Below, piece after piece: positions 1 through 64,000 of a DNA stretch of 64,000 bases (position 1 is its first letter; every line of letters begins with the position of its first letter). Source of the DNA: Bacteroidota bacterium. Its GTDB lineage: Bacteria; Bacteroidota; Bacteroidia; Chitinophagales; Chitinophagaceae. The notes beneath the pieces are model-generated. The model did no database searches. It saw only the letters and a program-made list of their open reading frames with translations, and was not told the DNA's origin. The position numbers were made by a program, and so were the translations under genes. The stretch is taken from the NCBI GenBank assembly GCA_026391455.1, contig JAPLEH010000070.1, positions 62,001-126,000 of the forward strand, written 5' to 3'.

Positions 1-529
1 CCACATCGGTGGTAATGGCAAAAGACAAGTATACAGTACCCCACATGAGGCCCAGGTTACAACTATTGCCTTTCATGTCATCGAAACTGATGGTGAATGT
101 TTCGATGGGGAAGGGGAGTTGAAAAGGTTTTACTTTCAAACGAACCACATCCTGGTCCAGCTTGTAAGCATCAGGACTTGTAACGTCGGTTTGTTTGGAA
201 ATGATGATGGTCCACTCTGCAGGATCAGGTATAGAAAGCAAACCATATTTACCAGCAGGGATCTTGGTACCGCCGATGGTCACTTCGTCACCAAAAGTGA
301 GGGTGGTAGCGGCATTGGCGCCTGTTCTCCATACTTTACCAGTAGGTGCCAGGTCGATATATAATTTTCTTCCTTTCAATCCGGGACGGGAATAGGACAA
401 TTCGATACTGGAGATACCGAAATTTTGTTTAATGGTTTGTGTGGGACTGGGTTGCGGTGTGGTCAGTTGCTGTGCGTCTGCAACGAATACACCTGCGAGT
501 GCGCTAATGGCAAGAATTAATCTTTTCAT
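1..529 (-). CDS. DUF2911 family secreted protein, C-terminus cut by window edge
   Basis: About 176 codons are visible on the minus strand; the 3' end lies outside the window. The protein begins MKRLILAISALAGVFVADAQ, a clear Sec signal peptide ending in an ADA-Q cleavage site, so the mature protein is exported. The mature part carries the run 'SYSRPGLKGRK' followed by 'GKVWRTGANAAT' and 'IPAGKYGL', the hallmark order of DUF2911 proteins of Bacteroidota. Their biochemical function is unknown; the fold is a small all-beta domain. The ATG lies about 20 bases downstream of a TACCTTTG box, which fits this start. Family assignment is confident, role is not. Confidence 0.85.
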   Translation of the reverse strand, partial: MKRLILAISALAGVFVADAQQLTTPQPSPTQTIKQNFGISSIELSYSRPGLKGRKLYIDLAPTGKVWRTGANAATTLTFGDEVTIGGTKIPAGKYGLLSIPDPAEWTIIISKQTDVTSPDAYKLDQDVVRLKVKPFQLPFPIETFTISFDDMKGNSCNLGLMWGTVYLSFAITTDV

Positions 530-549
530 ACGTGGTTTTTTTGTGTACG

Positions 550-557
550 CAAAGGTA
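550..557 (-). promoter_or_regulatory. Putative -7 promoter box of the DUF2911 gene
   Basis: On the minus strand the octamer reads TACCTTTG, a match to the Bacteroidota vegetative -7 consensus TAnnTTTG (established knowledge). It lies about 20 bases upstream of the start codon, leaving a short leader. No convincing -33 TTTG was identified by eye. Confidence 0.55.
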
Positions 558-641
558 GGGAAGATGCGGGTACCAATGATGAGTTGAATTATACCGACAC
601 TGACAGGCGATATTCGATAAGTGAGGGAAAAATCAGGAAGT

Positions 642-1415
642 TCATTCCTCATTTCCCGTATCGGAAAAAGGAGGAGATACCGTCATCGTGGAAGTAAACG
701 GACCTTTGTAACCGGAGAGGTCCATCGGTGCAAAGGAAATTTCATACTGGTGACCTTCGGTAAAGTTAAATCCCCCGGTACACATGCCATGACCGATCAT
801 GATCGTGCCTTCCTTGTCGGAGGCAACGATAAATTCAGTAGTAAGCCCATTGTTTTTGTCTTTCAGGCTGGCAAGCACATAAGCGGATAATGCCGTTTTA
901 TTTGGCAGACTGTAATAGATCCATTGCGCGGGGCCGCATCCGTACGAAACCATTGTTTTCTTCGTTTCCACGGGCAGACCGCTAAATAAAAGCGGGGTAT
1001 TGGCAGGTGCTGCGGAGCCGGTAAACATATACGGCATCATCTTTTTTGCGGCTATATCAAAGTAGGTGACCTCGCCGTCTTCCTTCTTCAGATGATCGAT
1101 CTCTAATGAATATCTTTTGCCTTCCGCCGGTTTAATTGTCAGTAGCAGGATCACTTGTGTAATATTGTATCCACCGGTCAATGTTTGAATCACTTTAAGG
1201 GGAATCTTTTCTTTTCCGGATTGAAGATATGCGGGGTATCGCACATTCAGTTTATGGGCAACTTGTTGACTGTTCATATAAAATTCCAATATGATGACAG
1301 AACGGTCATAGATCATCCGGTTGTCTCCCACTACTCCGATGCCATTGCTTCCGCATTTTGCAAAGCAGGATGCAGAAAGGAAAAATAAGAGTATGGATAA
1401 AACTGCAGAACGCAT
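642..1415 (-). CDS. Secreted protein of unknown function
   Basis: 257 residues. The start MRSAVLSILLFFLSASCFAK is a Sec signal peptide with a likely cleavage after CFA; a lipoprotein reading is possible but less likely because no canonical lipobox is clear. The mature protein is rich in beta-strand-like alternation and has a few cysteines (in 'YGCGPAQW' and 'GHGMCTGGF') that could form a periplasmic disulfide. I recognise no family. It lies 12 bases downstream of the anti-sigma/TonB fusion gene on the same strand, so the two are probably cotranscribed and it may work at the envelope with it. Function unknown. Confidence 0.7.
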   Translation of the reverse strand: MRSAVLSILLFFLSASCFAKCGSNGIGVVGDNRMIYDRSVIILEFYMNSQQVAHKLNVRYPAYLQSGKEKIPLKVIQTLTGGYNITQVILLLTIKPAEGKRYSLEIDHLKKEDGEVTYFDIAAKKMMPYMFTGSAAPANTPLLFSGLPVETKKTMVSYGCGPAQWIYYSLPNKTALSAYVLASLKDKNNGLTTEFIVASDKEGTIMIGHGMCTGGFNFTEGHQYEISFAPMDLSGYKGPFTSTMTVSPPFSDTGNEE

Positions 1416-1427
1416 GCTTTGGGCGCA

Positions 1428-2864
1428 TTAAAAATTAACGGTGACAGTAGTACGTCCTTTAGCAGCCGCTTTCCTTTTCCATTTAGGGCCGTTTTTTATC
1501 AGGCGGATAGCTTCCTGATCGCATTTATCGCAGAGTGATTTTTCGACTTTGATATTTATGGGTTCGCCATATTTATCCACTTCAAACGAAACCTGTACAG
1601 ACCCGTTGGCGTTTTGCCTGGATTTAATGTCTTCCGGCACTTCCAGGTTATTCACCAGGTATGCATCATAATTTTCCCATCCATCTGCTGGTTCGGGTTC
1701 CAGTAAGGTGCGGTTCGCATCGCGGTTGCGGGCGGCCACGTTGGGCTTTTGATTGCTGATAACCACGGTGGAAAGATTGCGGTCTTCATGCAGCACAATT
1801 TTATTTCCGCTCTGTGTATTTCTGAGTTGTACCTGGTTGTTTGAAAAGCCAATAGATTTGATTTGCACATTCAAAACCGTATCCGGCGAAGTGAAATTGA
1901 AATATCCGTTGGCGTCTGTATAGGTACCAGCTTTATCTTCGATATTGGTGACATTGGCAAAGGGCACTCCGGCGTTATTGGCATCCGTAACCCGGCCACG
2001 AAATATATTGTTACGTTGATTGCGGTAGCTGGTTTCATCAGCCCTGCGCTTCAGTGCCAGGCTTCGTTCAGCTTCGTCTTTTTTCCGGTCGGCATCTGTT
2101 TCCAGGCCTTCACCGGTTTTGATATCGCCGATTGTACCTTGTATCAGGGGCGCTGTTTTTGTTTCTTTTGCTGCAGCAACATCTTTTACTCCGGGAGCTG
2201 CGGCAGGAACAGTTCTGTTTTTTTCTTCCAAAGCTTTGCCCATGTCATCGGTTATCGGTGCTGGTTTATTCACGGGATTACCCGCTGTGGATTTTGTTTC
2301 CTCTGCCTTACTGAAACTTCCTTCGGGGGTAGAGGTAAGGGTGGAGGGCTTGTCTGTTGCGGCTTCCGTTTGTAACGTTGTAGTTACAGTGTTCGTTGTG
2401 GAGGTATTGTTTTCTGTACCAGTATTTGCAGCTTTATCTTTTTCTGTGGGCAAGGCGCTATCAGGCGTGTTGATGGCCGGGGTTGCGGGTTGGTCTGCCT
2501 TTGCAATACCACCTTTATCCTTGTTAGTAAAGATCAATTGATTGGCCAGCAATCCTGCTCCGCCAATGATAAGAACGGCCACCGCTGCCCGCAACCAGGG
2601 GATGCGGCGTTGTGGTCCGGTGCTCATGGGTACCACCCGCGAATCATGTTGGTCCACCCGTACGGCGAGTTTTTCTTTGAGCAGGGCAATATCTGCCGCG
2701 GCATTTATTCCGGGCAGGGCGTATCCTTCCAGGGCATCTGCCAGAAAAGGATCATCCAGTGCGGCTTTTTCAAGGGCATGCCTTTCCGTATTAGAAAGAA
2801 GCCCCTTGTGATATTTTTCAATATCGGCGGCGCTGAATGCGGGTATGTTATTATCGTTTGCCAT
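1428..2864 (-). CDS. Membrane anti-sigma-like / CarboxypepD_reg / TonB C-terminal fusion
   Basis: 478 residues. The N-terminal ~80 residues are cytoplasmic and helical, resembling the start of Bacteroidota anti-sigma proteins ('IEKYHKGLLSNTERHALE'). One membrane segment sits at about 90-111. A long Thr/Ala/Lys/Glu-rich periplasmic linker follows, then a CarboxypepD_reg-like beta domain near 288-355 ('GRVTDANNAGVPFANV'), then a TonB_C-like domain ('VPEDIKSRQNANGSVQVSF' to the end). The gene is downstream of and on the same strand as an ECF sigma factor gene, so it likely restrains that sigma factor and passes an outer-membrane or energy signal (inference). An annotation pipeline may call it simply 'energy transducer TonB'. 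Domain calls are by eye. Confidence 0.75.
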   Translation of the reverse strand: MANDNNIPAFSAADIEKYHKGLLSNTERHALEKAALDDPFLADALEGYALPGINAAADIALLKEKLAVRVDQHDSRVVPMSTGPQRRIPWLRAAVAVLIIGGAGLLANQLIFTNKDKGGIAKADQPATPAINTPDSALPTEKDKAANTGTENNTSTTNTVTTTLQTEAATDKPSTLTSTPEGSFSKAEETKSTAGNPVNKPAPITDDMGKALEEKNRTVPAAAPGVKDVAAAKETKTAPLIQGTIGDIKTGEGLETDADRKKDEAERSLALKRRADETSYRNQRNNIFRGRVTDANNAGVPFANVTNIEDKAGTYTDANGYFNFTSPDTVLNVQIKSIGFSNNQVQLRNTQSGNKIVLHEDRNLSTVVISNQKPNVAARNRDANRTLLEPEPADGWENYDAYLVNNLEVPEDIKSRQNANGSVQVSFEVDKYGEPINIKVEKSLCDKCDQEAIRLIKNGPKWKRKAAAKGRTTVTVNF

Positions 2865-2877
2865 AAGGCAGTACTAA

Positions 2878-3062
2878 TTCAAAAGTAAAAAACTCAAATT
2901 CCAAAAGGACAAATTCCAAATCCCAAAACCACAAATTCCAAATACTAAAATCCCAAATTCCAAAAGGACAAATTCCAAATTCCAAAAGGACAAATTCCAA
3001 GAAGACAAATTCCAAATTCCAGAAACCGGAAATCCAAAATCTAAAATCTAAAACCTAAAACC
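2878..3062. repeat. Low-complexity array of 'AAATTCCAAA'-type words
   Basis: Between the sigma factor gene and its partner lies a run of imperfect short units such as CAAATTCCAAAAGGA, ending in variants like AATCTAAAAC. Units are about 10-18 bases and degenerate. It codes for nothing plausible. Comparable word-like arrays with different words occur elsewhere in the window. Confidence 0.8.
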
Positions 3063-3088
3063 TGTCTAGCTTTAGGCATGCCTGCCGC

Positions 3089-3655
3089 CTACTTCCCCTC
3101 CATACAATTCTTCAAATTCCTCCGGCCATTCTGTATCAGGCTACGTACCTGGTTCCATTCCTGACCTGTCTGTTCCACTATTTCGTTATAACATTTTCCT
3201 TCCAGGTAAAAGAGCTGGATGGCTTCCCGTTGCTCTTTGGCCAGGGTGCCGAGGCAGTTTTCCATTTTTTTGAAATTCTCCTCTTTTTCGAGCACACCAT
3301 TCAGATGCACATTTTCCTCCGATTGCATAAGCTCGGTCTTAAACTCCACGGTTTTCATGTTTTTAGGGGTTCGGAGCTGCATGAGACAGTGATTTTTAGC
3401 CACCTGGTGCAGCCAACCCTTAAAATTGTCCACTTCGTGCTTTTTCAATTTTGATACCAATTCCTCGAAGATCAGCATCACGCTGTCGCGGGCGGTCTCG
3501 GCCTCCTTATAATATTTGAGGCATACCCCGTAAACCAGTTCCATATAGCGCTGATACAATTCACCCAGCACGGTCATGTCGCTGGATTCTTTGTATTGGG
3601 CTACCAGTTCTTTGTCAGTTAGCGTGTTATGAGATATGTGCTTGATGAATGCCAA
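3089..3655 (-). CDS. ECF-type RNA polymerase sigma factor
   Basis: 188 residues. Region 2 spans about 28-95 ('LYQRYMELVYGVCLKYYK', then 'FKGWLHQVAKNHCL'), which binds core polymerase and the -10 element. Region 4 spans about 130-185 with a helix-turn-helix ('LEGKCYNEIVEQTG', 'QVRSLIQNGRRNLKN'), which binds -35. It directs transcription of a small regulon in the cytoplasm. The start codon is TTG: the upstream frame meets a stop before any ATG, and the next in-frame ATG (residue 27) would remove the conserved beginning. The probable anti-sigma/TonB partner follows on the same strand after a repeat array. The region 4 helix-turn-helix is somewhat divergent ('TGQEWNQVRS'). Confidence 0.88.
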   Translation of the reverse strand: MAFIKHISHNTLTDKELVAQYKESSDMTVLGELYQRYMELVYGVCLKYYKEAETARDSVMLIFEELVSKLKKHEVDNFKGWLHQVAKNHCLMQLRTPKNMKTVEFKTELMQSEENVHLNGVLEKEENFKKMENCLGTLAKEQREAIQLFYLEGKCYNEIVEQTGQEWNQVRSLIQNGRRNLKNCMEGK

Positions 3656-3918
3656 TGGGTAAAATTAATAAATAAATGCAAGGAAACCAGCTTTGTTGAA
3701 ATGGCTTCCCATCCGCCAGATTTGATCTGAAGGGGCTATTTATTTTAAAGAAAAGCTGGCGGCAGTTGTTAAAAAAATGTTGTGCCCGTAAAAAGCCTTT
3801 GTGCAATCAGCACGAAGTCGGCATCAGGAAGAACAACCACCGATGCAGGAACCCGATCGATCCGGCATCCATGGTCTGGCCACACACACAATTCTATTAA
3901 TCTTAAAAAGAAAGCATA
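3656..3918. promoter_or_regulatory. Divergent intergenic region with an inverted repeat
   Basis: This gap separates the minus-strand sigma factor gene from the plus-strand vWA gene, so both promoters should lie here. A perfect 7-bp inverted repeat CCGCCAG (3713-3719) / CTGGCGG (3756-3762) flanks an AT-rich spacer and could be an operator or a stem. I saw no exact TAnnTTTG box, which would fit control by an alternative sigma factor, but this is inference. Confidence 0.35.
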
Positions 3919-5841
3919 ATGAAAAAGTTATTATTATTAATAACCCCACTGATCCTTATTCTACTTGCATTCCGGCCCGTTACGATGCATACGGTATCCG
4001 GTACGGTAACGGATGAAAAAGGAAGCCCCATTGCGGGTGTTAGTATTCGTATAAAAGGAACCAATACAGGAACCAGTGCTGATCATAACGGGCAGTTTAA
4101 ACTCACTTCACCCTCCGATAAAGCCATCCTCATCTTTTCTGGTGTGGGGTATGAAACGATGGAAGTACAGATTGCCGGTCGATCCACAGTAAATGTGACC
4201 ATGAAGGCCAGCGTCAATTTGGGTACGGAGGTGGTGGTAACCGCTATGGGGCAAAGCCGGAAAAAACATTCGTTGGGATATGCTACCGTAAACCGGGGTG
4301 TATATAACCAGCCCGCACCAGTTGCTACCAATGGCGATATCAGCACCTATTATCATGATATGGAACGATTGAAGGAAGAACCCAACCGGGAAGGATATGA
4401 TAAGATCACCGAGAATCGTTTTTTAAAAGTGACCGATAATCCGCTCTCTACTTTTTCTATTGATGTGGATGCAGCATCTTATTCCAACGTGCGCCGCTTG
4501 CTGAATCAGGGACAATTGCCTCCGGCCGGTGCCGTACGCATCGAAGAGATGGTGAACTATTTCAAATATGAATATCCTCAGCCCACAGTTAAAGACCCTT
4601 TTTCCATACAAACAGAAATATCAGACGCACCCTGGAATCCCGAACATAAACTGGTATTGATCGGGCTACAGGGTAAAAAAATACCAGTGGAAAGTCTGCC
4701 TGCATCCAATCTCGTTTTTCTGATCGATGTATCTGGCTCCATGCAGGGGCCCGACCGGTTGGGTCTGGTAAAATCATCCATGAAACTGCTGGTGGATCAA
4801 TTGCGCGAAGAAGACAAAGTGGCGATGGTGGTATATGCCGGTGCAGCGGGATTGGTATTGCCTCCTACCAGTGGTATCAATAAAATAAAGATCAAAGAAG
4901 CGATCGATAACCTCGAAGCCGGAGGCTCTACCGCCGGAGGAGCAGGCATACGCCTGGCTTATAAAACAGCTAAAGAATATTTTGTAAAGAAAGGTAACAA
5001 CCGTGTGATCCTTTGTACGGATGGTGATTTCAATGTGGGTGAAAGCAGTGATGATGCCATGGAGCGCCTGATAGAAGAAGAACGTAAAAGCGGTGTGTTT
5101 CTTACCGTATTGGGATACGGATCCGGTAACTACCAGGATGCAAAAATGCAAAAGCTTGCTGATAAAGGCAATGGCAATCATGCCTATATTGATGGACTGA
5201 GTGAAGCGAAGAAAGTACTGGTGAATGAATTTGGCGGTACGCTCTTTACCATTGCCAAAGATGTGAAACTGCAGATCGAATTCAACCCAGAAAAAGTAGC
5301 CGGCTATCGCCTTATTGGCTATGAGAACAGGATGCTTGCCAAAGAAGATTTCAATGATGATAAAAAAGATGCCGGTGAACTCGGAAGCGGGCATACCGTA
5401 ACCGCCCTCTATGAAATTATTCCTGCGTGTGTGGAAAGTGAATTTCTGCAGCAGGTAGATACGCTGAAATACCAGCAACAGGTACAGCCGCTCAGCAAAA
5501 CAAAATATGCCGGTGAGATCATGACCGTAAAGTTCAGGTATAAAGCACCGGACGGAGACCTGAGTCAACTGATCGAACATCCCGTAAAGGACAATGAGAT
5601 CAAACTGGCAAAAACATCTGATAATTTCCGTTTTGCAGCAGCCGTTGCTGAATTTGGATTGCTGTTGCGCAATTCCACTTTCAAATCATCATCATCTTAC
5701 AGCAATGTATTGAACCTGGCCCGTAAAGCAAAGGGCACAGATGAAGAGGGATACCGTGCCGAATTCATCCGGATGGTGGTGAATGCGCAGACGCTGGCGA
5801 AAACAACAACTGACAAAGCAGATGATGATGATAGTGAATAG
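3919..5841 (+). CDS. vWA-domain protein with N-terminal CarboxypepD_reg domain (YfbK-like)
   Basis: 640 residues. A signal peptide (about 1-24) is followed by a CarboxypepD_reg-like domain (about 26-100; 'GTVTDEKGSPIAGVSIRIKG'), a linker, a conserved N-terminal vWA-associated region (about 140-240; 'NPLSTFSIDVDAASYSNVRR'), a vWA domain (about 260-430) and a C-terminal region of the kind found in YfbK-like proteins. The metal-ion-dependent adhesion site is intact: D270-V-S272-G-S274-M. YfbK-like vWA proteins are secreted or envelope proteins of unknown ligand. It is divergent from the sigma factor gene. The ATG follows the AT-rich sequence AAAGAAAGCATA, common before Bacteroidota starts. Confidence 0.88.
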   Translation: MKKLLLLITPLILILLAFRPVTMHTVSGTVTDEKGSPIAGVSIRIKGTNTGTSADHNGQFKLTSPSDKAILIFSGVGYETMEVQIAGRSTVNVTMKASVNLGTEVVVTAMGQSRKKHSLGYATVNRGVYNQPAPVATNGDISTYYHDMERLKEEPNREGYDKITENRFLKVTDNPLSTFSIDVDAASYSNVRRLLNQGQLPPAGAVRIEEMVNYFKYEYPQPTVKDPFSIQTEISDAPWNPEHKLVLIGLQGKKIPVESLPASNLVFLIDVSGSMQGPDRLGLVKSSMKLLVDQLREEDKVAMVVYAGAAGLVLPPTSGINKIKIKEAIDNLEAGGSTAGGAGIRLAYKTAKEYFVKKGNNRVILCTDGDFNVGESSDDAMERLIEEERKSGVFLTVLGYGSGNYQDAKMQKLADKGNGNHAYIDGLSEAKKVLVNEFGGTLFTIAKDVKLQIEFNPEKVAGYRLIGYENRMLAKEDFNDDKKDAGELGSGHTVTALYEIIPACVESEFLQQVDTLKYQQQVQPLSKTKYAGEIMTVKFRYKAPDGDLSQLIEHPVKDNEIKLAKTSDNFRFAAAVAEFGLLLRNSTFKSSSSYSNVLNLARKAKGTDEEGYRAEFIRMVVNAQTLAKTTTDKADDDDSE

Positions 5842-5867
5842 TATCCCGATAGCTATCAGGAAGTGAA

Positions 5868-6139
5868 TAGCGTGTCCGCCGTGGCGGATGAATAGATGAT
5901 AGATGATAGTGTCTAACGGCCCAGGGTTTGGGCTCTGCGAAACTTGTAGTTTCGCAGTTTTTTTTATTGCCTGTGGCAATGTTTTGAATATAAATGGCCA
6001 AAGGCCATAGAATAGTATTGCCAGACAGCAAGTCTGGCATAGCGGGTTATCAATTCCTTGGCGGTGTAAGGGACGCAGATAGACAGACAAGTCTTGAAAT
6101 GTATCAACGTTATAAAAAATACGATGCCGTATTTTTATA
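5868..6139. repeat. Cluster of short hairpin-forming repeats
   Basis: This gap holds a chain of short perfect or near-perfect palindromes: TCCGCC/GGCGGA near 5873-5886, GCCC/GGGC just before 5934, a 10-bp stem at 5935-5957, ATTGCC/GGCAAT at 5966-5980, ATGGCC/GGCCAT at 5994-6008, TGCCAGAC/GTCTGGCA at 6019-6039, and TATAAAAAATACG/CGTATTTTTATA at 6111-6139 with one bulge. Most loops are 3-5 bases. The 10-bp stem followed by eight T acts as a terminator. The rest looks like interspersed palindromic elements. Confidence 0.7.
5935..5965 (+). terminator. Rho-independent terminator after the vWA gene
   Basis: Perfect 10-bp stem CTGCGAAACT / AGTTTCGCAG with a TGT loop, followed by eight T. It lies about 95 bases after the vWA stop codon. 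Confidence 0.8.
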
Positions 6140-6163
6140 CAGAAAAAATCCTAATTTTATGAA

Positions 6164-6337
6164 ATGAAAAAAGAAGAAACAAACTCAAACGAAATGGTAA
6201 AAGTATCCGAATCCGGACTTTTGTCTTTAGTAGTTTCAAAACTCAAGGGCAGGGTTTTGTTTCCTCAAAAGATTGAAGATGCTAAGAAGTATTTGCAAAC
6301 GCTGAAGGTTGAGATTCCAAAAACTTCTACCCAATAA
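6164..6337 (+). CDS. Small protein, 57 residues, unknown
   Basis: ATG to TAA encodes MKKEETNSNEMVKVSESGLL and continues through 'VSKLKGRVLFPQKIEDAKKY' to 'KTSTQ'. It is charged and without a signal peptide or membrane segment, so probably cytoplasmic, with a likely helix in 'KIEDAKKYLQTLKVE'. A perfect hairpin with a T tract begins five bases after the stop, which supports it as an expressed unit. An AT-rich segment typical of Bacteroidota leaders precedes the ATG. I recognise no family, so the function is unknown. Confidence 0.6.
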   Translation: MKKEETNSNEMVKVSESGLLSLVVSKLKGRVLFPQKIEDAKKYLQTLKVEIPKTSTQ

Positions 6338-6342
6338 ATTGT

Positions 6343-6370
6343 AAGGTGTCTTTATATGACACCTTTTTTT
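6343..6370 (+). terminator. Terminator of the 57-residue protein gene
   Basis: Perfect stem AGGTGTC / GACACCT with a 7-base loop, running into seven T. It directly follows the stop codon of the small gene. Confidence 0.8.
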
Positions 6371-6423
6371 CTGCCCGGGCTGATGAAATTGCCTCTACTA
6401 AATCCTGATACAATTTTCAAAAA

Positions 6424-6546
6424 ATGAAACTTGATACAGCTGGTAAACCAGGTCTGTCTGCAGAATGATCCGGTTTTTTCAATCAGTTAAATAAAAAGAT
6501 AGGCGATTACGGTTATCCGTACAAAACGCAAGAGGCAATCCCGTAA
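6424..6546 (+). pseudogene. Small ORF interrupted by an in-frame TGA
   Basis: Reading from ATG, 14 codons (MKLDTAGKPGLSAE) reach a TGA at 6466-6468. The same frame then continues for 25 more sense codons ('SGFFNQLNKKIGDYGYPYKT...') to TAA. A strong terminator starts right after the second stop, so the end of the transcript fits the longer frame. It may be a small gene broken by one substitution, a 14-residue peptide with a chance extension, or noncoding. Nothing indicates recoding, and no selenocysteine machinery was seen here. Confidence 0.3.
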
Positions 6547-6548
6547 TT

Positions 6549-6588
6549 TCCCCCCGGCTTGCTACAGCATACCAGGGGGATTTTTTTT
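6549..6588 (+). terminator. Terminator with C-rich/G-rich stem
   Basis: CCCCCCGG pairs with CC-A-GGGGG around a loop containing GCTACAGC, followed by A and eight T on the plus strand. It ends the unit that contains the interrupted small ORF. Confidence 0.7.
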
Positions 6589-6599
6589 ATGGGGTGGGT

Positions 6600-6833
6600 T
6601 TATACCTGCGTTGGGGCGGCGGTGGTGACTGATTCCCATATACGGGTGTAGAGCAGGAAGCTCTTTTCCAGTTCAAACAGGGTGTATTTCCAATCTCCAT
6701 CGAACTCGGCGGTGTTTACGATATGCATAAAGGCTTTGGCGCTGGAGATGATATTGTCAACTACAAAGAGGTCGTTGTTGCCATCGAGCAGGGCCTCCAT
6801 TACCTGTGCAGGGGTGGGTGCGGGCTGAGTCAT
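6600..6833 (-). CDS. Small protein, 77 residues, unknown
   Basis: Begins MTQPAPTPAQVMEALLDGNN and continues with mixed helical sequence ('NIISSAKAFMHIVNTAEFDG', 'KYTLFELEKSFLLYTRIWES'). No signal peptide, metal site or known motif is visible, and it is probably cytoplasmic. The long, highly structured sequence immediately upstream on the same strand, including a 7-bp inverted repeat abutting the start codon, suggests RNA-level control of this gene. The opposite strand also has an overlapping open frame, but its composition is less protein-like. I do not recognise the family. Confidence 0.55.
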   Translation of the reverse strand: MTQPAPTPAQVMEALLDGNNDLFVVDNIISSAKAFMHIVNTAEFDGDWKYTLFELEKSFLLYTRIWESVTTAAPTQV

Positions 6834-7036
6834 AGTGTAAGGGGTTTGGTGGGGCAGAAAAAAATACGGTCCTGCCTGTCCCGTTGCGTTACACTAGATC
6901 ATAGCAGTAGCCCCATTACAGGACTACACGGGGGTGCAGAACCGATATCGGTTAAAGTTGCAGGCATAAAAAAGCCTGCAACTTGTAGAAGCAGGATATA
7001 TCCTGCTATGATCCAATATAACGCGGAGTAAAAGTA
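6834..7036 (-). promoter_or_regulatory. Strongly structured putative 5' leader with nested inverted repeats
   Basis: Upstream of the 77-residue gene on the minus strand lie nested repeats: AGTGTAA (6834-6840)/TTACACT (6889-6895); GATCATAGCAG (6897-6907)/CTGCTATGATC (7003-7013); ACCGATATCGGT (6941-6952); AAGTTGCAGGC (6955-6965)/GCCTGCAACTT (6974-6984); and the 18-bp palindrome 6990-7007. The 18-bp palindrome and the 11-bp outer pair use overlapping bases, so they exclude each other, as in a switching leader. A weak -7-like box TACTTTTA on the minus strand (7036-7029) would start RNA just outside the outer arm. It matches no riboswitch that I recognise. Function is inference. Confidence 0.45.
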
Positions 7037-7344
7037 GGGAATAGAATGATATGAATTTAAAAACTACGTAGGCAGTTTTTTAAGAAATTTTGGGGAGAGA
7101 AAAATACCATGTTTTAGGTATTGTGTGGGTGGGGGGATGGGTGTATGTTCGGGGTAATATCCAGGAGTAAACGTTTATAAACGGTTGCAATCGGAAATGG
7201 GTTTGGTGGATTGTCCTATCGACAATCCGAAATGTATTACTCTATTACATTAGTGTTCAATGATGGATATTATTTGAAGGATACGTCTAATAGCATAAAT
7301 ATACGTGTTGGCTGCAAGTTTTATCGACACACTAAAAATTCAGT
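7037..7344. other. Intergenic region at the left edge of the AT-rich island
   Basis: No convincing gene. It contains the palindrome CGTTTATAAACG (7172-7183) and a perfect 8-bp hairpin GGATTGTC/GACAATCC (7208-7228) without a T tract. Base composition shifts towards AT here. The promoter of the following gene should lie in the last 100 bases, but I see no exact -7 box. Confidence 0.4.
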
Positions 7345-8049
7345 ATGTCAAGAAGTTTTGATATAGTAGACACCAAAGTAGAAGAGTGTGAATTCTTTCT
7401 TACTAAACTTGGAGAAACTATTGAATTATGGCCAATGTCGCAAGAACCACAATTTTATTTAAGCGCATTTGCTTCAGCCACACGAAGTATAACATTTACT
7501 ATTCAAGCCTCTATATCGGATATTCCAAATTTTGCTGAATGGTATGAGAAGCATCGAATAAATTTAAAAAACAATAAGCTTGCAAAATATTTCGTGGAGG
7601 CAAGGAATTCATCTCAAAAAATAGGATACTATCTGATTGGAGGTAGACAATCAAACTATGATGAACAAGCAAATAAGATTACGCACTTCTATTTTCAGTA
7701 TATAAGCAATTTTAAAATTGAAGACTTTCCAGACGAAGATGTTTTGTTAAGCTGTAACTATTATTTCAAGGCTCTCTTAGAAATTGTAAGAGACTGTTAT
7801 ATTGTTTTTGGAACTACTATTGATCCTGAAAAGTTTTTCACTTATGAGAATTTAGTTAATAGTAACAAGACAATAGAAGATTTTGAAGAACAAGCAGGAT
7901 ACCCAAGAGGACATACTAATATTCCAGGATTCTCAATTAAAGAAAGGATCGACCTAATAAGCAGACATCATCCCTCATCAAGAATCGATTGGATTATAGA
8001 AAAGTATTTAGGCACAAATAGGTTTGGCGAAAATGATGAAACCAACTAA
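7345..8049 (+). CDS. Unknown island protein, 234 residues
   Basis: No signal peptide or membrane segment, so probably cytoplasmic. The sequence is rich in Phe, Tyr, Ile and Lys and is AT-rich in codon choice, like the neighbouring large island genes and unlike the flanking chromosome. The first half looks helical ('FASATRSITFTIQASISD', then 'KLAKYFVEARNSSQK'), a pattern loosely like HEPN-type helical proteins. The HEPN catalytic R-x4-6-H is not convincing: 'RNSSQK' has no His. It stands alone between two long gaps. I do not recognise the family. It could be a separate cargo gene of the island. Confidence 0.75.
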   Translation: MSRSFDIVDTKVEECEFFLTKLGETIELWPMSQEPQFYLSAFASATRSITFTIQASISDIPNFAEWYEKHRINLKNNKLAKYFVEARNSSQKIGYYLIGGRQSNYDEQANKITHFYFQYISNFKIEDFPDEDVLLSCNYYFKALLEIVRDCYIVFGTTIDPEKFFTYENLVNSNKTIEDFEEQAGYPRGHTNIPGFSIKERIDLISRHHPSSRIDWIIEKYLGTNRFGENDETN

Positions 8050-8449
8050 ACCTGCAGCCAAAAAACGGTTTTGGGCAAATGTGACAGGATAAATTAATTT
8101 CAGCCAACTGCATCACCGATATTCAGTTCTGGCAGGACGCTCAATTTTGGGCTTTAGTTCTTAACTTCATCTAAACAAAACATCAGCTGCGGTTCAGGGC
8201 GGAAAGTTGGAAAATACCACACCAGCCCAAAGCCGCCGACGTTAGCAGAAACCCAATGGCGACAGTACAAACTTGAAACTTTGGTGCTTTTAATCAACTG
8301 ACATATGAAAAAAAACATATCCGACAGACATAGTTTCACACGACCAAGCCTTTGCTTCGTTTTTTATTTTTTGCCAACGCACATATTCTTTAATTTAATT
8401 TTTCAACGCTTAAATAAAAATATTTTAGCGAAAAGTATCAACCATAAAT
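8050..8449. other. Long AT-rich gap before the HATPase/PRTase operon
   Basis: No convincing ORF on either strand. The left part is of mixed composition with repeated TTTTGGGC words near 8072 and 8147 and a GACGTTAGC-containing segment near 8238-8246. The right part, from about 8340, is very AT-rich and should contain the operon promoter. A near-perfect 24-bp palindrome lies just upstream of the ATG at 8450. Confidence 0.4.
8407..8430. promoter_or_regulatory. 24-bp near-perfect palindrome upstream of the island operon
   Basis: CGCTTAAATA and TATTTTAGCG are inverted with a 4-base centre and a single mismatch. The right edge is 19 bases upstream of the ATG of the 1772-codon gene. It could be an operator for an autoregulator or a stem in the leader RNA. 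No regulator gene is adjacent, so the binding partner is unknown. Confidence 0.4.
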
Positions 8450-11400
8450 ATGAGAATAGAATTTGATGCAAAATTTACATCAAGAGACCTCACAACATTC
8501 ATAAATGTTTACTACGAGAAGTCAATGAATGCCAGTGAAGTTATCTTCTCTATGAAGAAACTTGAATGGATAGCCGTTGAGGAATTAACATTTTTGTTTG
8601 GATGGATTAGGAATGTGAAATTTAATAACGAAAAACTTAAAATGATTTTCGTTGAATTACCCACAATCAACCAAACAGAACCAGAAGACTTCAAAGACGA
8701 AAAAGAAAAAGATGAAACGATTAGGAGAAGAAGAACAAGACTAATAAGTCTTGTTGAGAATTGGAAAATAATCTCCGCTTGTGGTTTGGCTGCGGACGAA
8801 ATTAACATTAACAGGGACATAAATTCTTACTTAGGAAAAAGTCATTTAACAGATAATAATTGGCACAGTATTATTCCATTCAAAGCAATCCCATTTTTAA
8901 ATTATCATAGCTACAACGAGTTACGGGAAAATATAAAATCAGAGGTTGAAGGAAAATTTAAACTGCAAGAACGAACAATAAAACTATTAACGAGCCATAC
9001 AACAAAATCAATTTTTGACAACAAGACTTTAAGCAACATTATTACAACAGAGTTATACCTAAACTCGTTGCACCATTCTTTTAATCCTGATCCAGAATTT
9101 GAAAATAAAGAATGCTATTTTTCAATTTCCCTAAGAAACAAGATTGACATTGCTAAATATATTGAAACCAAAAAAAAGGAAGGTCTTGAACTAACAACTG
9201 AGGCGGCAGAGAAAAAAATTCAAGGAATTTTATCTTCAAATTCTGAATCTGAAAGAATTAAGATTGAACGGAACTATTTTAAAAGTGACAAAGGTAATCA
9301 GATAAGAAATGACACTTTTATTGAATTCACTTTTTTAGATTTTGGAAAGGGAATTCCTTCAACACTTAGAAAAAAATACCGTGAGGAATTAAACGATGCT
9401 GAAAGAAGGGAACTCTTAAAGCAACAACTTTCTGACAAGCATTTTGAAAGCAGCAAATCAGAAAAAGTAAATGAAGACTCATTGATAATTGAATATGCCT
9501 TTCTACTTCATTCTTCCAGTAATCCATTCAATAAACAGTTACAAATAAATGATTATGTTCCAAGAGGTTTGTTTTTCCTTATTGACATGGTCAAAAGATA
9601 CAACGGAATGGTTGTCGTTAAAAGCAACAATGGATGTGTTTCATATTCGTTTGATGACACCAGTAAGCCGACAAAGGATTGTATAAGTTTTTCTGAAGAA
9701 ACAAATGATAATTTCCCTGGAACTTTAATATCTATTTACATTCCAGCAGAAGTAAAAGACAAACGAGTAAAAGTAAATGCTGTTGAAAGAGTATTAACCC
9801 AAAGCAGTACCTCACAAAAAAGGGAAATCAAATACATTGGAATATCGGAGATACTCAAAGAGAGCAATCAATTTCAAAAGCAGACGTCTGAACTTCAAAT
9901 AAATGGTTACTACGATAAAACATTTGAAATTCTAAACGATTCACTTGATAAATACAATCAAGAACCAACATTATTAATAGTTGATTTTGCAGGATGTGAT
10001 TCATCAATTATTGACCACAAAATTTACTATTATCTTTCAAATACTCCAAAAATAAATTTCCAAACAACTCTTGTAATCATTAACGGCACAGATAAGAATG
10101 TTATCACAGACGTTCAAAAGAGCATAGCAATTTCAGATGATTTATTATTTAGACCAATCCCTTGTATAATTTCAAAGGAAGAAGTCATTTGGATAGGAAT
10201 TAAAAATCTTAATGACGAACCACTATTAAATAAACTTTGGCAATACGCTGATGGAGGATTTTCAGAAGCAGCAAGTGAATTCAAAAACACTGACCAATTA
10301 AAGGGTAACGTAATAGAAATAAATTGGATTGGTAAAGACGAAAAACATGGAAACATTTCTGTCTTCATTCCATCAAAAGATAAAGTTTTTGAATATTACT
10401 CATACGATTACACACCCAAAAAATATTTAAAGCAGATTCTTTTCAAAGAGGAAAAGCACAAAGTTTTAAGAAGGCAAGACAATACTGTTTATTGGACATC
10501 AGGAGGATATTATCAAACTGAATTCATTCGATTCATTGAGAAGCTCTATGAAATAAATTTAGGTACTCAAACCCCTACCAAATATCCAAATGATTTTGAA
10601 TTCGGAAGAAAAGTTTCCGAATACTTAATTAGGAAATTTGAATTACTAAAAGGTGATTTGAATTTTGATTATATCGTTAGCGTAACATTAAGTAGCCAGC
10701 TTCTTGCAAATTCTGTAAGAAACATCTATTGTGAATTAAAAGGCATTCCAAAGGGAGAAGAGCCTCAAATAATTCGACTCGCAAATTATTATGAATTCAC
10801 TACTGAGAAAGCGTTCAAAAAAATTGAGAAAGGAAAAAAGGTTTTAATTGTCAATGATGTTATTTCAACGGGAAAGTTGAGCAATGAAATTTATGAAAGT
10901 TTGATAGTAGAAAAAGATGCAAATGTAGTCGGTATATTTTCTTTAGTTGATTCAAGACAACCTAAAAATGAAAAGTGGGAAATTGACCACTTCTATTTTG
11001 AGTCTATAGACGATAATACTATTTGGCTTCTAAAATATCCCGTAAAAAAATACGCAGAGTATAGAACCATTGACAAAAAATATGAAAATGATAAACCTAA
11101 AATAATTTCCATTGACCCAGTAATAAACACTCCAAATACAATGAGTTATCAAAGGAGTGATACGGATAGATTAATTTACTCCGACTTTGCCACTGATTCA
11201 GTTTTCGATTCAAAGAATTTTTTACAAAAATTTGAAGACCCTAATAGATTGTGGGTAGGACATTTGCACCACAATGTGGCACATCACAGTTATTATTTTC
11301 GATTACACAATTGGTTTGAAAGCGAATCTGGAAAGAATTTAATCAAACAACTCATAACGGAGATAAAAAACAATTATCAGAGTAAATCTTTTCAAGACGA

Positions 11401-13768
11401 GAATAAGAAAAGGAGAAAAAATGTTTTGTCTTTTATCGGTGAGGAACTAAAAAAATTTGAAAATTATTTTTCTACTGATGAAAACATAAAAGTTCAATAT
11501 CAAAACGTAATTAATGAATTGAACTCATTGGAAGAACTTACAGGCAACGATTCGCCATTAAGTAATATTGAAACTGACATTATTTTCTATCCAATGTATA
11601 GCGGGTCAGAAGTTTTTAATAGAGATGATTACAGAGATATTTTTGAAATTAAAGAACACTCGAAATTTATTCTTTTCCCTTTAGGTAGAGTAGATAGTCC
11701 AAAAGGTTGGCGTTTTACTTTTCCACCAAAGGTTTTAAATGAAATCACAGAATCGTATAAAAATGTTTTCATCATTGATGATGGAACATGCACAGGTGAA
11801 ACATTAATGCAGACAATAGATTCCGTGGCATTCTTAAACGTAAATCGAATTACCGTTTTATCTGTTGTAGGTAGATTAGAAGATTTTCAAAGGGAATTTT
11901 TTACACGATTACATTCTATAAAAGTAAAGTATGAGCAGAAAAAAAACCCTCATACCAAAGAAAGAGAAGTAAAAGATAGAGTTGTTCCATTGAGTATTTA
12001 TTTTGGAGTTCACTTTCATATTCAAGTTTATCCCGCATTTACGGATGTGTGTCCATTCTGCGAAGAAGAAAGAACTCTAAAAAAAGAGCTTGAATCTAAG
12101 AATGTTCCTATTGCCCCAGTGAAGGAGTATATCAAGAAAAGACTTGACGAAATTAAATTGTTTGATACCGATGGTAGTTCGTTTGAAAACCCTTCTGATC
12201 TTTCAATAAAATATTCAGGATTGCCGCCCTATATCCCATCCGAAATTGATAGATACAAATTATTTGAGTATAGAGATAAAATTGGGAAACTTGCTTCATA
12301 CAGAACCTTTGCAGAATATTTACAAGACTTTGATAACAATGATTGGGAAATATGGATTGCAATTCTGCTTCATGAACCCAAACTAATTAAAATCATTGAC
12401 CAGTTGCTACCATCATTAAAAAGGTCATTGATAAATCACATTGAACGAATAATTACATTTAAAAATAAAGAACCCTTAAAATACAAATGGCATGTTTATG
12501 ATATTGTTAGGTTCTATTCAATAATTTTAGGAACAAACATTTTTAAGTATGAAACATTTAAGCAGCTAATAAAATATTCTTCTACTTCAAGTAAGAAAAC
12601 CAAAACAGAATCTGAATTTGAAACAACCATACAGTTCATAATTTATTTTGCATGGAAAAATTTAAAGTTTCCAGAGAAAAAAGAAAGACAGTTAAAAAAA
12701 CCTGAAATTATTTTCAACATAGAAAAATATTGGATTAAAGATTTAAAGCCAAACGAGAAAATACTGAAAGAAGATGCAGGGAATGCTATGAGATTTAACT
12801 ATTTGAGAAATCTATTGCGTTTTACAATGCAAGAAAAAGAAAAAGCAATTCCAGCCGAACCTCAATATTCTTTCTCTAAAATCAAAACTTTTTATCTCAA
12901 ACTACAATCCGAGTATCCAAATCATGTAAAGGGTTTTTTAATTGATTTCAACAAGAATTTAAAATGGCTTCAGAAAATAAAAAATAATCTCAACAATAAT
13001 ATTCCTATTGAAGAATCTACAATTACTCAAATTAAGAGTTCGACAAAAAGTGTATTCAATGATTATAAGGATATTCTCATTTCACTCATTGAGTCTTCAA
13101 GTGAAGTAATTAGATTGACTTCTATTTACGATAGACACATAAAGGAAAATGGCATTCTAAAAACTTCAAAGCGAGTTGAAACCAAAGTTCAAGAATTAGC
13201 ACTTTCGAGTTTGTCAAAAGACGTTATTGGGGAAATTATAACTGACTTAGAAACACTCCAAAAAATATACTTGTCGGGAGAAGAAGAATTTGCAAAATAC
13301 TTTATTAATCACGACCCAATTCTTATAAATATTATTAATGAATGCGTTGATAAATTTAATGAAGGTAACAGTGATGATTTGAACAACTATAATGTTGTAA
13401 TAGATTGCAAAAGGCATAATAAAATATCTGATGAACAGATAAACATTCATCCCGAATTACTGAATATTGTTTTTGATTCCTTATTTGATAATGCCTTAAA
13501 GCACACTAAAAAACACTTTGACTACAAGCCACAAAAAGAGGCAGTAATAATCGCATCATTTGACTACAAAAAGAAAGATGATTTCGTTGAAATACTTCAT
13601 AAGCAAAATATCAAAAACAAAAATGAAATTGGAAGTGGTTATGATGATATAAATTTAATTGTCCAACATTTTGGCGGTAAGGTTACAATCAATACAAAAT
13701 CACATAACTTTGAAGTTGAGATTTTGCTTCCTATTTCAAAGTTGCAAATAAATGAAGAAAATGAATAA
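8450..13768 (+). CDS. Giant HATPase - PRTase - PRTase - HATPase-like protein, candidate conflict-system sensor
   Basis: 1772 residues, no signal or membrane segment. Order seen: an N-terminal STAS-like segment (1-70); a GHKL ATPase with N-box E201-L-Y-L-N205-S-L-H208, G1 box DFGKGIPS (297-304), PRGLFFL (371-377) and a GTLISIYIP strand to 432; an alpha/beta segment near 506-535; PRTase 1 with DYIVSV (740-745) and PRPP loop VLIVNDVISTGK (798-809); PRTase 2 with loop VFIIDDGTCTGE (1106-1117); a CPFC pair (1201-1204); a long helical region; and a C-terminal HATPase-like domain with DNALKHT (1680-1686) and GSGYDDINLIVQHFGG from 1728. The last domain lacks a clear G1 DxGxG. The downstream protease-like gene overlaps its end by 17 bases. 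ATP- and PRPP-binding are expected from the families; a defence role is inference from architecture and the AT-rich island. Confidence 0.8.
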   Translation: MRIEFDAKFTSRDLTTFINVYYEKSMNASEVIFSMKKLEWIAVEELTFLFGWIRNVKFNNEKLKMIFVELPTINQTEPEDFKDEKEKDETIRRRRTRLISLVENWKIISACGLAADEININRDINSYLGKSHLTDNNWHSIIPFKAIPFLNYHSYNELRENIKSEVEGKFKLQERTIKLLTSHTTKSIFDNKTLSNIITTELYLNSLHHSFNPDPEFENKECYFSISLRNKIDIAKYIETKKKEGLELTTEAAEKKIQGILSSNSESERIKIERNYFKSDKGNQIRNDTFIEFTFLDFGKGIPSTLRKKYREELNDAERRELLKQQLSDKHFESSKSEKVNEDSLIIEYAFLLHSSSNPFNKQLQINDYVPRGLFFLIDMVKRYNGMVVVKSNNGCVSYSFDDTSKPTKDCISFSEETNDNFPGTLISIYIPAEVKDKRVKVNAVERVLTQSSTSQKREIKYIGISEILKESNQFQKQTSELQINGYYDKTFEILNDSLDKYNQEPTLLIVDFAGCDSSIIDHKIYYYLSNTPKINFQTTLVIINGTDKNVITDVQKSIAISDDLLFRPIPCIISKEEVIWIGIKNLNDEPLLNKLWQYADGGFSEAASEFKNTDQLKGNVIEINWIGKDEKHGNISVFIPSKDKVFEYYSYDYTPKKYLKQILFKEEKHKVLRRQDNTVYWTSGGYYQTEFIRFIEKLYEINLGTQTPTKYPNDFEFGRKVSEYLIRKFELLKGDLNFDYIVSVTLSSQLLANSVRNIYCELKGIPKGEEPQIIRLANYYEFTTEKAFKKIEKGKKVLIVNDVISTGKLSNEIYESLIVEKDANVVGIFSLVDSRQPKNEKWEIDHFYFESIDDNTIWLLKYPVKKYAEYRTIDKKYENDKPKIISIDPVINTPNTMSYQRSDTDRLIYSDFATDSVFDSKNFLQKFEDPNRLWVGHLHHNVAHHSYYFRLHNWFESESGKNLIKQLITEIKNNYQSKSFQDENKKRRKNVLSFIGEELKKFENYFSTDENIKVQYQNVINELNSLEELTGNDSPLSNIETDIIFYPMYSGSEVFNRDDYRDIFEIKEHSKFILFPLGRVDSPKGWRFTFPPKVLNEITESYKNVFIIDDGTCTGETLMQTIDSVAFLNVNRITVLSVVGRLEDFQREFFTRLHSIKVKYEQKKNPHTKEREVKDRVVPLSIYFGVHFHIQVYPAFTDVCPFCEEERTLKKELESKNVPIAPVKEYIKKRLDEIKLFDTDGSSFENPSDLSIKYSGLPPYIPSEIDRYKLFEYRDKIGKLASYRTFAEYLQDFDNNDWEIWIAILLHEPKLIKIIDQLLPSLKRSLINHIERIITFKNKEPLKYKWHVYDIVRFYSIILGTNIFKYETFKQLIKYSSTSSKKTKTESEFETTIQFIIYFAWKNLKFPEKKERQLKKPEIIFNIEKYWIKDLKPNEKILKEDAGNAMRFNYLRNLLRFTMQEKEKAIPAEPQYSFSKIKTFYLKLQSEYPNHVKGFLIDFNKNLKWLQKIKNNLNNNIPIEESTITQIKSSTKSVFNDYKDILISLIESSSEVIRLTSIYDRHIKENGILKTSKRVETKVQELALSSLSKDVIGEIITDLETLQKIYLSGEEEFAKYFINHDPILINIINECVDKFNEGNSDDLNNYNVVIDCKRHNKISDEQINIHPELLNIVFDSLFDNALKHTKKHFDYKPQKEAVIIASFDYKKKDDFVEILHKQNIKNKNEIGSGYDDINLIVQHFGGKVTINTKSHNFEVEILLPISKLQINEENE

Positions 13769-15308
13769 TCGAATAATCCATTTCGTTTTCAATGAGGATA
13801 TTGAAAACGATACTTTAGGATCATTTAACACATCAATTTCAAATATTGGTATTCCAGTTTGGCCAGTTCCGTATGATATTTCCACTTTTCAAACTTGCTT
13901 AAAGGCATTGGGTAGCGGATTTAAAGTCAGTATTTGGGTTCATATACAAGCGAATGACCAAACAGAGCAGAAGCAGAAATTGAATAAATTGAAAGGAATC
14001 CTTTTTTTATCAAAAAAGTTTTACAAAGCGTTTGGCATTGACATAAGTATGAAGGTTCGCTTCGTTACAAGACTTCCAGTTCCAGAACAAGAAAAGTTCA
14101 AGAGTGTATTGTTAGACGACCAAACAATTTCAGTTCCAGTTTTTGTTGATACAGCAGTTGACAAGGAATGTTTGAAAGCAGATTGGTTAGTAAATGTTAG
14201 TGACATAAAAATTAAAGACGATGAATCAGACACAGAAGACGATTCTATATTAAGAATTCCATCTACAAGCCCATTTTTAATAAAGTTCTTGCAAGAGAAT
14301 AAAATTGATGAAGTAAACAAGAGTTTATGTTCAACGAAGGAATTCTTACTTCAAATTTCAGAGCAGCAAGACAAACTTTGGCACGAAGCCTTACTAAGAC
14401 TGATTGGCTTTGATATGCCGAACCCTTTTCAAAACAAGTATTGGGAATTTAATAAAGATGTATTTACAAATTCATTTACTCTAAATTCAACGGACACAAA
14501 TTATGTAGAAACTATCTCTAAAAACTTTTCTGACATTGAGGAAGATGTAAAACTAAATGCGGCTAAGAAACAATGGGAAATTAAATTGAATTTTTTCTAT
14601 GCTATATTTGAAAGAGAGAAGAATATTAAAGATGGTTTTGACTGGGCTAATGCACCTCAAGAAGCATCTGCACTTTATGTATTACACGAGGCTTTGCACC
14701 AAGAGCATAAATTAGACTACAGGACAGTAAGTGGAATCGGAAATTTTCCAAAGACTGTTGAAGATGCAGACTACCAAGCGGATGCCTTTGCAGTGATTAT
14801 TGAGTTTTGCAGATACTATTTTGAAAACAAGTCAGGTACATTAACATCAAAATCTTTAAGAGAAAAAATTGTAAGAATTATTCGTATTGCAATTGAAACA
14901 ACTTTCTCCTTTAATCCATTAGGGCAACTTAGTGGTATACAAATAAGGAGGGTTAACCGATATCTAATTTGGTTTTATCAAATAGGTTTAATTGAAAAGC
15001 GAATTACTGATTCCATTTCTTTAACTGTTGCGTTGACCGAAATATTAAATATTTTATCTGTAAAACCAGTTATTGAAATAAGTGGACCAGCAATGTATGT
15101 GAACAAGGCAAGGGATAGGATATTGTATGACTTAAGCGATTACAATAGACATGATGAGGAACTTGTAATTTTTAAGGACAATGTGATTGAACGATTTGGA
15201 AAGACAAGAGATTTTAAACTTGAAACACTTGTCGAAGGGTTCAAAAAATCTAACTACAAAATCATTTACGATTTCATTTCAAATCTGTTTTGGGCTAAAA
15301 CAAAATGA
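13752..15308 (+). CDS. HExxH metalloprotease-like partner of the HATPase/PRTase protein
   Basis: 518 residues, cytoplasmic. The N-terminal ~115 residues form an alpha/beta-looking domain of unknown type ('IIHFVFNEDIEND', 'FKVSIWVHIQAND'). A zinc protease motif H312-E-A-L-H316 sits in a helix ('YVLHEALHQEH'), followed by D338-A-D-Y-Q-A-D-A-F at 338-346. That arrangement parallels the HExxH plus E..AN.FA pattern of M78/ImmA-like peptidases, with Asp in place of Glu, though the match is by eye. The C-terminal ~170 residues are helical with a winged-helix-like stretch. The ATG lies inside the end of the upstream gene (17-base overlap; an alternative ATG three codons later), so the two are translationally coupled. 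Likely the effector or activator of the pair (inference). Confidence 0.72.
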   Translation: MKKMNNRIIHFVFNEDIENDTLGSFNTSISNIGIPVWPVPYDISTFQTCLKALGSGFKVSIWVHIQANDQTEQKQKLNKLKGILFLSKKFYKAFGIDISMKVRFVTRLPVPEQEKFKSVLLDDQTISVPVFVDTAVDKECLKADWLVNVSDIKIKDDESDTEDDSILRIPSTSPFLIKFLQENKIDEVNKSLCSTKEFLLQISEQQDKLWHEALLRLIGFDMPNPFQNKYWEFNKDVFTNSFTLNSTDTNYVETISKNFSDIEEDVKLNAAKKQWEIKLNFFYAIFEREKNIKDGFDWANAPQEASALYVLHEALHQEHKLDYRTVSGIGNFPKTVEDADYQADAFAVIIEFCRYYFENKSGTLTSKSLREKIVRIIRIAIETTFSFNPLGQLSGIQIRRVNRYLIWFYQIGLIEKRITDSISLTVALTEILNILSVKPVIEISGPAMYVNKARDRILYDLSDYNRHDEELVIFKDNVIERFGKTRDFKLETLVEGFKKSNYKIIYDFISNLFWAKTK

Positions 15309-15384
15309 CGAAACAAACAAAAGCCTACGCATATACTTCACACTTTTTAAAACCACACGAAGCCAAGTAAGACTAAATTTTTTA

Positions 15385-15430
15385 AGAGGGTGTTTTTTCG
15401 ATACCTAATAATTCACCCTTCCTTTTTTTT
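15385..15430 (+). terminator. Likely terminator of the island operon
   Basis: An AGGGTG / CACCCT stem around an AT-rich loop is followed by CC and eight T, about 80 bases after the protease-like gene stops. It indicates that the next gene is transcribed separately. Confidence 0.55.
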
Positions 15431-15529
15431 ACAATTTCTTTTCCCGATAATATTGTGTTAACGGTTATTGTAAAAGTGACAAGATCAAAAAAAATAACAA
15501 CAAATACTATTTGCTGATTTTTACCGGAG

Positions 15530-16030
15530 ATGAAAACTAAGACAACCATAAAACTACCGTTGACGGACATTGAGAAAGCAAGTTTGAGAAAGAATAAAAT
15601 CAAAATTGCTGCCCTGCTTGACTTTGCAACAGACGAATTGGAAGTGTTGTTAAACGCTACAACTGAACGGGCAAAGGAAATTTATGCGTTAGCCCAATTT
15701 CAAACTGTTCCCTCAGTCGGAATGAAGTTTGCCGAAGACCTTGTGTTTTTAGGTTATTATTCACTCAAAGAATTAAAACAGAAAGACGGAGCTAAACTTA
15801 CAGACGAATACGAACAGAAAAAAGGTTATTGGGTTGATCCTTGTGTAGAAGACCAGTTCCGATTAGTCGTAAATTTTGCGAATACATACGACATAAATAA
15901 AACCTGGTGGGACTTTACCGAAGAACGAAAAAAGTTTCGCACTGAAAACGGTTATCCTATAAGCAGACCTCAAAAACCCTGGTTTGAAACAGCAGGGTTT
16001 GAACGCAAAGAGAAGAAAGTCGCCCACTAA
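15530..16030 (+). CDS. Helix-hairpin-helix protein of the Cdd1 ('pathogenicity locus') type
   Basis: 166 residues. Residues about 20-50 are helical, followed by a helix-hairpin-helix-like segment 'TVPSVGMKFAEDLVFLGYYS', 'LKELKQKDGAKL', and a Cys/aromatic region 'YWVDPCVEDQFRLVV'. This order matches the small Cdd1-type proteins (known as PF11731), which are predicted nucleic-acid binders without a proven role. The C-terminal third is positively charged and ends in KKVAH. It sits at the right side of the AT-rich island after the operon terminator. Its GC content is between that of the island and the chromosome. Whether it belongs to the HATPase/PRTase system is unknown. Confidence 0.72.
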   Translation: MKTKTTIKLPLTDIEKASLRKNKIKIAALLDFATDELEVLLNATTERAKEIYALAQFQTVPSVGMKFAEDLVFLGYYSLKELKQKDGAKLTDEYEQKKGYWVDPCVEDQFRLVVNFANTYDINKTWWDFTEERKKFRTENGYPISRPQKPWFETAGFERKEKKVAH

Positions 16031-16371
16031 CAGAAGTTTTTGAAATAACAGGGCTGTACCTCAAATAGTACAGTTACCCCACATCCTGCCACAAAAGTTA
16101 TTTGTAAAATCGGTTTATTTACCGAGTCTGCGCAACCGGGCACGTTGTAAACCTAATCTTCTTCGTTGATTATCAAATTTTTAAGATGAGGCTAATCTTT
16201 TTTTTAAAAAAAGTAGACCCCCTTATGTAATTAAACCCCAAGCCGCATCCTGTTACAGACAACTAATCATTTAACAGCCGGTTAGTGATACGGGGCTGGT
16301 CTCTACCAGCCCTCTTTTTTTCTTCGCTTTAATACGTCAGGCTCTTTTAACCAACCAATCAATCAAGGCTT
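16031..16371. other. Intergenic region at the right edge of the island, with terminator
   Basis: No gene seen. A weak AAGAT/ATCTT hairpin followed by a T-run lies near 16183-16205. A strong terminator, GGGCTGGT / ACCAGCCC with a CTCT loop and a T tract, lies at 16293-16321 on the plus strand. After it the composition returns to chromosomal level. The promoter of the next gene should lie just downstream of the terminator. Confidence 0.55.
16293..16321 (+). terminator. Perfect-stem terminator at the island right edge
   Basis: Eight-base perfect stem GGGCTGGT / ACCAGCCC with a CTCT loop, then T-C and seven T. Confidence 0.8.
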
Positions 16372-17361
16372 ATGAAATATGTTTACATTTTTCTGCTCTC
16401 TCTTTTTACAATAACTACAGTAGCACAAAACCCGGACACGGCTAAAGTTATCATCACGGGTAATTGCTGGGGAGGTATTAAAAAAAGCAACGGGGCACCT
16501 GATACTGTAAAGACCACCCGGTACGCCTGTCGGGTTACCAAAATGACCGGTTCATCGGAACCATTACTTGTGGTGGATGGTATCCCTGTAGAATATACTG
16601 AGATGTTACGTACGCTAAACCGGTCGGATATCGATGAAGTGTATGTGCTTAAAAGCTCCACTTCACAGGCCATCTATGGATGTCGCGCTTTCAATGGCGC
16701 CATTATCATAACCACCCGAAAAATGAAACAACGTATATTCCGGGTTACTGATTTTGTGAATGGGGCTGCCATCGGTCATGCCACCATACGATTTGAAAAT
16801 ACGAAGGATCATCATCTATGGACAGTGATGGCCGATGAAAAGGGTTGTTTTACTACCGATCAATTAAAATCGGGCCAATCGTATCAGCTAACGATCACCT
16901 CAGCCGGTTATCAACCCCTGCAATATTTTTTTCGGAATAAATCTGCAGATACGCTTACTGAATTGAAATTATCACGCAATACAAAGAATTGTGATACGGC
17001 TTATGTAACCGGCATACCCGCCAGGACAAGAGGTTGCGGGATCATCATAACAAAGGCAGGCCGTGACATTCTTCCTTTAGATGCAAACAAGCAGCCCCTG
17101 CTCGGGATATTCCCTAACCCTGTTCGTAAAGGACAAGCGCTACAAGTGCAATGGAAAAACGAAAATGAACCCATCGCCGCTGTTCGGATAACCACCCTGG
17201 ATGGAAAGATCATTCACCGGCAAACCATACCGCTAAACGAAAGCGGAAAAGGCAATATCAGCCTTATAACGGACTCCCGCTGGGCTGCCGGGGTATATTT
17301 CTTACAGACTGTTTGTGAAAACGGGCGCATCGCTGCATCTGGAAAGATATTGATACAATAA
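16372..17361 (+). CDS. Secreted plug-domain-like protein with T9SS sorting domain
   Basis: 329 residues. A signal peptide ends near VAQ (residue 19). Residues about 60-115 read like the plug of a SusC-type receptor ('PLLVVDGIPVEY', 'YGCRAFNGAIIITTRK') but without a barrel. A beta domain follows (about 120-205). The last ~80 residues are a T9SS type A C-terminal sorting domain ('GIFPNPVRKGQALQV' to 'KILIQ'), which targets the protein across the outer membrane for surface anchoring or release. Free-standing plugs joined to T9SS tails are unusual. It starts a cluster with three paralogous T9SS proteins; the first follows after 14 bases. Partner or ligand unknown. Confidence 0.75.
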   Translation: MKYVYIFLLSLFTITTVAQNPDTAKVIITGNCWGGIKKSNGAPDTVKTTRYACRVTKMTGSSEPLLVVDGIPVEYTEMLRTLNRSDIDEVYVLKSSTSQAIYGCRAFNGAIIITTRKMKQRIFRVTDFVNGAAIGHATIRFENTKDHHLWTVMADEKGCFTTDQLKSGQSYQLTITSAGYQPLQYFFRNKSADTLTELKLSRNTKNCDTAYVTGIPARTRGCGIIITKAGRDILPLDANKQPLLGIFPNPVRKGQALQVQWKNENEPIAAVRITTLDGKIIHRQTIPLNESGKGNISLITDSRWAAGVYFLQTVCENGRIAASGKILIQ

Positions 17362-17375
17362 TTCAATCAATTTCT

Positions 17376-18836
17376 ATGAGTAAGAAAATACAGCTTCATA
17401 TTGCCGAACCCTGTCACGAGAACTGGGATGCCATGACACCCGTTGAGCAGGGAAAATTCTGCGGCTCCTGTCAGAAAGAGGTAGTGGATTTTTCCGGCAT
17501 GAGTGACAGCCAGATCGCCGCCTTCTTTAAGAAACCAACTACCGGTTCTGTATGCGGTCGCTTTATGAATGACCAGCTCGAACGGGATATTGAGATCCCC
17601 AAAAAGCGCCTGCCCTGGGTCAGGTATTTTTTTACCATCGCTTTACCCGCCCTGTTTTTTTCAAAAGCCTCTGCCCAGAAAATGGGTAAGCCTGCCATCA
17701 CCACACTAAAAGATACGGCTACCAATCCTGTAATGGTGGAGCCGGTACAAATACTCGGTATGATCGCTCCGGACAGGATAGTACCAGTAGATACGGTTAA
17801 AGTGCCCATGCCCGCGAACCAGCAAAACGGATTGAAGATATGGGTAGTGGATGCTGCTACCGGATCACCACTGGATGGCGTAACGATTCTGATGAAGACC
17901 TCAATAGGGAACACCGCGTTGCTGGCAGATAAAGAAGGAATGGCGGCACTGGATATTTACCGGAAACTGACTTTCAAAGGCATTGAATTGACGCTTGAGG
18001 GGTATAACATGATGGATATACCCTATGGAGCTTTTAAAAAGGGAGCAGATGGTCGTATCGTATTCAGGATGGAAAAATCCAAAGTACTACCGGGTCAGCT
18101 GATGATTATGGTTGATGTGGATTCGATACCCGTATGCAGGGTAACCAAGGGGGATGTGGCAATAACAGTGGACAACGTGAAGCCAAACGAATTAAACGGT
18201 GTAGTGGTGGATGAGCAGAGTAATCCTGTACCATTTGCCAGTATCATGGGAGGAAATAAAGGAGAAGGAGTGATGGCGGATGAAAATGGAGCATTTATTA
18301 TCCGTAAAGAATGGTTGAAAAAAGGAGGGGTGTTGCAAGTGTCATCGGTTGGATTTGAATCTAATATTCTAATCGGTGGAGAAGAGCAATACCGCAATGG
18401 GACCATCTTTATCCGGCTAAAAGCAAAGAACATAATGGAAGAAGTGGTGGTGAAAGGCTTTGAAACTAGCGTTACCAAAGGAAAAGTGATCGGAACAGTG
18501 AAGAAGGATAAAAGAATCCCTACCGTGAAGGAGGAAAAAAGAACGACTACAGAAACTGTTTTCCCCATGGAAAAATCAATGTTCCAGGCATATCCCAATC
18601 CGGCGGGTTCTGGCAGCACACTTCATCTGGGTGTTCAGCAGGTAGCAGAAGGGTATTACCACCTGCAACTGTCCTCATTGAATGGTCAATTGGTAAAGCA
18701 ACAGGAGATCTGGCTGGATGCAGAAGCGCGCTTATTCAATTTTGAATTGCCAAAAATTGCCAGCGGTTCTTATATTATCACACTGATCAACAGGGAGACC
18801 GGAAAAAAATATACAGAAAAATTGCTGATACAGTAA
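17376..18836 (+). CDS. Four-Cys N-domain / signal / CarboxypepD_reg / T9SS protein, paralogue 1
   Basis: 486 residues. Residues 1-80 contain a conserved motif with C13-H14-E-N-W, C29-x-x-C32 and C60, which could bind one zinc ion in the cytoplasm. A hydrophobic segment (about 83-98) ends in 'SKASAQ', which looks like a signal-peptidase site. The exported part has a CarboxypepD_reg-like domain ('GVVVDEQSNPVPFASI') and a C-terminal T9SS sorting domain starting near 'YPNPAGSGST'. Cys spacing is identical in the two following paralogues. It follows the plug-like protein by 14 bases and is closed by a strong terminator. I infer that the N-domain is released after cleavage or acts as a cytoplasmic gate. 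Function unknown. Confidence 0.75.
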   Translation: MSKKIQLHIAEPCHENWDAMTPVEQGKFCGSCQKEVVDFSGMSDSQIAAFFKKPTTGSVCGRFMNDQLERDIEIPKKRLPWVRYFFTIALPALFFSKASAQKMGKPAITTLKDTATNPVMVEPVQILGMIAPDRIVPVDTVKVPMPANQQNGLKIWVVDAATGSPLDGVTILMKTSIGNTALLADKEGMAALDIYRKLTFKGIELTLEGYNMMDIPYGAFKKGADGRIVFRMEKSKVLPGQLMIMVDVDSIPVCRVTKGDVAITVDNVKPNELNGVVVDEQSNPVPFASIMGGNKGEGVMADENGAFIIRKEWLKKGGVLQVSSVGFESNILIGGEEQYRNGTIFIRLKAKNIMEEVVVKGFETSVTKGKVIGTVKKDKRIPTVKEEKRTTTETVFPMEKSMFQAYPNPAGSGSTLHLGVQQVAEGYYHLQLSSLNGQLVKQQEIWLDAEARLFNFELPKIASGSYIITLINRETGKKYTEKLLIQ

Positions 18837-18868
18837 CAAGCAAAGTATAGTCATGAAAATCACCATCA

Positions 18869-18906
18869 ACATATTCATCTTCCCGGGGAGATGAATATGT
18901 TTTTTT
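18869..18906 (+). terminator. Strong terminator between paralogues 1 and 2
   Basis: ACATATTCATCT pairs with AGATGAATATGT and the inner TCCC/GGGG extends the stem with one G-T wobble, followed by a run of seven T counting the last stem base. It separates the first transcription unit from the second. Confidence 0.85.
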
Positions 18907-18934
18907 CTTTCAGGATCAACCTTCAATTTTTTTT

Positions 18935-20116
18935 ATGCCTGATCAACTGCAACTAATCGTCACTTCGGTCTGCCACGAAAACTGGGATGCCATGAGCCCC
19001 GATGAGCAGGGACGTTTCTGTGCACAATGCCAGAAACAGGTGATTGATTTTTCTTCGATGAATGACCGGCAGTTGTCCGAATTTTTTAAAAAACCATCCA
19101 CCGGTTCATTATGCGGCCGATTTTTGAATGAGCAATTGGAACACCCGATCGGTATTCCCCAGAAACGGATACCCTGGGTCAGGTATTTTTTTCAAATCAC
19201 CCTTCCAGCTTTTTTGCTTTCGATGAAAGCCTCCCCGGTTAAAGCACAGGTTCCGGTGAAGCAGGAACGAACTGCGGTAAAGAAAGCTTTTTCAACGCCG
19301 AAACAGGATACACTTACCTTACCAGAAATTGTGATCACGTCACAAGTAGCAGCGGTTCCCAAAAAACTCAATGGCCACCCCGGTGGTTGTAATAACACTC
19401 CGGATTTGAAGGATGTATTAACCGGAAAAATAGGTTGTATGGTGACCGTTTACCAACCGCCTGTTTCTATTGACAAAGTCAGAGATCTCCGGATCACCGG
19501 TATGGGTCAGCGGATCTTTACAACGCGGGATACGGGTATGCGCAAAATGGAAGGCGTTGTGTATGATGAGAAGGGGGATTATTTATATGGGATCACCATA
19601 CGAATCAAAGGAACCAAAACAGGCACCCTATCCGGAGCAAATGGAAGATTTTCATTACAGGTAAAACCAGGGGATGTACTGGTGGCCAGCGGGGTGGGTT
19701 GCGAGCATGCAGAAAAAACGGTTGCTATTACGGACACCATGATCACTATTAAGTTGCGCAGGGTGGTCATGGGATATGTTTCTGTAAAAAAGGTAAAGCG
19801 TAAAAAAAAGGATGCTATCCAGGTAAAGGAATTGCCGAAACCAACCGATCAATTGTCAGCATTCAGGGTATCGCCTAATCCTGCACAGGCGGGGCAAACT
19901 GTTCAACTGGTTTGCAGTTCATGCCAGGCAGGTAAGTACCAGGTTCAACTCACGAATATGTCCGGTCAGTCCGTTCACCAGCAGGTGATTGAAATACAAT
20001 CGGCGCATACAAAAATGGAACTGGTATTACCCGGAGTGCCACCCGGTTATTATCTTGTTAATTTGATAAATGAACAATTACAAAAGAAATATTTTGCTAA
20101 TTTGGTCATACAATAA
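18935..20116 (+). CDS. Four-Cys N-domain / signal / CarboxypepD_reg / T9SS protein, paralogue 2
   Basis: 393 residues. It has the same N-terminal layout as the preceding paralogue: C13-H-E-N-W, C29-x-x-C32 and C60. A hydrophobic segment follows, ending in 'KASPVKAQ'. The middle holds a plug-like piece ('LKDVLTGKIGCM') and a CarboxypepD_reg-like domain ('GVVYDEKGDYLYGITIRIKG'). The tail is a T9SS sorting domain from 'FRVSPNPAQAGQ'. The ATG lies shortly after the terminator of the previous unit. The next paralogue follows after 14 bases, so these two are probably cotranscribed. Function unknown; it likely arose by tandem duplication. Confidence 0.75.
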   Translation: MPDQLQLIVTSVCHENWDAMSPDEQGRFCAQCQKQVIDFSSMNDRQLSEFFKKPSTGSLCGRFLNEQLEHPIGIPQKRIPWVRYFFQITLPAFLLSMKASPVKAQVPVKQERTAVKKAFSTPKQDTLTLPEIVITSQVAAVPKKLNGHPGGCNNTPDLKDVLTGKIGCMVTVYQPPVSIDKVRDLRITGMGQRIFTTRDTGMRKMEGVVYDEKGDYLYGITIRIKGTKTGTLSGANGRFSLQVKPGDVLVASGVGCEHAEKTVAITDTMITIKLRRVVMGYVSVKKVKRKKKDAIQVKELPKPTDQLSAFRVSPNPAQAGQTVQLVCSSCQAGKYQVQLTNMSGQSVHQQVIEIQSAHTKMELVLPGVPPGYYLVNLINEQLQKKYFANLVIQ

Positions 20117-20130
20117 CCATTGTTAATGCC

Positions 20131-21111
20131 ATGAGTAAACAATTGCAACTGACGGTAGGGGAACCCTGTCACGAAAACTGGGAGGCCATGACTCCCGTGG
20201 AAAAGGGCCGGTTTTGTGCCCAATGCCAGAAAGAAGTAATTGATTTTTCTTCGATGACTGACCGTCAGTTGTCCGAATTTTTTAAAAAACCATCCACTGG
20301 TTCATTATGCGGCCGCTTTTTGAATGAACAATTGGATCGCCCGATCGATATACCCCGGAAACGTATTCCCTGGATCAGGTATTTTTTCCAATTCACATTG
20401 CCAGCCTTTTTACTTTCCCTGAAACCCGCTGCCGCAAAAGCGCAGGGCATGGTGTATGTAAAGGATCTTGACTGCGGTAAAAAAGCTGCAGATACCAGCC
20501 AATTGCCAGCCCCTGATACATTGGTTCCGTTGCGGGGTATAGTGAAGAATGAGAAAGGAGAACCGCTTGCCGGTGCTTCTGTATTTGATAAAAACCATAG
20601 TCGTGGAGCCTTCACCAACGACAAAGGTGAATTTCACCTGAAGTTACCCCGCGGAAGTGGTTTGCGAATTACGTATATTGGCTATAGGTCCTGCGAGCTG
20701 CAGGATATTACAGCAGATTCGGTAACGGTGACATTAAAACAGTTTGATGAATCTAAGGTACTCACAATGGGTATAATATTACCAACCATTGTGAGGAAAA
20801 AAACAGTTAAAGAGACCCGGCCCCTTGCCGTAATAGGAACAGATTTAGGGCAGACATTGAAAATATTTCCCAACCCGGCTCAGTCTGGTCAACGAATTAC
20901 CCTGGTAAATATGAATGCCCGCGAGGGTATATACCAGATACAAATAAGCACGATTGCCGGCGAAATCGTATATCAACAAAATGAGCGATGGGAGAAGAAT
21001 GCTACATTCATAACCCTGCAATTGCCCTTTCTGAATACCGGGGAATATATTATTCAATTGGTGAATAAGAAGACCGGGAAAAATTCAGGCGTTAAAATGA
21101 TCATTCAATAG
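20131..21111 (+). CDS. Four-Cys N-domain / signal / CarboxypepD_reg / T9SS protein, paralogue 3
   Basis: 326 residues. The N-domain matches its neighbours residue for residue at the Cys positions (C13, C29, C32, C60), with a hydrophobic segment ending in 'PAAAKAQ'. One CarboxypepD_reg-like domain ('GIVKNEKGEPLAGASV') and a T9SS sorting domain from 'FPNPAQSGQ' follow. It is the shortest of the three and appears to have lost the plug-like piece. Its N-terminal 100 residues are closest to paralogue 2, suggesting a recent duplication. No clear terminator hairpin follows. Confidence 0.75.
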   Translation: MSKQLQLTVGEPCHENWEAMTPVEKGRFCAQCQKEVIDFSSMTDRQLSEFFKKPSTGSLCGRFLNEQLDRPIDIPRKRIPWIRYFFQFTLPAFLLSLKPAAAKAQGMVYVKDLDCGKKAADTSQLPAPDTLVPLRGIVKNEKGEPLAGASVFDKNHSRGAFTNDKGEFHLKLPRGSGLRITYIGYRSCELQDITADSVTVTLKQFDESKVLTMGIILPTIVRKKTVKETRPLAVIGTDLGQTLKIFPNPAQSGQRITLVNMNAREGIYQIQISTIAGEIVYQQNERWEKNATFITLQLPFLNTGEYIIQLVNKKTGKNSGVKMIIQ

Positions 21112-21244
21112 AGAACTGGTTCGCTCCCCCTTTTTTGCTAAAATATTGTTTAAACCAGCATGATTTCCACACAAGGTGATCGTGGTCCGGCGCCTGACAG
21201 TTAGTTTTGAAGAACCAACTATCTTTACAGCCGGAGTTTAAACT

Positions 21245-22846
21245 ATGAATTGTACTTCTACGCGTGTTCCTTATCGCCAAACCAACGCTTTCTCAAAGAT
21301 CGCCCTCGATTATATTGATCAGGCAGCTGCCTTACAGCCCTTTTATATGCATGCGCCCACTGCATCCGGTATGCGGCAGGCCATTGCTGCCCGGCAGGCT
21401 TTTCCGAACCGGAGAGCGGTACTGGTAGCGCAACTGCGCAAACAATACGAAGGCGTGGAGACAGGCGTAAAGACCACTGCGAATATCGACTCCCTGCTGA
21501 ACGATAATACGTTTACCATTACGACAGCCCATCAGAATAATATCTTTACCGGGCCCTTGTATTTTATTTATAAGATCATTCATGCCATTAAACTGGCCGA
21601 TCAGTACAATGCAGCTCTGCCGGAATTTCATTTTGTGCCGGTGTATTATATCGGTTCCGAAGATGCAGACCTGGCCGAACTGAACCATATTACGATAGAC
21701 GGTCAAACATTGCGCTGGAATACAACACAAATAGGCGCGGTGGGCAGAATGGTGATCGATAAGGCCTTTTTGCAACTGATCGTACTCCTGGAAGGGCAAC
21801 TGAGTGTATTGCCTCATGGCAAGGAGATACTGCAGCTGGTAAAAGAATGCTACCGGGAAGAAACGAGCATACAGCAGGCTACTTTTTCGTTTGTACATCA
21901 GCTTTTCGCCTCCTATGGGTTGGTGATATTGCTGCCGGATAATGCGGCACTTAAAGCTGAAATGCATCACATATTTGAAGATGACCTGTTGCATCAAACC
22001 GCATCGGGGATAGTGGAAAAGACCGCTGGCGCATTGGAAGAAGCGGGCTATAAGATACAGGCCAATCCGCGGGCCATTAATTTATTTTACCTGGAAGGAA
22101 ATATTCGTGAACGGATCGAACAGCAGGGAGCGCAATTCCATGTAGTAAATACTGACCTTATTTTTTCAAAAGAAAGCCTGCTGCAGGAACTGGCAACCCA
22201 CCCCGAACGGTTCAGCCCCAATGTGATCCTGCGCGGTCTTTATCAGGAAACCATCCTGCCCAATATAGCTTTTATCGGCGGAGGAGGGGAGACGGCCTAT
22301 TGGCTGCAATTGAAAGACCTGTTTGTGCATTACAACGTGCCTTTCCCGATGCTCGTACTACGCAATTCTTTTTTGGTGGTGGAGCCCAAATGGAAAGAAC
22401 GCATTCAAAAATTATCGTTTCAAATTGAAGACTTCTTCCAGCACGGGGATGTATTGCTCACGCAACTGGTACAACGCGACAGCACGAATAAAACGAATCT
22501 GAATGGTTCGGCACAGGAGGTGGAACAGGTATATGAGCTGCTGCGCAGGCAAGCCCTATCGATCGACAGCACACTGGAAAAGCATGTGCAAGCGCTGAAG
22601 GCAAAGACCATGTATCGCTTACAGGAACTGGAAAAGAAAATGCTGCGGGCCGAAAAAAGAAAATTCACCGATCAGCAGCGGCAGATACAAACGATACGGG
22701 AGCAATTATTTCCCGGTAATGGATTGCAGGAACGAAAAGATAATCTGCTCTACTATTATGCACAATACGGGCCAGATTTCATCCATGTATTGTACACCCA
22801 TTCCCTGGGATTGGAACAGGAATTTGTGATACTCTCATTGAGCTAA
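21245..22846 (+). CDS. bshC: Bacillithiol biosynthesis cysteine-adding enzyme BshC
   Basis: 533 residues, the usual BshC length. Motifs include TAHQNNIFTGP (94-104) and SEDADLAELNH (138-148) in the Rossmann-like core, and a C-terminal coiled coil (about 425-485; 'ALKAKTMYRLQELEKKMLRA') that in BshC proteins mediates dimerisation. It is thought to join cysteine to glucosamine-malate, the last step of bacillithiol synthesis in the cytoplasm. bshB1, for the preceding step, is also in this window about 32 kb away. A weak TATCTTTA box about 18 bases before the ATG fits a promoter. A terminator-like repeat lies about 210 bases downstream. Confidence 0.92.
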   Translation: MNCTSTRVPYRQTNAFSKIALDYIDQAAALQPFYMHAPTASGMRQAIAARQAFPNRRAVLVAQLRKQYEGVETGVKTTANIDSLLNDNTFTITTAHQNNIFTGPLYFIYKIIHAIKLADQYNAALPEFHFVPVYYIGSEDADLAELNHITIDGQTLRWNTTQIGAVGRMVIDKAFLQLIVLLEGQLSVLPHGKEILQLVKECYREETSIQQATFSFVHQLFASYGLVILLPDNAALKAEMHHIFEDDLLHQTASGIVEKTAGALEEAGYKIQANPRAINLFYLEGNIRERIEQQGAQFHVVNTDLIFSKESLLQELATHPERFSPNVILRGLYQETILPNIAFIGGGGETAYWLQLKDLFVHYNVPFPMLVLRNSFLVVEPKWKERIQKLSFQIEDFFQHGDVLLTQLVQRDSTNKTNLNGSAQEVEQVYELLRRQALSIDSTLEKHVQALKAKTMYRLQELEKKMLRAEKRKFTDQQRQIQTIREQLFPGNGLQERKDNLLYYYAQYGPDFIHVLYTHSLGLEQEFVILSLS

Positions 22847-23144
22847 GGCTCCGAAGGCAGGTTCAAAAGGTTCAAGAGGTTCAAAAGGTTCAAGAGGTTC
22901 AAGAGGCTTGCCCACCGTAGCTTTTGCGTAGGTGGGTTACATAGGTTTCATATGCCTGCCTGCCTACCTTCATTTCATTTCGGTAGGTAAACCGTTGCTT
23001 TAGCGTAGGCAGGTTGCATAGGTTGTTGAGTCCTGATGCCCGAACGTAGTCCGCTGCCTGAGCGTAGCCGAAGGCAGGTTTTTTTGAGGTATAGGAAAAC
23101 TCACCACATTTTCAATTCTCCATTTTCCATTTTCAATTTTAATT
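22847..23144. repeat. Word-type repeats and palindromic elements downstream of bshC
   Basis: It starts with a degenerate tandem of AGGTTCAAAAGG/AGGTTCAAGAGG words (about 22858-22906), then several CCTGCCTACC/GTAGGCAGG-type palindromic words, then one copy of a CTGCCTGAGCGTAGCC element, and finally a CATTTTCAATT-like low-complexity run next to the caspase gene stop. No gene is present. The same CTGCCTGAGCG element recurs at 56340-56485. Confidence 0.7.
23054..23086 (+). terminator. Terminator formed by a dispersed repeat
   Basis: CTGCCT (23054-23059) pairs with AGGCAG (23072-23077) and is followed by G and seven T. It is the only intrinsic terminator candidate downstream of bshC. Confidence 0.5.
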
Positions 23145-23145
23145 C

Positions 23146-25353
23146 TTACCTCGCTCTCAGGTACACACTAAACGTAAACGTTTGCCGGTTGATCTTGTTG
23201 ATCGCGTTGCTGTAGATGGTATTCTGGTTTTCCTTTACTGAAGTGAGTCCCCTTGAATATTTCAATTCGGGTGAGATGACCAAATGACTTTTCAGGAATC
23301 CGATATCCACGCCAATGCCGGCATCTCCCAATATATCGCTCGTGGTCAATCCTACTTTTTCTGCGTTGGCATCCTTTTTCTGCATCAGCAGGCTGAATGT
23401 GGGGCCGGCAGAAATAAAGGGAGAAATATTTTTCTTTGAGAACCGGATGATAATTGGGAGTGGCAGGGATACCGTGGTGGTTTTTACCGGCACTATTTCA
23501 GTGGTGCTGCCACCGGTAATGCCGCGTGTCTCAAATGTATAATCACTGCTTTCCATCGTGGCAAGTACAGATGGACGGATGGAAACCAGATTGCCGAGGT
23601 TGATTTGCGCAATAAGGCCGAGATTGTACGTGAGTTTATTCTGTACATCGCGAAGGAATACCCTGTCATTGGCGGTGGGTGTTACCGGTGTGGCATCCAA
23701 CTGGCTCATACCGCCTCCCAGCACACCACCGATCTGTACTTTTCTTGTGCCGGTATTGGGCTTTTTCTTTTTTTCATCAGGCTTGTTATCGGGTTTGTTA
23801 TTGGCTGTGTTTTGCACCAATGCCAATGTTAGCATAGCACAACGCCAGTTAGGAGCCGTGCGGGTGGCTTTCTCCGCATAATATTTTGCACTATCCAGCC
23901 GGTTATTTTCCAGGTGCAATTGGGCCAGCCTGTTTTGAATATAGGCCCCGTTTTTATCAATGGCCTGAGCGGCCCAGGCATGTTGAAATGCTGTATTGAT
24001 ATCGCCATTTTCTCCGTTAGTGAGATCGCCGCTGGCTTTAAGCAGGTGCATCCTTCCTCTTAGTGATTGTGCAAAATCAGGATCATCTTCTTGTAAAATG
24101 TCAATGGCTTTTTGCAATCGGAGGCCTGCCTGGTAGTTGGCTTGTTTTTTCCGGGCGGATGCTTCACTGCAGGAAAGGTATTCATCCACCCGGGCCTGTG
24201 CTTCATTGATATATTCCACAGCCAGCGTTGATTTGGCATCAAGGGTGTAAGGATTGCCCGGAAATTTTTTATTCAATTGTGCGAAAAAATCTTCCGCCGA
24301 AGAGGCTCCGGCAATTTTTTTAGTTTTCACAGCCTGATTAAACCGGTTATACGTTTCTATCAATGATGTATCAATGGTTTCAACACCGGTATACCGGATC
24401 CTTTCTCCGGCAAACGAATTACCACCCCTTCGCGGTTGTTGCTTTTTTTGTTTGAGCCATTTACTCAAGTAGGCGGTATCCACCATGCTGATTACTTTTT
24501 CACTGTTTTCGTTACAACAGAAATACGGATCCTGTTTTCTGCGAAAGCGTTGTTGTGCTACGGAGGGCACGTTTTTATCCACGTATGATTTGATCTCTTC
24601 AAAGCTGACTTTGTTATCACGATGCAATGAATCATCGGCCACACCGCTGAGCCCGTCCACCAGGTACCAGGTAAACAGGCCATGTCCGTTGCCAATCGAC
24701 ACATCTTCGAGTGATTCCTGCCCGGCACCGGTGGCCAGCATGATAATCTCACCGGCTTTTTTTTCGGAGATGGCAGTGTTCAAAAAATTCTGTCCGGCGG
24801 TTCCTCCGGGTAGTTCGTTGGTGCGGCAGGCATCCATAATGAAGATTACTTCCACGCCTTTGGCTGTTTCGGCAGCGATCTTTTTCTTCAGGTTGTATAA
24901 CTGTATCGTACCAGAAACGAGGTAATTATTCTTATCGCCTTCGGGATTGCAATCATAGCTCAGAAAGAAAAACTGGTCTTCATCAATCGCATCTCCATGC
25001 CCGGCCAGGTAGATGAACAGTTTATCGCCTTTCTGTAATTGCTTGGCCCGCAGCCATTGAAATCCTTTGGTCCAGAAGTTGGAATTGAGGGCCTGTTCGT
25101 TGAGCAGGCAAAAAATATTCTCTTCCTTTACACTGCCGCCTCCCGGGGATTTAAGATAGTCACGAAATAGTTCCGCATCTTTATCGGCGTAGGCAAGGGG
25201 GCGTACAAATTTATATTTCGATACCCCCATGATAATGGCAAAAGTTTGAGGCCCTTTTACAGAAGCATCCCGCATTTTCAGCGGTGTCTGTGAATGGGTA
25301 CTTTGGCTAATCAATACCCATATTAAAATAAGCAGGAAGGCAGGTTTTCTCAT
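23146..25353 (-). CDS. Secreted caspase (C14) / TPR / beta-barrel fusion
   Basis: 735 residues. A signal peptide (1-21, ending 'STHSQ') is followed by a caspase-fold domain (about 35-265) with the catalytic dyad H119 in 'LAGHGD' and C176 in 'MDACRT'. Residues about 340-510 are helical TPR-like repeats. The last ~200 residues, from 'VQIGGVLGGGMSQL', have alternating hydrophobic strands and resemble an outer-membrane beta-barrel ending in 'VYLRAR'. This places a putative Arg/Lys-specific protease outside the inner membrane, probably anchored in the outer membrane. Substrate unknown. It is transcribed alone; a lipoprotein gene lies upstream on the same strand with a 56-base gap. Confidence 0.8.
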   Translation of the reverse strand: MRKPAFLLILIWVLISQSTHSQTPLKMRDASVKGPQTFAIIMGVSKYKFVRPLAYADKDAELFRDYLKSPGGGSVKEENIFCLLNEQALNSNFWTKGFQWLRAKQLQKGDKLFIYLAGHGDAIDEDQFFFLSYDCNPEGDKNNYLVSGTIQLYNLKKKIAAETAKGVEVIFIMDACRTNELPGGTAGQNFLNTAISEKKAGEIIMLATGAGQESLEDVSIGNGHGLFTWYLVDGLSGVADDSLHRDNKVSFEEIKSYVDKNVPSVAQQRFRRKQDPYFCCNENSEKVISMVDTAYLSKWLKQKKQQPRRGGNSFAGERIRYTGVETIDTSLIETYNRFNQAVKTKKIAGASSAEDFFAQLNKKFPGNPYTLDAKSTLAVEYINEAQARVDEYLSCSEASARKKQANYQAGLRLQKAIDILQEDDPDFAQSLRGRMHLLKASGDLTNGENGDINTAFQHAWAAQAIDKNGAYIQNRLAQLHLENNRLDSAKYYAEKATRTAPNWRCAMLTLALVQNTANNKPDNKPDEKKKKPNTGTRKVQIGGVLGGGMSQLDATPVTPTANDRVFLRDVQNKLTYNLGLIAQINLGNLVSIRPSVLATMESSDYTFETRGITGGSTTEIVPVKTTTVSLPLPIIIRFSKKNISPFISAGPTFSLLMQKKDANAEKVGLTTSDILGDAGIGVDIGFLKSHLVISPELKYSRGLTSVKENQNTIYSNAINKINRQTFTFSVYLRAR

Positions 25354-25409
25354 ATCGAATGGTTGAACAAAATCGGTAGAGTAATTTACAGTTTTTTCCT
25401 GTAATGCAC

Positions 25410-26357
25410 TTATTCTTTGCTGATGCTGACTTTAAAGAGGGTGCTGGTTCCGTTGTCGTTATCGGCTGCCAATAGCAGGTCGAGGAACCCTGTGCTTTCT
25501 TTCATGATGCAAACGGATTCGATTTTCTGTCCTTTGAACCGATGATCCACTTCTTCCAGGTCAATGATGATATCCGGGTTAACGGCACTCCATCTTTTTT
25601 TTCCTGAAATGTTTTTAATCATCCAGAGGTAGCTTTTTCCGATAGCGCCATCATCCATTGCATTGCGGGTGTCTTCGGTGGAAACAGTGAGCAACAGGCG
25701 GTCTGACTGGCGGGCATAGGCCATACCGGACACACCGTTGAATACGGTACTGTCTTGCTGTACGCCAAGAAAAAGGGCCGTGATAGGAGCATGCGCTTGC
25801 TTTTCCCAAAAAAGAGGATGGGTAAATATCAATTGGTTTTTAGGGTATCCTTTACTGCCCCGGTTGGAGAGTAATTGGTAGCCGGGTATGGCGCAGGAGC
25901 CTTCAAGATTCAGTACGTGGATATTATTGGCCTTCAGGCGGGCGTAAAATGTATCCAGTTGAATACTATCTTTTTGATGGGTTTGCGGATCGATGAGCCA
26001 GGCGGTATTGCGGTAGGGGTCTTTGGAGCCGGACCCCATCAGGAGTAATTTATTATCAGCGGTGAGGGTGATCGATTCCAGGTCAGCTTTCCGGTCTTTG
26101 GGAATTCTTTTCTCCGGAAAATCGTACAAACGAATGGAATCTTTGATCGCCAGATTGCTGTCGAGTATCAGCAGTTGATTGGCATCATCGCCGATGATGA
26201 ACAGTTGTCCGTTTACGTACTCCATGCCGGAGGCAGAAGGGTAGTGGTCCAGTGTTTTTACTTCTTTGAGCATATGATGGTTGCCGCAGGCGGTGAAAAA
26301 AAATTGTATCGCTAGTAAAAAGGCCAGCAAGCAGCAAGTATATACGATTTTACTCAT
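25410..26357 (-). CDS. Lipoprotein, DUF6929-like beta-propeller
   Basis: 315 residues. An N-terminal lipobox 'FFTAC' gives a lipoprotein with the lipidated Cys near residue 24. The mature protein has repeated motifs typical of propeller blades ('GQLFIIGDDANQLLILD', 'ADNKLLLMGSGSKD', 'RLLLTVSTEDT') and ends in 'STLFKVSISK'. It resembles DUF6929 proteins, whose role is unknown. Its start overlaps the end of the PIN-domain gene by 8 bases, so the PIN pair and this gene probably form one operon. The assignment to DUF6929 is from memory of the family pattern. Confidence 0.72.
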   Translation of the reverse strand: MSKIVYTCCLLAFLLAIQFFFTACGNHHMLKEVKTLDHYPSASGMEYVNGQLFIIGDDANQLLILDSNLAIKDSIRLYDFPEKRIPKDRKADLESITLTADNKLLLMGSGSKDPYRNTAWLIDPQTHQKDSIQLDTFYARLKANNIHVLNLEGSCAIPGYQLLSNRGSKGYPKNQLIFTHPLFWEKQAHAPITALFLGVQQDSTVFNGVSGMAYARQSDRLLLTVSTEDTRNAMDDGAIGKSYLWMIKNISGKKRWSAVNPDIIIDLEEVDHRFKGQKIESVCIMKESTGFLDLLLAADNDNGTSTLFKVSISKE

Positions 26358-26853
26358 AGAGATTCATAAGTAGTGTAAAATTTATGACATCATACCCTTT
26401 TGATGAAATTAAATGGTATAAACTGAGATCATCGGTCAGTACTAATGAATTTTGTTTCGCCAGATTTAAAACACCTGCATCAGCAATCCCAAATTTATAA
26501 AATGCATTGGTATCATCATTAATAATTTGCAAAGACATGGTATTGTCTTCTTTGAGTTTTTCAGTTAAAGATGCGAGGAATCGAAAAATTTGATAATCCG
26601 ACCGTAGGTTTAATGAATCTGATAGGTTGCATAACTCGGTGAGGATGTGTGGAGTGATCAGGATTTTATCAGTAAAAAGACTTATTAACTTTGTGAGCGT
26701 GCTATAATCTTCCTTAGAAAATTTTTTGAGCCTGTTGAAGTTTTGAATCAAATTATTATTGAAACTTCCAATAATGAATAGCAACATTAAATTCGTATCG
26801 ATCAGCAGACCCTTATATTTATTGCGCTTATTTAGGATCTGCTCAAGCGTCAT
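26350..26853 (-). CDS. PIN-domain protein, possible VapC-like toxin
   Basis: 167 residues. Acidic residues fit a PIN RNase site: D19 in 'LLIDTN', E73 in 'LTELCN', D125 in 'GIADAGVL', and D141/D142 in 'LTDD'. PIN domains of this layout cut single-stranded or structured RNA with Mg or Mn. It starts with an ATGA overlap with the small gene upstream, the typical layout of a toxin-antitoxin pair. It is somewhat longer than a classic VapC (about 130-140 residues) because of an insertion between the first Asp and the Glu. Function as a toxin is inference. Confidence 0.75.
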   Translation of the reverse strand: MTLEQILNKRNKYKGLLIDTNLMLLFIIGSFNNNLIQNFNRLKKFSKEDYSTLTKLISLFTDKILITPHILTELCNLSDSLNLRSDYQIFRFLASLTEKLKEDNTMSLQIINDDTNAFYKFGIADAGVLNLAKQNSLVLTDDLSLYHLISSKGYDVINFTLLMNLYE

Positions 26854-27119
26854 TCATTAAAAAGCCTCATTTTTACAGATTTCAAATCCCCTGTGTTTGA
26901 ATCCAGTTGAACCACCTTGTATTTTTTTTTGTCTTTTTTGAGAATGTTTGCATAAGGGATCGGGGAGGAGTTTGAGTCGTCTGCTATGGCTATAGTGATC
27001 AGCCAATATTTACTGTCATCCGTTATTTCAACTTCTTCAACCCCAAAAATCTGTGATTGTTCAAACAACATGGCAATGTAATTAATCGCCTTACTGGTCG
27101 CTTCTTTTACTGGTATCAT
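26850..27119 (-). CDS. Small partner of the PIN protein, possible antitoxin
   Basis: 89 residues, cytoplasmic. The N-terminal half begins MIPVKEATSKAINYIAMLFE (a helix) and continues with strands 'YWLITIAIAD'. The C-terminal half has basic residues and 'DLKSVKMRL'. No DNA-binding motif of the AbrB, RHH or Phd types is evident, so it is not a recognised antitoxin. Its stop overlaps the PIN gene start by 4 bases, which suggests translational coupling. It resembles the small beta-rich proteins sometimes placed upstream of PIN genes in Bacteroidota, but I cannot name a family. Confidence 0.6.
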   Translation of the reverse strand: MIPVKEATSKAINYIAMLFEQSQIFGVEEVEITDDSKYWLITIAIADDSNSSPIPYANILKKDKKKYKVVQLDSNTGDLKSVKMRLFNE

Positions 27120-27131
27120 AGTGCCACAAAA

Positions 27132-27644
27132 TTAATCAAATTTATTCTCCCATCCCGCCTGTTTCAGCTTCTCTACTTTTTCAATCACTTCATTATTGAG
27201 AGAGTTTTTATAAGCAGCTACGGTATCGGCAATAGCGCTGTCGGCTGTGCCCAATATTTCTGCTGCGAGTATGCCGGCATTTTTAGCTGCATTCAACGCA
27301 ACGGTACCTACTGGTACGCCATTCGGCATTTGAAGGATAGATAAAACAGAATCCCATCCGTCAATGGAATTGGATGACTTGATGGGGACGCCAATCACAG
27401 GCAATACAGTTACCGAAGCTACCATGCCCGGCAGATGTGCGGCACCGCCGGCTCCGGCTATGATCACTTTCAATCCGCGCTCACGGGCCGTTTGCGCATA
27501 TTCGATCATACGATGCGGGGTGCGGTGTGCTGATACTACGGTTACCTCATGCGGGATGCCAAATTGTTTTAAAATATCAGCAGCAGCCTGCATCACGTTC
27601 AGATCACTGTCACTGCCCATTATGATTCCAACGATAGGGTCCAT
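27132..27644 (-). CDS. purE: N5-carboxyaminoimidazole ribonucleotide mutase PurE
   Basis: 170 residues with the chosen start [11 protein letters not shown] longer reading begins 7 codons upstream (MWLKTAN) but would start before a -7-like box (TTTCTTTG on the minus strand near 27655-27662), so the shorter start is preferred. 'GSDSDLNVM' and 'SAHRTPHRM' are the PurE signature motifs. The enzyme converts N5-CAIR to CAIR in purine synthesis in the cytoplasm. purK, which supplies its substrate, lies about 6 kb upstream on the same strand, beyond an RND efflux operon. The length is the usual one for class I PurE. Confidence 0.93.
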
Positions 27645-27690
27645 GTTTGCGGTTTTAAGCCACAAAGAAAAGCTAAAAATGGGAAACCCG

Positions 27691-29004
27691 CTATTTTACC
27701 AAATCGCCTTTCAGCCGGAGCAATTCGGTCTCCGACACTTTGGTATTATACCGGGCCGTAATAAGGCGTGTATAAGCGTCCTGCAGGCTTTTTTCCGCTT
27801 CCTTGAGTTGAATGAGCGTAGTGGAATTGAGTTTATAAACCTGAAACACGATGCTTACATTTTCTTTAGCCAGCAAAATATTTTCCTCTTCCAATGCCAG
27901 GGCTTTTTTCTGTTGTTCATATTCCAGAAATGCGTTCACCACTGCCAGATTGAGTTGTGATTGCTGATTTTCCAGGATCAATTGCTGGTTCCTGATATCC
28001 AGTTCTGCCTGTTTGATCTGTCGCTTATTGTTGAAATTATTTAAAATGGGAATGCTGGCCGTAAGCCCATAATTCAATCCTTTGCTCTGGCTGAATAAGG
28101 GAGAAAAGGGGTTGATGACTGTCTGATTATTGGTACGTGAGAAATTATAAACCGAATTGAAGGATACCGTTGGCCAGCGTTCTGCTTTCCGTTCTTTCAA
28201 TGTAAGGTGGGCAATGGAAATATTCTTTTGGGTGATCAGTAATGCAGGATTCGTAGTGAGCAATCCGTTTTGAATATCTCCCAGCGATATGGCTTTTTGG
28301 ATGGGAATGGAATCGGCCACCTCATAGGGTGGAGTATCTTTCACATTCATGGCCTGGTTTAGTTGCTCTTTCAATTGGGCGATCAATGTTTGCTGCTCGA
28401 GTTGCAGGGCTTTTTGCGCATTGTTGTCCACTTTGCTCTGCAATACGTCCGGTTTTGCTCCCACGCCAATATCCAGTTTGTATTGGGCCAGCTTCACTCG
28501 TTCCTGACTGAGCGACATTTGTTCTTCCACTGCTTTGAGCAATTGTTTTTGCCGTACGATATTGTAATAGGTAGTGATAACCGTGGCAATGGTATTGATC
28601 ACCTGGTTTTTAATGCCCAATTCGCCCAGCTTGATGAATTCTGCTGCCTTATCGCGGGTGGCAAACATTTTCATACCATCGAATAAGGTCCAGTTAAGAT
28701 TCAATGCTGCATTAATATTATTGGAGCGAATCCCATTTTGCTGCCGTTTACTTCCGTCGGCCAGGGTTTGCCGTTGATTGCTGGTATTCCAGGTGGTGCC
28801 AACCGTACCATTCACCCTGGGTAAAAAGACCGCATTGCGGTACGAATAATCGAGGGCTGCCACAGCCGAATCATTTTTGGACAACTGTATATCGTAATTA
28901 TTTTTCAGGGCAGTCGCAATGGCTTCTTCGAGCGGAAGCTGCCGTTGCGCAGTTGCCTGCAATGCGCTCAACAAAATGATAAGGGACAAAAAATACTTAC
29001 TCAT
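27691..29004 (-). CDS. TolC-family outer membrane efflux protein
   Basis: 437 residues, with a signal peptide ending in 'LQATAQ' (residue 20). Two repeated halves of long helices and short strands follow, typical of the outer-membrane factor of tripartite pumps ('[14 protein letters not shown]', '[20 protein letters not shown]'). It forms a trimeric channel through the outer membrane that docks on the RND pump. The gene is the last of a three-gene operon on the minus strand: adaptor, RND permease, then this gene, with a 9-base gap to the permease. Substrate cannot be predicted. Confidence 0.92.
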
Positions 29005-29013
29005 GGTTATCAG

Positions 29014-32000
29014 TTATACGTGGGCCTCGGCCTTTTCTGCTGTTTGTTTTTCCGGATGAATATATTCGTCGACCGGGTTCTTTTTCTTTTTGGTGGATAA
29101 GAATGAATACATGGCTGGTATCACAAAGAGGGTCAGGATCAAAGAGAACAGAATACCTCCTACGATCACCAAACCGAGCGGTATGCGGCTGGTAGAAGAG
29201 GCACCCAGCGACAATGCCAGTGGCAAGGCACCCAAGGCCATGGCGAGGCTGGTCATAAGAATAGGGCGCAAACGCTGTGTAGCGGAATAGATCGCGGCTT
29301 CATATTTGCTCATGCCCTTTTCCTGGTTTTGATTGGCAAATTCTACAATTAGGATTCCATTTTTTGTTACCAGTCCGATCAGCATAATGATACCGATCTG
29401 TGAGAAAATATTGAGTGTTTGACCAAAGATCCAAAGGGTGAGCAACGCACCGGCAAATGCCAATGGAACGGTAAGCATGATGATCAGCGGATCGATAAAA
29501 CTTTCAAATTGCGCAGCGAGGATGAGGAAAATGAGCCCCAATGCAAGGAATAAAGCAAAGCTGGTATTGCTGCTGCTCTCTCTGAAATCGCGGGAAGAGC
29601 CGGAGAGGGAAGTGGTAAATGTATCATCCAGCAATCCCTTGGTGATTTTTTCCATTTCTACAATACCATCACCGATCGTTCTGCCGGGCTGCAAACCTGC
29701 AGAGATGGTGGCAGACTTATACCGGTTGAAATGGTAGATGGTCGGTGGTGTATTTGCTTCGGTTGTACTTACCAGGTTATCGAGCGAAATGAGTTCACCG
29801 CGATTATTGCGTACATACAGTGATTTCAGGTCATCCGGATCATCGCGGTCATCACGGGCTACTTGTCCCATTACCTGGTATTGTTTGCCCTCTTTGGTAA
29901 AATAACCGAGGCGCCGGTTGCTATATGCCAACTGCAATGTTTGTGAAATATCATTTACGCTCACACCCAATTGAGCTGCTTTCAGGCGTTCAATTTCCAC
30001 ACGCAGTTCCGGTTTATTGAATTTCAGGTCCACATCTGCATTCATCAGTACTTTACTTTGGCGGGCCTGTTCCAGAATTTTGGGAAGTATGGCAGTTAGT
30101 TTTTCAAAGTTATTATTCTGAATTACAAACGATACAGGCAAACCACCCCGGCGGTTCACTGATATGGTTTGTTCTTCGATCACCGAAGCCCGTCCTTCAT
30201 TGAATTTGGACAGGTTTTTATTCACCATGGCCACAATTTCTTTTTGTGTGCGCCTTCTGTCTGTGGGTGGTACAAGGGTTACCCGTACAAAGCCGGTATT
30301 GGCATTACCCGAGCCGGTGAATCCGGGTGCTGTTACACTCAGTACCACATCCCGCTCCCGTACAGAGTCCAGCATAAAATTATTCAAACGGCTTACATAG
30401 GTATCCATGGCATCGAAGGAAGTGCCTTCCGGTGCAGATAGTTGTAACCTGAATTGGCTCCTGTCTTCCATGGGCGCCAGTTCCGATTGAAGATTCTGGT
30501 AAATGAAGTATATCGAGAATCCACATGCAACAATGATGAACCAGGCTATTCTGCGAACATACATAAACCCACGGAGCATACGCTGGTAAGTATTTTCCAT
30601 CCAGCGGAAGAAGGGTTCCGTTTTATTATAGAACCAGGAATGTTTGTGTACATTTTTCCGGGAAAGTTTTACGTTCAGTACCGGTGTAAGGGTTAGCGAT
30701 ACAAAAGCAGATATCAATACAGCACCGGCCACCACAATGCCAAATTCGCGGAACAATCTTCCTACAAATCCCTGCAGAAAGATAATGGGAAGGAATACCA
30801 CCGCCAGTGTGATAGAGGTGGCGATTACGGCAAAGTAAATTTCTTTCGATCCTTCGAGGGCGGCCTGCCACTTGTTCATGCCCTTCTCCATTTTTTTATA
30901 GATATTTTCCGTTACTACAATACCATCATCCACCACCAGACCGGTAGCCAGTACAATGGCCAGCAGCGAAAGCACATTGATGGTAAAACCCATCAGGTAC
31001 ATGATAAAGAAGGCACCTATGAGTGATACGGGAATATCGATCAGCGGGCGGATGGCAATGATCCAATCGCGGAAAAAAGCGTAAATGATCATCACTACCA
31101 GCAGGAATGCGATCATGAGTGTTTCCTGTACCTCGAGAATGGATTTTTTGATGAAGCGGGTTTGGTCAAGTGCGATATTGATCCGGATATCTTTGGGTAC
31201 ATCTTTTTTGATCTGTTCAATACGCTTGTAAAATTCATCAGAAATCGATACATAGTTAGAGCCCGGCTGAGGAATGATGGCCAAAGCGATCATCGGTATT
31301 CCATCGCCTTTCAATACAGATTCTTCGTTTTCAGGACCCAATATTACATCGGCCACATCGCCGAGTGATACATCCGCACCATCCACATTTTTTACAATAA
31401 GGTTGCTGAATTCTTCCTCTGTATTCAATCTGCCGAATGTGCGAACAGTCAGTTCGGTGGAATTGCCGGAGATCTTTCCCGAAGGTAATTCCACATTTTC
31501 TCGAAGTAAAGCGGCCTGTACATCGCCGGCTGTAATTTTTTTAGCTACCAGTTGCGAAGGTTTGATCCAGATACGCATCGCATATTTTTTTTCGCCCCAT
31601 ATCTGTATTCCACTTACACCGGGAATGGTTTGCAACCGTTCTACGAGTACATTGTTGGCATATTCCGTCATCTGCAGCGGATTGCGGGTATCACTCTGCA
31701 GGGTCATGGACAGGATGGGGTCAGAACTGGCATCTGCTTTGGACACCACGGGCGGGGCGTCGAGGTCGGAGGGAAGGGAGCGTTGTGCCTGTGATACTTT
31801 ATCCCTTACATCATTGGCTGCTGTTTCGAGATCTTCGCCCAGGTTGAATTCCACGTTGATATTGCTGGTACCGTTGCTGCTGCTGGATGTAATGTTTTTG
31901 ATACCGGCAATCCCATTGATCGCTTTCTCTAGTGGTTCGGTGATCTGTGTTTCAATAATATCGGCATTGGCACCCGGGTAGGAAGTACGGACACTGATAT

Positions 32001-32130
32001 TGGGAGGATCAATTGCCGGATAATCCCGCACACCCAGAAATTTAAACCCGATAACACCGAAGACCACAATGATGATATTCATCACAATGGCAAGTACTGG
32101 TCTGCGTAAACTTAATTCAGAAATATTCAT
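29014..32130 (-). CDS. RND family multidrug efflux permease (HAE1/AcrB type)
   Basis: 1038 residues, the typical length. TM1 is at the start ('SLRRPVLAIVMNIIIVVFG') and the usual duplicated layout follows, with two large periplasmic loops. The proton-relay acidic pair is visible in TM4 as 'LVVDDGIVVTEN'. The porter-domain motif 'SYPGANADIIETQITEPLE' matches the AcrB family. The protein uses the proton gradient to export drugs or metabolites through the TolC partner. It is flanked by the adaptor gene upstream and the TolC gene downstream. The C-terminus is a short charged tail. Confidence 0.94.
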   Translation of the reverse strand: MNISELSLRRPVLAIVMNIIIVVFGVIGFKFLGVRDYPAIDPPNISVRTSYPGANADIIETQITEPLEKAINGIAGIKNITSSSSNGTSNINVEFNLGEDLETAANDVRDKVSQAQRSLPSDLDAPPVVSKADASSDPILSMTLQSDTRNPLQMTEYANNVLVERLQTIPGVSGIQIWGEKKYAMRIWIKPSQLVAKKITAGDVQAALLRENVELPSGKISGNSTELTVRTFGRLNTEEEFSNLIVKNVDGADVSLGDVADVILGPENEESVLKGDGIPMIALAIIPQPGSNYVSISDEFYKRIEQIKKDVPKDIRINIALDQTRFIKKSILEVQETLMIAFLLVVMIIYAFFRDWIIAIRPLIDIPVSLIGAFFIMYLMGFTINVLSLLAIVLATGLVVDDGIVVTENIYKKMEKGMNKWQAALEGSKEIYFAVIATSITLAVVFLPIIFLQGFVGRLFREFGIVVAGAVLISAFVSLTLTPVLNVKLSRKNVHKHSWFYNKTEPFFRWMENTYQRMLRGFMYVRRIAWFIIVACGFSIYFIYQNLQSELAPMEDRSQFRLQLSAPEGTSFDAMDTYVSRLNNFMLDSVRERDVVLSVTAPGFTGSGNANTGFVRVTLVPPTDRRRTQKEIVAMVNKNLSKFNEGRASVIEEQTISVNRRGGLPVSFVIQNNNFEKLTAILPKILEQARQSKVLMNADVDLKFNKPELRVEIERLKAAQLGVSVNDISQTLQLAYSNRRLGYFTKEGKQYQVMGQVARDDRDDPDDLKSLYVRNNRGELISLDNLVSTTEANTPPTIYHFNRYKSATISAGLQPGRTIGDGIVEMEKITKGLLDDTFTTSLSGSSRDFRESSSNTSFALFLALGLIFLILAAQFESFIDPLIIMLTVPLAFAGALLTLWIFGQTLNIFSQIGIIMLIGLVTKNGILIVEFANQNQEKGMSKYEAAIYSATQRLRPILMTSLAMALGALPLALSLGASSTSRIPLGLVIVGGILFSLILTLFVIPAMYSFLSTKKKKNPVDEYIHPEKQTAEKAEAHV

Positions 32131-32195
32131 GGGTCAATTGTCAATAGTGAAAGGTGAATGGTGGATATTTAACTTCCTTAAGGTTTATTCACCGT

Positions 32196-33263
32196 TCACT
32201 TTTTTGTTCCGTTAACGATCTTTCCGATTTGGATCTTCGCTTCAGGCCGTACACTCATAAGACCGGTAACTACAATTGTATCTCCGGCCTTTATGCCATC
32301 AATGATTTGTATTCGGGCGGAATCTCTTACTCCTGTAGTTACATCCGCAAAGATGGCCGTACCCCCTTTATATAAAATCACTTTCTTACCCCTTGCCTGT
32401 GGTAATATCGCCTGTGTGGGCACCAGCAATGCATTGGGATCAGGATCAAGACTGAGTTTTACTTTGGCAAATGCACCGGGTATCAGTGCCTCATCTCTTC
32501 CCATAATGGCGGCGCGCACGGTTAGGCTTCGGGTATTTTCCATCAGGTTGGCTTCTGTGGCCACCACTTTAGCGCCAAACTCTTTACTGGATCCATCGAT
32601 TTTAAACGAAACCAATTGACCGGTCTTCATCAGTCCTGAATATTTTTCAGGAACGGTGAAGTCCAGTTTCAGTTCATCGGTCTGGTTAATAACGGCAATA
32701 ACCGAAGCGGGTGTTACATAAGCACCGGGGCTTATTTTATTCAGACCAATCTTACCACTGAAGGGAGCACGCACAACTGTTTTTGCAATGCTGGTTTGTA
32801 AAATGCCGATGTCGGCTTTCAAACTGTTTACCTGCAACAGACTGATATCATAATCCTGCTGACTGATACCTTGTATTTTCAATAATTGAGCCTGCCGTTC
32901 TTCTGTTTTTTGTGCCAATGCCAGTTGCACCTGTATTTTGTTGAGCTGTGCCCGCAGATCGCCATCATAGAGTTTGGCGAGTACGGCACCTTTGCCCACA
33001 AATTTTCCTTCTACTACATTCAACTGTACGATACGGCCCGATGTTTCGGGATGTATTTCCCCCACTTCATTGGCTACTATACTGCCGGGTATTTCCAGGT
33101 TTTCCTGAAAAGGTTGTGGCATTACCACATAGCCATCCACCCGCATGGGAGGGGCTTTGGCACCGGATTGTTTTTGTACGGCCTCCGAATCCTTTTTCTT
33201 TCCGCCACAGGCAGATACAATTAATATGATAAAAAAAATGAATACGTATGGTAGTCGTCTCAT
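32196..33263 (-). CDS. RND efflux periplasmic adaptor (MFP) lipoprotein
   Basis: 355 residues from MRRLPYVFIFFIILIVSACG, whose 'IVSAC' is a lipobox; a longer reading would add 17 residues of nonsignal sequence. A TATCTTTA box on the minus strand (33301-33308) lies between the two candidate starts, which rules out the longer one. Beta-barrel and lipoyl motifs are visible ('IPGSIVANEVGEIHPETSG', 'VLAKLYDGDL', 'APFSGKIGLNKISPGAYV'), with a long helical hairpin between. The adaptor links the inner-membrane pump and TolC in the periplasm and is the first gene of the efflux operon. Confidence 0.9.
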   Translation of the reverse strand: MRRLPYVFIFFIILIVSACGGKKKDSEAVQKQSGAKAPPMRVDGYVVMPQPFQENLEIPGSIVANEVGEIHPETSGRIVQLNVVEGKFVGKGAVLAKLYDGDLRAQLNKIQVQLALAQKTEERQAQLLKIQGISQQDYDISLLQVNSLKADIGILQTSIAKTVVRAPFSGKIGLNKISPGAYVTPASVIAVINQTDELKLDFTVPEKYSGLMKTGQLVSFKIDGSSKEFGAKVVATEANLMENTRSLTVRAAIMGRDEALIPGAFAKVKLSLDPDPNALLVPTQAILPQARGKKVILYKGGTAIFADVTTGVRDSARIQIIDGIKAGDTIVVTGLMSVRPEAKIQIGKIVNGTKK

Positions 33264-33300
33264 GGTTTTGGGCTGTACTAGGGGTAATTTGTAAATGCAA

Positions 33301-33308
33301 TAAAGATA
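33301..33308 (-). promoter_or_regulatory. Putative -7 box of the efflux operon
   Basis: The minus strand reads TATCTTTA, one base from the TAnnTTTG consensus. It leaves a leader of about 30 bases before the lipoprotein start codon. Confidence 0.4.
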
Positions 33309-33403
33309 ACGCATTATCGCCTCTTTTGGACGTGAAAAAGACCCTGGCCTTTCGTACGTTGGCAGTGGCTTCGTACAGGCGGTAATTTAAAGTGACAGGT
33401 GGA

Positions 33404-34528
33404 TTAAGCTTTTGGTAGCAATGTGTGCTTTATCCGGTTGGACTGATGCAATAATTCCTGTTTTTCGTTGCTGAGTATAGTTACATGCCCCATTTTCCGA
33501 CCGGGGCGGGTTTCTTTTTTCCCATATAGATGGATGAAGGCATTTTCAATTTTGAGTACCTCTTCCAGACCTTCATACTTTACCGGACCGCTATGACCAT
33601 CTGTGCCAATGATATTGACCATGATGGAAGGAAGTATGGCATCGGTACTCCCCAACGGATAGTTGAGCATGATCCGCCAAAGCATATCAAATTGGGAGGA
33701 GTAGTGGGCCTCAATGGTATGGTGTCCACTGTTGTGTACACGCGGGGCCGTTTCATTTACCTGTACGTCCCCGTTTTTATCTATAAACATTTCTACGGCA
33801 AACAGGCCGGGCGATTTGAAATTACGGGCCACTGTGAGGGCAATGGCTTCTACCCGGTACAGGGTTTGTGTGCTGAGTTCGGCAGGACAAAGCTGGTAAT
33901 CCAATAAATTAAGGGTGGGGTCGAACAGCATCTCCACAGGTGGATAAAGGGCCGTAGCACCCGATTCGCTGATGGCCACTGTTTGTGCGATCTCTTTATG
34001 TATGTCCACCATTTTTTCCAATACAGCGGGTGCATCAAATCCTTTTGCAATATCAGCCTGTTCACGCAGCAACTGAACGCCCTTGCCATCGTAACCACCT
34101 TCTCCAATTTTATGCACAGCAGGTAAAAAGTCTGCATGCTGTGCCAGTTCTTCCCTGTTTTGTGTAATGATGAAGGGGGCGCCGGGTATCTGGTGTTGCT
34201 GATAATATTGTTTTTGAAGTATCTTATTTTTGATCGTTCGAAGTACGGAAGGCCGTGGGATTATTTTCAATCCTTCTGCTTCCAGTTTTTCGAGGGCCTC
34301 CACATTTACATTTTCGATTTCGATGGTGAGTACATCCACTTTTTTACCAAAAGTATATACAGCATCAAAATCCCGGATATCCCCCAATTCGAAATGATGG
34401 CATAGATGGGCGGCCGGACATTCAGCATCATTTTCCAGTACATAGGTTTCTACCGGATAGTTGGCTGCAGCTTGTAATAGCATTCTTCCTAATTGTCCTC
34501 CGCCGAGTATGCCTGCTTTTTTTATCAT
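33404..34528 (-). CDS. purK: N5-carboxyaminoimidazole ribonucleotide synthase PurK
   Basis: 374 residues from MIKKAGILGGGQLGRM. This Met is chosen because the Rossmann motif GILGGGQLGRM normally begins PurK, and because the start then lies 11 bases after the upstream gene; 18 extra upstream codons are unlikely. The ATP-grasp domain contains 'KIGEGGYDGKGVQL', and 'EMFIDKNGDVQVNETAPRVH' carries metal-binding acidic residues. The enzyme uses ATP and bicarbonate to make N5-CAIR from AIR. It is cotranscribed with the TPR membrane protein upstream. PurE is on the same strand 6 kb downstream. Confidence 0.93.
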   Translation of the reverse strand: MIKKAGILGGGQLGRMLLQAAANYPVETYVLENDAECPAAHLCHHFELGDIRDFDAVYTFGKKVDVLTIEIENVNVEALEKLEAEGLKIIPRPSVLRTIKNKILQKQYYQQHQIPGAPFIITQNREELAQHADFLPAVHKIGEGGYDGKGVQLLREQADIAKGFDAPAVLEKMVDIHKEIAQTVAISESGATALYPPVEMLFDPTLNLLDYQLCPAELSTQTLYRVEAIALTVARNFKSPGLFAVEMFIDKNGDVQVNETAPRVHNSGHHTIEAHYSSQFDMLWRIMLNYPLGSTDAILPSIMVNIIGTDGHSGPVKYEGLEEVLKIENAFIHLYGKKETRPGRKMGHVTILSNEKQELLHQSNRIKHTLLPKA

Positions 34529-34539
34529 GTGGGTGTTTA

Positions 34540-35283
34540 TCAGGGTAATTTTTTTAAAAGTTCTTTCGAGAGGCCGATCCATTGGTTATTGAATCTTCTT
34601 TCAGCAGCGCTGAGTTGGGGTATTTCTTCTGTTATTTCCCGCAATAATTGCCGGGCCTCGTCTATCCGGTTGTTTTTTTGCAGGAACAATGCATAATAAT
34701 ACCGGGCCTCAAAGTTAGAGAAGCGCCCTCTTAATCCCGTAAATTCCTGTTCGGCCATATCATCCCGACCGGTATAAGCCAGCGACATAGCGTAGAGGAT
34801 ATGTGCTTTCGAACGGGGGAATTGCGGTTGCTTATATATTTTCGGCGTAATGCCAACGATCTCCGCATATCTTTTTTCCGCATAATAGGCAGCGATCAAT
34901 TGCTTTATCGCGTATTCGTTTTCGGCAAAGGCTCCGGTGAGGCTATTCTCATAAAGGGGGATGGCCATACCGGGTTGACTGGCTTTGAGGTAAGCATCAG
35001 CCAGTGCGATCCGGTTATTGAACGTATCGGAAAAGCGAAGATTATCTTCCAGTTTACGGATGGTCCCCGACGGATTGAATATTTCACCCACGCCGGATTG
35101 TACCGAACGCATTTCGCGGTTGGTAAAGATTTCGGAGAAAAAATATACCACGGAGCCAATCAGGGGGAGAAACACAATCAGCCAGATCCATTTTTGCTGG
35201 TTGCCTTTACGCACACAGTGTATAACGCAGATGGCCTGCAGAATAACCATGGCTATATAAAAGTTGGTATCAAAAAAAAACAT
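34540..35283 (-). CDS. Membrane protein with PLDc_N-like region and TPR repeats
   Basis: 247 residues. Two membrane helices (about 4-24 and 32-50; 'WIWLIVFLPLIGSVVYF') resemble the PLDc_N membrane anchor seen in many Bacteroidota proteins. The remainder is a soluble domain of TPR-like helical repeats ('FNNRIALADAYLKASQPGMA', 'AHILYAMSLAYTGRDD'). The repeats are predicted to bind other proteins in the cytoplasm. It is upstream of purK with an 11-base gap, so it is probably cotranscribed. I know no functional link to purine synthesis. Confidence 0.7.
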   Translation of the reverse strand: MFFFDTNFYIAMVILQAICVIHCVRKGNQQKWIWLIVFLPLIGSVVYFFSEIFTNREMRSVQSGVGEIFNPSGTIRKLEDNLRFSDTFNNRIALADAYLKASQPGMAIPLYENSLTGAFAENEYAIKQLIAAYYAEKRYAEIVGITPKIYKQPQFPRSKAHILYAMSLAYTGRDDMAEQEFTGLRGRFSNFEARYYYALFLQKNNRIDEARQLLREITEEIPQLSAAERRFNNQWIGLSKELLKKLP

Positions 35284-35356
35284 GCAGCAGCAGGTATGGT
35301 TTTTGGCAGGCTCAAAAATAGGGATTTATCAGTTTATGGGCGGCGAAATAAGGCCC

Positions 35357-35389
35357 TTTACAACCATTATGAATTAAACTTTACCTTTG
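35357..35389 (+). promoter_or_regulatory. Putative promoter upstream of hppD
   Basis: TACCTTTG at 35382-35389 matches the -7 consensus. A TTTAC at 35357 could be a -33 region, at a distance near 20 bases. RNA from this promoter would start near 35395, giving hppD a leader of about 155 bases. Confidence 0.45.
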
Positions 35390-35393
35390 CATC

Positions 35394-35492
35394 ATGCACC
35401 CGGATTATCCGCATAAACTTTTTACTGACCAGCGCTGCAGTTTCAACCTGCTGATGGAAGCACTGGCGATGGATTCATTTTATCGGTGCTGA
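35394..35492 (+). CDS. Possible upstream 32-residue ORF before hppD
   Basis: An ATG immediately after the -7 box opens a frame of 32 codons, starting MHPDYPHKLFTDQRC and ending in FYRC before TGA. It ends 59 bases before the hppD start. It could be a leaderless small gene, a leader peptide or a chance frame. It contains no run of aromatic residues that would suggest tyrosine sensing by attenuation, though Tyr and Phe occur. Evidence is only its position. Uncertain. Confidence 0.3.
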   Translation: MHPDYPHKLFTDQRCSFNLLMEALAMDSFYRC

Positions 35493-35551
35493 TCTCCGCC
35501 CAAACGACGGGCCTGTATAGTTTCCATTTATTTCATTTCAAAAATTTTGCT

Positions 35552-36682
35552 ATGTCTACCTTATTAGCAACCGCTATTCAACCCAATTCCCAGACTGATT
35601 TTCTTCCCCTGCAGGGAACTGATTATGTAGAGTTTTATGTGGGCAATGCCAAACAGGCGGCCCATTTTTATAAAACAGCATTTGGCTTTCAATCCCTTGC
35701 CTATGCCGGCCCCGAAACGGGCATGAAGGATAAGGTGAGTTATGTGATCCGTCAAAATAAGCTCACGTTTGTACTCACCACACCGTTACGGATCAACAAT
35801 CCCATCGCTGACCATATTTACAAACACGGGGATGGCGTAAAAGTGCTGGCGCTGCGCGTGGATGATGCCCGCAGTGCCTTTGAAGAAACCACCAAACGGG
35901 GAGGAAAGGCATACCTGGAGCCCACAGTATTGAACGATGAGCAAGGGGACGTCGTGCTAAGTGGTATTCATACCTATGGAGATACGGTACACGTGTTTGT
36001 AGAGCGGAAAAATTATAACGGGATCTTTATGCCGGGTTTTCGCGAATGGAAATCCAATTATAACCCTACTTCCACCGGTTTATTGTATGTGGATCATTGT
36101 GTGGGTAATGTGGGTTGGAACCAGATGAACCCCTGGGTAAAATTCTATGAAGAAGTAATGGGCTTCCGCAATATCCTCAGTTTTGATGATAAGGATATTT
36201 CAACGGAATACTCTGCATTGATGAGCAAGGTGATGAGTAACGGCAATGGATATGTGAAATTCCCCATCAATGAGCCAGCCGAAGGCAAAAAGAAAAGCCA
36301 GGTAGAAGAATACCTCGATTTTTACAATGGCGAAGGTTGCCAGCACGTGGCTATTGCCACCAATGATATAGTATCCACCGTTACCCAATTGCAGGAGCGG
36401 GGCGTGGAATTCCTGAATATTCCGCCCAGTTATTATGAAACGGTACTGGAAAGGGTGGGCAAGATAGATGAAGACCTGGAACCCCTTCAGCGCCTGGGTA
36501 TTTTAATAGACCGGGATGATCAAGGATACCTGTTGCAGATATTCAGCAAACCCCTCGAAGACCGCCCGACCCTTTTCTTTGAGATCATTCAACGCAAAGG
36601 GGCCCAAAGCTTTGGCAAAGGAAATTTTAAAGCCCTGTTTGAAGCGTTGGAAAGGGAGCAGGATGCGAGAGGAAATTTGTGA
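35552..36682 (+). CDS. hppD: 4-hydroxyphenylpyruvate dioxygenase
   Basis: 376 residues from MSTLLATAIQPNS. This ATG is chosen because the conserved N-terminal region 'GTDYVEFYVGNAKQAAHFY' starts about 22 residues later, as usual, while the upstream extension needs a GTG start. The vicinal oxygen chelate fold supplies the iron ligands H182 ('YVDHCVGN'), H265 ('CQHVAIAT') and E344 ('LFFEIIQ'). The enzyme converts 4-hydroxyphenylpyruvate to homogentisate in tyrosine breakdown. The rest of the homogentisate pathway is not in the window. It is followed by a large degenerate inverted repeat. Confidence 0.95.
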   Translation: MSTLLATAIQPNSQTDFLPLQGTDYVEFYVGNAKQAAHFYKTAFGFQSLAYAGPETGMKDKVSYVIRQNKLTFVLTTPLRINNPIADHIYKHGDGVKVLALRVDDARSAFEETTKRGGKAYLEPTVLNDEQGDVVLSGIHTYGDTVHVFVERKNYNGIFMPGFREWKSNYNPTSTGLLYVDHCVGNVGWNQMNPWVKFYEEVMGFRNILSFDDKDISTEYSALMSKVMSNGNGYVKFPINEPAEGKKKSQVEEYLDFYNGEGCQHVAIATNDIVSTVTQLQERGVEFLNIPPSYYETVLERVGKIDEDLEPLQRLGILIDRDDQGYLLQIFSKPLEDRPTLFFEIIQRKGAQSFGKGNFKALFEALEREQDARGNL

Positions 36683-36685
36683 GTT

Positions 36686-36968
36686 GGAAAGTCGGGAAGT
36701 CCGGAAGTCGGGAAGTCCGGAAGACCGAAAGACGGTAAGTCCGGAAGTCAGAAAGTCAGTAAGTCCAAAAGACGGTGAGTCGGGAAGTCCGAAAGACGGT
36801 GAGTCCGGAAGTCCGAAAGTCAGTAAGTCCGAAAGACGGTGAGTCCGGAAAGTATTTCCTGACTTCCGGTCTTCCGGACTCTGTATTTGCGGTCTTCCGG
36901 ACTTTGTATTCACGGTCTTCCGGTCTTTGTATTTGCGGTCTTCCGGACTCTGTATTCTCGGACTTTTA
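36686..36968. repeat. Degenerate AGTCCGGAAG array with an inverted counterpart
   Basis: The left half is a head-to-tail run of words such as AGTCCGGAAGTC and GAAAGACGGTGAGTCC on the plus strand. The right half repeats the same words inverted, for example GGTCTTCCGGACTCTGTA. The region can fold into long stems. It holds open frames on both strands, but these are rich in Ser/Arg/Pro/Asp words and mirror the repeat, so I do not call them genes. A TATCTTTA box at 36971-36978 just beyond it may serve the next gene. Confidence 0.8.
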
Positions 36969-36970
36969 AC

Positions 36971-36978
36971 TATCTTTA
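36971..36978 (+). promoter_or_regulatory. Putative -7 box of the L,D-transpeptidase gene
   Basis: TATCTTTA, one base from TAnnTTTG, sits just after the inverted-repeat array, leaving a leader of about 60 bases before the ATG. Confidence 0.35.
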
Positions 36979-37046
36979 TCAATAGTTTAATAAATCATTG
37001 AAAATATAATCCTGTACCTGTCGTTCATCCAAACAGAAAGCAACAC

Positions 37047-38243
37047 ATGAAGAGCCTTTTAGGATCCATTATTTTCGCAGGAATGTTTATGCCGGCATTG
37101 GCACAACCCCAGGCTCCCAGGGGTGGTAGCAATTCCTTCTCCTTTATTGATTACCAGAAAAGTTTTCCGCGGCCCAGCGAAGCCATGCAACGGAAGGCAG
37201 ACACCTTGCAAAAACAATTTGAGGCTAAGAAACTTAAATGGCCGGCAAAGTATATTTATATCCGTTCCTTTAAGTACGATAGTCAACTGGAAGTATGGGT
37301 GAAGAACGAACTGAAGGAACAATTCCAGTTATTTAAGACTTACCGGGTTTGCGCACTGGCCGGAACTCTTGGCCCCAAGCGTATGGAAGGGGATTACCAG
37401 GTGCCGGAAGGTTTTTATTATATCAATGAATTCAACCCCAAGAGTAATTATTACCTCTCCCTCGGGATCAATTATCCGAATGTGTCGGATAAAATGCTGA
37501 GCGACTCCCTGCGACCAGGCAGTGAGATTTATATTCATGGCAGTTGTGTAACGGTGGGTTGCATTCCTATCCGCGACGAGCAGATCGATGAATTGTATAT
37601 TCTCGCTGCCTATGCCAAAGATCAGGGGCAGGATTTTATACCGGTGCATATATTCCCCATCCGATACAATGTGGATCGCAGTGTGAAATACCTGGAGAAT
37701 CTGACAAAAGACGATCCGGGATTGAAAAAATTCGCTGCACGACTGGAAGATGCGTATGATTATTTTGACAAATACAAACAATTGCCGGTGGTGATGATCG
37801 ATGATAAAGGTGAATACCTGGTGAATGAAGTGCCGCCCAAAAAAATGAAAGAACTGCCGGAAGAAAAACTGGTCATAAAACGCCCGCCAATGGAGCATCG
37901 CACCCGTAATGTGGGAATGTTGGTGGCATCCGTACACCAATGGCCGCAATATCCCGGTGGTGCTAGCGCATTTGCCAAATACCTGGAGCAGTTGGGCAAC
38001 GATATGACAGCCTGGCTGCCCAAAGGGATCAATAAAGCGTATGTGCAAGTGGAATTCATCGTGGACAAAGATGGAGTGCCGGTCAATTTTAAAGTACTCA
38101 AATCAGTAAAAGATGGTGAGGACTTTAATGATGAACTGATTGTACGCATGGAAAAGATGGGTACCTGGCAACCGGCCCTGCTCAATGATAAACCGGTGGC
38201 GAAAAAAATCGTGCAAACGATCACCGTAGAAGCAAAGAAATAA
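37047..38243 (+). CDS. L,D-transpeptidase (YkuD/YafK-like) fused to a TonB C-terminal domain
   Basis: 398 residues. A signal peptide ends in 'MPALAQ' (residue 20). A YkuD-type domain (about 65-215) carries the active-site pattern H164-G-S-C-V-T-V-G171-C172, with C172 as nucleophile and H164 as general base. Residues about 315-398 form a TonB_C-like domain ('VNFKVLKSVKDGEDFNDELI', 'WQPALLNDKPVAKKIVQ'). The transpeptidase part is expected to act on peptidoglycan or a protein-peptidoglycan link in the periplasm. Joining it to TonB_C is unusual and may tether it to the outer membrane or to a TonB box. A perfect terminator follows. Confidence 0.8.
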   Translation: MKSLLGSIIFAGMFMPALAQPQAPRGGSNSFSFIDYQKSFPRPSEAMQRKADTLQKQFEAKKLKWPAKYIYIRSFKYDSQLEVWVKNELKEQFQLFKTYRVCALAGTLGPKRMEGDYQVPEGFYYINEFNPKSNYYLSLGINYPNVSDKMLSDSLRPGSEIYIHGSCVTVGCIPIRDEQIDELYILAAYAKDQGQDFIPVHIFPIRYNVDRSVKYLENLTKDDPGLKKFAARLEDAYDYFDKYKQLPVVMIDDKGEYLVNEVPPKKMKELPEEKLVIKRPPMEHRTRNVGMLVASVHQWPQYPGGASAFAKYLEQLGNDMTAWLPKGINKAYVQVEFIVDKDGVPVNFKVLKSVKDGEDFNDELIVRMEKMGTWQPALLNDKPVAKKIVQTITVEAKK

Positions 38244-38270
38244 GTACATATACTTAAACTGGTATTAATA

Positions 38271-38293
38271 CCTGCCTTTTGGCGGGTTTTTTT
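38271..38293 (+). terminator. Terminator of the L,D-transpeptidase gene
   Basis: CCTGCC / GGCGGG stem (one T-G pair) with a TTTT loop and seven T after it. Confidence 0.75.
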
Positions 38294-38364
38294 ATGCCCC
38301 ATAAAAAGTAATAATCCTTCGTGAATACATGTTTTATTTTCATGACAGGGGTATTACATTTAAG

Positions 38365-38406
38365 GTGTCGGTGGGGAGGATATTTGAAAACCCGCGACAC
38401 TTTTTT
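38365..38406 (+). promoter_or_regulatory. Terminator-like hairpin immediately upstream of the lipoprotein gene
   Basis: GTGTCG (38365-38370) pairs with CGACAC (38395-38400) with possible inner GGG/CCC pairing, then six T. It ends 17 bases before the ATG of the following gene, in the position of an attenuator. A TACATTTA box at 38355-38362 would place the RNA start inside the left arm. Alternatively, it is only a terminator for read-through from upstream. Confidence 0.4.
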
Positions 38407-38423
38407 AATCCAAAAAATAACTT

Positions 38424-39047
38424 ATGAAAACACCTCGCCTCTTATTTGCCTCTTTTATTGCCGTAGTAATTGCTGCGACTGCTTGTCAGAAGAATGCACA
38501 CACCCCGAATCCTGAAAGTACAACTCGTAATGCCGGCGTTACGATGCCTGTTTCATCACTCATGTATACTGGTGGATTATCTGGCCGCGGTACTGCTGGT
38601 ACATGCAATCCAACAGCGTATATCATTACATTGGAAAGCCGGTCTTTGGTGAATGGGAAATGGGAATGGGTTTGGAGTGTTCAGAATTCCAACCCCGGTA
38701 ATGGCAATAACGGAACCGTGCAAAACCTCAGCCATTGGGGAATGCAATTTGGTTCCTGCTTTACCTGGTCTTCCGTAGTAAGTGCAGCGTATAGTGCAGA
38801 TGGTGCCACCTGGACTGGCTTTACCCCCCTGTTTCAGGCAGACCCCAGCCAGGCCTGTATGACCACACCTGTATTGAAATTTAATTATGGTACAGCAGGC
38901 AGTGCCAAATCATATTATAAATTAGTAGTGGATCGCGATTACCAGGTGGTAGGTACGCCCGGTTATTATAAATCAGGCGCCAATACCGGTTGCTGCACAT
39001 TCACCTTCCCGGGTATGGGATGTGGTGATGATGGCGATATCCGTTAA
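38424..39047 (+). CDS. Lipoprotein of unknown function
   Basis: 207 residues. A lipobox 'IAATAC' with C21 gives a lipoprotein, likely in the outer membrane. The mature protein is rich in Gly, Asn, Thr and Ser with several Cys residues ('GTCNPTAYIITLES', 'FGSCFTWSS', 'NTGCCTFTFPGMGCGDD') that could form disulfides. 'WEWVWSVQNSNPGNGNNGT' suggests a surface beta-sandwich. I recognise no family. It is transcribed alone, with a terminator-like hairpin between the upstream gene and its start. Its 3' end meets that of the aspartate kinase gene, with 18 bases between them. Confidence 0.65.
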   Translation: MKTPRLLFASFIAVVIAATACQKNAHTPNPESTTRNAGVTMPVSSLMYTGGLSGRGTAGTCNPTAYIITLESRSLVNGKWEWVWSVQNSNPGNGNNGTVQNLSHWGMQFGSCFTWSSVVSAAYSADGATWTGFTPLFQADPSQACMTTPVLKFNYGTAGSAKSYYKLVVDRDYQVVGTPGYYKSGANTGCCTFTFPGMGCGDDGDIR

Positions 39048-39065
39048 GATAATTTTTACTTGCAA

Positions 39066-40340
39066 TTATCCCTTCTGCACCGAAAGCAACAGTTGAATGG
39101 TTTCCGGAGTTTGCTGCCGCAATAAGATCGTTTTACCGGCAGTCAGTTTTTCGAATACCTCTTTACTGTAGTGAAGGACCGTAAGAAGGGATAATTCTTT
39201 TTGTACCTGTACATCCAGAAAAGCGGATGCTTCAAGAGCCAGTTTTTCAATCTTATCCGACCGGTCATCCAATACACAAAGAAAACTGATGGCACCATTT
39301 TGCGTGAGGTTGGGTTTGATATGCAGTTTTTCAAACAACTGATAGATATTTCCCACGTGCTGCTCGCCGATAAAGGAGAAATCACGCGAACTCATTTGTA
39401 CCAGCACCTGGTTTTCTTTCAGTACGATCACCGGTGGAAGATGGTGTACCGGCTGGTTATGGATCACCGTACCGGGGAGATTGGGATCCAGGAAACATTT
39501 TACCAGTAAAGGAATGCCTTTGTTTTGCAGTGGCTTAATGGTCTTGGGGTGTATCACTTGTGCGCCATAATAGGCCATTTCGATCACCTCGTTATAATTC
39601 AGCTCATACATGGGTACGGCTTCCGGAAATTGTTTGGGGTCGGCATTCATTACACTTTCCACATCCTTCCAAATGGTCTGGCTTTCCGCATCCAGCATAT
39701 TGGCAAATACGGCAGCCGTATAATCACTGCCTTCACGGCCCAGCGTGGTGCTTTCATTTTCAGACGTAGCCCCGATAAATCCTTGTGTAAGCAGTATATC
39801 ATACTGGTTGAATAAAGGCTGTACCGTTTGTGCTACGACTTGCTGTGTGAACGGCCAGTCTATCGCAGCATCCCGGAAATCATTATCGGTGCGGAATATA
39901 TCGCGTACATCGAGCCATTTATTGGTAATCCCTTTTTCATTCAGGAACGCACTTACGATAGCGGTGGAGAATAACTCACCGGCGCATACTACCTGGTCGT
40001 AATAATAATCATAATCCCGTACCGGTTTATCATGCAGCAGCCATTCCACTTCGGTAAAAAAATCGCGGAGCTGTGTTTCGCAGGCGAGATAATGCGTGAC
40101 CAGCAGGTATTTGGCGGTGGTTAGGTGCTGTTGTTTTACCTGTTCAAATAATTGCAGGGCTTCGTCTTTTTTTCCGGCAAAAAAAGCTTCGGCTACTTTT
40201 TCGAGGGCGTTGGTGGTCTTTCCCATGGCAGATACAATGATCACCAGTTTTTCTCCGGCCGAGCGCTGCAGGATGGCGGGAAGATTTTGAATTCGCTCTA
40301 TACTGTTAACCGAGGCTCCGCCGAATTTGAAGACTTTCAT
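39066..40340 (-). CDS. Aspartate kinase
   Basis: 424 residues from MKVFKFGGASVNSIERI. A longer reading adds 16 hydrophobic residues (MRIHKILVIILFINTC), but the kinase motif KFGGASV must be N-terminal, so the shorter start is chosen. The amino-acid kinase domain shows 'VSAMGKTTNALEKV' and 'GFIGATSENESTTLGREGSDYTA', and two ACT-like segments follow ('VLVQMSSRDFSFIGEQHV', 'IEKLALEASAFLDVQV'). The enzyme phosphorylates aspartate as the first step to lysine, methionine and threonine. It is monofunctional and convergent with the lipoprotein gene. Confidence 0.93.
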   Translation of the reverse strand: MKVFKFGGASVNSIERIQNLPAILQRSAGEKLVIIVSAMGKTTNALEKVAEAFFAGKKDEALQLFEQVKQQHLTTAKYLLVTHYLACETQLRDFFTEVEWLLHDKPVRDYDYYYDQVVCAGELFSTAIVSAFLNEKGITNKWLDVRDIFRTDNDFRDAAIDWPFTQQVVAQTVQPLFNQYDILLTQGFIGATSENESTTLGREGSDYTAAVFANMLDAESQTIWKDVESVMNADPKQFPEAVPMYELNYNEVIEMAYYGAQVIHPKTIKPLQNKGIPLLVKCFLDPNLPGTVIHNQPVHHLPPVIVLKENQVLVQMSSRDFSFIGEQHVGNIYQLFEKLHIKPNLTQNGAISFLCVLDDRSDKIEKLALEASAFLDVQVQKELSLLTVLHYSKEVFEKLTAGKTILLRQQTPETIQLLLSVQKG

Positions 40341-40455
40341 ACACGTATTGATAAATAGTATTATAACAAGTATCTTATGAATTCGCAAATGTCGGAATAT
40401 TCACATCAACTTTTATTCCTGCCTTGTAATACCCTTTAACTTTAACCTATTCCCT

Positions 40456-40463
40456 TATTTTTG
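40456..40463 (+). promoter_or_regulatory. Putative -7 box of the fbp operon
   Basis: TATTTTTG matches TAnnTTTG. RNA would start near 40470, which supports the fbp start at 40485 and excludes an upstream in-frame start inside the box. Confidence 0.55.
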
Positions 40464-40484
40464 TCCTGCATTAAACCTTGCAAT

Positions 40485-41501
40485 ATGGCTATCAACCGGA
40501 AAATATTAACCCTCGACGAATTCACCATTCAGCAGCTCCGCGATTTTCCCCATGCCACCGGCGAATTATCCCGTTTGCTGCGGGATATGGGTCTTGCTGC
40601 CAAGCGCGTAAATGTGGAAGTGAACAAGGCGGGATTGGTTGATATCCTCGGAGATGCAGGCACCGTAAACGTACAAGGGGAGGAGGTGAAGAAACTGGAC
40701 GTGTATGCCAATGACCAGTTTACCGGTGTTCTCCGTCACGGTATCAGTTGCGCCGGTATTGCCAGTGAAGAACTCGACGATTATGTGGCCTTCGATGATG
40801 AGATCAGTAAAAAGTCGAAATATGTATGCCTTTATGATCCCCTCGATGGCAGTGCCAATATTGATGTGAATGTGTCCATCGGTACCATCTTCGGTGTGTA
40901 CAGACGCGTTACGCCCGTGGGCTCTCTGGTTACCAAAGAAGACTTCCTGCAACCCGGCAATCAGCAGGTGGCCGCAGGTTATATGATCTATGGTTCTTCC
41001 ACCATGCTGGTATACGCCACCCGTCGGGGAGTGAATGGCTTTACGCTCGACCCTTCCATTGGTGAATGGACCCTGAGCCATCCGGATATCAAATGCCCTG
41101 AAATAGGGAGAATCTATTCCGTGAACCATGGTAACTTCTTCGAATACAGCGAGGGCGTAAAAAAATACATTACTGCCTGTCAGAAAAAAGATAAAACCAA
41201 TGGAGGCCCCTATACCCAGCGCTATATTGGAAGCATGGTGGCCGATGTACACCGCAATCTTATTAAAGGAGGGATATTTACTTATCCGGGTACTACCAGC
41301 AAACCCAAAGGGAAATTGAGGCTGCTGTATGAATGTAACCCCTTTGCTTTTATAGTGGAAGTGGCGGGTGGTAAAGCAACGAACGGAAAGGAAAGAATAC
41401 TGGATATACAACCTACGGAATTGCACCAGCGGGTTCCATTCTTTGTGGGCAGTAAATTAATGATGGAAGAACTTGAAACCTACCTGAAAGAAGACCAATG
41501 A
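40485..41501 (+). CDS. fbp: Fructose-1,6-bisphosphatase, class 1
   Basis: 338 residues from [13 protein letters not shown]; the upstream extension MSCIKPCN overlaps the promoter box. Metal-binding [12 protein letters not shown] and '[17 protein letters not shown]' are class 1 signatures. The enzyme hydrolyses fructose-1,6-bisphosphate in gluconeogenesis. It ends with '[12 protein letters not shown]'. The GNAT gene starts in an ATGA overlap with its stop codon, so translation is coupled, and the following genes may belong to the same operon. Confidence 0.95.
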
Positions 41502-41962
41502 TCGAAATAATCAATTATGAAGACCGGTATCAGCCCGATTTCAAACGGCTGAACCTGCAATGGCTGGATAAATTTGAATTAACTGAATCCTATGATCTCG
41601 AAATTCTCAACGATCCCAGGGGAATTGTTCTCGACAAAGGAGGCCGCATCTATCTGGCCATGGATGGAAGCAGGGTAATCGGTACTGCCGGCCTCTGGAA
41701 AGAAAGTGAGCACGAATTTGAACTGGTGAAAATGGCTGTGGATGAAGAATACCGGGGCAAAGGCATCAGCAAGCTCTTATTGGAAAAATGTGTGGAAGAA
41801 GCGAAGGCATTGCAGGCAAGTAAACTATTTCTGTTTTCCAGCACCAAACTCCAAACAGCATTACGTCTCTACGAACGCTATGGATTCAAAGCGGTGGATG
41901 TAACGGGTTCACACTTCCAGACAGCAGATGTAAAAATGGAGTTATCTTTAACCCCTAATTAG
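41498..41962 (+). CDS. GNAT family N-acetyltransferase
   Basis: 154 residues. The acetyl-CoA-binding motif A region is '[20 protein letters not shown]' with the R/Q-x-x-G-x-G/A signature (YRGKGI), and motif B follows with '[21 protein letters not shown]'. It probably transfers an acetyl group to an amine in the cytoplasm; the substrate is unknown. The start overlaps the fbp stop by 4 bases and an ABC ATPase gene follows after 5 bases, so this gene is likely part of a multi-gene operon. The family is certain, the role is not. Confidence 0.9.
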
Positions 41963-41967
41963 TAACC

Positions 41968-42729
41968 ATGTCAGGTACGATCATATCTGTAAAGAATCTT
42001 GTAAAGAATTATGGCAATTTCCAGGCGGTAAAAGGAATCTCCTTTGATGTAAAAGAAGGGGAGATATTCGGATTACTGGGTCCCAATGGAGCCGGCAAGT
42101 CCACCACCCTGGAGATCATCGAAACCCTGCGGGAAAAGACCAGCGGTGAAGTAATCGTGGACGGGTTTGATCTGGATAAGCGACCCGAAGAGATCAAGAA
42201 AATCATCGGGGTACAGTTGCAGGCCAGCGGGTATTATCCCGGTCTCAACCTGGTGCAGTTGATCGAACTTTTTTGCGGGCTGTACAATCGTACCGTCGAT
42301 CCGATGGAATTGCTGGAGACGGTGAACCTGAAGGATAAAGCAAAGGCCAAAGTGAAGGAGCTGAGTGGCGGACAGAAACAACGATTCTCTGTTGCCACCA
42401 CGCTGATCAATGAACCGCGGATTATATTTCTCGATGAACCCACCACTGGACTCGATCCGCAGGCGAGAAGAAGCCTCTGGGAGTTGATCCGGAATATACG
42501 CCAGCGGGGTACAACCGTGATCATCACCACCCATTATATGGATGAAGCAGAATACCTCTGCGATCGCGTGGCCATCATAGATGCCGGCCAAATCATTGCA
42601 CTCGACACGCCGGATGCGTTGATTGATCAGTTGATCGCCGAAGGATTTGAACGGCCTAAATCGATGAAGATGGCCAATCTCGAAGATGTATTTATATACC
42701 GCACGGGCCGTTCGCTGCGGGAAGACTAA
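41968..42729 (+). CDS. ABC transporter ATP-binding protein
   Basis: 253 residues. Walker A GPNGAGKST (38-46), ABC signature LSGGQ (132-136) and Walker B RIIFLDEPTT (151-160) are intact, and a His switch lies in 'ITTHYMDEA'. It resembles DRA-type (CcmA/NodI-like) ATPases that work with an ABC-2 membrane protein. No permease gene is adjacent; the next gene encodes an FKBP, so the partner must lie elsewhere. The substrate is unknown. It belongs to the forward run starting with fbp. Confidence 0.92.
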   Translation: MSGTIISVKNLVKNYGNFQAVKGISFDVKEGEIFGLLGPNGAGKSTTLEIIETLREKTSGEVIVDGFDLDKRPEEIKKIIGVQLQASGYYPGLNLVQLIELFCGLYNRTVDPMELLETVNLKDKAKAKVKELSGGQKQRFSVATTLINEPRIIFLDEPTTGLDPQARRSLWELIRNIRQRGTTVIITTHYMDEAEYLCDRVAIIDAGQIIALDTPDALIDQLIAEGFERPKSMKMANLEDVFIYRTGRSLRED

Positions 42730-42750
42730 TGAAAGGATAATTGAAAACTC

Positions 42751-43188
42751 ATGAGCGTACAAAACAAATTAAAGGAATATATGCAGGGAAAAATTGAAGC
42801 ACAAAAAACAGCCGGCGCCGCATTTATGGCGCAAAATATTTCCAAAGAAGGCGTAAAGGAATTGACCGGCGGTATACAGTATGAAGTGATCAAAGAGGGT
42901 ACCGGGGCACAACCACTGGTATCGGAATCTGTAAAGGCCCATTACAAAGGCACGCTGCTCGATGGAAAGGAATTTGATAATTCCTTCAAAAGAGGACAGC
43001 CCTTCACGGCCCCGCTCCGTGCCCTCATCAAGGGCTGGCAGGTAGCACTTCCGATGATGAAGGAAGGCAGTCACTGGCGTTTGTGGATACCTTCTGATCT
43101 GGCCTATGGCGACCGTGGTGCGGGAAGCGATATTCCCGGTGGCGCTACTTTGATATTTGAGGTAGAATTATTACAAGTAATCAAATAA
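42751..43188 (+). CDS. FKBP-type peptidyl-prolyl isomerase
   Basis: 145 residues, without a signal peptide. An N-terminal helical stretch (about 1-45) precedes the FKBP domain, recognised by 'VKAHYKGTLLDGKEFDNSF' and 'PGGATLIFEVELLQ'. It catalyses cis-trans isomerisation of proline peptide bonds in the cytoplasm, probably as a folding helper. It lies in the forward gene run, 21 bases after the ABC ATPase gene and 6 bases before the next gene. Similar short FKBPs are common in Bacteroidota. Confidence 0.92.
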   Translation: MSVQNKLKEYMQGKIEAQKTAGAAFMAQNISKEGVKELTGGIQYEVIKEGTGAQPLVSESVKAHYKGTLLDGKEFDNSFKRGQPFTAPLRALIKGWQVALPMMKEGSHWRLWIPSDLAYGDRGAGSDIPGGATLIFEVELLQVIK

Positions 43189-43194
43189 ACCATT

Positions 43195-43734
43195 ATGCCT
43201 TCTGTTGCAATCGACCCCCGCTATCCCATTGGCCAATACGAGCCCAGGCCTTTTTCTGTAGCACAGAAAGTGGAGTGGCTGGCCGATATAAAATTTTTAC
43301 CGCTTCAACTGGAAAGTGCGGTGTTGAATTTGAACGAAGACCAGTTGCATACCCCTTACCGCGATGGCGGGTGGACCGTGCATCAGCTCGTGCATCATGT
43401 GGCCGACAGCCATATGAATGCCTATATCCGGTTCAAACTCGGGCTTACCGAAGACAATCCCACCATCAAACCGTATGATGAGAATCAGTGGGTCTTACTG
43501 CATGATGTGGAAAAATTACCAATCAATATTTCGCTTACTATTTTGCATGCCGTACATACCCGCTTATACGAAACCTTGAAATATGTAAAGGATGATGACT
43601 GGAATAACCGTACGGTTTTTCATCCCGAACATAAAAAGACCATGCGGCTCTGGTACCTGCTGGGTATGTATGCCTGGCATGGCAGGCATCATACTGCACA
43701 TGTAAATGCACTCAGGGAAAAAATGAAATGGTAA
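43195..43734 (+). CDS. YfiT-like DinB-family metal-dependent protein, possible bacillithiol transferase
   Basis: 179 residues. It has the DinB four-helix fold with the metal ligands expected from YfiT/BstA: H67 in 'QLVHHVAD', H162 and H166 in 'AWHGRHHTAH'. 'GWTVHQLVHHVADSHMNAY' is typical of the YfiT family, members of which transfer bacillithiol to toxic electrophiles in Firmicutes. Since bshC and bshB1 are in the same window, a bacillithiol S-transferase role is plausible (inference). An alternative is a hydrolase. It starts 6 bases after the FKBP stop. Confidence 0.88.
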   Translation: MPSVAIDPRYPIGQYEPRPFSVAQKVEWLADIKFLPLQLESAVLNLNEDQLHTPYRDGGWTVHQLVHHVADSHMNAYIRFKLGLTEDNPTIKPYDENQWVLLHDVEKLPINISLTILHAVHTRLYETLKYVKDDDWNNRTVFHPEHKKTMRLWYLLGMYAWHGRHHTAHVNALREKMKW

Positions 43735-43765
43735 GTTATACGTGTAGTACAAATGAATCCAGCCC

Positions 43766-44332
43766 ATGAAATGGAAAACGCTTTCTTCCGAATATATTTT
43801 CAACGACCCATGGTTCAAGGTACGACGTGAGGTATGCGAAAAGCCCGACGGCAGCATTGTATCACCGTATTATGTATATGATTTTTCCACCTGGGTGGGA
43901 GCAGTGGGCATTACCGAAGAAGGCAAAGTGGTCATGATCCGTCAATATCGTCATGCATTGGGCGAAATATGCCTGGAAATACCGGGTGGCTGTGTGGATG
44001 ATACGGACGCCAGCAATCAGGAAGCCGTTGCGCGCGAGCTGTTGGAAGAGACCGGGTACCGTTTTTCTTCCTACGAATACCTGGGACGCATTTCACCCAA
44101 CCCCTCTACCAATAGCAACCTGCTGCATATGTACCTGGCCAGAGGCGGGAAAAAGATCGCTGAGCAATCGCTGGATCACAATGAAGAAATAGAAGTGGTA
44201 CTCATGGACAAGGCTGAATTGCTGAAGATTCTCCGGGAGAATGGAATTGTACAAGCCATGCATGTGAGTTGTATTTTGTATGCACTGCTGAAGATGGGGG
44301 ATATTGCATTTCCCAATCAACCATCAATGTAA
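43766..44332 (+). CDS. NUDIX hydrolase, ADP-ribose pyrophosphatase-like
   Basis: 188 residues. The NUDIX box covers residues about 75-97, with 'EAVARELLEETGY' and Gly74-Gly75 before it. The preceding 'VVMIRQYRHALGEICLEIPGG' resembles NudF/ADP-ribose pyrophosphatases. The enzyme hydrolyses a nucleoside diphosphate linked to another moiety, probably ADP-ribose or a sugar nucleotide. It lies 31 bases after the YfiT-like gene in the same run. Exact substrate unknown. Confidence 0.9.
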   Translation: MKWKTLSSEYIFNDPWFKVRREVCEKPDGSIVSPYYVYDFSTWVGAVGITEEGKVVMIRQYRHALGEICLEIPGGCVDDTDASNQEAVARELLEETGYRFSSYEYLGRISPNPSTNSNLLHMYLARGGKKIAEQSLDHNEEIEVVLMDKAELLKILRENGIVQAMHVSCILYALLKMGDIAFPNQPSM

Positions 44333-44411
44333 ACGAAGGATTAAATGGTGTCCCTGCACTATATAATATCGGCCCGTGTATAGCGGTAACTGAAACAATC
44401 AATCATCAAGT

Positions 44412-45785
44412 ATGTATTTTAGGCCACTGTCTGCATTGTTGATCATCCTGTTCGCAGGAGTACCTGCAACTGCAATCACTCAGCCGATACAGCCGGGCAG
44501 GGTAAAGAATATTATTTGCAAGGCCGACAGCAGCCAATCTTATACAATCTATATTCCTTCTTCATACAAAGACGATTCGCCATTGCCTTTACTTGTATTG
44601 CTGGATCCGGTAGCGAGAGGGAATGTACCCGTAACCATGTACCAGGAAATAGCAGAGCGAAATCATATCATCCTGGCAGGTTCTAACAACAGCAAGAACT
44701 TTGATCCGGCGGCTTCAGGCAAATCCATTCCTGCGATACTGGAAGATATAATACAATATGCGCGTTTCGATGGTAGTGCTGTATGGCTGTCGGGATTTTC
44801 CGGTGGTTCGCGTATGGCTTCTTCGTATGCAGCAACCGATGAGCGAATAAAAGGAGTGATCGGCTGCGGCGCAGGGTTTACCAGCAGTATGACGAATGAA
44901 GGCACGGAATTTTATATGTTGCGACGCGAGGTGCCTTATGCAGCTATAGTGGGAGATAAGGATATGAACTTTGAAGAAATGAACGGAGTGTCCGACCTGC
45001 TCACCAAACGAAATAAGGCGAATGCCCTTTTTGTTTTTTCCGGGGGGCATACCTGGCCGCCAGCCGCACAAATGGAAATGGCGGTGATGTGGTTGTTGCA
45101 AATGCAGCAAAGTTCTATCATACTCCGGGCTGCGAGTGATTCTCTTGCCGCACGTTTAAAAGATCAGTATGAGCAATATCGTGAATCAGGTTTGCTGTAT
45201 TTTTCCTGGCTGAGTGCCAATGCGGCGAAACAAATACCCTCGCTGGCAAAAACAGGAGATTCATTGACAGGAATCGCGTTAAAAAATAAATCATTCAGCC
45301 GCCATAAAGCTCTCTTTGAAACCACCCTGGAAGCCGAGCGTACTTTTATGGACCAGTTTTCTTTTCTTTTCAATCAGGTCATTTCTTCTGATGAACTGAG
45401 TACCGGAAATGATGAGCTCTGGAAACAAAAAGCGGGAGCCATTGCATCATTGCGAAAAGATAAAGATCCCTATCGGCGTTTGTCAGGTGAGCGCATCCAT
45501 GATATCTGCCGCCGTTTATGTTCGGAGCAATACGGCTGGTTCATGGAAACGAAGAGATTTCCTCAGGCCTATTCGGTTGCATTTATTCTCGGATTCATTG
45601 ATACGGAAGGATTGAATACGGACTATTGGATGGCCCGTGCTGCCGCCGGAATGGGTGATAAGAACCGGTGCATCAACAGTCTTAAACTTGCATTAAAGAA
45701 GAGTGATCTTTCAAAGGAGCGTGTGCTCAAAGATCCGTTCATCGGGCTGGTGCTGGATGCGGGAGCGATTGAGAAACTATTCTGA
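44412..45785 (+). CDS. Secreted alpha/beta-hydrolase-like protein
   Basis: 457 residues, with a signal peptide about 1-21 ('LFAGVPATAI'). The N-terminal half has an alpha/beta hydrolase fold with nucleophile S130 in 'GFSGGSR', a candidate acid D182 or D184 in 'VGDKDM', and H213 in 'SGGHTWP', in the proper order. Residues 230-457 are helical and may form a TPR-like or lid region. It resembles esterase or polyhydroxybutyrate depolymerase-like proteins, but the substrate is unknown. It acts outside the cytoplasm. It ends the forward run before a membrane protein. Confidence 0.72.
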   Translation: MYFRPLSALLIILFAGVPATAITQPIQPGRVKNIICKADSSQSYTIYIPSSYKDDSPLPLLVLLDPVARGNVPVTMYQEIAERNHIILAGSNNSKNFDPAASGKSIPAILEDIIQYARFDGSAVWLSGFSGGSRMASSYAATDERIKGVIGCGAGFTSSMTNEGTEFYMLRREVPYAAIVGDKDMNFEEMNGVSDLLTKRNKANALFVFSGGHTWPPAAQMEMAVMWLLQMQQSSIILRAASDSLAARLKDQYEQYRESGLLYFSWLSANAAKQIPSLAKTGDSLTGIALKNKSFSRHKALFETTLEAERTFMDQFSFLFNQVISSDELSTGNDELWKQKAGAIASLRKDKDPYRRLSGERIHDICRRLCSEQYGWFMETKRFPQAYSVAFILGFIDTEGLNTDYWMARAAAGMGDKNRCINSLKLALKKSDLSKERVLKDPFIGLVLDAGAIEKLF

Positions 45786-45910
45786 GTTTATTTTTGAAAA
45801 AATAATGTAAGACTTCTGGTTCATAACTGTATATGAAAATTCATTGATTTCGAAATTCGGCTATTAGTATGTTGTTCATCTTTTGCCGGAAGCAGAAAAA
45901 TGTTAATGCT

Positions 45911-46441
45911 ATGAACTTTAAAAAATATCTTCCCTTTGAACGTTTTGAGATCACTACAAGATTATCTGCGGGTGAGGTCATGAACCGTATTTCAGGAAAA
46001 GTTGTCCCCAAAAAAAAGTTCAGACTTTTTTCCTTTAGCAGTAGCCCGGATAAGCCTTATGAAGGGGAACTGTCAGGGGATAGTTTTACCATCAGCAGAA
46101 TTATTGATTATCGAAACTCTTTCTTGCCCGTCATTTCGGGCCAGGTGACTTCAATTGCCGGCAAAACCCGTATCAAGATTACGATGAGATTGGCAACACC
46201 CGTAACTGTTTTCATGGCCTTTTGGTTAGGTATAGTCGGTGTGATTTGTTTGGTCATGATTTTTGCAGGATTGGTGCATTTCCGGGAAATTTTTCAAGAA
46301 GGAATTTCACCTGTTTCGTTTATTCCTTTTGCCATGTTTGCAATGGGCAGCTTCATGGTATCGTATGGGTTTAAAACAGAAAGTAAGAAATCAAAAGCTT
46401 CGTTGCTTTCTATTTTTGAAGGGGAGGAGGCAAATGATTAA
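45911..46441 (+). CDS. Small membrane protein of unknown function
   Basis: 176 residues from MNFKKYLPFERF; an earlier in-frame ATG 14 codons upstream would add a short Cys/Lys-rich piece and is less likely. A soluble N-terminal part with beta-strands is followed by two membrane helices ('VFMAFWLGIVGVICLVMIFAG' region and 'SFIPFAMFAMGSFMVSYGF'). The C-terminus is charged. I do not recognise the family. It is probably in the inner membrane with both ends inside. It lies 125 bases downstream of the hydrolase gene with an AT-rich gap. Confidence 0.6.
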   Translation: MNFKKYLPFERFEITTRLSAGEVMNRISGKVVPKKKFRLFSFSSSPDKPYEGELSGDSFTISRIIDYRNSFLPVISGQVTSIAGKTRIKITMRLATPVTVFMAFWLGIVGVICLVMIFAGLVHFREIFQEGISPVSFIPFAMFAMGSFMVSYGFKTESKKSKASLLSIFEGEEAND

Positions 46442-46579
46442 TTGGTAGCGTGCAAGAAAAATTACCATCCCGGGATTACTCACCTTTCAGGTCTATTTAT
46501 TGACCGGATTTAATATGACCGATCAGTTATTTTTCAGTATATCAATCTATATTAAACGCATGTTACAAAGGTTTCTGCA

Positions 46580-47866
46580 TTAGATCACTTCTCCCACCAG
46601 AAACACACTGCCACACACCAGGACCAGATCTTCCGGGCCGGCATTGGCGATAGCTGCACGGAGCGCTCTGTTTACTTCGGAAAAGGTTTTGCCTTTTAAT
46701 CCCAGGGCCGCTGCCTTTGCTGCCAGTTGCCGTTCGGGCATAGCCCGGGGAATCTGCGCTTTACTGAAATAATAATGGGCGTCTGCCGGCAGGAGGGAGA
46801 GTACTTTACTTACATCTTTATCTTTTACCATACCGGTTACGATATGCAGTTGCTGGTGCGGGGTCAGTTCCACCTGTTGCAATAGCTGTCGAATGCCGTC
46901 TTCATTGTGGGCCACATCCAGTATTACGAGGGGCTGTTGGTGAATGATATCCCAACGGCCCCGGAGGCCGGTCAGTTTTTTGGTTTGTCGCAGGGCCGAT
47001 TGAATGGCCGTGCTGGGGATTGTCCATCCCTGTGTACGAAGTTGCGCGCAGGCTTCCAGCACGGTAAGCAGGTTTTTGCGCTGGTAGATGCCGGGCAGAT
47101 CCAGGTGGAATACGGTGTGGTCTGCATGATGTTCATCTGCTACCGATACCCATAATTCATGATGCTGCCATTGCCAGTCGGTGATTTGCCTTTTCTGCGA
47201 AGCCAGGTGCAGGGGAGCGTTCATTTCTTTCGCTTTCTCTTCAAATACAGGCAGGGTCTCTGGCAAACTTTCCCCCAATACCACTGGCACTCCGGGTTTG
47301 ATAATGCCTGCTTTTTCACCAGCAATTTTTTCCAGCGTATTACCCAACAGGTTCATATGGTCGTACCCGATATTGGTAATTATCGATAGTTCAGGCATAA
47401 TGACATTGGTACTGTCGAGTCGCCCGCCAAGACCTGTTTCCACCACCACCACATCCACTTGTTGTTCGGCAAACCAGGAAAAGGCCATGGCTACGGTAAG
47501 TTCAAAAAAACTGGGTTCTATCGCTTCCGATACAGTTTGGATACGCTGTGTAAAGTCGATCACAAACTGCTCTGGCACCATCTGCCCATTGATTCGGATT
47601 CGCTCGCGAAAATCTTTCAGGTGCGGGGAAGTGTACAAACCTGTTTTGTAGCCGGCTGTTTGCAAAATGCCCGCCAGCATATGGCTGGTGGAGCCTTTGC
47701 CATTGGTGCCGGCAATATGTATGCTTTTGAATTGATGCTGGGGATTGCCCACCGCAGCACAAAGCTGAATGGTATTGGTCAGATCGGCCTTATAGGCGGC
47801 GGCACCTATCCGGCTGAACATAGGCAGTCGGGCAAATAAATAGTCTATTGTTTCCTGGTAGGTCAT
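46580..47866 (-). CDS. folC: Bifunctional folylpolyglutamate synthase / dihydrofolate synthase FolC
   Basis: 428 residues from MTYQETIDYLFARLP. The P-loop 'GTNGKGSTSHML' binds ATP, and 'GLGGRLDSTNV' with 'ITNIGYDHMNLLG' matches the Mur ligase-like family. The enzyme adds glutamate to dihydropteroate and folates. A TACATTTG box lies 6 bases before this ATG, so RNA would start at or next to it and the message is almost leaderless. An alternative ATG 3 codons upstream lies within the promoter and is rejected. It is single-gene and convergent with the previous gene. Confidence 0.93.
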   Translation of the reverse strand: MTYQETIDYLFARLPMFSRIGAAAYKADLTNTIQLCAAVGNPQHQFKSIHIAGTNGKGSTSHMLAGILQTAGYKTGLYTSPHLKDFRERIRINGQMVPEQFVIDFTQRIQTVSEAIEPSFFELTVAMAFSWFAEQQVDVVVVETGLGGRLDSTNVIMPELSIITNIGYDHMNLLGNTLEKIAGEKAGIIKPGVPVVLGESLPETLPVFEEKAKEMNAPLHLASQKRQITDWQWQHHELWVSVADEHHADHTVFHLDLPGIYQRKNLLTVLEACAQLRTQGWTIPSTAIQSALRQTKKLTGLRGRWDIIHQQPLVILDVAHNEDGIRQLLQQVELTPHQQLHIVTGMVKDKDVSKVLSLLPADAHYYFSKAQIPRAMPERQLAAKAAALGLKGKTFSEVNRALRAAIANAGPEDLVLVCGSVFLVGEVI

Positions 47867-47872
47867 GTGGCA

Positions 47873-47880
47873 CAAATGTA
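47873..47880 (-). promoter_or_regulatory. Putative -7 box of folC
   Basis: TACATTTG on the minus strand, exact match to TAnnTTTG, ending 6 bases upstream of the folC ATG. Confidence 0.55.
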
Positions 47881-47916
47881 ATGCCTCCGGGTTAATTGGA
47901 AGAATACTTACATCCG

Positions 47917-48752
47917 GCTAGGCGAATACTTGCACACGGATAAGACGGACTGGCTAGCATCGCGGCAACGTGGATTAGAACGGATTTTTACTGCTGCGCA
48001 GTAAATGCGGATTGATTGGTGCCATTTCCCGCTTAAGCGGGACAGGTTGTGTAATTAGTGGCAAAAAAATGCTGCATCAAGCTAGGCGAATACTTGCACA
48101 CGGATAAGACGGTCTGGCTAGCGTCGCGGCAACGTGGATTAGAACGGATTTTTACTGCTGCGCAGTAAATGCGGTTTGATTGCTGCCATTTCCCGCTTAA
48201 GCGGGACAGGCTGTGTAATTAGTGGCAAAAAACTGCTGCATCAGGGTAGCGAATACTTGCACACGGATAAAACGGTCCGGCTAGCATCGCGGCAGAGTGG
48301 ATTAGAACGGATTTTTCTGCTGCGCAGTAAATGCGGTTTGATTGCTGCCATTTCCCGCTTAGGCGGGACAGGTTGTGTAATTAGTGGCAAAAAACTGCTG
48401 CATCAGGGTAGGCGAATACTGGCACACGGATAAGACGGTCTGGCTAGCATCACGGCAACGTGGATTAGAACGGATTTTTACTGCTGCGCAGTAAATGCGG
48501 TTTGATTGCTGCCATTTGTTTAATTCCTACCAACCGGCAGGCAAGCGTGGCTACCTCATTCGCCAAAGGCGAAATCATCCTGTATTAATCCATATCATTT
48601 CCCGCTGAGGCGGGACAGGTTGTGGCCAAAAAACTGCTGCATCAAGCTAGGCGAATACTTGCACACGGATAAGACGGTCTGGCTAGCGTCACGGCAAAGT
48701 GGATTAGAACGGGTTTTTACTGCTGCGCAGTAAATGCGGATTGATTGCATGC
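47917..48752. repeat. Tandem array of 163-164 bp noncoding units
   Basis: The anchor GGCGAATACT (or close variants) occurs at 47921, 48085, 48248, 48411 and 48650, giving spacings of 164, 163, 163 and 239 bases; the last interval contains about 76 bp of extra unrelated sequence. Each unit has two strong hairpins: TTTACTGC/GCAGTAAA with a TGC loop and TCCCGCTTAAGCGGGA or a variant, plus the word ACGGATAAGACGG. Unit length is not a multiple of three and no ORF is conserved across units. The units are far longer than CRISPR repeats and have no spacers. Confidence 0.85.
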
Positions 48753-49037
48753 ATGGTCGTCCATCACCCCGACCCCTCTACAAAAGTGGAGACGGGGAAT
48801 GCGGGACTCCACAATAATGAGTTTGTATTTATTAGTGCTATTTGTGTAATTAGTGGCTACCTCATTCGCCGTAGGTTTACCTGCCGATGGGTAGGCGAAT
48901 AAATCCTGTATTCATCCTTTTCATCTGTGGCCAAAAATATGCCGCAGGCAGGCGTTTCATTAGCTTAATTACCCGCTGAGGCGGGACAGTTTGTGGCCAA
49001 AAAGCCCTTTCATTCGCTTGATTAGAGCAATTAGTGG
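48753..49037. repeat. Degenerate remains of the same repeat words
   Basis: Continues with scattered pieces of the unit: TTCGCC, CCCGCTGAGGCGGGACAG, ATTAGTGGC and AACTGC-like words, in broken order. No gene is seen. It reaches to the terminator of the TonB gene. Confidence 0.6.
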
Positions 49038-49038
49038 C

Positions 49039-49069
49039 AAAAAAAACCGCCTGCAGGATTTGCAGGCGG
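49039..49069 (-). terminator. Terminator of the TonB-family gene
   Basis: On the minus strand CCGCCTGCA and TGCAGGCGG form a perfect 9-bp stem with a 5-base loop, followed by eight T. Confidence 0.88.
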
Positions 49070-49091
49070 CTGATTATTTGAATTTGTTGCT

Positions 49092-49964
49092 TTAATTCAC
49101 GGTGAAGTTAAACCGCACGGTCACCATGGATTCATGGTCAGATTTATCGAAACGGATATTCTGCAGGTACCGGATGATGGCCTCTTTGTAGGCATTTCCG
49201 GAGTTGGAAGATCCTTTTGCAATATTCACAAACCGACCCGTACCATCGGGTGATACATTTACGTTGGCATAAATAGTGGCCTTATCCAGGTCGCCTTCGA
49301 AGGAGTAGCTGCGTACGATCTTACGGTCGCCATTGGTCACTTTGGGGCCGTTGCCACCGCCGCTGCCGGAGCCATTACCGCCACCGCTTCCGGTGCCACT
49401 ACCGCCATCCCTTCCGGAACCATTGCCCACACCACTGCCAGTGCCACTGCCTCCGGCCCTGTCATAATCTTCTGCAGCGCCACCACCACGGCCTGTACCG
49501 GTAGTTGTTTTACCCAGTACCGCTTTTGGACGGGGCGGAGCAGGAGTTTCGATCACCTTGGGTTCTGTCTTGGCAACAGATGTATTGGTCACCGCTTTTG
49601 CCTGCGGCTTCTGTACCGTGGGCTTCTGTACCGTTACGGCATCATTCGTCTTATCGTCTTCTATTTCTTTGGCATCCTGATTTTCGCCGGGAACGGGGGT
49701 AGCAGGTGGGGCTACGCCGGCTGTACCGGCAGCCTGTACAGGGTTGCCGCCTCCACCACCGCCATCATCGGCCGTTTCCGGAGGCAGGGGGGGATCGGGG
49801 GGCAGGTTCAGTTCCACTTCTATACCCGGCTCCTGGCTGATACGTTCAAAACTGGGAATCTCCCATTTCAACAGGATCATCAGCAAGATCATGAGCGCAG
49901 TAAAACCGCCCGTTATCATCAGGGCTTCCCGGTGGCGCTTATCCTTTTCAAGGGTGGCAGACAT
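49092..49964 (-). CDS. Energy transducer TonB-family protein with Gly-rich linker
   Basis: 290 residues from MSATLEKDKRHREAL. Longer readings add up to 32 residues, but the TACATTTG box at 49984-49991 places the RNA start downstream of those. A single membrane helix lies at about 16-36 ('GGFTALMILLMILLKW'). A Pro-rich, then strongly Gly/Ser/Asn-rich linker follows, and the C-terminal ~95 residues are a TonB_C-like domain ('RFVNIAKGSSNSGNAYKEA', 'ESMVTVRFNFTVN'). It probably contacts TonB-dependent receptors across the periplasm. No ExbB/ExbD genes are adjacent. Confidence 0.82.
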   Translation of the reverse strand: MSATLEKDKRHREALMITGGFTALMILLMILLKWEIPSFERISQEPGIEVELNLPPDPPLPPETADDGGGGGGNPVQAAGTAGVAPPATPVPGENQDAKEIEDDKTNDAVTVQKPTVQKPQAKAVTNTSVAKTEPKVIETPAPPRPKAVLGKTTTGTGRGGGAAEDYDRAGGSGTGSGVGNGSGRDGGSGTGSGGGNGSGSGGGNGPKVTNGDRKIVRSYSFEGDLDKATIYANVNVSPDGTGRFVNIAKGSSNSGNAYKEAIIRYLQNIRFDKSDHESMVTVRFNFTVN

Positions 49965-49983
49965 AGTAATTGCGTTGTTCATA

Positions 49984-49991
49984 CAAATGTA
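49984..49991 (-). promoter_or_regulatory. Putative -7 box of the TonB gene
   Basis: Minus strand TACATTTG, exact consensus. RNA would start near 49976, so the start codon at 49964 is favoured over those upstream. Confidence 0.5.
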
Positions 49992-50129
49992 CAGTTTGGT
50001 ATTTTCCGGCGGAACGCATTGTTGTTCACACCTGTTATTAACGATGCAAACGCCGTGCAACTTGCATTTATGAAATGTTAAGATTCCGGTAATGGCGGTT
50101 TTTTTTGCTTTTTATGGGGAAAAGGCCCC

Positions 50130-51035
50130 TCAGGTTCGTTGGTGAAGATTGGCCAGCACAATGCCGGCGAAAACGATCCCCATACTGATAATATGAACCC
50201 GGGTAAAATCTTCGTGTAATAGGAGGGCTGCTTCCACGCTGCTGAAAACAGGTATCAGGTTACCAAATACAGCCGTTCGCCCGGCGCCCAGTTTGCCGAT
50301 GGCCTTGTTCCATATAAAGAAACAGATGACCGATGCGCCTAATCCCAGGTACAGCACCACCCCTGCGAGACGAAGATCCCACTGTACCGGCGGGTAATTA
50401 TTTAATTCATAAATAAAATAAGGTAACATTAGTAAGGTGCCGAAAATGAACGTAGTAAATAAAAAATTTACGGGCGAAATGCTTGCAGGTTTCTTTTTCA
50501 CAAGCGTATTATACACGGAAAAACAGAAAGCAGCCAGCAGCACCCAAAGGTCGCCGGTACCGAAATGAAGGTGTATCAAATTGTAAAAATTGCCATGCGA
50601 CAACAGGTAGAGTACACCGGTAATGCATACCAACAGGCCGGCGAGCTTAAGCACCCCGATCCGTTCTTTCAGAAATATACGGGCAAAAAGAATGGACAGT
50701 ATGGGGGATGTGGTGGTGCCGATCAGCGCCAGGTTGATAGCCGAGGTATAATGGGCACCCACATATACAAAGGCATTGAACAGCGAAATACCGGTCAGCG
50801 ACACCCAAAAGAGGTATTGCCAATGTTGCCTCACCGCCGGCCATTCCTTTTTGAAGCCTGTCCAGGCAAATGGCAGCAGGATAAGGCTAGCTGTGAGCCA
50901 TCGGTAGAAATTGAGCGACACAGGCGGTATTTCCTTGTTCACTCCCCTTGCCACGATGAAATTGCCCGACCAGATAATGGTAGCCAAAACAGCGAGCATG
51001 ATACCGCTAATAACGGATTGTTGGGTTGATTTCAA
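50130..51035 (-). CDS. EamA/DMT family transporter
   Basis: 301 residues with about ten membrane helices in two EamA repeats, recognised by 'AVLATIIWSGNFIVARGVNK' and 'LNFYRWLTASLILLPFAW' in the first half and 'GDLWVLLAAFCFSVYNTLV' and 'AVFGNLIPVFSSVEAALLLHE' in the second. Members export or import small metabolites such as amino acids or nucleotide precursors across the inner membrane; the substrate here is unknown. It stands alone between the TonB gene and an AT-rich gap of word repeats. Confidence 0.9.
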   Translation of the reverse strand: MKSTQQSVISGIMLAVLATIIWSGNFIVARGVNKEIPPVSLNFYRWLTASLILLPFAWTGFKKEWPAVRQHWQYLFWVSLTGISLFNAFVYVGAHYTSAINLALIGTTTSPILSILFARIFLKERIGVLKLAGLLVCITGVLYLLSHGNFYNLIHLHFGTGDLWVLLAAFCFSVYNTLVKKKPASISPVNFLFTTFIFGTLLMLPYFIYELNNYPPVQWDLRLAGVVLYLGLGASVICFFIWNKAIGKLGAGRTAVFGNLIPVFSSVEAALLLHEDFTRVHIISMGIVFAGIVLANLHQRT

Positions 51036-51163
51036 AAGGAAATTTACTTAAAATTAAATATAATATATTATTTAAAAATATTTAATAATGAGTGTTTTAT
51101 GAAAAAAAATAATATAGATGAAAATCCAAAACCGAAAATCTAAAACCCAAAACTACCCGCTGC

Positions 51164-52459
51164 TTATTTTGCAAAATCACGCTCAAACACTCCTTTGATA
51201 CGTTCGATCGGAGGATTGAAATACCCGAATTTCAGGTTGGGGAATTCTTCACGTATCAGCTCTTGTAGTTGTTTTACCCCCAGGCATTCACCGGTATCGG
51301 CCACCCCGATCTTGCCGAGGTACCAGTCCGGGTCAATATTGAAATTCCGCCATTGGATCATTTTCAGTCCGGTCTCCTTGATGAGTTTGCGGAGGGCTTC
51401 GTATTCCGCCACGGAGTCCGTCATGCCCGGAAACACAAAATAATTGATGGACGTCCAGCCCCCAAACGAGGTCACTACTTTCAGGCTTTCCACGATATCA
51501 TCGAAATCGTAATTGTTGGGCCGGTAGTAGGGCATATAGATCTCGCGGCGGGCGGAGTTGGTACTAACCCGGATAGAGTCGAGCCCGGCTTCGCAGAGGG
51601 CTTTTACTGCATCTGGTTTGGAGCCGTTGGTGTTAATATTGATGCTCCCTTTGGAGGTATGCTTTCGTATTTCTATGATCGCATCGCGAATGGTTTCCCA
51701 CATGAGCAGGGGCTCGCCTTCACAACCCTGGCCAAAGCTGATGATGGGGAAGGGGGCTGATTCGAGGTGCGGAACGGTAAACTCCACAATCTCTTCGGGT
51801 GTGGGCTTGAACGTAAGCCTTTCCTGGGTGGAAACAATGGGCTCTTCATCCGGCTGCAGGGAAATACAGCCCACACAATTCGCGTTGCAGGCAGGGGAAA
51901 CGGGCACCGGACATTCCCAGCGGCCCAGGGAAAAGTTGCGGGCGGCAGGGCATTGGTAGGTAAGCGCACAGTTATTGGTGAGATGTTCCACCAGTCGGTT
52001 ATGGGGGTAGTGATGCTGCAGCAATTTCACCCCTTCTTTTACCTTTTCTGCATCATAACCGGCACAGTCCTGCCGGATATCCTGTTCGATGCGAACGGCA
52101 GGAACATAGAATTTATCGTTGAGCCAGCCTGCAGCCGTATAACAAAATAAGGGGAGCGTGGGAGCATCGGGGGCTGTTTCGTATGCTGCCAGGTAAAAGC
52201 CGGTATGTGCAGGAGGAATGAAAGCGGCCACGGCCCAGCCCTTTTCACAAAGGCGCATTTCGCCGGTTTGCACATCGATGCCAATGCCCCGTCGGCCCGG
52301 CAGTTCGTACAGGGAGCCCCCATCGGGCAGTTCGATCCATTCGTCTTCGGGTATTTCAAAGGCATCCCATCCGCTTCTGCCAGTTACATACAGGGAGGTA
52401 TCTTCGAAAATATTTCCATTTCCGTCGGAATATAAAATATAAGGCGATTGTGAAAGCAT
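51164..52459 (-). CDS. Radical SAM enzyme with Cys-rich cluster
   Basis: 431 residues. The radical SAM 4Fe-4S motif is C191-x3-C195-x2-C198 ('ACNANCVGCIS'). Additional Cys at 164, 170 and 183 precede it and could bind another metal centre or zinc. The C-terminal part has the alternating alpha/beta barrel pattern ('INTNGSKPDAVKALCEAGLD', 'SIRVSTNSA'). An N-terminal ~160-residue domain of unknown kind precedes the barrel. I do not recognise the exact subfamily, and the substrate is unknown. The next gene upstream is a small membrane protein. Confidence 0.8.
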   Translation of the reverse strand: MLSQSPYILYSDGNGNIFEDTSLYVTGRSGWDAFEIPEDEWIELPDGGSLYELPGRRGIGIDVQTGEMRLCEKGWAVAAFIPPAHTGFYLAAYETAPDAPTLPLFCYTAAGWLNDKFYVPAVRIEQDIRQDCAGYDAEKVKEGVKLLQHHYPHNRLVEHLTNNCALTYQCPAARNFSLGRWECPVPVSPACNANCVGCISLQPDEEPIVSTQERLTFKPTPEEIVEFTVPHLESAPFPIISFGQGCEGEPLLMWETIRDAIIEIRKHTSKGSININTNGSKPDAVKALCEAGLDSIRVSTNSARREIYMPYYRPNNYDFDDIVESLKVVTSFGGWTSINYFVFPGMTDSVAEYEALRKLIKETGLKMIQWRNFNIDPDWYLGKIGVADTGECLGVKQLQELIREEFPNLKFGYFNPPIERIKGVFERDFAK

Positions 52460-52508
52460 GTTTGGATGATTGCGCGGGACTGCCGCCTGGTCAGAAAAAA
52501 ATGATTAT

Positions 52509-53066
52509 TCAGCCTTTGTGTGCTTGCAACTGCTGTTGGCAAAACTCGTTAAAAATCGGCTCATTTACGGAGCTAATCTTTTCATCCACGGTCTGCTGAA
52601 TGAGGCGGTTATTCTTCAGGTCGATGGTGAGCAGCCCGTCTTTGAGTATGATATTATTCAATTGTGTCCAGCTAAACCGGGCCGGGGGGAAAGCAGGATA
52701 GCGGATATGTTCTTCTGTAACGGTCACTTCCGGTTTTTGCTGTGCAATGAGATACAATGCTGCGAGCACGATGGTCAATGAACCCACCCACCAATAGCCG
52801 AGTAGCAACCAGTATAATGCGGTAAAAAAAGTGGCAAAGAGGAAATAGTATTTCCTCTTTGTTGTACGCGGAGAATTAATGTAGACGAGCAGGGCAATCA
52901 CCAAAAGCAATAAGGTGATGCCGCCTGTTACATCGCTCAGCATTTTTCTTCCCCGTGCAAAAAAGAAAACGATGATGGCCGCCGCATTGATTACGAACAT
53001 GAACACGGCAAACCGGTCATAAAACCGTTTCTTTTCGTTGATCAGTGTAAGGGAAAAGGAGGGCAT
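52509..53066 (-). CDS. Membrane protein of unknown function, 185 residues
   Basis: Four membrane helices ('FAVFMFVINAAAIIVFFFAR', 'GGITLLLLVIALLVYIN', 'YYFLFATFFTALYWLLLGYW', 'VGSLTIVLAALYLIAQ') are followed by a soluble C-terminal domain of about 70 residues containing 'FSWTQLNNIILKDGLLTIDL', a pH-domain-like pattern seen in many Bacteroidota membrane proteins. The start codon lies 10 bases downstream of the stop of the ureohydrolase gene, on the same strand. Family not recognised. Probably inner membrane. Confidence 0.65.
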   Translation of the reverse strand: MPSFSLTLINEKKRFYDRFAVFMFVINAAAIIVFFFARGRKMLSDVTGGITLLLLVIALLVYINSPRTTKRKYYFLFATFFTALYWLLLGYWWVGSLTIVLAALYLIAQQKPEVTVTEEHIRYPAFPPARFSWTQLNNIILKDGLLTIDLKNNRLIQQTVDEKISSVNEPIFNEFCQQQLQAHKG

Positions 53067-53076
53067 GATGTGTTGC

Positions 53077-54132
53077 TTATTCCGCCGGGGTGGCGTGGCT
53101 GGTCACCAGCAGGTTGCACAATTTGAACAGTACCCGGGCGCCAACATTGGAATTCCAATCGGTATCACTGATTCCCACTTCACTCAGGTCGAAGCCCACG
53201 ATCTTGCGGCCGCTGGACAGTATTTTGTGGAAGATATAGAATACCTCTTCTGTTTCGAAGCCACCGGGTACCGGTGTGCCGGTATGCGGACAGAGCTTAC
53301 GGTCGAGCCCGTCTATATCAAAGCTGATATACACATTCTCGGGTAGTTTGTCTACAATGTCTTCGGAAATATGTTTCCAGGATTCACCCTCGTATTGACG
53401 GTGTTTAATATCGCGGTCGAAATAGGTGATGACCTTGAAATTGCTGTTTTTGATATAGTCCCATTCACTCTGGCTGTAATCACGAATGCCTACCTGTACC
53501 AGCCTGGTGAGTTGCGGTATTTCTTTGAGGGCATTGTACATGATGCTGGCATGGGAATAGTTAAATCCTTCATAGGTATCGCGCAGGTCGCAATGCGCAT
53601 CGATCTGCAAAATGCCGAAATCCCCGTGCTTTTCACCAATGGCCCGCATAAAGCCCAGCGGGGTGCTATGGTCTCCTCCGAGTATACCCACCAGTTTGCC
53701 TTTTTGCAGTAAAGCCCTGGTTTGATCGTATACCCATTCATTGAGAAATGCGCCACCTTCGTTCACTTCTTTTTTGGTCTTGCACATAAATTGGTTGGCG
53801 GCCACATCATCCCCTTTGGAAATATAATCGATGTAGAGTTCGGCTTCCTTACGCAGGTAATCGCTTTTCATCAGCATTTTCTTGTCAGAGGGACGCATAT
53901 AGAAACCCTGTTTCCAGGCGTCGGGCATTTCCGGGTCGAAGAGATCGACCTGAAAACTGGCTTTCAGAATAGCTTCAGGGGCTCGTGCAGTACCCGACCC
54001 GTAGCTTACGGTTACTTCCCAGGGTACGGGTACAATTACCAATTGGGCATTGTCTTCGTTGGTGGGAAGTCCAAAAATATTATTGTTCGGATTACTTACG
54101 CTGTTAGGGTCGTAATTCAGCAAATCAACCAT
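53077..54132 (-). CDS. Ureohydrolase (agmatinase/arginase family)
   Basis: 351 residues. Manganese ligands are visible in order: H155 in 'GGDHS', D178-x-H180-x-D182 in 'IDAHCDL', and D272-x-D274 in 'SFDIDGLD'. The family hydrolyses guanidino groups (agmatine, arginine, formiminoglutamate and related compounds), releasing urea or a similar product. Bacteroidota usually annotate this length as an agmatinase-family protein, but the specific substrate cannot be assigned by sequence alone. It is followed by the small membrane protein gene, 10 bases away. Confidence 0.88.
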   Translation of the reverse strand: MVDLLNYDPNSVSNPNNNIFGLPTNEDNAQLVIVPVPWEVTVSYGSGTARAPEAILKASFQVDLFDPEMPDAWKQGFYMRPSDKKMLMKSDYLRKEAELYIDYISKGDDVAANQFMCKTKKEVNEGGAFLNEWVYDQTRALLQKGKLVGILGGDHSTPLGFMRAIGEKHGDFGILQIDAHCDLRDTYEGFNYSHASIMYNALKEIPQLTRLVQVGIRDYSQSEWDYIKNSNFKVITYFDRDIKHRQYEGESWKHISEDIVDKLPENVYISFDIDGLDRKLCPHTGTPVPGGFETEEVFYIFHKILSSGRKIVGFDLSEVGISDTDWNSNVGARVLFKLCNLLVTSHATPAE

Positions 54133-54231
54133 GGCGGTATTATTAAAAACGGTGCAAGTTAGACGTTTTTAGTATAACCCAAACGCTAATTATATGCACA
54201 TATTGCGGAGGCGGGTCTTTCTCCAATAAAG

Positions 54232-54252
54232 AAGGGCCCTTGCAGGCCCCTT
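54232..54252 (-). terminator. Possible terminator of the desaturase gene
   Basis: AAGGGCCC/GGCCCCTT inverted repeat with one mismatch and a TTGCA loop. On the minus strand it is followed by CTTTATT, a weak T tract. Confidence 0.4.
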
Positions 54253-54312
54253 TCCGCTTGACCGGAATCAATTTATTTAGGTTCTTTTTTGCGATGATTT
54301 TTCATAATACGG

Positions 54313-55380
54313 TTACCTGCGGCTGAGATTGCGGAGGTGATTGACATGGGATACAACTGCCATGCGCATTTTAGGGAATTCAATATAGGGTATATTGAAT
54401 TCCTGACAGGCTTTTTTAATAATGCGGCTGATGGCAGGGTAGTGTACGTGTGAAATGCGGGGGAACAGGTGATGTTCCACTTGAAAATTCAACCCGCCTA
54501 CGAGCCAGGAAATTACTTTATTACGTGTGGCAAAATTGGCTGTGGTTTTCAGTTGGTGAACAGCCCATTCATCTTCCATCTTTCCCGTTTCTTCATTCGG
54601 ATGCGGGAAATGTGTATGCTCTACGGTATGCGCCAGTTGGAAAACAATGCTGAGTACAAAACCGGCAAACATGCCATAAACAATAAACCCGATCAGCCAG
54701 GGTGTGAATCCTACCGTAATGATGGGGGTAACGATAAAGATCACTGCATGCAAGGCTTTGAAACCCCAGAAGGAAATATGCTGACCGATAGTCATTTTCT
54801 TCAACGGAGTGGGACCGATCTTACCTGAAAAATATTTTTTATAATCGGTGAAGAATACCCACCAGATATAAAGCAGGGAATAGGCAGCCCAGAAATACCA
54901 ATGCTGAAAACGGTGAATCTTGTAATACTTCTGTGTTTCACAAAGACGCAGTAAGGGCTTTGCTTCAATATCATCATCAATGCCTTCGATATTGGTATAG
55001 GTATGGTGGATGATATTATGTTTGGTGCGCCACATGAAATTATTAGCGCCTAAAAAATTAAGGGAGAGGCCTGCCAGTTCATTCACCCATTTGTACCGGC
55101 TGAAACTGCCGTGCATGCCATCATGCATAATGTTGAATCCGATACCAGCGGTAAGTCCGCCGAGGATCACACATTCAATAAGGGCCAGCCAGGGGGCCGG
55201 TGTGAAAAATACCAGGTGAACGTATACGGAAAGAAAACTAACTACTAAAATGATGGCCTTGGTATACAAGTTGATGTTGCCTGTGGAAGATTTGCCGGCT
55301 TGTGCGAAGTACTCACTGATCCTTCTTTTTAATTCGCTGTGAAATGATTGAGCCGAACCTGAGAATTTGGGAATAGACAT
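54313..55380 (-). CDS. Membrane fatty acid desaturase (acyl-CoA type)
   Basis: 355 residues. The three His boxes are H86-D-G-M-H90 ('MHDGMHG'), H121-N-I-I-H125-H126 and Q300-V-E-H303-H304 ('FQVEHHLFP'), the glutamine-type third box being characteristic of front-end or delta-6-like desaturases. Hydrophobic helices flank the His boxes. The enzyme introduces a double bond into an acyl chain at the inner membrane, using O2 and an electron donor. A TACCTTTA box on the minus strand about 20 bases before the ATG fits a promoter. The regiospecificity is not decided here. Confidence 0.88.
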   Translation of the reverse strand: MSIPKFSGSAQSFHSELKRRISEYFAQAGKSSTGNINLYTKAIILVVSFLSVYVHLVFFTPAPWLALIECVILGGLTAGIGFNIMHDGMHGSFSRYKWVNELAGLSLNFLGANNFMWRTKHNIIHHTYTNIEGIDDDIEAKPLLRLCETQKYYKIHRFQHWYFWAAYSLLYIWWVFFTDYKKYFSGKIGPTPLKKMTIGQHISFWGFKALHAVIFIVTPIITVGFTPWLIGFIVYGMFAGFVLSIVFQLAHTVEHTHFPHPNEETGKMEDEWAVHQLKTTANFATRNKVISWLVGGLNFQVEHHLFPRISHVHYPAISRIIKKACQEFNIPYIEFPKMRMAVVSHVNHLRNLSRR

Positions 55381-55507
55381 ATTTATGATTTCTACCCATA
55401 AAGGTAAACTTTACCATTCATCTGACCAGAAAAAATCCCGTAAACGGTTGCGGAAAAGTGTTTTTGTTCAACAGTTTAGCTCAAAAGCACAAACACCTGT
55501 TAATATA

Positions 55508-56245
55508 TCAGGTTTCTACCTGTACCAGTGCATCCAGGCTGCGGATTCCGATCTTTTTTTCGCTGCAAAATCCTTCTGCATATTTTACTCCGATGCGTTT
55601 TCCGAATAAACGGGCTCTTGCTATCACGCTTTCCAGAAAGTCGGGGGTGGAGATATACGTTTGGGGTTCGTTGTCTCCGGTAGCGGGTGCATTGAACTGG
55701 GTACTGTATGCTTTGATGGATTCCATCCGTTGTTCAAAAACATCTGAAATATCCACCAGCAGATCGGGCTCATGATACCAGTCCTGGATATACTGCAGTA
55801 CATAGGCCGGCCGCCATTTCGGTTGTGCATTACCGTTATCGTCACGGGTTTCGATCTTGGCGAGACCCGACAGGAAGCAGGCATCCGCAATCAGTTTACC
55901 GGCTCTGCCATGGTCCGGGTGGCGGTCGTTCAGAATATTTCCAATCACGATATCCGGCTGGTATTTACGAATGGCAGCTATCAGGCGAAGCTGGTGGGCT
56001 TCATCGTTGGTAAAAAAGCCATCCCGCATTTTCAGGTTTTCCCGAATGGAGACACCGATCAGCATGGCTGCCTGTGCGGCTTCCTGGTAGCGGGTTTCAA
56101 TGGTACCCCGGGTACCCAGTTCGCCCTGGGTAAGGTCGATGATACCGGCTTTTTTGCCCCTTTTTATTTCATTAATCAGGGTTCCGCTGCATCCCAATTC
56201 CACATCATCGGGGTGAACGCCTATGGCAAGTATGTCGAGTTTCAT
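55508..56245 (-). CDS. bshB1: Bacillithiol biosynthesis deacetylase BshB1
   Basis: 245 residues. The PIG-L/LmbE zinc site is H11-P-D13-D14 ('VHPDDVELG') with H112 in 'DRHPDHGR'. 'IIDLTQGELGTRGT' and 'KMRDGFFTNDEAHQLRLIA' match the BshB1 subfamily. It removes the acetyl group from GlcNAc-malate before BshC adds cysteine. bshC is also in this window, but not adjacent. It is bordered on one side by the desaturase gene and on the other by the repeat region. Function in the cytoplasm. Confidence 0.93.
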   Translation of the reverse strand: MKLDILAIGVHPDDVELGCSGTLINEIKRGKKAGIIDLTQGELGTRGTIETRYQEAAQAAMLIGVSIRENLKMRDGFFTNDEAHQLRLIAAIRKYQPDIVIGNILNDRHPDHGRAGKLIADACFLSGLAKIETRDDNGNAQPKWRPAYVLQYIQDWYHEPDLLVDISDVFEQRMESIKAYSTQFNAPATGDNEPQTYISTPDFLESVIARARLFGKRIGVKYAEGFCSEKKIGIRSLDALVQVET

Positions 56246-56602
56246 TGGTTGTTTTGAGGTTCGAGAGGGTTAAGAGGTTTAAAAGGTTCAATAGGTTTAA
56301 GAGGTTGAATAAGTTACATAGGTTTCATAGGTTTTTGAAGCTTGCTGCCTGAGCGTAGCCGAAGGCAGGTTCAAAAGGTTACATAGGTTTCATAGGTTGT
56401 TTGGACCCGCTGCCTGAGCGTAGCCCGCTTCCCGCTGCCTGAGCGTAGCCCGCTTCCCGCTGCCTGAGCGTAGCCGAAGGCAGGTTCACCATTGACCCGC
56501 CACGGTTTACCTGCCGTAATGAAATGTACGTAGGCGGGCACGCTATTGACAATTGACCATTCACTATTCACCTTGTAAAGATACGAACAGGGGCAGAAAA
56601 GG
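56246..56602. repeat. Word repeats and a cluster of CTGCCTGAGCGTAGCC elements
   Basis: Starts with degenerate AGGTTTAAAAGGTTC-like words (about 56260-56340). It then contains several copies of the element CTGCCTGAGCGTAGCC(GAAGGCAG) at about 56344-56370, 56409-56426, 56433-56452 and 56459-56484, three of them joined by CGCTTCCCG linkers. It ends with a CTATTGACAATTGACC-like run that also appears inverted near 32135. No gene is present. Confidence 0.75.
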
Positions 56603-57307
56603 TTATCTGCGGTGAGAATTATTGTACCAGTTGCCATCAATCTCTTTGCATATGGCTTCGATCTGGCGATCGAGTTTGTTTTCTGCAAGGTCCCAATCCT
56701 GTTTCAGGTTGCCGCCCACAAAAAATGCGACGGTCTGGTAGATACGTGCATTCAGTCCCCCCTTATATTCTTTAATGATCTCGTAACAGTTGTTGCCCGT
56801 TTGACGGTTGATCAGTTTCATCAATATCTTACCCTGGTATACCGAGAGATTGGAGAGTGGATCGCTGAACTGGCTGCGGAGTTCTTTTTCGCGGCTTTTG
56901 ATATAGGCCTTTCGTTCTTTCTTCGAATCCATGGTGGCTACCTTGGCATTGATATCATTGATGGTAGCACCGGCGATGCGTGCGTAGGGATAACATACAT
57001 ACACTGCATTTCGCAAACGGGTCCACTCTTCAATGAACTTGGCCAGTTTATCCGGTGGCAGTTTGGATATCCAAACCATCGGCTCTTCCTTGTAGTTGAT
57101 GATCTCGTTGTTGTAAAATACGGCCGGCAACACAATGGTGTCATTGGGCCCCCATTTTTTTCGCTGGTCCTTCATCATTTTAAGCGCCAGCTCGGTGGAA
57201 TCAATGACGGGTGGAGGCAGATCAATCTGTGCCATGATCCGGCTTGTAGCCAAAAGGCAAATCATCAGGATGATCGCAGGTTTACAATATGGTGCGGAAC
57301 GATACAT
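56603..57307 (-). CDS. DUF4294 domain protein, exported
   Basis: 234 residues. An N-terminal hydrophobic segment (about 10-26, ending 'SRIMAQ') is a signal peptide. The DUF4294 region follows, with 'YVCYPYARIAGATINDIN', 'SKKERKAYIKSREKELRSQF' and 'VYQGKILMKLINRQTGNN', typical of this Bacteroidota family. Function unknown, located in the periplasm or outer membrane. It sits between the repeat region and the CcmF-type gene, on the same strand as both neighbours. Confidence 0.85.
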   Translation of the reverse strand: MYRSAPYCKPAIILMICLLATSRIMAQIDLPPPVIDSTELALKMMKDQRKKWGPNDTIVLPAVFYNNEIINYKEEPMVWISKLPPDKLAKFIEEWTRLRNAVYVCYPYARIAGATINDINAKVATMDSKKERKAYIKSREKELRSQFSDPLSNLSVYQGKILMKLINRQTGNNCYEIIKEYKGGLNARIYQTVAFFVGGNLKQDWDLAENKLDRQIEAICKEIDGNWYNNSHRR

Positions 57308-57410
57308 GGCTATGTAAAGTTAAAAAATATTGGGATATAGCTGGCATGCCCGGTAAGGCCCGAGCATTTGGCTCAAAACTACGGCGTATGCTGTTGGCAA
57401 AATGCTAAAA

Positions 57411-60035
57411 TCAGGACTTGCGGGCCGAATCCCTGTTCAGGCGGATACGGTGTACCATACTCATTAATATGCCGATCGCGGTGATGAGTACGCCCAACCA
57501 GAGGAAACTGATATAAGGAAACTTGTAGGCTTTTAATGTTACGTATTTCAATACCGCATCCGATTCCTTTACGCCGAGTTGAATAGTACTGTCTGCCAGG
57601 GATACTCCCTGCAACTGCAATATCAGACCCTGAGATATAACCGTATCGGGTACAGCCAGCACTTCTCCTTTGGCCAACGCATACCGGGGTGTGAGGGAGT
57701 AGGAGGTGCCGGTTTTGGAAAACACACGTACCGGTGCTTCAAACAACTGGCCATTTTCACCAAACAGATCTTTAGGCAGGTTCTTTTTTTCCTGCAATCC
57801 CAGCAATATCATGAATCCTTTTGAATAGAACAGGGAATCGCCGATTCGCAGGGTGTTGGTACGGAAACTGGCCGTATCCCGGTTCTTATCCGGATCGGGA
57901 AGGGAGGTTACATACGTATATACATCATGGGTGATATAGTGACGGGAGTCGGGCTCCGGCTGAATGCCTTCCCTGCCGCGTGCATTGACGAAAGCGCTCG
58001 GGCGCAGCCTGAATTCCTCTTTTCCATCTTTACGTTCAAAGTGTACATTGTAAAACCACTTGGCTTTATTGGGTTGCTTTTCATCGCCTTCATAGGTTAC
58101 CCAATATTTACCCATATCTGTTTTTACGCCCTGCACAAGGGTTAGATTTTCTCCGGGTTCTTCTTTACTGTCTTTACCAAAATTGACGAATATGCCGCTG
58201 GTGTTTTTGGATAATACTTCCTTATTGGAAGAGGAAACCAGTATGCTCAGCAATACCAGACCAAAGCCCACGTGAGCCACCGATCCACCGGAAAGACGGA
58301 GTTTACCTTTAATGCCCAACCATATATATGATGCATTCGCCACTATTGCATAAATACTACATGCCAATGCCAGCCAGATCGACCCAAGGAATACGGGTCC
58401 TTTTTTTACATATTTGATCTCCCCCACAAATAACAGAATACCGGAGATGATGACCGACAACAGGGTGGGAATCCATATTTTTTTCCAGAAATAGCTGCCG
58501 CTGGTTTCTTTATACTTCAGGTATTGGGTGATAGCTGTTAGTAAAGCCACTACCAATGCCACATATACCATGATGCTATTGTATGCAAATTCCGGATCTT
58601 CAGGAGGCGCGATCTTTGCACCGAATATTTTATTGAATACGGGCAGGGATGTTTTACCGGTGATTACAATGGCTGAAAGGAAGAATACCAATGACCCAAT
58701 GAACATCCAGAATTCGCGGGAAGAAGTGTTTTCTTCTTTTTGAATAGTGGGTACCTGTGTTTGTATATGAAAGATGGTAAACACCAAACCTGTAAGCAAG
58801 CCCAACAAACCCAGCCAGGGCAGGTTGAAGAAATAGGTAACGAGGGCGAGTGCCAATGCAGTAATGCCTGCGATCAGGCGATGTTGTTTGTCTTTGGCTC
58901 CGGCTATACCAGTCATCCATACAAAGACGTACATAAACAGGTACAATTGCAGGTTCATGCCGAGGTCGGTAAACGCATGTACCGATGTTTCGCCCAAAAT
59001 ACCACTTCGGGTAAGGAAGGTGGAGTACAATACCAGGCCAAAGGTGAGTATGAAGAACAAATAGGTGGGCCGGAGCGAATGGCCGCTGTGTTTATAAATG
59101 AGTAAGGTATGAATACCCGCTATCAATACCAGCCAGGGTACCAGCGAAGCATTCTCTACGGGATCCCAGGCCCAATAGCCACCAAAGGTGAGCGATTCGT
59201 AAGCCCACATGCCGCCCATCATAATGCCCACACCAAATACAGCTGCAGAAAAAAGTGCCCAGGGAAGCACCGGTTTCACGAGGTCTCCAAAATTCTTTTT
59301 CCATAATCCAGCCACAGCATAGGCAAAGGGTACAATGGTGGAAGCAAAGCCCAGAAATAGTACGGGGGGGTGTATCACCATCCAGTAATTCTGGAGTAAT
59401 TCATTGAGGTCGTTACCATCGGTGATGGAGGACATATAATCTGGCCGCAGGGGTTGATTGAGGTCCATGTCGAGATGCAGGGCAGGAGCATTGTCCAGCA
59501 CACCGGAATCGCGAAGCAATATGAAAGGATTGGAACCCATCTTCCAGCCGAAGAAATAGATACCGGCGATCATCGTAGCGAGGCAGAACTGTGCAAAGCT
59601 TACCACGGTCATCACGGGGGCTTCCCATTTTTTGGCGGTCTTAATTAAAATTAATCCCAGTACACAATGCCAAACGCTCCAGAGCAGGAAACTGCCTTCC
59701 TGGCCTTCCCAAAAACAGGCGAGCAGGTATTTGAATTCGAGGGTGCGGCTGCTGTGTTTCCACGCGTAATGATATTCGAATAAATGGTTTTGAATGATGT
59801 AAAATAGAATGACAAAAATGGAAATGACGGAAACCACTTCTGTAAGAAATGCAATACGGGCCAGTTTTTTCCAGGCCGTGGCGGGATCCTGTTCCGGCGA
59901 CAATACTGGTACAGAATGATTGCCACGGGAAGCCATAAAATAGGCGAAGGTGGCGATCAAACTGGAAACAATAGAAAGTACGATAAAGAAATGTCCTAAC
60001 TGACCGGGTAACAAGTGCTCGCCTATATAATCCAT
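57411..60035 (-). CDS. ccmF: Cytochrome c haem lyase subunit, CcmF/CcsA-type
   Basis: 874 residues with many membrane helices. The tryptophan-rich WWD domain lies at about 276-301 ('MWAYESLTFGGYWAW', 'DPVENASLVPW'), and H222 in 'IHPPVLFLGF' is a conserved haem-ligating His. The C-terminal part, from about residue 620, is periplasmic and beta-rich, as in CcmF. It accepts haem from CcmE and attaches it to apocytochrome c in the periplasm. CcmE is encoded just upstream with a 40-base gap. Pipelines in Bacteroidota often name it CcsA; the length and CcmE neighbour favour CcmF. Confidence 0.9.
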   Translation of the reverse strand: MDYIGEHLLPGQLGHFFIVLSIVSSLIATFAYFMASRGNHSVPVLSPEQDPATAWKKLARIAFLTEVVSVISIFVILFYIIQNHLFEYHYAWKHSSRTLEFKYLLACFWEGQEGSFLLWSVWHCVLGLILIKTAKKWEAPVMTVVSFAQFCLATMIAGIYFFGWKMGSNPFILLRDSGVLDNAPALHLDMDLNQPLRPDYMSSITDGNDLNELLQNYWMVIHPPVLFLGFASTIVPFAYAVAGLWKKNFGDLVKPVLPWALFSAAVFGVGIMMGGMWAYESLTFGGYWAWDPVENASLVPWLVLIAGIHTLLIYKHSGHSLRPTYLFFILTFGLVLYSTFLTRSGILGETSVHAFTDLGMNLQLYLFMYVFVWMTGIAGAKDKQHRLIAGITALALALVTYFFNLPWLGLLGLLTGLVFTIFHIQTQVPTIQKEENTSSREFWMFIGSLVFFLSAIVITGKTSLPVFNKIFGAKIAPPEDPEFAYNSIMVYVALVVALLTAITQYLKYKETSGSYFWKKIWIPTLLSVIISGILLFVGEIKYVKKGPVFLGSIWLALACSIYAIVANASYIWLGIKGKLRLSGGSVAHVGFGLVLLSILVSSSNKEVLSKNTSGIFVNFGKDSKEEPGENLTLVQGVKTDMGKYWVTYEGDEKQPNKAKWFYNVHFERKDGKEEFRLRPSAFVNARGREGIQPEPDSRHYITHDVYTYVTSLPDPDKNRDTASFRTNTLRIGDSLFYSKGFMILLGLQEKKNLPKDLFGENGQLFEAPVRVFSKTGTSYSLTPRYALAKGEVLAVPDTVISQGLILQLQGVSLADSTIQLGVKESDAVLKYVTLKAYKFPYISFLWLGVLITAIGILMSMVHRIRLNRDSARKS

Positions 60036-60075
60036 GCCGCGATATATAAATTAATGAGTGGATCGGGTTAACGTT

Positions 60076-60501
60076 CTATTGCATACCGGATGTGGCTGCA
60101 TTATGTGCTGCACTGTTCTTTGCAGCATTAGGATCGTCTTTATATTTAGAAGGACATTTAGTTTGAACATCCTTACATTCAAAAGTGCCATCCTGATAGG
60201 TACCTTTTAATACCAATTTTTCACTGATCATCAGGTTGGGAATTTCGCCTTTACGATAAACCACTTTCATTTTTTCTCCGGTACTGTCTTTAGCCTGAAA
60301 GGCAAGATAATTGGAGTTTTTGATGGGGTCGTATTCTACCGGGGCTGACTTATCCAATTGTACAGCCACATGTAAGAATTTGCCGGGTTTGGCTTTTGCT
60401 TCCGCAATGGTGCCATAACTGCTACCCGTCTTCAGGGAAGAAAGTAAAACGCCGATAGCGGCTGCAATAAATACCAGTAAAACGATATGAATGGTTTTCA
60501 T
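60076..60501 (-). CDS. ccmE: Cytochrome c maturation protein CcmE, CxxxY type
   Basis: 141 residues, with one N-terminal membrane helix ('IHIVLLVFIAAAIGVLLSSL') and a periplasmic OB-fold domain ('EYDPIKNSNYLAFQ' to 'SEKLVLKGTYQDG'). In most proteobacteria CcmE binds haem through His in an HxxxY site; here the corresponding place is C116-P-S-K-Y120, giving CxxxY, the form known from archaea and Desulfovibrio-type systems. It shuttles haem to the CcmF-type lyase encoded downstream. The gene is the first of the two-gene operon, preceded by a TAACTTTG box. Confidence 0.88.
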   Translation of the reverse strand: MKTIHIVLLVFIAAAIGVLLSSLKTGSSYGTIAEAKAKPGKFLHVAVQLDKSAPVEYDPIKNSNYLAFQAKDSTGEKMKVVYRKGEIPNLMISEKLVLKGTYQDGTFECKDVQTKCPSKYKDDPNAAKNSAAHNAATSGMQ

Positions 60502-60682
60502 GTGAATGTTTTAAATTTTACCAGAAATACAAATGATTAATAAAACAACATCCTTTATTACGGTGCCTGGTAAATGAACACCTGATTCCGGCTCATGCCT
60601 GTATATCTGTTAATCCTGATGCAACGAGCTCAAAATCTGATCTGTTCATTAACAACACCCCGTCTGTTTAGTTAAATCAGAC

Positions 60683-60707
60683 CGGTCTTTTTTTTGGGAA
60701 AAGACCG
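60683..60707. other. Inverted repeat in the ccmE / acyl-CoA dehydrogenase gap
   Basis: CGGTCTTTT and AAAAGACCG form a perfect 9-bp stem with a 7-base TTTTGGG loop. It lies between the two divergent promoters' upstream region and the ccmE start; role unknown. The rest of the 390-base gap holds only the two -7 boxes listed separately. Confidence 0.45.
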
Positions 60708-60724
60708 AATCCGGATTTGCGCTG

Positions 60725-60732
60725 CAAAGTTA
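60725..60732 (-). promoter_or_regulatory. Putative -7 box of the ccmE-ccmF operon
   Basis: Minus strand TAACTTTG, exact consensus. RNA would begin near 60718 and give a leader of about 215 bases that includes the 9-bp stem. Confidence 0.5.
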
Positions 60733-60822
60733 CAGTAAAACCATACATCTCTGTATAATACCGGGTGCCGGTAAGATAGTTTCACTTTCAACGCATTTTA
60801 TGTTGCACCCGCCTTTGCCCTT

Positions 60823-60830
60823 ATCTTTGC
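60823..60830 (+). promoter_or_regulatory. Putative -7 box of the acyl-CoA dehydrogenase gene
   Basis: TATCTTTG, exact consensus, with a TTG at 60804-60806 that may be a -33. Leader of about 55 bases. Confidence 0.55.
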
Positions 60831-60891
60831 GCCTGTTTTCCCGCCCGCATGCAGGGCAGGCCCCATTCATCAAAATATTTTTTGCCATATG

Positions 60892-62043
60892 ATGTTCCAA
60901 CTGACTGAAGAGCAATTAATGATCCAGAAAGCCGCGCGTGATTTTGCCCAAACAGAATGTCTGCCCGGCGTAATTGAAAGAGACGAAAAACAACAATTTC
61001 CCCGAGAGCAGATTATGAAGCTGGCCGAACTCGGCTTTATGGGTATGATGGTAAAACCGGAATATGGCGGTGCCGGCATGGACACCATCAGCTATGTGCT
61101 GGCTATGGAAGAGATCAGTAAAATAGATGCGAGTGTGAGTGTAGCTATGAGTGTGAACAACAGCCTCGTGTGTTATGGCCTGCAGGAATATGGTAACGAA
61201 GAACAAAAACAGAAATACCTCGTGCCCCTGGCACAGGGTCAAAAGGACGGCGAACTTTATATCGGCGCTTTTATGCTCAGTGAGCCCGAAGCCGGTAGTG
61301 ATGCCACTTCGCAGCGAACGACGGCCGAGGATAAAGGGGATCATTACCTGCTGAATGGAACCAAGAACTGGATTACCAACGGTGGTACCGCTTCCACCTA
61401 CCTGGTAATGGCACAGACCGATCCTTCCAAGGGGTCGAAAGGGATCAATTGCCTGATCGTGGAAAAAAACTGGCCCGGTGTGGTGGTGGCCGCAAAAGAG
61501 AATAAGTTGGGCATTCGCGGAAGCGATACACATACGGTAATGTTCAATGATGTAAAAGTTCCCAAAGAAAATCGGATCGGTGAAGATGGGTTTGGGTTTA
61601 AGTTTGCTATGAAGACCCTCGCCGGTGGTCGTATTGGTATTGCCTCGCAGGCACTGGGTATTGCCAGCGGTGCATATGAACTGGCGAAGGCTTATGCCAA
61701 AACACGGAAAGCCTTTGGAACAGAGATCATGAACCACCAGGCCATCGCCTTCAAACTTGCGGATATGGCCACTAAAATAGAAGCGGCCCGCCTGCTTTGC
61801 CTGAAAGCGGCCTGGGAAAAAGATGAGCATCTGGATTATACACTCAGTTCCTCTATGGCCAAAGTATTTGCTTCCGAAACTGCCATGTGGACTACCGTGG
61901 AAGCCGTACAGGTACACGGTGGGTATGGATTTGTAAAGGAATACCATGTAGAACGCCTGATGCGCGATGCGAAAATCACCCAGATCTATGAAGGTACCAG
62001 TGAAGTACAGCGGATCGTGATCAGCCGGAGTATATTGAAATAA
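60892..62043 (+). CDS. Acyl-CoA dehydrogenase
   Basis: 383 residues from MFQLTEEQLMIQ; a second Met one codon upstream is equally possible. FAD- and substrate-binding segments are 'IGAFMLSEPEAGSDA', 'YLLNGTKNWITNGGTASTYL' and 'GGRIGIASQALGIASGAYE'. The catalytic Glu is in 'QIYEGTSEVQRIVI', near residue 370, as in short-chain (butyryl-CoA-type) enzymes. It catalyses the first oxidation of beta-oxidation in the cytoplasm, passing electrons to ETF. No ETF gene is adjacent. The promoter box is clear. Confidence 0.93.
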   Translation: MFQLTEEQLMIQKAARDFAQTECLPGVIERDEKQQFPREQIMKLAELGFMGMMVKPEYGGAGMDTISYVLAMEEISKIDASVSVAMSVNNSLVCYGLQEYGNEEQKQKYLVPLAQGQKDGELYIGAFMLSEPEAGSDATSQRTTAEDKGDHYLLNGTKNWITNGGTASTYLVMAQTDPSKGSKGINCLIVEKNWPGVVVAAKENKLGIRGSDTHTVMFNDVKVPKENRIGEDGFGFKFAMKTLAGGRIGIASQALGIASGAYELAKAYAKTRKAFGTEIMNHQAIAFKLADMATKIEAARLLCLKAAWEKDEHLDYTLSSSMAKVFASETAMWTTVEAVQVHGGYGFVKEYHVERLMRDAKITQIYEGTSEVQRIVISRSILK

Positions 62044-62272
62044 TTAGCTAATTTGATAATGTGCTAATGTGTTAATGTGCAAATGTGGGAATGTGAAAAT
62101 GTGGGAATGTAGTGCCGCTGATTTCTTAAATCGTCATATCAACAAGTCGACACATTACCATATCGTATAATTTTCAAATTTCCAAACCGAACCATTTCCC
62201 AATTGTATAATTTCCAAATCATCATATTTTATTTTCACATTTCCACATTTTCTAATTTTCTAATTTTTTACA
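62044..62272. repeat. Low-complexity AATGTG / CACATT word region
   Basis: Starts with repeated words such as AATGTGCTAATGTG, GTGCAAATGTGGG and GGGAATGTG. The second half has the inverted flavour, for example TTTCACATTTCCACATT, and ends in TTTTCTAATTTTCTAA. It has no gene and leads directly into the YggS-like gene. Confidence 0.7.
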
Positions 62273-62929
62273 GTGGTCAATACCGTAGCATACGAAGCGA
62301 TAAAGCGGGAGCTGGATGCAGCCGGTATTACGCTGGTGGCGGTGTCGAAAACGAAGCCGGAAGAAGACATACTGGAACTCTACCAATTGGGGCAGCGTGA
62401 TTTTGGAGAGAATTATGTACAAGAGCTGGTCGAAAAGGCCGCACATTTACCCCGCGACATCCGGTGGCATTTCATCGGGCATCTTCAAACCAATAAAGTA
62501 AAGTTAATTGCCCCATTTGTGCAACTCGTACACGGGGTGGACAGTCTCAAGCTATTAAAGGAAATCAATAAGGAAGCCGGAAAGCAAGGTCGTGTGATCG
62601 ACTGTTTGTTGCAGGTATTCATTGCCCAGGAAGAAACCAAGTTTGGATTGGATGAAACAGAACTGGCTTCACTGCTGAATGAATTGACGAATCAACCTTT
62701 GTCACATGTACAGGTATGCGGGTTGATGGGCATGGCGAGTTTTACAGATGACTCTGAAAAGGTTAGAATGGAATTTCGTCAGCTACGCACCCTTTTTGAA
62801 AAATACAATCCCGGAACCTGGACCATTCTTTCGATGGGAATGAGCAGTGATTACGCCATAGCAGCCGCAGAAGGCAGTACCCTGGTGCGAATCGGCAGCC
62901 TGCTATTTGGCGAACGGCAAAAAAAATAA
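62273..62929 (+). CDS. YggS family PLP-dependent protein
   Basis: 218 residues starting at a GTG (MVNTVAYEAIKREL). The PLP-binding Lys is in 'LVAVSKTKP', and 'GQRDFGENYVQELVEKA', 'WHFIGHLQTNKVKL' and 'LSMGMSSDYAIAAAEGSTLV' match the family. It is thought to regulate pyridoxal phosphate homeostasis in the cytoplasm rather than to act as a racemase. The protein begins a few residues later than longer relatives. It ends just before another gene on the same strand and lies after the word-repeat region. Confidence 0.9.
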   Translation: MVNTVAYEAIKRELDAAGITLVAVSKTKPEEDILELYQLGQRDFGENYVQELVEKAAHLPRDIRWHFIGHLQTNKVKLIAPFVQLVHGVDSLKLLKEINKEAGKQGRVIDCLLQVFIAQEETKFGLDETELASLLNELTNQPLSHVQVCGLMGMASFTDDSEKVRMEFRQLRTLFEKYNPGTWTILSMGMSSDYAIAAAEGSTLVRIGSLLFGERQKK

Positions 62930-62980
62930 TCACGCTTCGGTATTATTAATTATTTTTATTCCAACGGATAAACACAACCT

Positions 62981-63457
62981 TTGCGCAACTTACTAATACT
63001 ACTCATGCTGGGCATTACTATGCCCGCCGCTGCACAGACCGAGCGGGATACGCTCCTGAAGCGTTGTCCAATTGCCATTACAGACACGGTAAGCTCGAAT
63101 AACTTTTTCATTGAGGCACTGCCTGCCACACTCAAAGTGTACCGGGTGAAAGGCAAACTGACCATCCAGGTGCAGCAGAAAGACCAATTCTTCACACTTT
63201 TCTTTCACAGTAAAAAGCTTAAATCTGGCAATTACGATATTGCCCTGGGCTCCCGTGGTAACAGCGAAGTGGAATCCACTTATTCATTCAAATCCGGGGA
63301 ACAGGTATCTTATATCAATGTATCCAGTGGTAAACTGGAAGTAAGCCAGGACAAGGAAACCAAACTCTGGCATATCAAAGTGTTTGGTATGATCGCCAAT
63401 ATGGTGGAGCGCAGCGTAACCTACTACCGGGTAAAGGGGCAGTTGGTGTTGCCCTAA
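62981..63457 (+). CDS. Exported protein of unknown function, 158 residues
   Basis: With a TTG start the protein begins MRNLLILLMLGITMPAAAQ, an ideal signal peptide; the only other choice, an ATG eight codons later, would lose the positive N-region but retains most of the hydrophobic core. The mature protein is beta-rich ('LKVYRVKGKLTIQVQQKD', 'YSFKSGEQVSYINVSSGKLE'). I do not recognise the family. It lies 51 bases after the YggS stop and before a membrane kinase gene. Localisation in the periplasm is inferred. Confidence 0.6.
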   Translation: MRNLLILLMLGITMPAAAQTERDTLLKRCPIAITDTVSSNNFFIEALPATLKVYRVKGKLTIQVQQKDQFFTLFFHSKKLKSGNYDIALGSRGNSEVESTYSFKSGEQVSYINVSSGKLEVSQDKETKLWHIKVFGMIANMVERSVTYYRVKGQLVLP

Positions 63458-63589
63458 TCCTTCTTTTTCTCCCTTCCCATTCATTTTTTTAGTTACCTCA
63501 GATTGGCCGGAACCCGCTGTTCGTCATCTGTTTGCTGCTATTGGTGTAAATTCCATTGCCGGCCGGATTTTGTATATTTATTTTGACAC

Positions 63590-64000
63590 ATGCAAAACGC
63601 CGCCTTTTTTCTACGGTATAAGCTGCATCACTTTTTCTTCTGGATGCTGATATTGGGTATCTGGTATTTTTTGCGGGTGGATGATTACCCCACCCAACAA
63701 CTGGCTTTTGAAGTCACGCTGATCAAAGTGGTGGACCTTGCTCTGCTGATCTATATCACCAGTTTTTTTCTGGTGCCCCGGCTCTTGTATAAAAAGAAAT
63801 ATCTGTTGTTCGCCCTTATTTTTATAACCATGGTATTTGCCAGCAGTATTTTTAAGATGAATATTCTGGGCCAAATGCAAAACAACCGGGGGTTGATCAA
63901 CTGGTCGGTCGATTTCAAAGCACGATTGTATGATAATATTCTGCCCCATTTTTTTCTGGTCATTGCAGGGGTGGCCGTAAAACTGGCTTTTGATTATGGT
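63590..64000 (+). CDS. N-terminal fragment of a LytS-like membrane protein, cut by window edge
   Basis: 137 codons are visible before the window ends, starting MQNAAFFLRYKLHHFFFWML. Four hydrophobic segments are apparent (about 12-28, 47-65, 72-90, 118-133), with short charged loops. This matches the N-terminal membrane domain that precedes the kinase domain in Bacteroidota LytS-type sensor histidine kinases, but the kinase part lies outside the window. The ATG follows an AT-rich stretch. Family is likely, not certain. Confidence 0.6.
   Translation, partial: MQNAAFFLRYKLHHFFFWMLILGIWYFLRVDDYPTQQLAFEVTLIKVVDLALLIYITSFFLVPRLLYKKKYLLFALIFITMVFASSIFKMNILGQMQNNRGLINWSVDFKARLYDNILPHFFLVIAGVAVKLAFDYG

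What the first reader, a model, noticed from the sequence alone, without database searches (positions are those of the whole stretch)
8450..15308. Candidate undescribed two-gene system: HATPase-PRTase-PRTase-HATPase protein plus metalloprotease
A 1772-residue protein joins an N-terminal STAS-like segment, a GHKL ATPase, two phosphoribosyltransferase-like domains, a CPFC pair and a second HATPase-like domain, and is translationally coupled (17-base overlap) to a 518-residue HExxH protein. The operon is in a visibly AT-rich island and ends at its own terminator. Fused sensory ATPases with coupled proteases are typical of conflict systems, but I know no named defence system with this exact arrangement. 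The domains are seen directly; the defence role is inferred.
Basis: partly seen in the sequence, partly recalled or inferred. Interest (0 to 1): 0.93.

Follow-up and report, generated by a model that had tools for sequence, protein, structure and literature searches.

The report
Giant sensor with swappable killer enzymes
A Bacteroidetes genome carries an apparently unreported two-gene system, probably anti-phage, in which a giant ATP- and nucleotide-binding-type protein is paired with an interchangeable, probably toxic enzyme: a protease here, a TIR or nucleoside-cutting type in relatives.

Summary
The core observation holds: a 1772-aa ORF (8450-13768) and a 518-aa ORF (13752-15308) overlap by 17 nt in an AT-rich block (30-33% against 46% G+C). 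The large protein has one clear and one weaker phosphoribosyltransferase (PRTase) domain, conserved GHKL ATP-site motifs near the N-terminus and a degenerate C-terminal HATPase; STAS is unproven. Nine loci of the family were found (Bacteroidetes, one Nitrospiraceae MAG, two distant relatives). In 8 of 8 not cut by a contig end, a partner gene follows at -29 to +9 nt. The partner changes: metallopeptidase (window), nucleoside-phosphorylase-like (4), TIR (1), kinase-like (1), receiver protein (1). The six closer partners share an N-terminal domain although their catalytic domains differ. In nine of 12 congeneric stretches the flanking genes, or homologues of the next ones, lie 0.2-1.9 kb apart without the block. 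Pfam-supported restriction or Wadjet neighbours occur at three of nine loci, mobile-element genes at one more. Most likely an abortive-infection sensor with exchangeable effectors, working like Detocs (PADLOC PDC-M60) and CBASS but failing membership tests of both. Defence activity, signal and activation mechanism are inferred. No description was found in the paper library searched.

The parts
7345..16030 (.). AT-rich block holding the system plus a 234-aa ORF upstream and a Cdd1-type gene downstream; not found at this place in relatives
   Evidence: G+C; 9 of 12 fetched same-genus stretches have the flanking genes, or homologues of the next ones, as near neighbours, and 0 of 12 has a homologue (tblastn 1e-10) of the 7345, 8450, 13752 or 15530 genes
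8450..13768 (+). Giant sensor/switch protein, 1772 aa
   Evidence: homologues
8450..8659 (+).
   Evidence: predicted strand-helix order, pLDDT block means 68-81; W40 and I53 invariant in 8 rows
9017..9754 (+). GHKL/HATPase 1; N-box 9050-9079, G1 box 9335-9355, G2 box 9560-9580
   Evidence: motifs conserved 8 of 8; database support weak
9824..10249 (+). Unassigned alpha/beta domain
   Evidence: secondary structure of model; no significant PDB profile match
10598..11035 (+). PRTase domain 1, loop VNDVISTG at 10850-10873
11576..12049 (+). PRTase domain 2, loop IDDGTCTGE at 11774-11800
12050..12061 (+). CPFC motif (CPxC in 6 of 8 homologues)
13367..13744 (+). Degenerate C-terminal HATPase
13752..15308 (+). 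Effector, 518 aa, overlapping the sensor by 17 nt
13752..14141 (+). N-terminal domain shared by peptidase, phosphorylase-like and TIR effectors (proposed adaptor)
   Evidence: leave-one-out profile test, window member E 2.6e-6 among shuffles; F25, H64, G82 invariant in six rows
14358..15278 (+). Metallopeptidase domain, HEALH at 14685-14699, DYQADAF at 14769-14789
   Evidence: PADLOC PDLC00754 7.1e-50 and PDLC02018 SAVED_peptidaseM48 2.3e-17; motifs; no significant Pfam or PDB sequence match

Best explanation
A mobile anti-phage (abortive-infection) module. The giant protein is a sensor and switch; the partner is a toxic enzyme controlled by it. Proposed mechanism: the PRTase pair binds a nucleotide-like or PRPP-like ligand whose level changes on infection; this alters the ATP-dependent state of the N-terminal GHKL domain; the changed sensor activates or releases the effector through the effector's N-terminal adaptor domain; the effector then kills or arrests the cell, here by proteolysis, in relatives by nucleoside/ATP cleavage or TIR-type NAD cleavage. 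Shown by sequence: two-gene coupling, domain order, conserved ATP-site motifs, effector swapping, shared N-terminal domain, absence of the block from relatives. Inferred: defence role, direction of control, ligand, direct contact, enzyme activities.
For: Partner adjacency in 8 of 8 full-length loci, spacing -29 to +9 nt. Close-family effectors: peptidase, PNP_UDP_1 in four, CAP12-PCTIR_TIR 5.9e-24. Each of six effector N-termini ranks first among 2000 shuffles of itself with a profile made from the other five, E 3.7e-32 to 0.011; a search of 232 Bacteroidia genomes with that domain found it in two, both sensor-bearing and both already in the model. Motifs: a D-containing motif in 4 of 4 phosphorylase-like effectors and EMES/EMEG in 3 of 4 by the pattern used (L013 has GLEMESY, outside the pattern); NVIHEAG in the TIR (catalytic meaning recalled). 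Effector types are mixed on the sensor tree: the window peptidase groups with the L017 phosphorylase (support 89), apart from three other phosphorylase loci. Neighbours: Wadjet-type genes, Methylase_S and T1RH-like_C ORFs at L013, GmrSD at L016, C5 methylase at L036, serine recombinase, coupling-type ATPase and ArdC at L014. Distant relatives pair the same motif order with a Pfam receiver protein (4.7e-9) or an APH-like protein (2.8e-6) near a caspase-like gene (PADLOC 3.1e-18).
Against: No experiment. None of the five sensors scanned matches a PADLOC model. At L015, L017 and L018 no restriction gene was recognised; these neighbourhoods were read from ORF lists, not systematically scanned, and L018 lies beside Rnf-like genes by my reading. 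Context rests on nine loci with no background control. PRTase-ligand sensing has no direct support, and the PRTase 1 loop is lost in L031 and altered in L036. N-domain membership is weakest for L013 (0.011) and the TIR (0.0011), and in an earlier run without the window member the TIR N-terminus ranked 21st. The effector model is poor (pLDDT 47.6).
Confidence: 0.6

Rival explanations
1. It is a derived Detocs-type two-component defence system: the C-terminal HATPase is a histidine kinase that phosphorylates a receiver at the effector N-terminus.
For: Of 18 plasmid records matching the L017 phosphorylase effector, 7 of the 12 listed are annotated response regulator; both neighbourhoods scanned are PDC-M60A + PDC-M60B (receiver) + PDC-M60C (receiver-phosphorylase). 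L036, a distant relative, has a Pfam receiver partner. The C-terminal HATPase profile matches histidine kinases and weakly one PDC-M60A protein (E 0.0041 among seven sequences). The low-confidence effector model starts as alternating strands and helices, with receivers among its weak matches, beside KaiC, TIR and other alpha/beta folds.
Against: The effector N-domain profile does not find the L031 or L036 N-termini above shuffles (268th of 1917 and 29th of 1747 listed; 110 and 17 of 200 shuffles score as well by hhalign) nor the plasmid receivers (best 0.31); no Asp is invariant among the six N-domains (invariant F, H, G); the C-terminal HATPase lacks DxGxG; whole-sensor profile against two M60A proteins E 0.26 and 0.62; no Foldseek match at E<=0.001.
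Confidence: 0.2
2. Toxin-antitoxin-like module: the sensor simply neutralises the enzyme and the pair persists by addiction.
For: Tight coupling and exchangeable enzymes; absence from relatives and a mobile context at L014.
Against: A 1584-1867-aa multidomain protein is far larger than usual antitoxins (recalled), and its N-terminal ATP-site residues are kept in 8 of 8, which suggests active switching.
Confidence: 0.12
3. A CBASS or Pycsar accessory or remnant using the same effectors.
For: Effector profiles in PADLOC are largely CBASS/Pycsar effectors.
Against: No nucleotidyltransferase or cyclase match among the four island genes scanned; no Pfam SAVED match listed for the window effector at E<=1.
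Confidence: 0.03
4. Metabolic or stress regulator using PRTase and HATPase domains, unrelated to phages.
For: PRTase-fold regulators such as PurR are among the Foldseek matches; no restriction neighbour recognised at several loci.
Against: Patchy distribution (2 of 395 phylum genomes; 3 of 394 family genomes), absence from relatives, toxic-type effectors, restriction neighbours at three loci.
Confidence: 0.05

Closest known systems
Detocs (defence two-component systems; identified with PADLOC PDC-M60 by my inference)
   Same: Large protein plus partner with N-terminal signalling domain and phosphorylase-type effector in a tight operon. PMC9966839 (one passage seen) describes Detocs as defence systems relying on ATP nucleosidases; details of DtcA/B/C are recalled, the primary paper was not held.
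   Different: Here one giant protein with two PRTase-type domains, no separate response-regulator gene between, an effector N-domain not recognised as a receiver in the six close members, and peptidase or TIR effectors as alternatives.
CBASS / Pycsar
   Same: Same effector classes: peptidase, phosphorylase (PN-superfamily), TIR.
   Different: No cyclase gene among island genes scanned; effectors carry a different N-terminal domain; no evidence for a second messenger.
MoxR-vWA (VMAP) ternary and related NTP-dependent conflict systems (PMC7159879, PMC8195603; passages seen)
   Same: Constant NTPase core with swappable effectors including TIR, phosphorylase, caspase; receiver domains occur among effectors.
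   Different: Core here is GHKL-PRTase, not MoxR/vWA; 'phosphoribosyl' does not occur in the main text of PMC7159879. The vWA gene upstream of the island is found full length in 18 of 42 genus genomes, own included, so it is not part of the block.
HEF_HK / Response_reg_2 two-component-like pairs (PMC8011034, abstract and outline seen)
   Same: GHKL plus receiver-like pair near restriction-modification genes.
   Different: No Pfam match of window proteins to those families (E<=1).
DprA-PRTase and retron PRTase defence proteins (PMC9122126, passages seen)
   Same: A PRTase domain in a defence setting.
   Different: There the PRTase is proposed as the effector; here two PRTase-type domains sit inside the sensor.

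Membership tests
Detocs / PDC-M60 | Large protein matching PDC-M60A | tested here: not met
   Window sensor: 0 PADLOC families at E<=1; L012 and L002 sensors none at 0.1; L031 and L036 sensors none at 0.01; family profile against two M60A proteins E 0.26 and 0.62. L015-L018 sensors not scanned with PADLOC
Detocs / PDC-M60 | Separate single-domain response regulator gene (M60B) between sensor and effector | tested here: not met
   Partner follows sensor directly in 8 of 8
Detocs / PDC-M60 | Effector with receiver domain plus phosphorylase | tested here: inconclusive
   Phosphorylase in 4 of 8 partners, PDC-M60C matches 3.2e-18 to 7.7e-37; receiver by Pfam only in distant L036, whose partner has no phosphorylase match; receiver homology of the close N-domain not supported
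CBASS | CD-NTase/cyclase next to the effector | tested here: not met
   None among the four island genes scanned
CBASS | CBASS-type effector catalytic domain | tested here: met
   PDLC00754 7.1e-50; that this model belongs to CBASS is recalled
MoxR-vWA ternary systems | MoxR AAA+ and conflict-type vWA core in the operon | tested here: not met
   Neither among the four island genes; the nearby vWA/YfbK gene has full-length matches in 18 of 42 genus genomes, own included
HEF_HK / Response_reg_2 | Pfam PF19191 and PF19192 | tested here: not met
   Not listed for window proteins at E<=1
Ter-associated PRTase_2 (PF15609) | Match above gathering score | tested here: not met
   25.1 bits against 28.8
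Anti-phage defence systems | Measured protection from phage | not testable with these tools
   needs plating assays

The most novel reading that the evidence does not exclude
A new class of prokaryotic immune switch: a GHKL-PRTase-PRTase-HATPase protein that reads a phosphoribosyl/nucleotide ligand directly and fires any of several killer enzymes through a dedicated adaptor domain, with neither a diffusible second messenger nor a phosphorelay; receiver-bearing versions would be its two-component relatives.
Probability: 0.35. Interest if true: 0.87.

Novelty: new variant of a known kind. Interest (0 to 1): 0.7.

Why it matters
Modular immunity is usually organised around cyclic nucleotides, NLR-like ATPases or phosphorelays (recalled). 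A GHKL-PRTase sensor that takes peptidase, phosphorylase or TIR effectors through one N-terminal domain would add another wiring principle and a candidate direct nucleotide sensor, and that domain gives a handle for finding further effectors. It would also bridge Detocs-like systems and CBASS effectors. At 6.9 kb the operon can be tested in laboratory hosts.

Tried and rejected
Single-protein pattern scans found nothing (genome contigs; viral contigs), nor did alignment A2 in viral contigs; only the three-row alignment recovered relatives (6 of 174 stretches, two of them already known). tblastn of sensors found none in plasmids (window, L031, L036) or phages (window), and of the window effector none in plasmids. 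The receiver reading of the effector N-domain was tested and not supported by sequence. A first leave-one-out script mis-read the window file, so its window result is void; in it (150 aa, window member missing) the TIR N-terminus ranked 21st; in the corrected run (140 aa, window included) it ranks first at E 1.1e-3. hhalign of the phosphorylase N-domains with the window and TIR N-domains scored above all 100 shuffles each, but at low probability (13.2% and 5.5%). HATPase 1 against a HATPase neighbour protein aligned only the G1 box. No perfect direct repeat of 16 nt or more bracketing the block was listed; promoter-like sites were fewer than in shuffles (32 against 38.3); the 400 bp upstream of the sensor are single-copy in this genome. 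Rows dropped: of 25 of 395 genomes with a hit, only G000, G217, G903, G1153 (by coordinates L017 and L015) and G868 were kept; the rest are short matches to the C-terminal HATPase or PRTase 1 part of the profile. In one search (4 of 375), G179 (short PRTase match) was dropped. Papers PMC7824862 and PMC9503650 came up repeatedly in listings and were not opened.
Full report
WHAT IS THERE. The window (G000, contig 16, bases 62001-126000) carries a 1772-aa ORF at 8450-13768 and a 518-aa ORF at 13752-15308, same strand, 17-nt overlap. They are 30.3% and 32.5% G+C against 46.0% for bases 16372-64000. The vWA/YfbK-type gene upstream has full-length matches of 68% identity or more in 18 of 42 genus genomes, own included; the other genomes show only shorter or more distant matches. 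It was used as an anchor. Of 12 stretches fetched downstream of it in relatives, five have a homologue of the 16372 gene 190-761 bp after it, and four more have homologues of the next genes (which resemble each other) 232-1896 bp after it; three show neither, one because the contig ends. None of the 12 has a homologue (tblastn 1e-10) of the 7345, 8450, 13752 or 15530 genes. In the window the gap is 10.5 kb. The block is most simply an insertion in this strain; its exact ends were not determined.

DOMAINS. PRTase 1 is secure. PRTase 2 rests on weaker profile hits and three invariant loop residues in 8 of 8 homologues; a CPxC pair follows it in 6 of 8. The N-terminal GHKL domain keeps N-box, G1 and G2 residues in 8 of 8 but has no significant library hit. 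The C-terminal HATPase matches histidine kinases as a profile but lacks the DxGxG box, so it may be inactive. The N-terminal 70 residues and region 459-600 are predicted alpha/beta units without identified relatives. The AlphaFold models are modest (sensor 1-1200 mean pLDDT 57.2; effector 47.6).

RELATIVES. Identities to the window sensor are 26-35% for the close full-length group and 17-18% for the distant pair, with the same order of motifs. The family is rare: window protein 1 of 97 relatives and 2 of 395 phylum genomes; L013-type protein 3 of 394 family genomes; these sets overlap, and own is counted in each.

PARTNERS. In all eight full-length loci a partner starts within -29 to +9 nt of the sensor stop. 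Close family: peptidase (window; PADLOC PDLC00754 7.1e-50), phosphorylase superfamily in L013, L015, L017, L018 (Pfam 2.4e-10, 1.1e-7, 1.3e-12, 9.1e-10), TIR in L014 (5.9e-24). Their first 140 aa are homologous: a profile of five finds the sixth ahead of 2000 shuffles in every case, E from 3.7e-32 to 0.011. That domain was found in 2 of 232 Bacteroidia genomes, both sensor-bearing members of the model. Distant loci: the L031 partner has an APH-like match (2.8e-6) and, by my reading only, receiver-like motifs; it is followed by a hydrolase-like ORF (my reading, no match) and a caspase-like ORF (PADLOC 3.1e-18). The L036 partner has a Pfam receiver (4.7e-9; PADLOC PDC-M43A 2.8e-6 over the same part) and a C-terminal region without a match. 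Effector types are mixed on the sensor tree (the node placing the distant pair has support 57).

CONTEXT. L013: three Wadjet-type genes by Pfam (DUF3375, SbcC-type ATPase, JetD; the fourth by position), Methylase_S just upstream, and downstream an hsdR-like ORF (my reading) with a T1RH-like_C ORF after it. L014: serine recombinase, coupling-type ATPase and ArdC. L016: GmrSD. L036: C5 methylase and a weak BpuJI-like ORF. L015 and L031: recombinase-like ORFs by my reading. L017: a Fic-like ORF by my reading. L018: Rnf-like genes by my reading. So restriction or Wadjet genes are supported by Pfam at three of nine loci, mobile-element genes at one more; not every neighbour was scanned and there is no background control.

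HOW IT PROBABLY WORKS. One conserved, large protein with an intact GHKL ATP site, paired with interchangeable enzymes of the kinds used by CBASS/Pycsar through a common N-terminal domain, is the anatomy of a sensor-effector immune module. The effectors imply killing or arrest: proteolysis here; nucleoside/ATP or NAD cleavage elsewhere. I propose ligand binding by the PRTase pair, an ATP-dependent GHKL switch, and effector activation through the N-terminal domain. Switch, ligand and contact are inference.

COMPARISON. The nearest published logic is Detocs. Of 18 plasmid records matching the L017 effector, two neighbourhoods (Sinorhizobium medicae, Sphingobium) were scanned and both match PDC-M60A, B and C; a third, K. 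aerogenes, was seen as annotation only. PMC11811056 (one passage seen) says PDC-M60 and other candidate sets coincide with systems named differently by DefenseFinder, and PMC9966839 (one passage seen) describes Detocs as defence systems using ATP nucleosidases. That PDC-M60 equals Detocs is my inference. Our sensor fails the PDC-M60A test, has no separate response regulator between, and its N-domain is not recognisably a receiver, so it may work like Detocs without being a member. DefensePredictor (PMC13092281, passages and legends seen) shows predicted systems with HATPase and receiver labels, and names a purine phosphorylase domain, for one figure panel; the figure was not available, so overlap with the present family cannot be excluded, although PRTase is not among the abbreviations of that legend. 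Paper searches for the combination gave no description in the listings and passages seen; two recurrent listings were not opened.

VERDICT. Real, conserved, apparently unreported; a new variant within modular sensor-effector immunity, with a new sensor type. Defence remains to be shown.

Noticed in passing
7345-8049: 234-aa ORF inside the AT-rich block, weak PADLOC SduA (DUF4263) match 7.7e-4; no homologue in 12 relatives' stretches. Possibly part of the cargo.
   Followed up: partly
15530-16030: Cdd1-type 'pathogenicity locus' protein (Pfam 7.3e-31) at the end of the block; no homologue in the 12 relatives' stretches.
   Followed up: no
L013 (also L004 and L005): The sensor-effector pair sits between a Methylase_S ORF and an hsdR-like ORF of a type I restriction locus, next to Wadjet-type genes.
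   Followed up: partly
L005:9296-10036: 247-aa protein with HATPase_c (2.6e-5) after the T1RH-like_C ORF; it matches the start of a PADLOC DrmA model of 1750 positions at 1e-13, an odd label worth checking.
   Followed up: no
L031:10500-16175: APH-like partner gene followed by hydrolase-like (my reading), caspase-like and unknown ORFs in one apparent operon after a distant sensor.
   Followed up: partly
L065:2388-7122: In a Klebsiella aerogenes plasmid the genes before the response-regulator phosphorylase are two hypothetical proteins separated by an IS3 transposase, perhaps one interrupted gene (annotation only).
   Followed up: no
L066:3922-7101: A PDC-M60A protein shows a weak match (E 0.0041 among seven sequences) to our C-terminal HATPase profile, hinting at a HATPase C-terminus although Pfam lists nothing.
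   Followed up: partly
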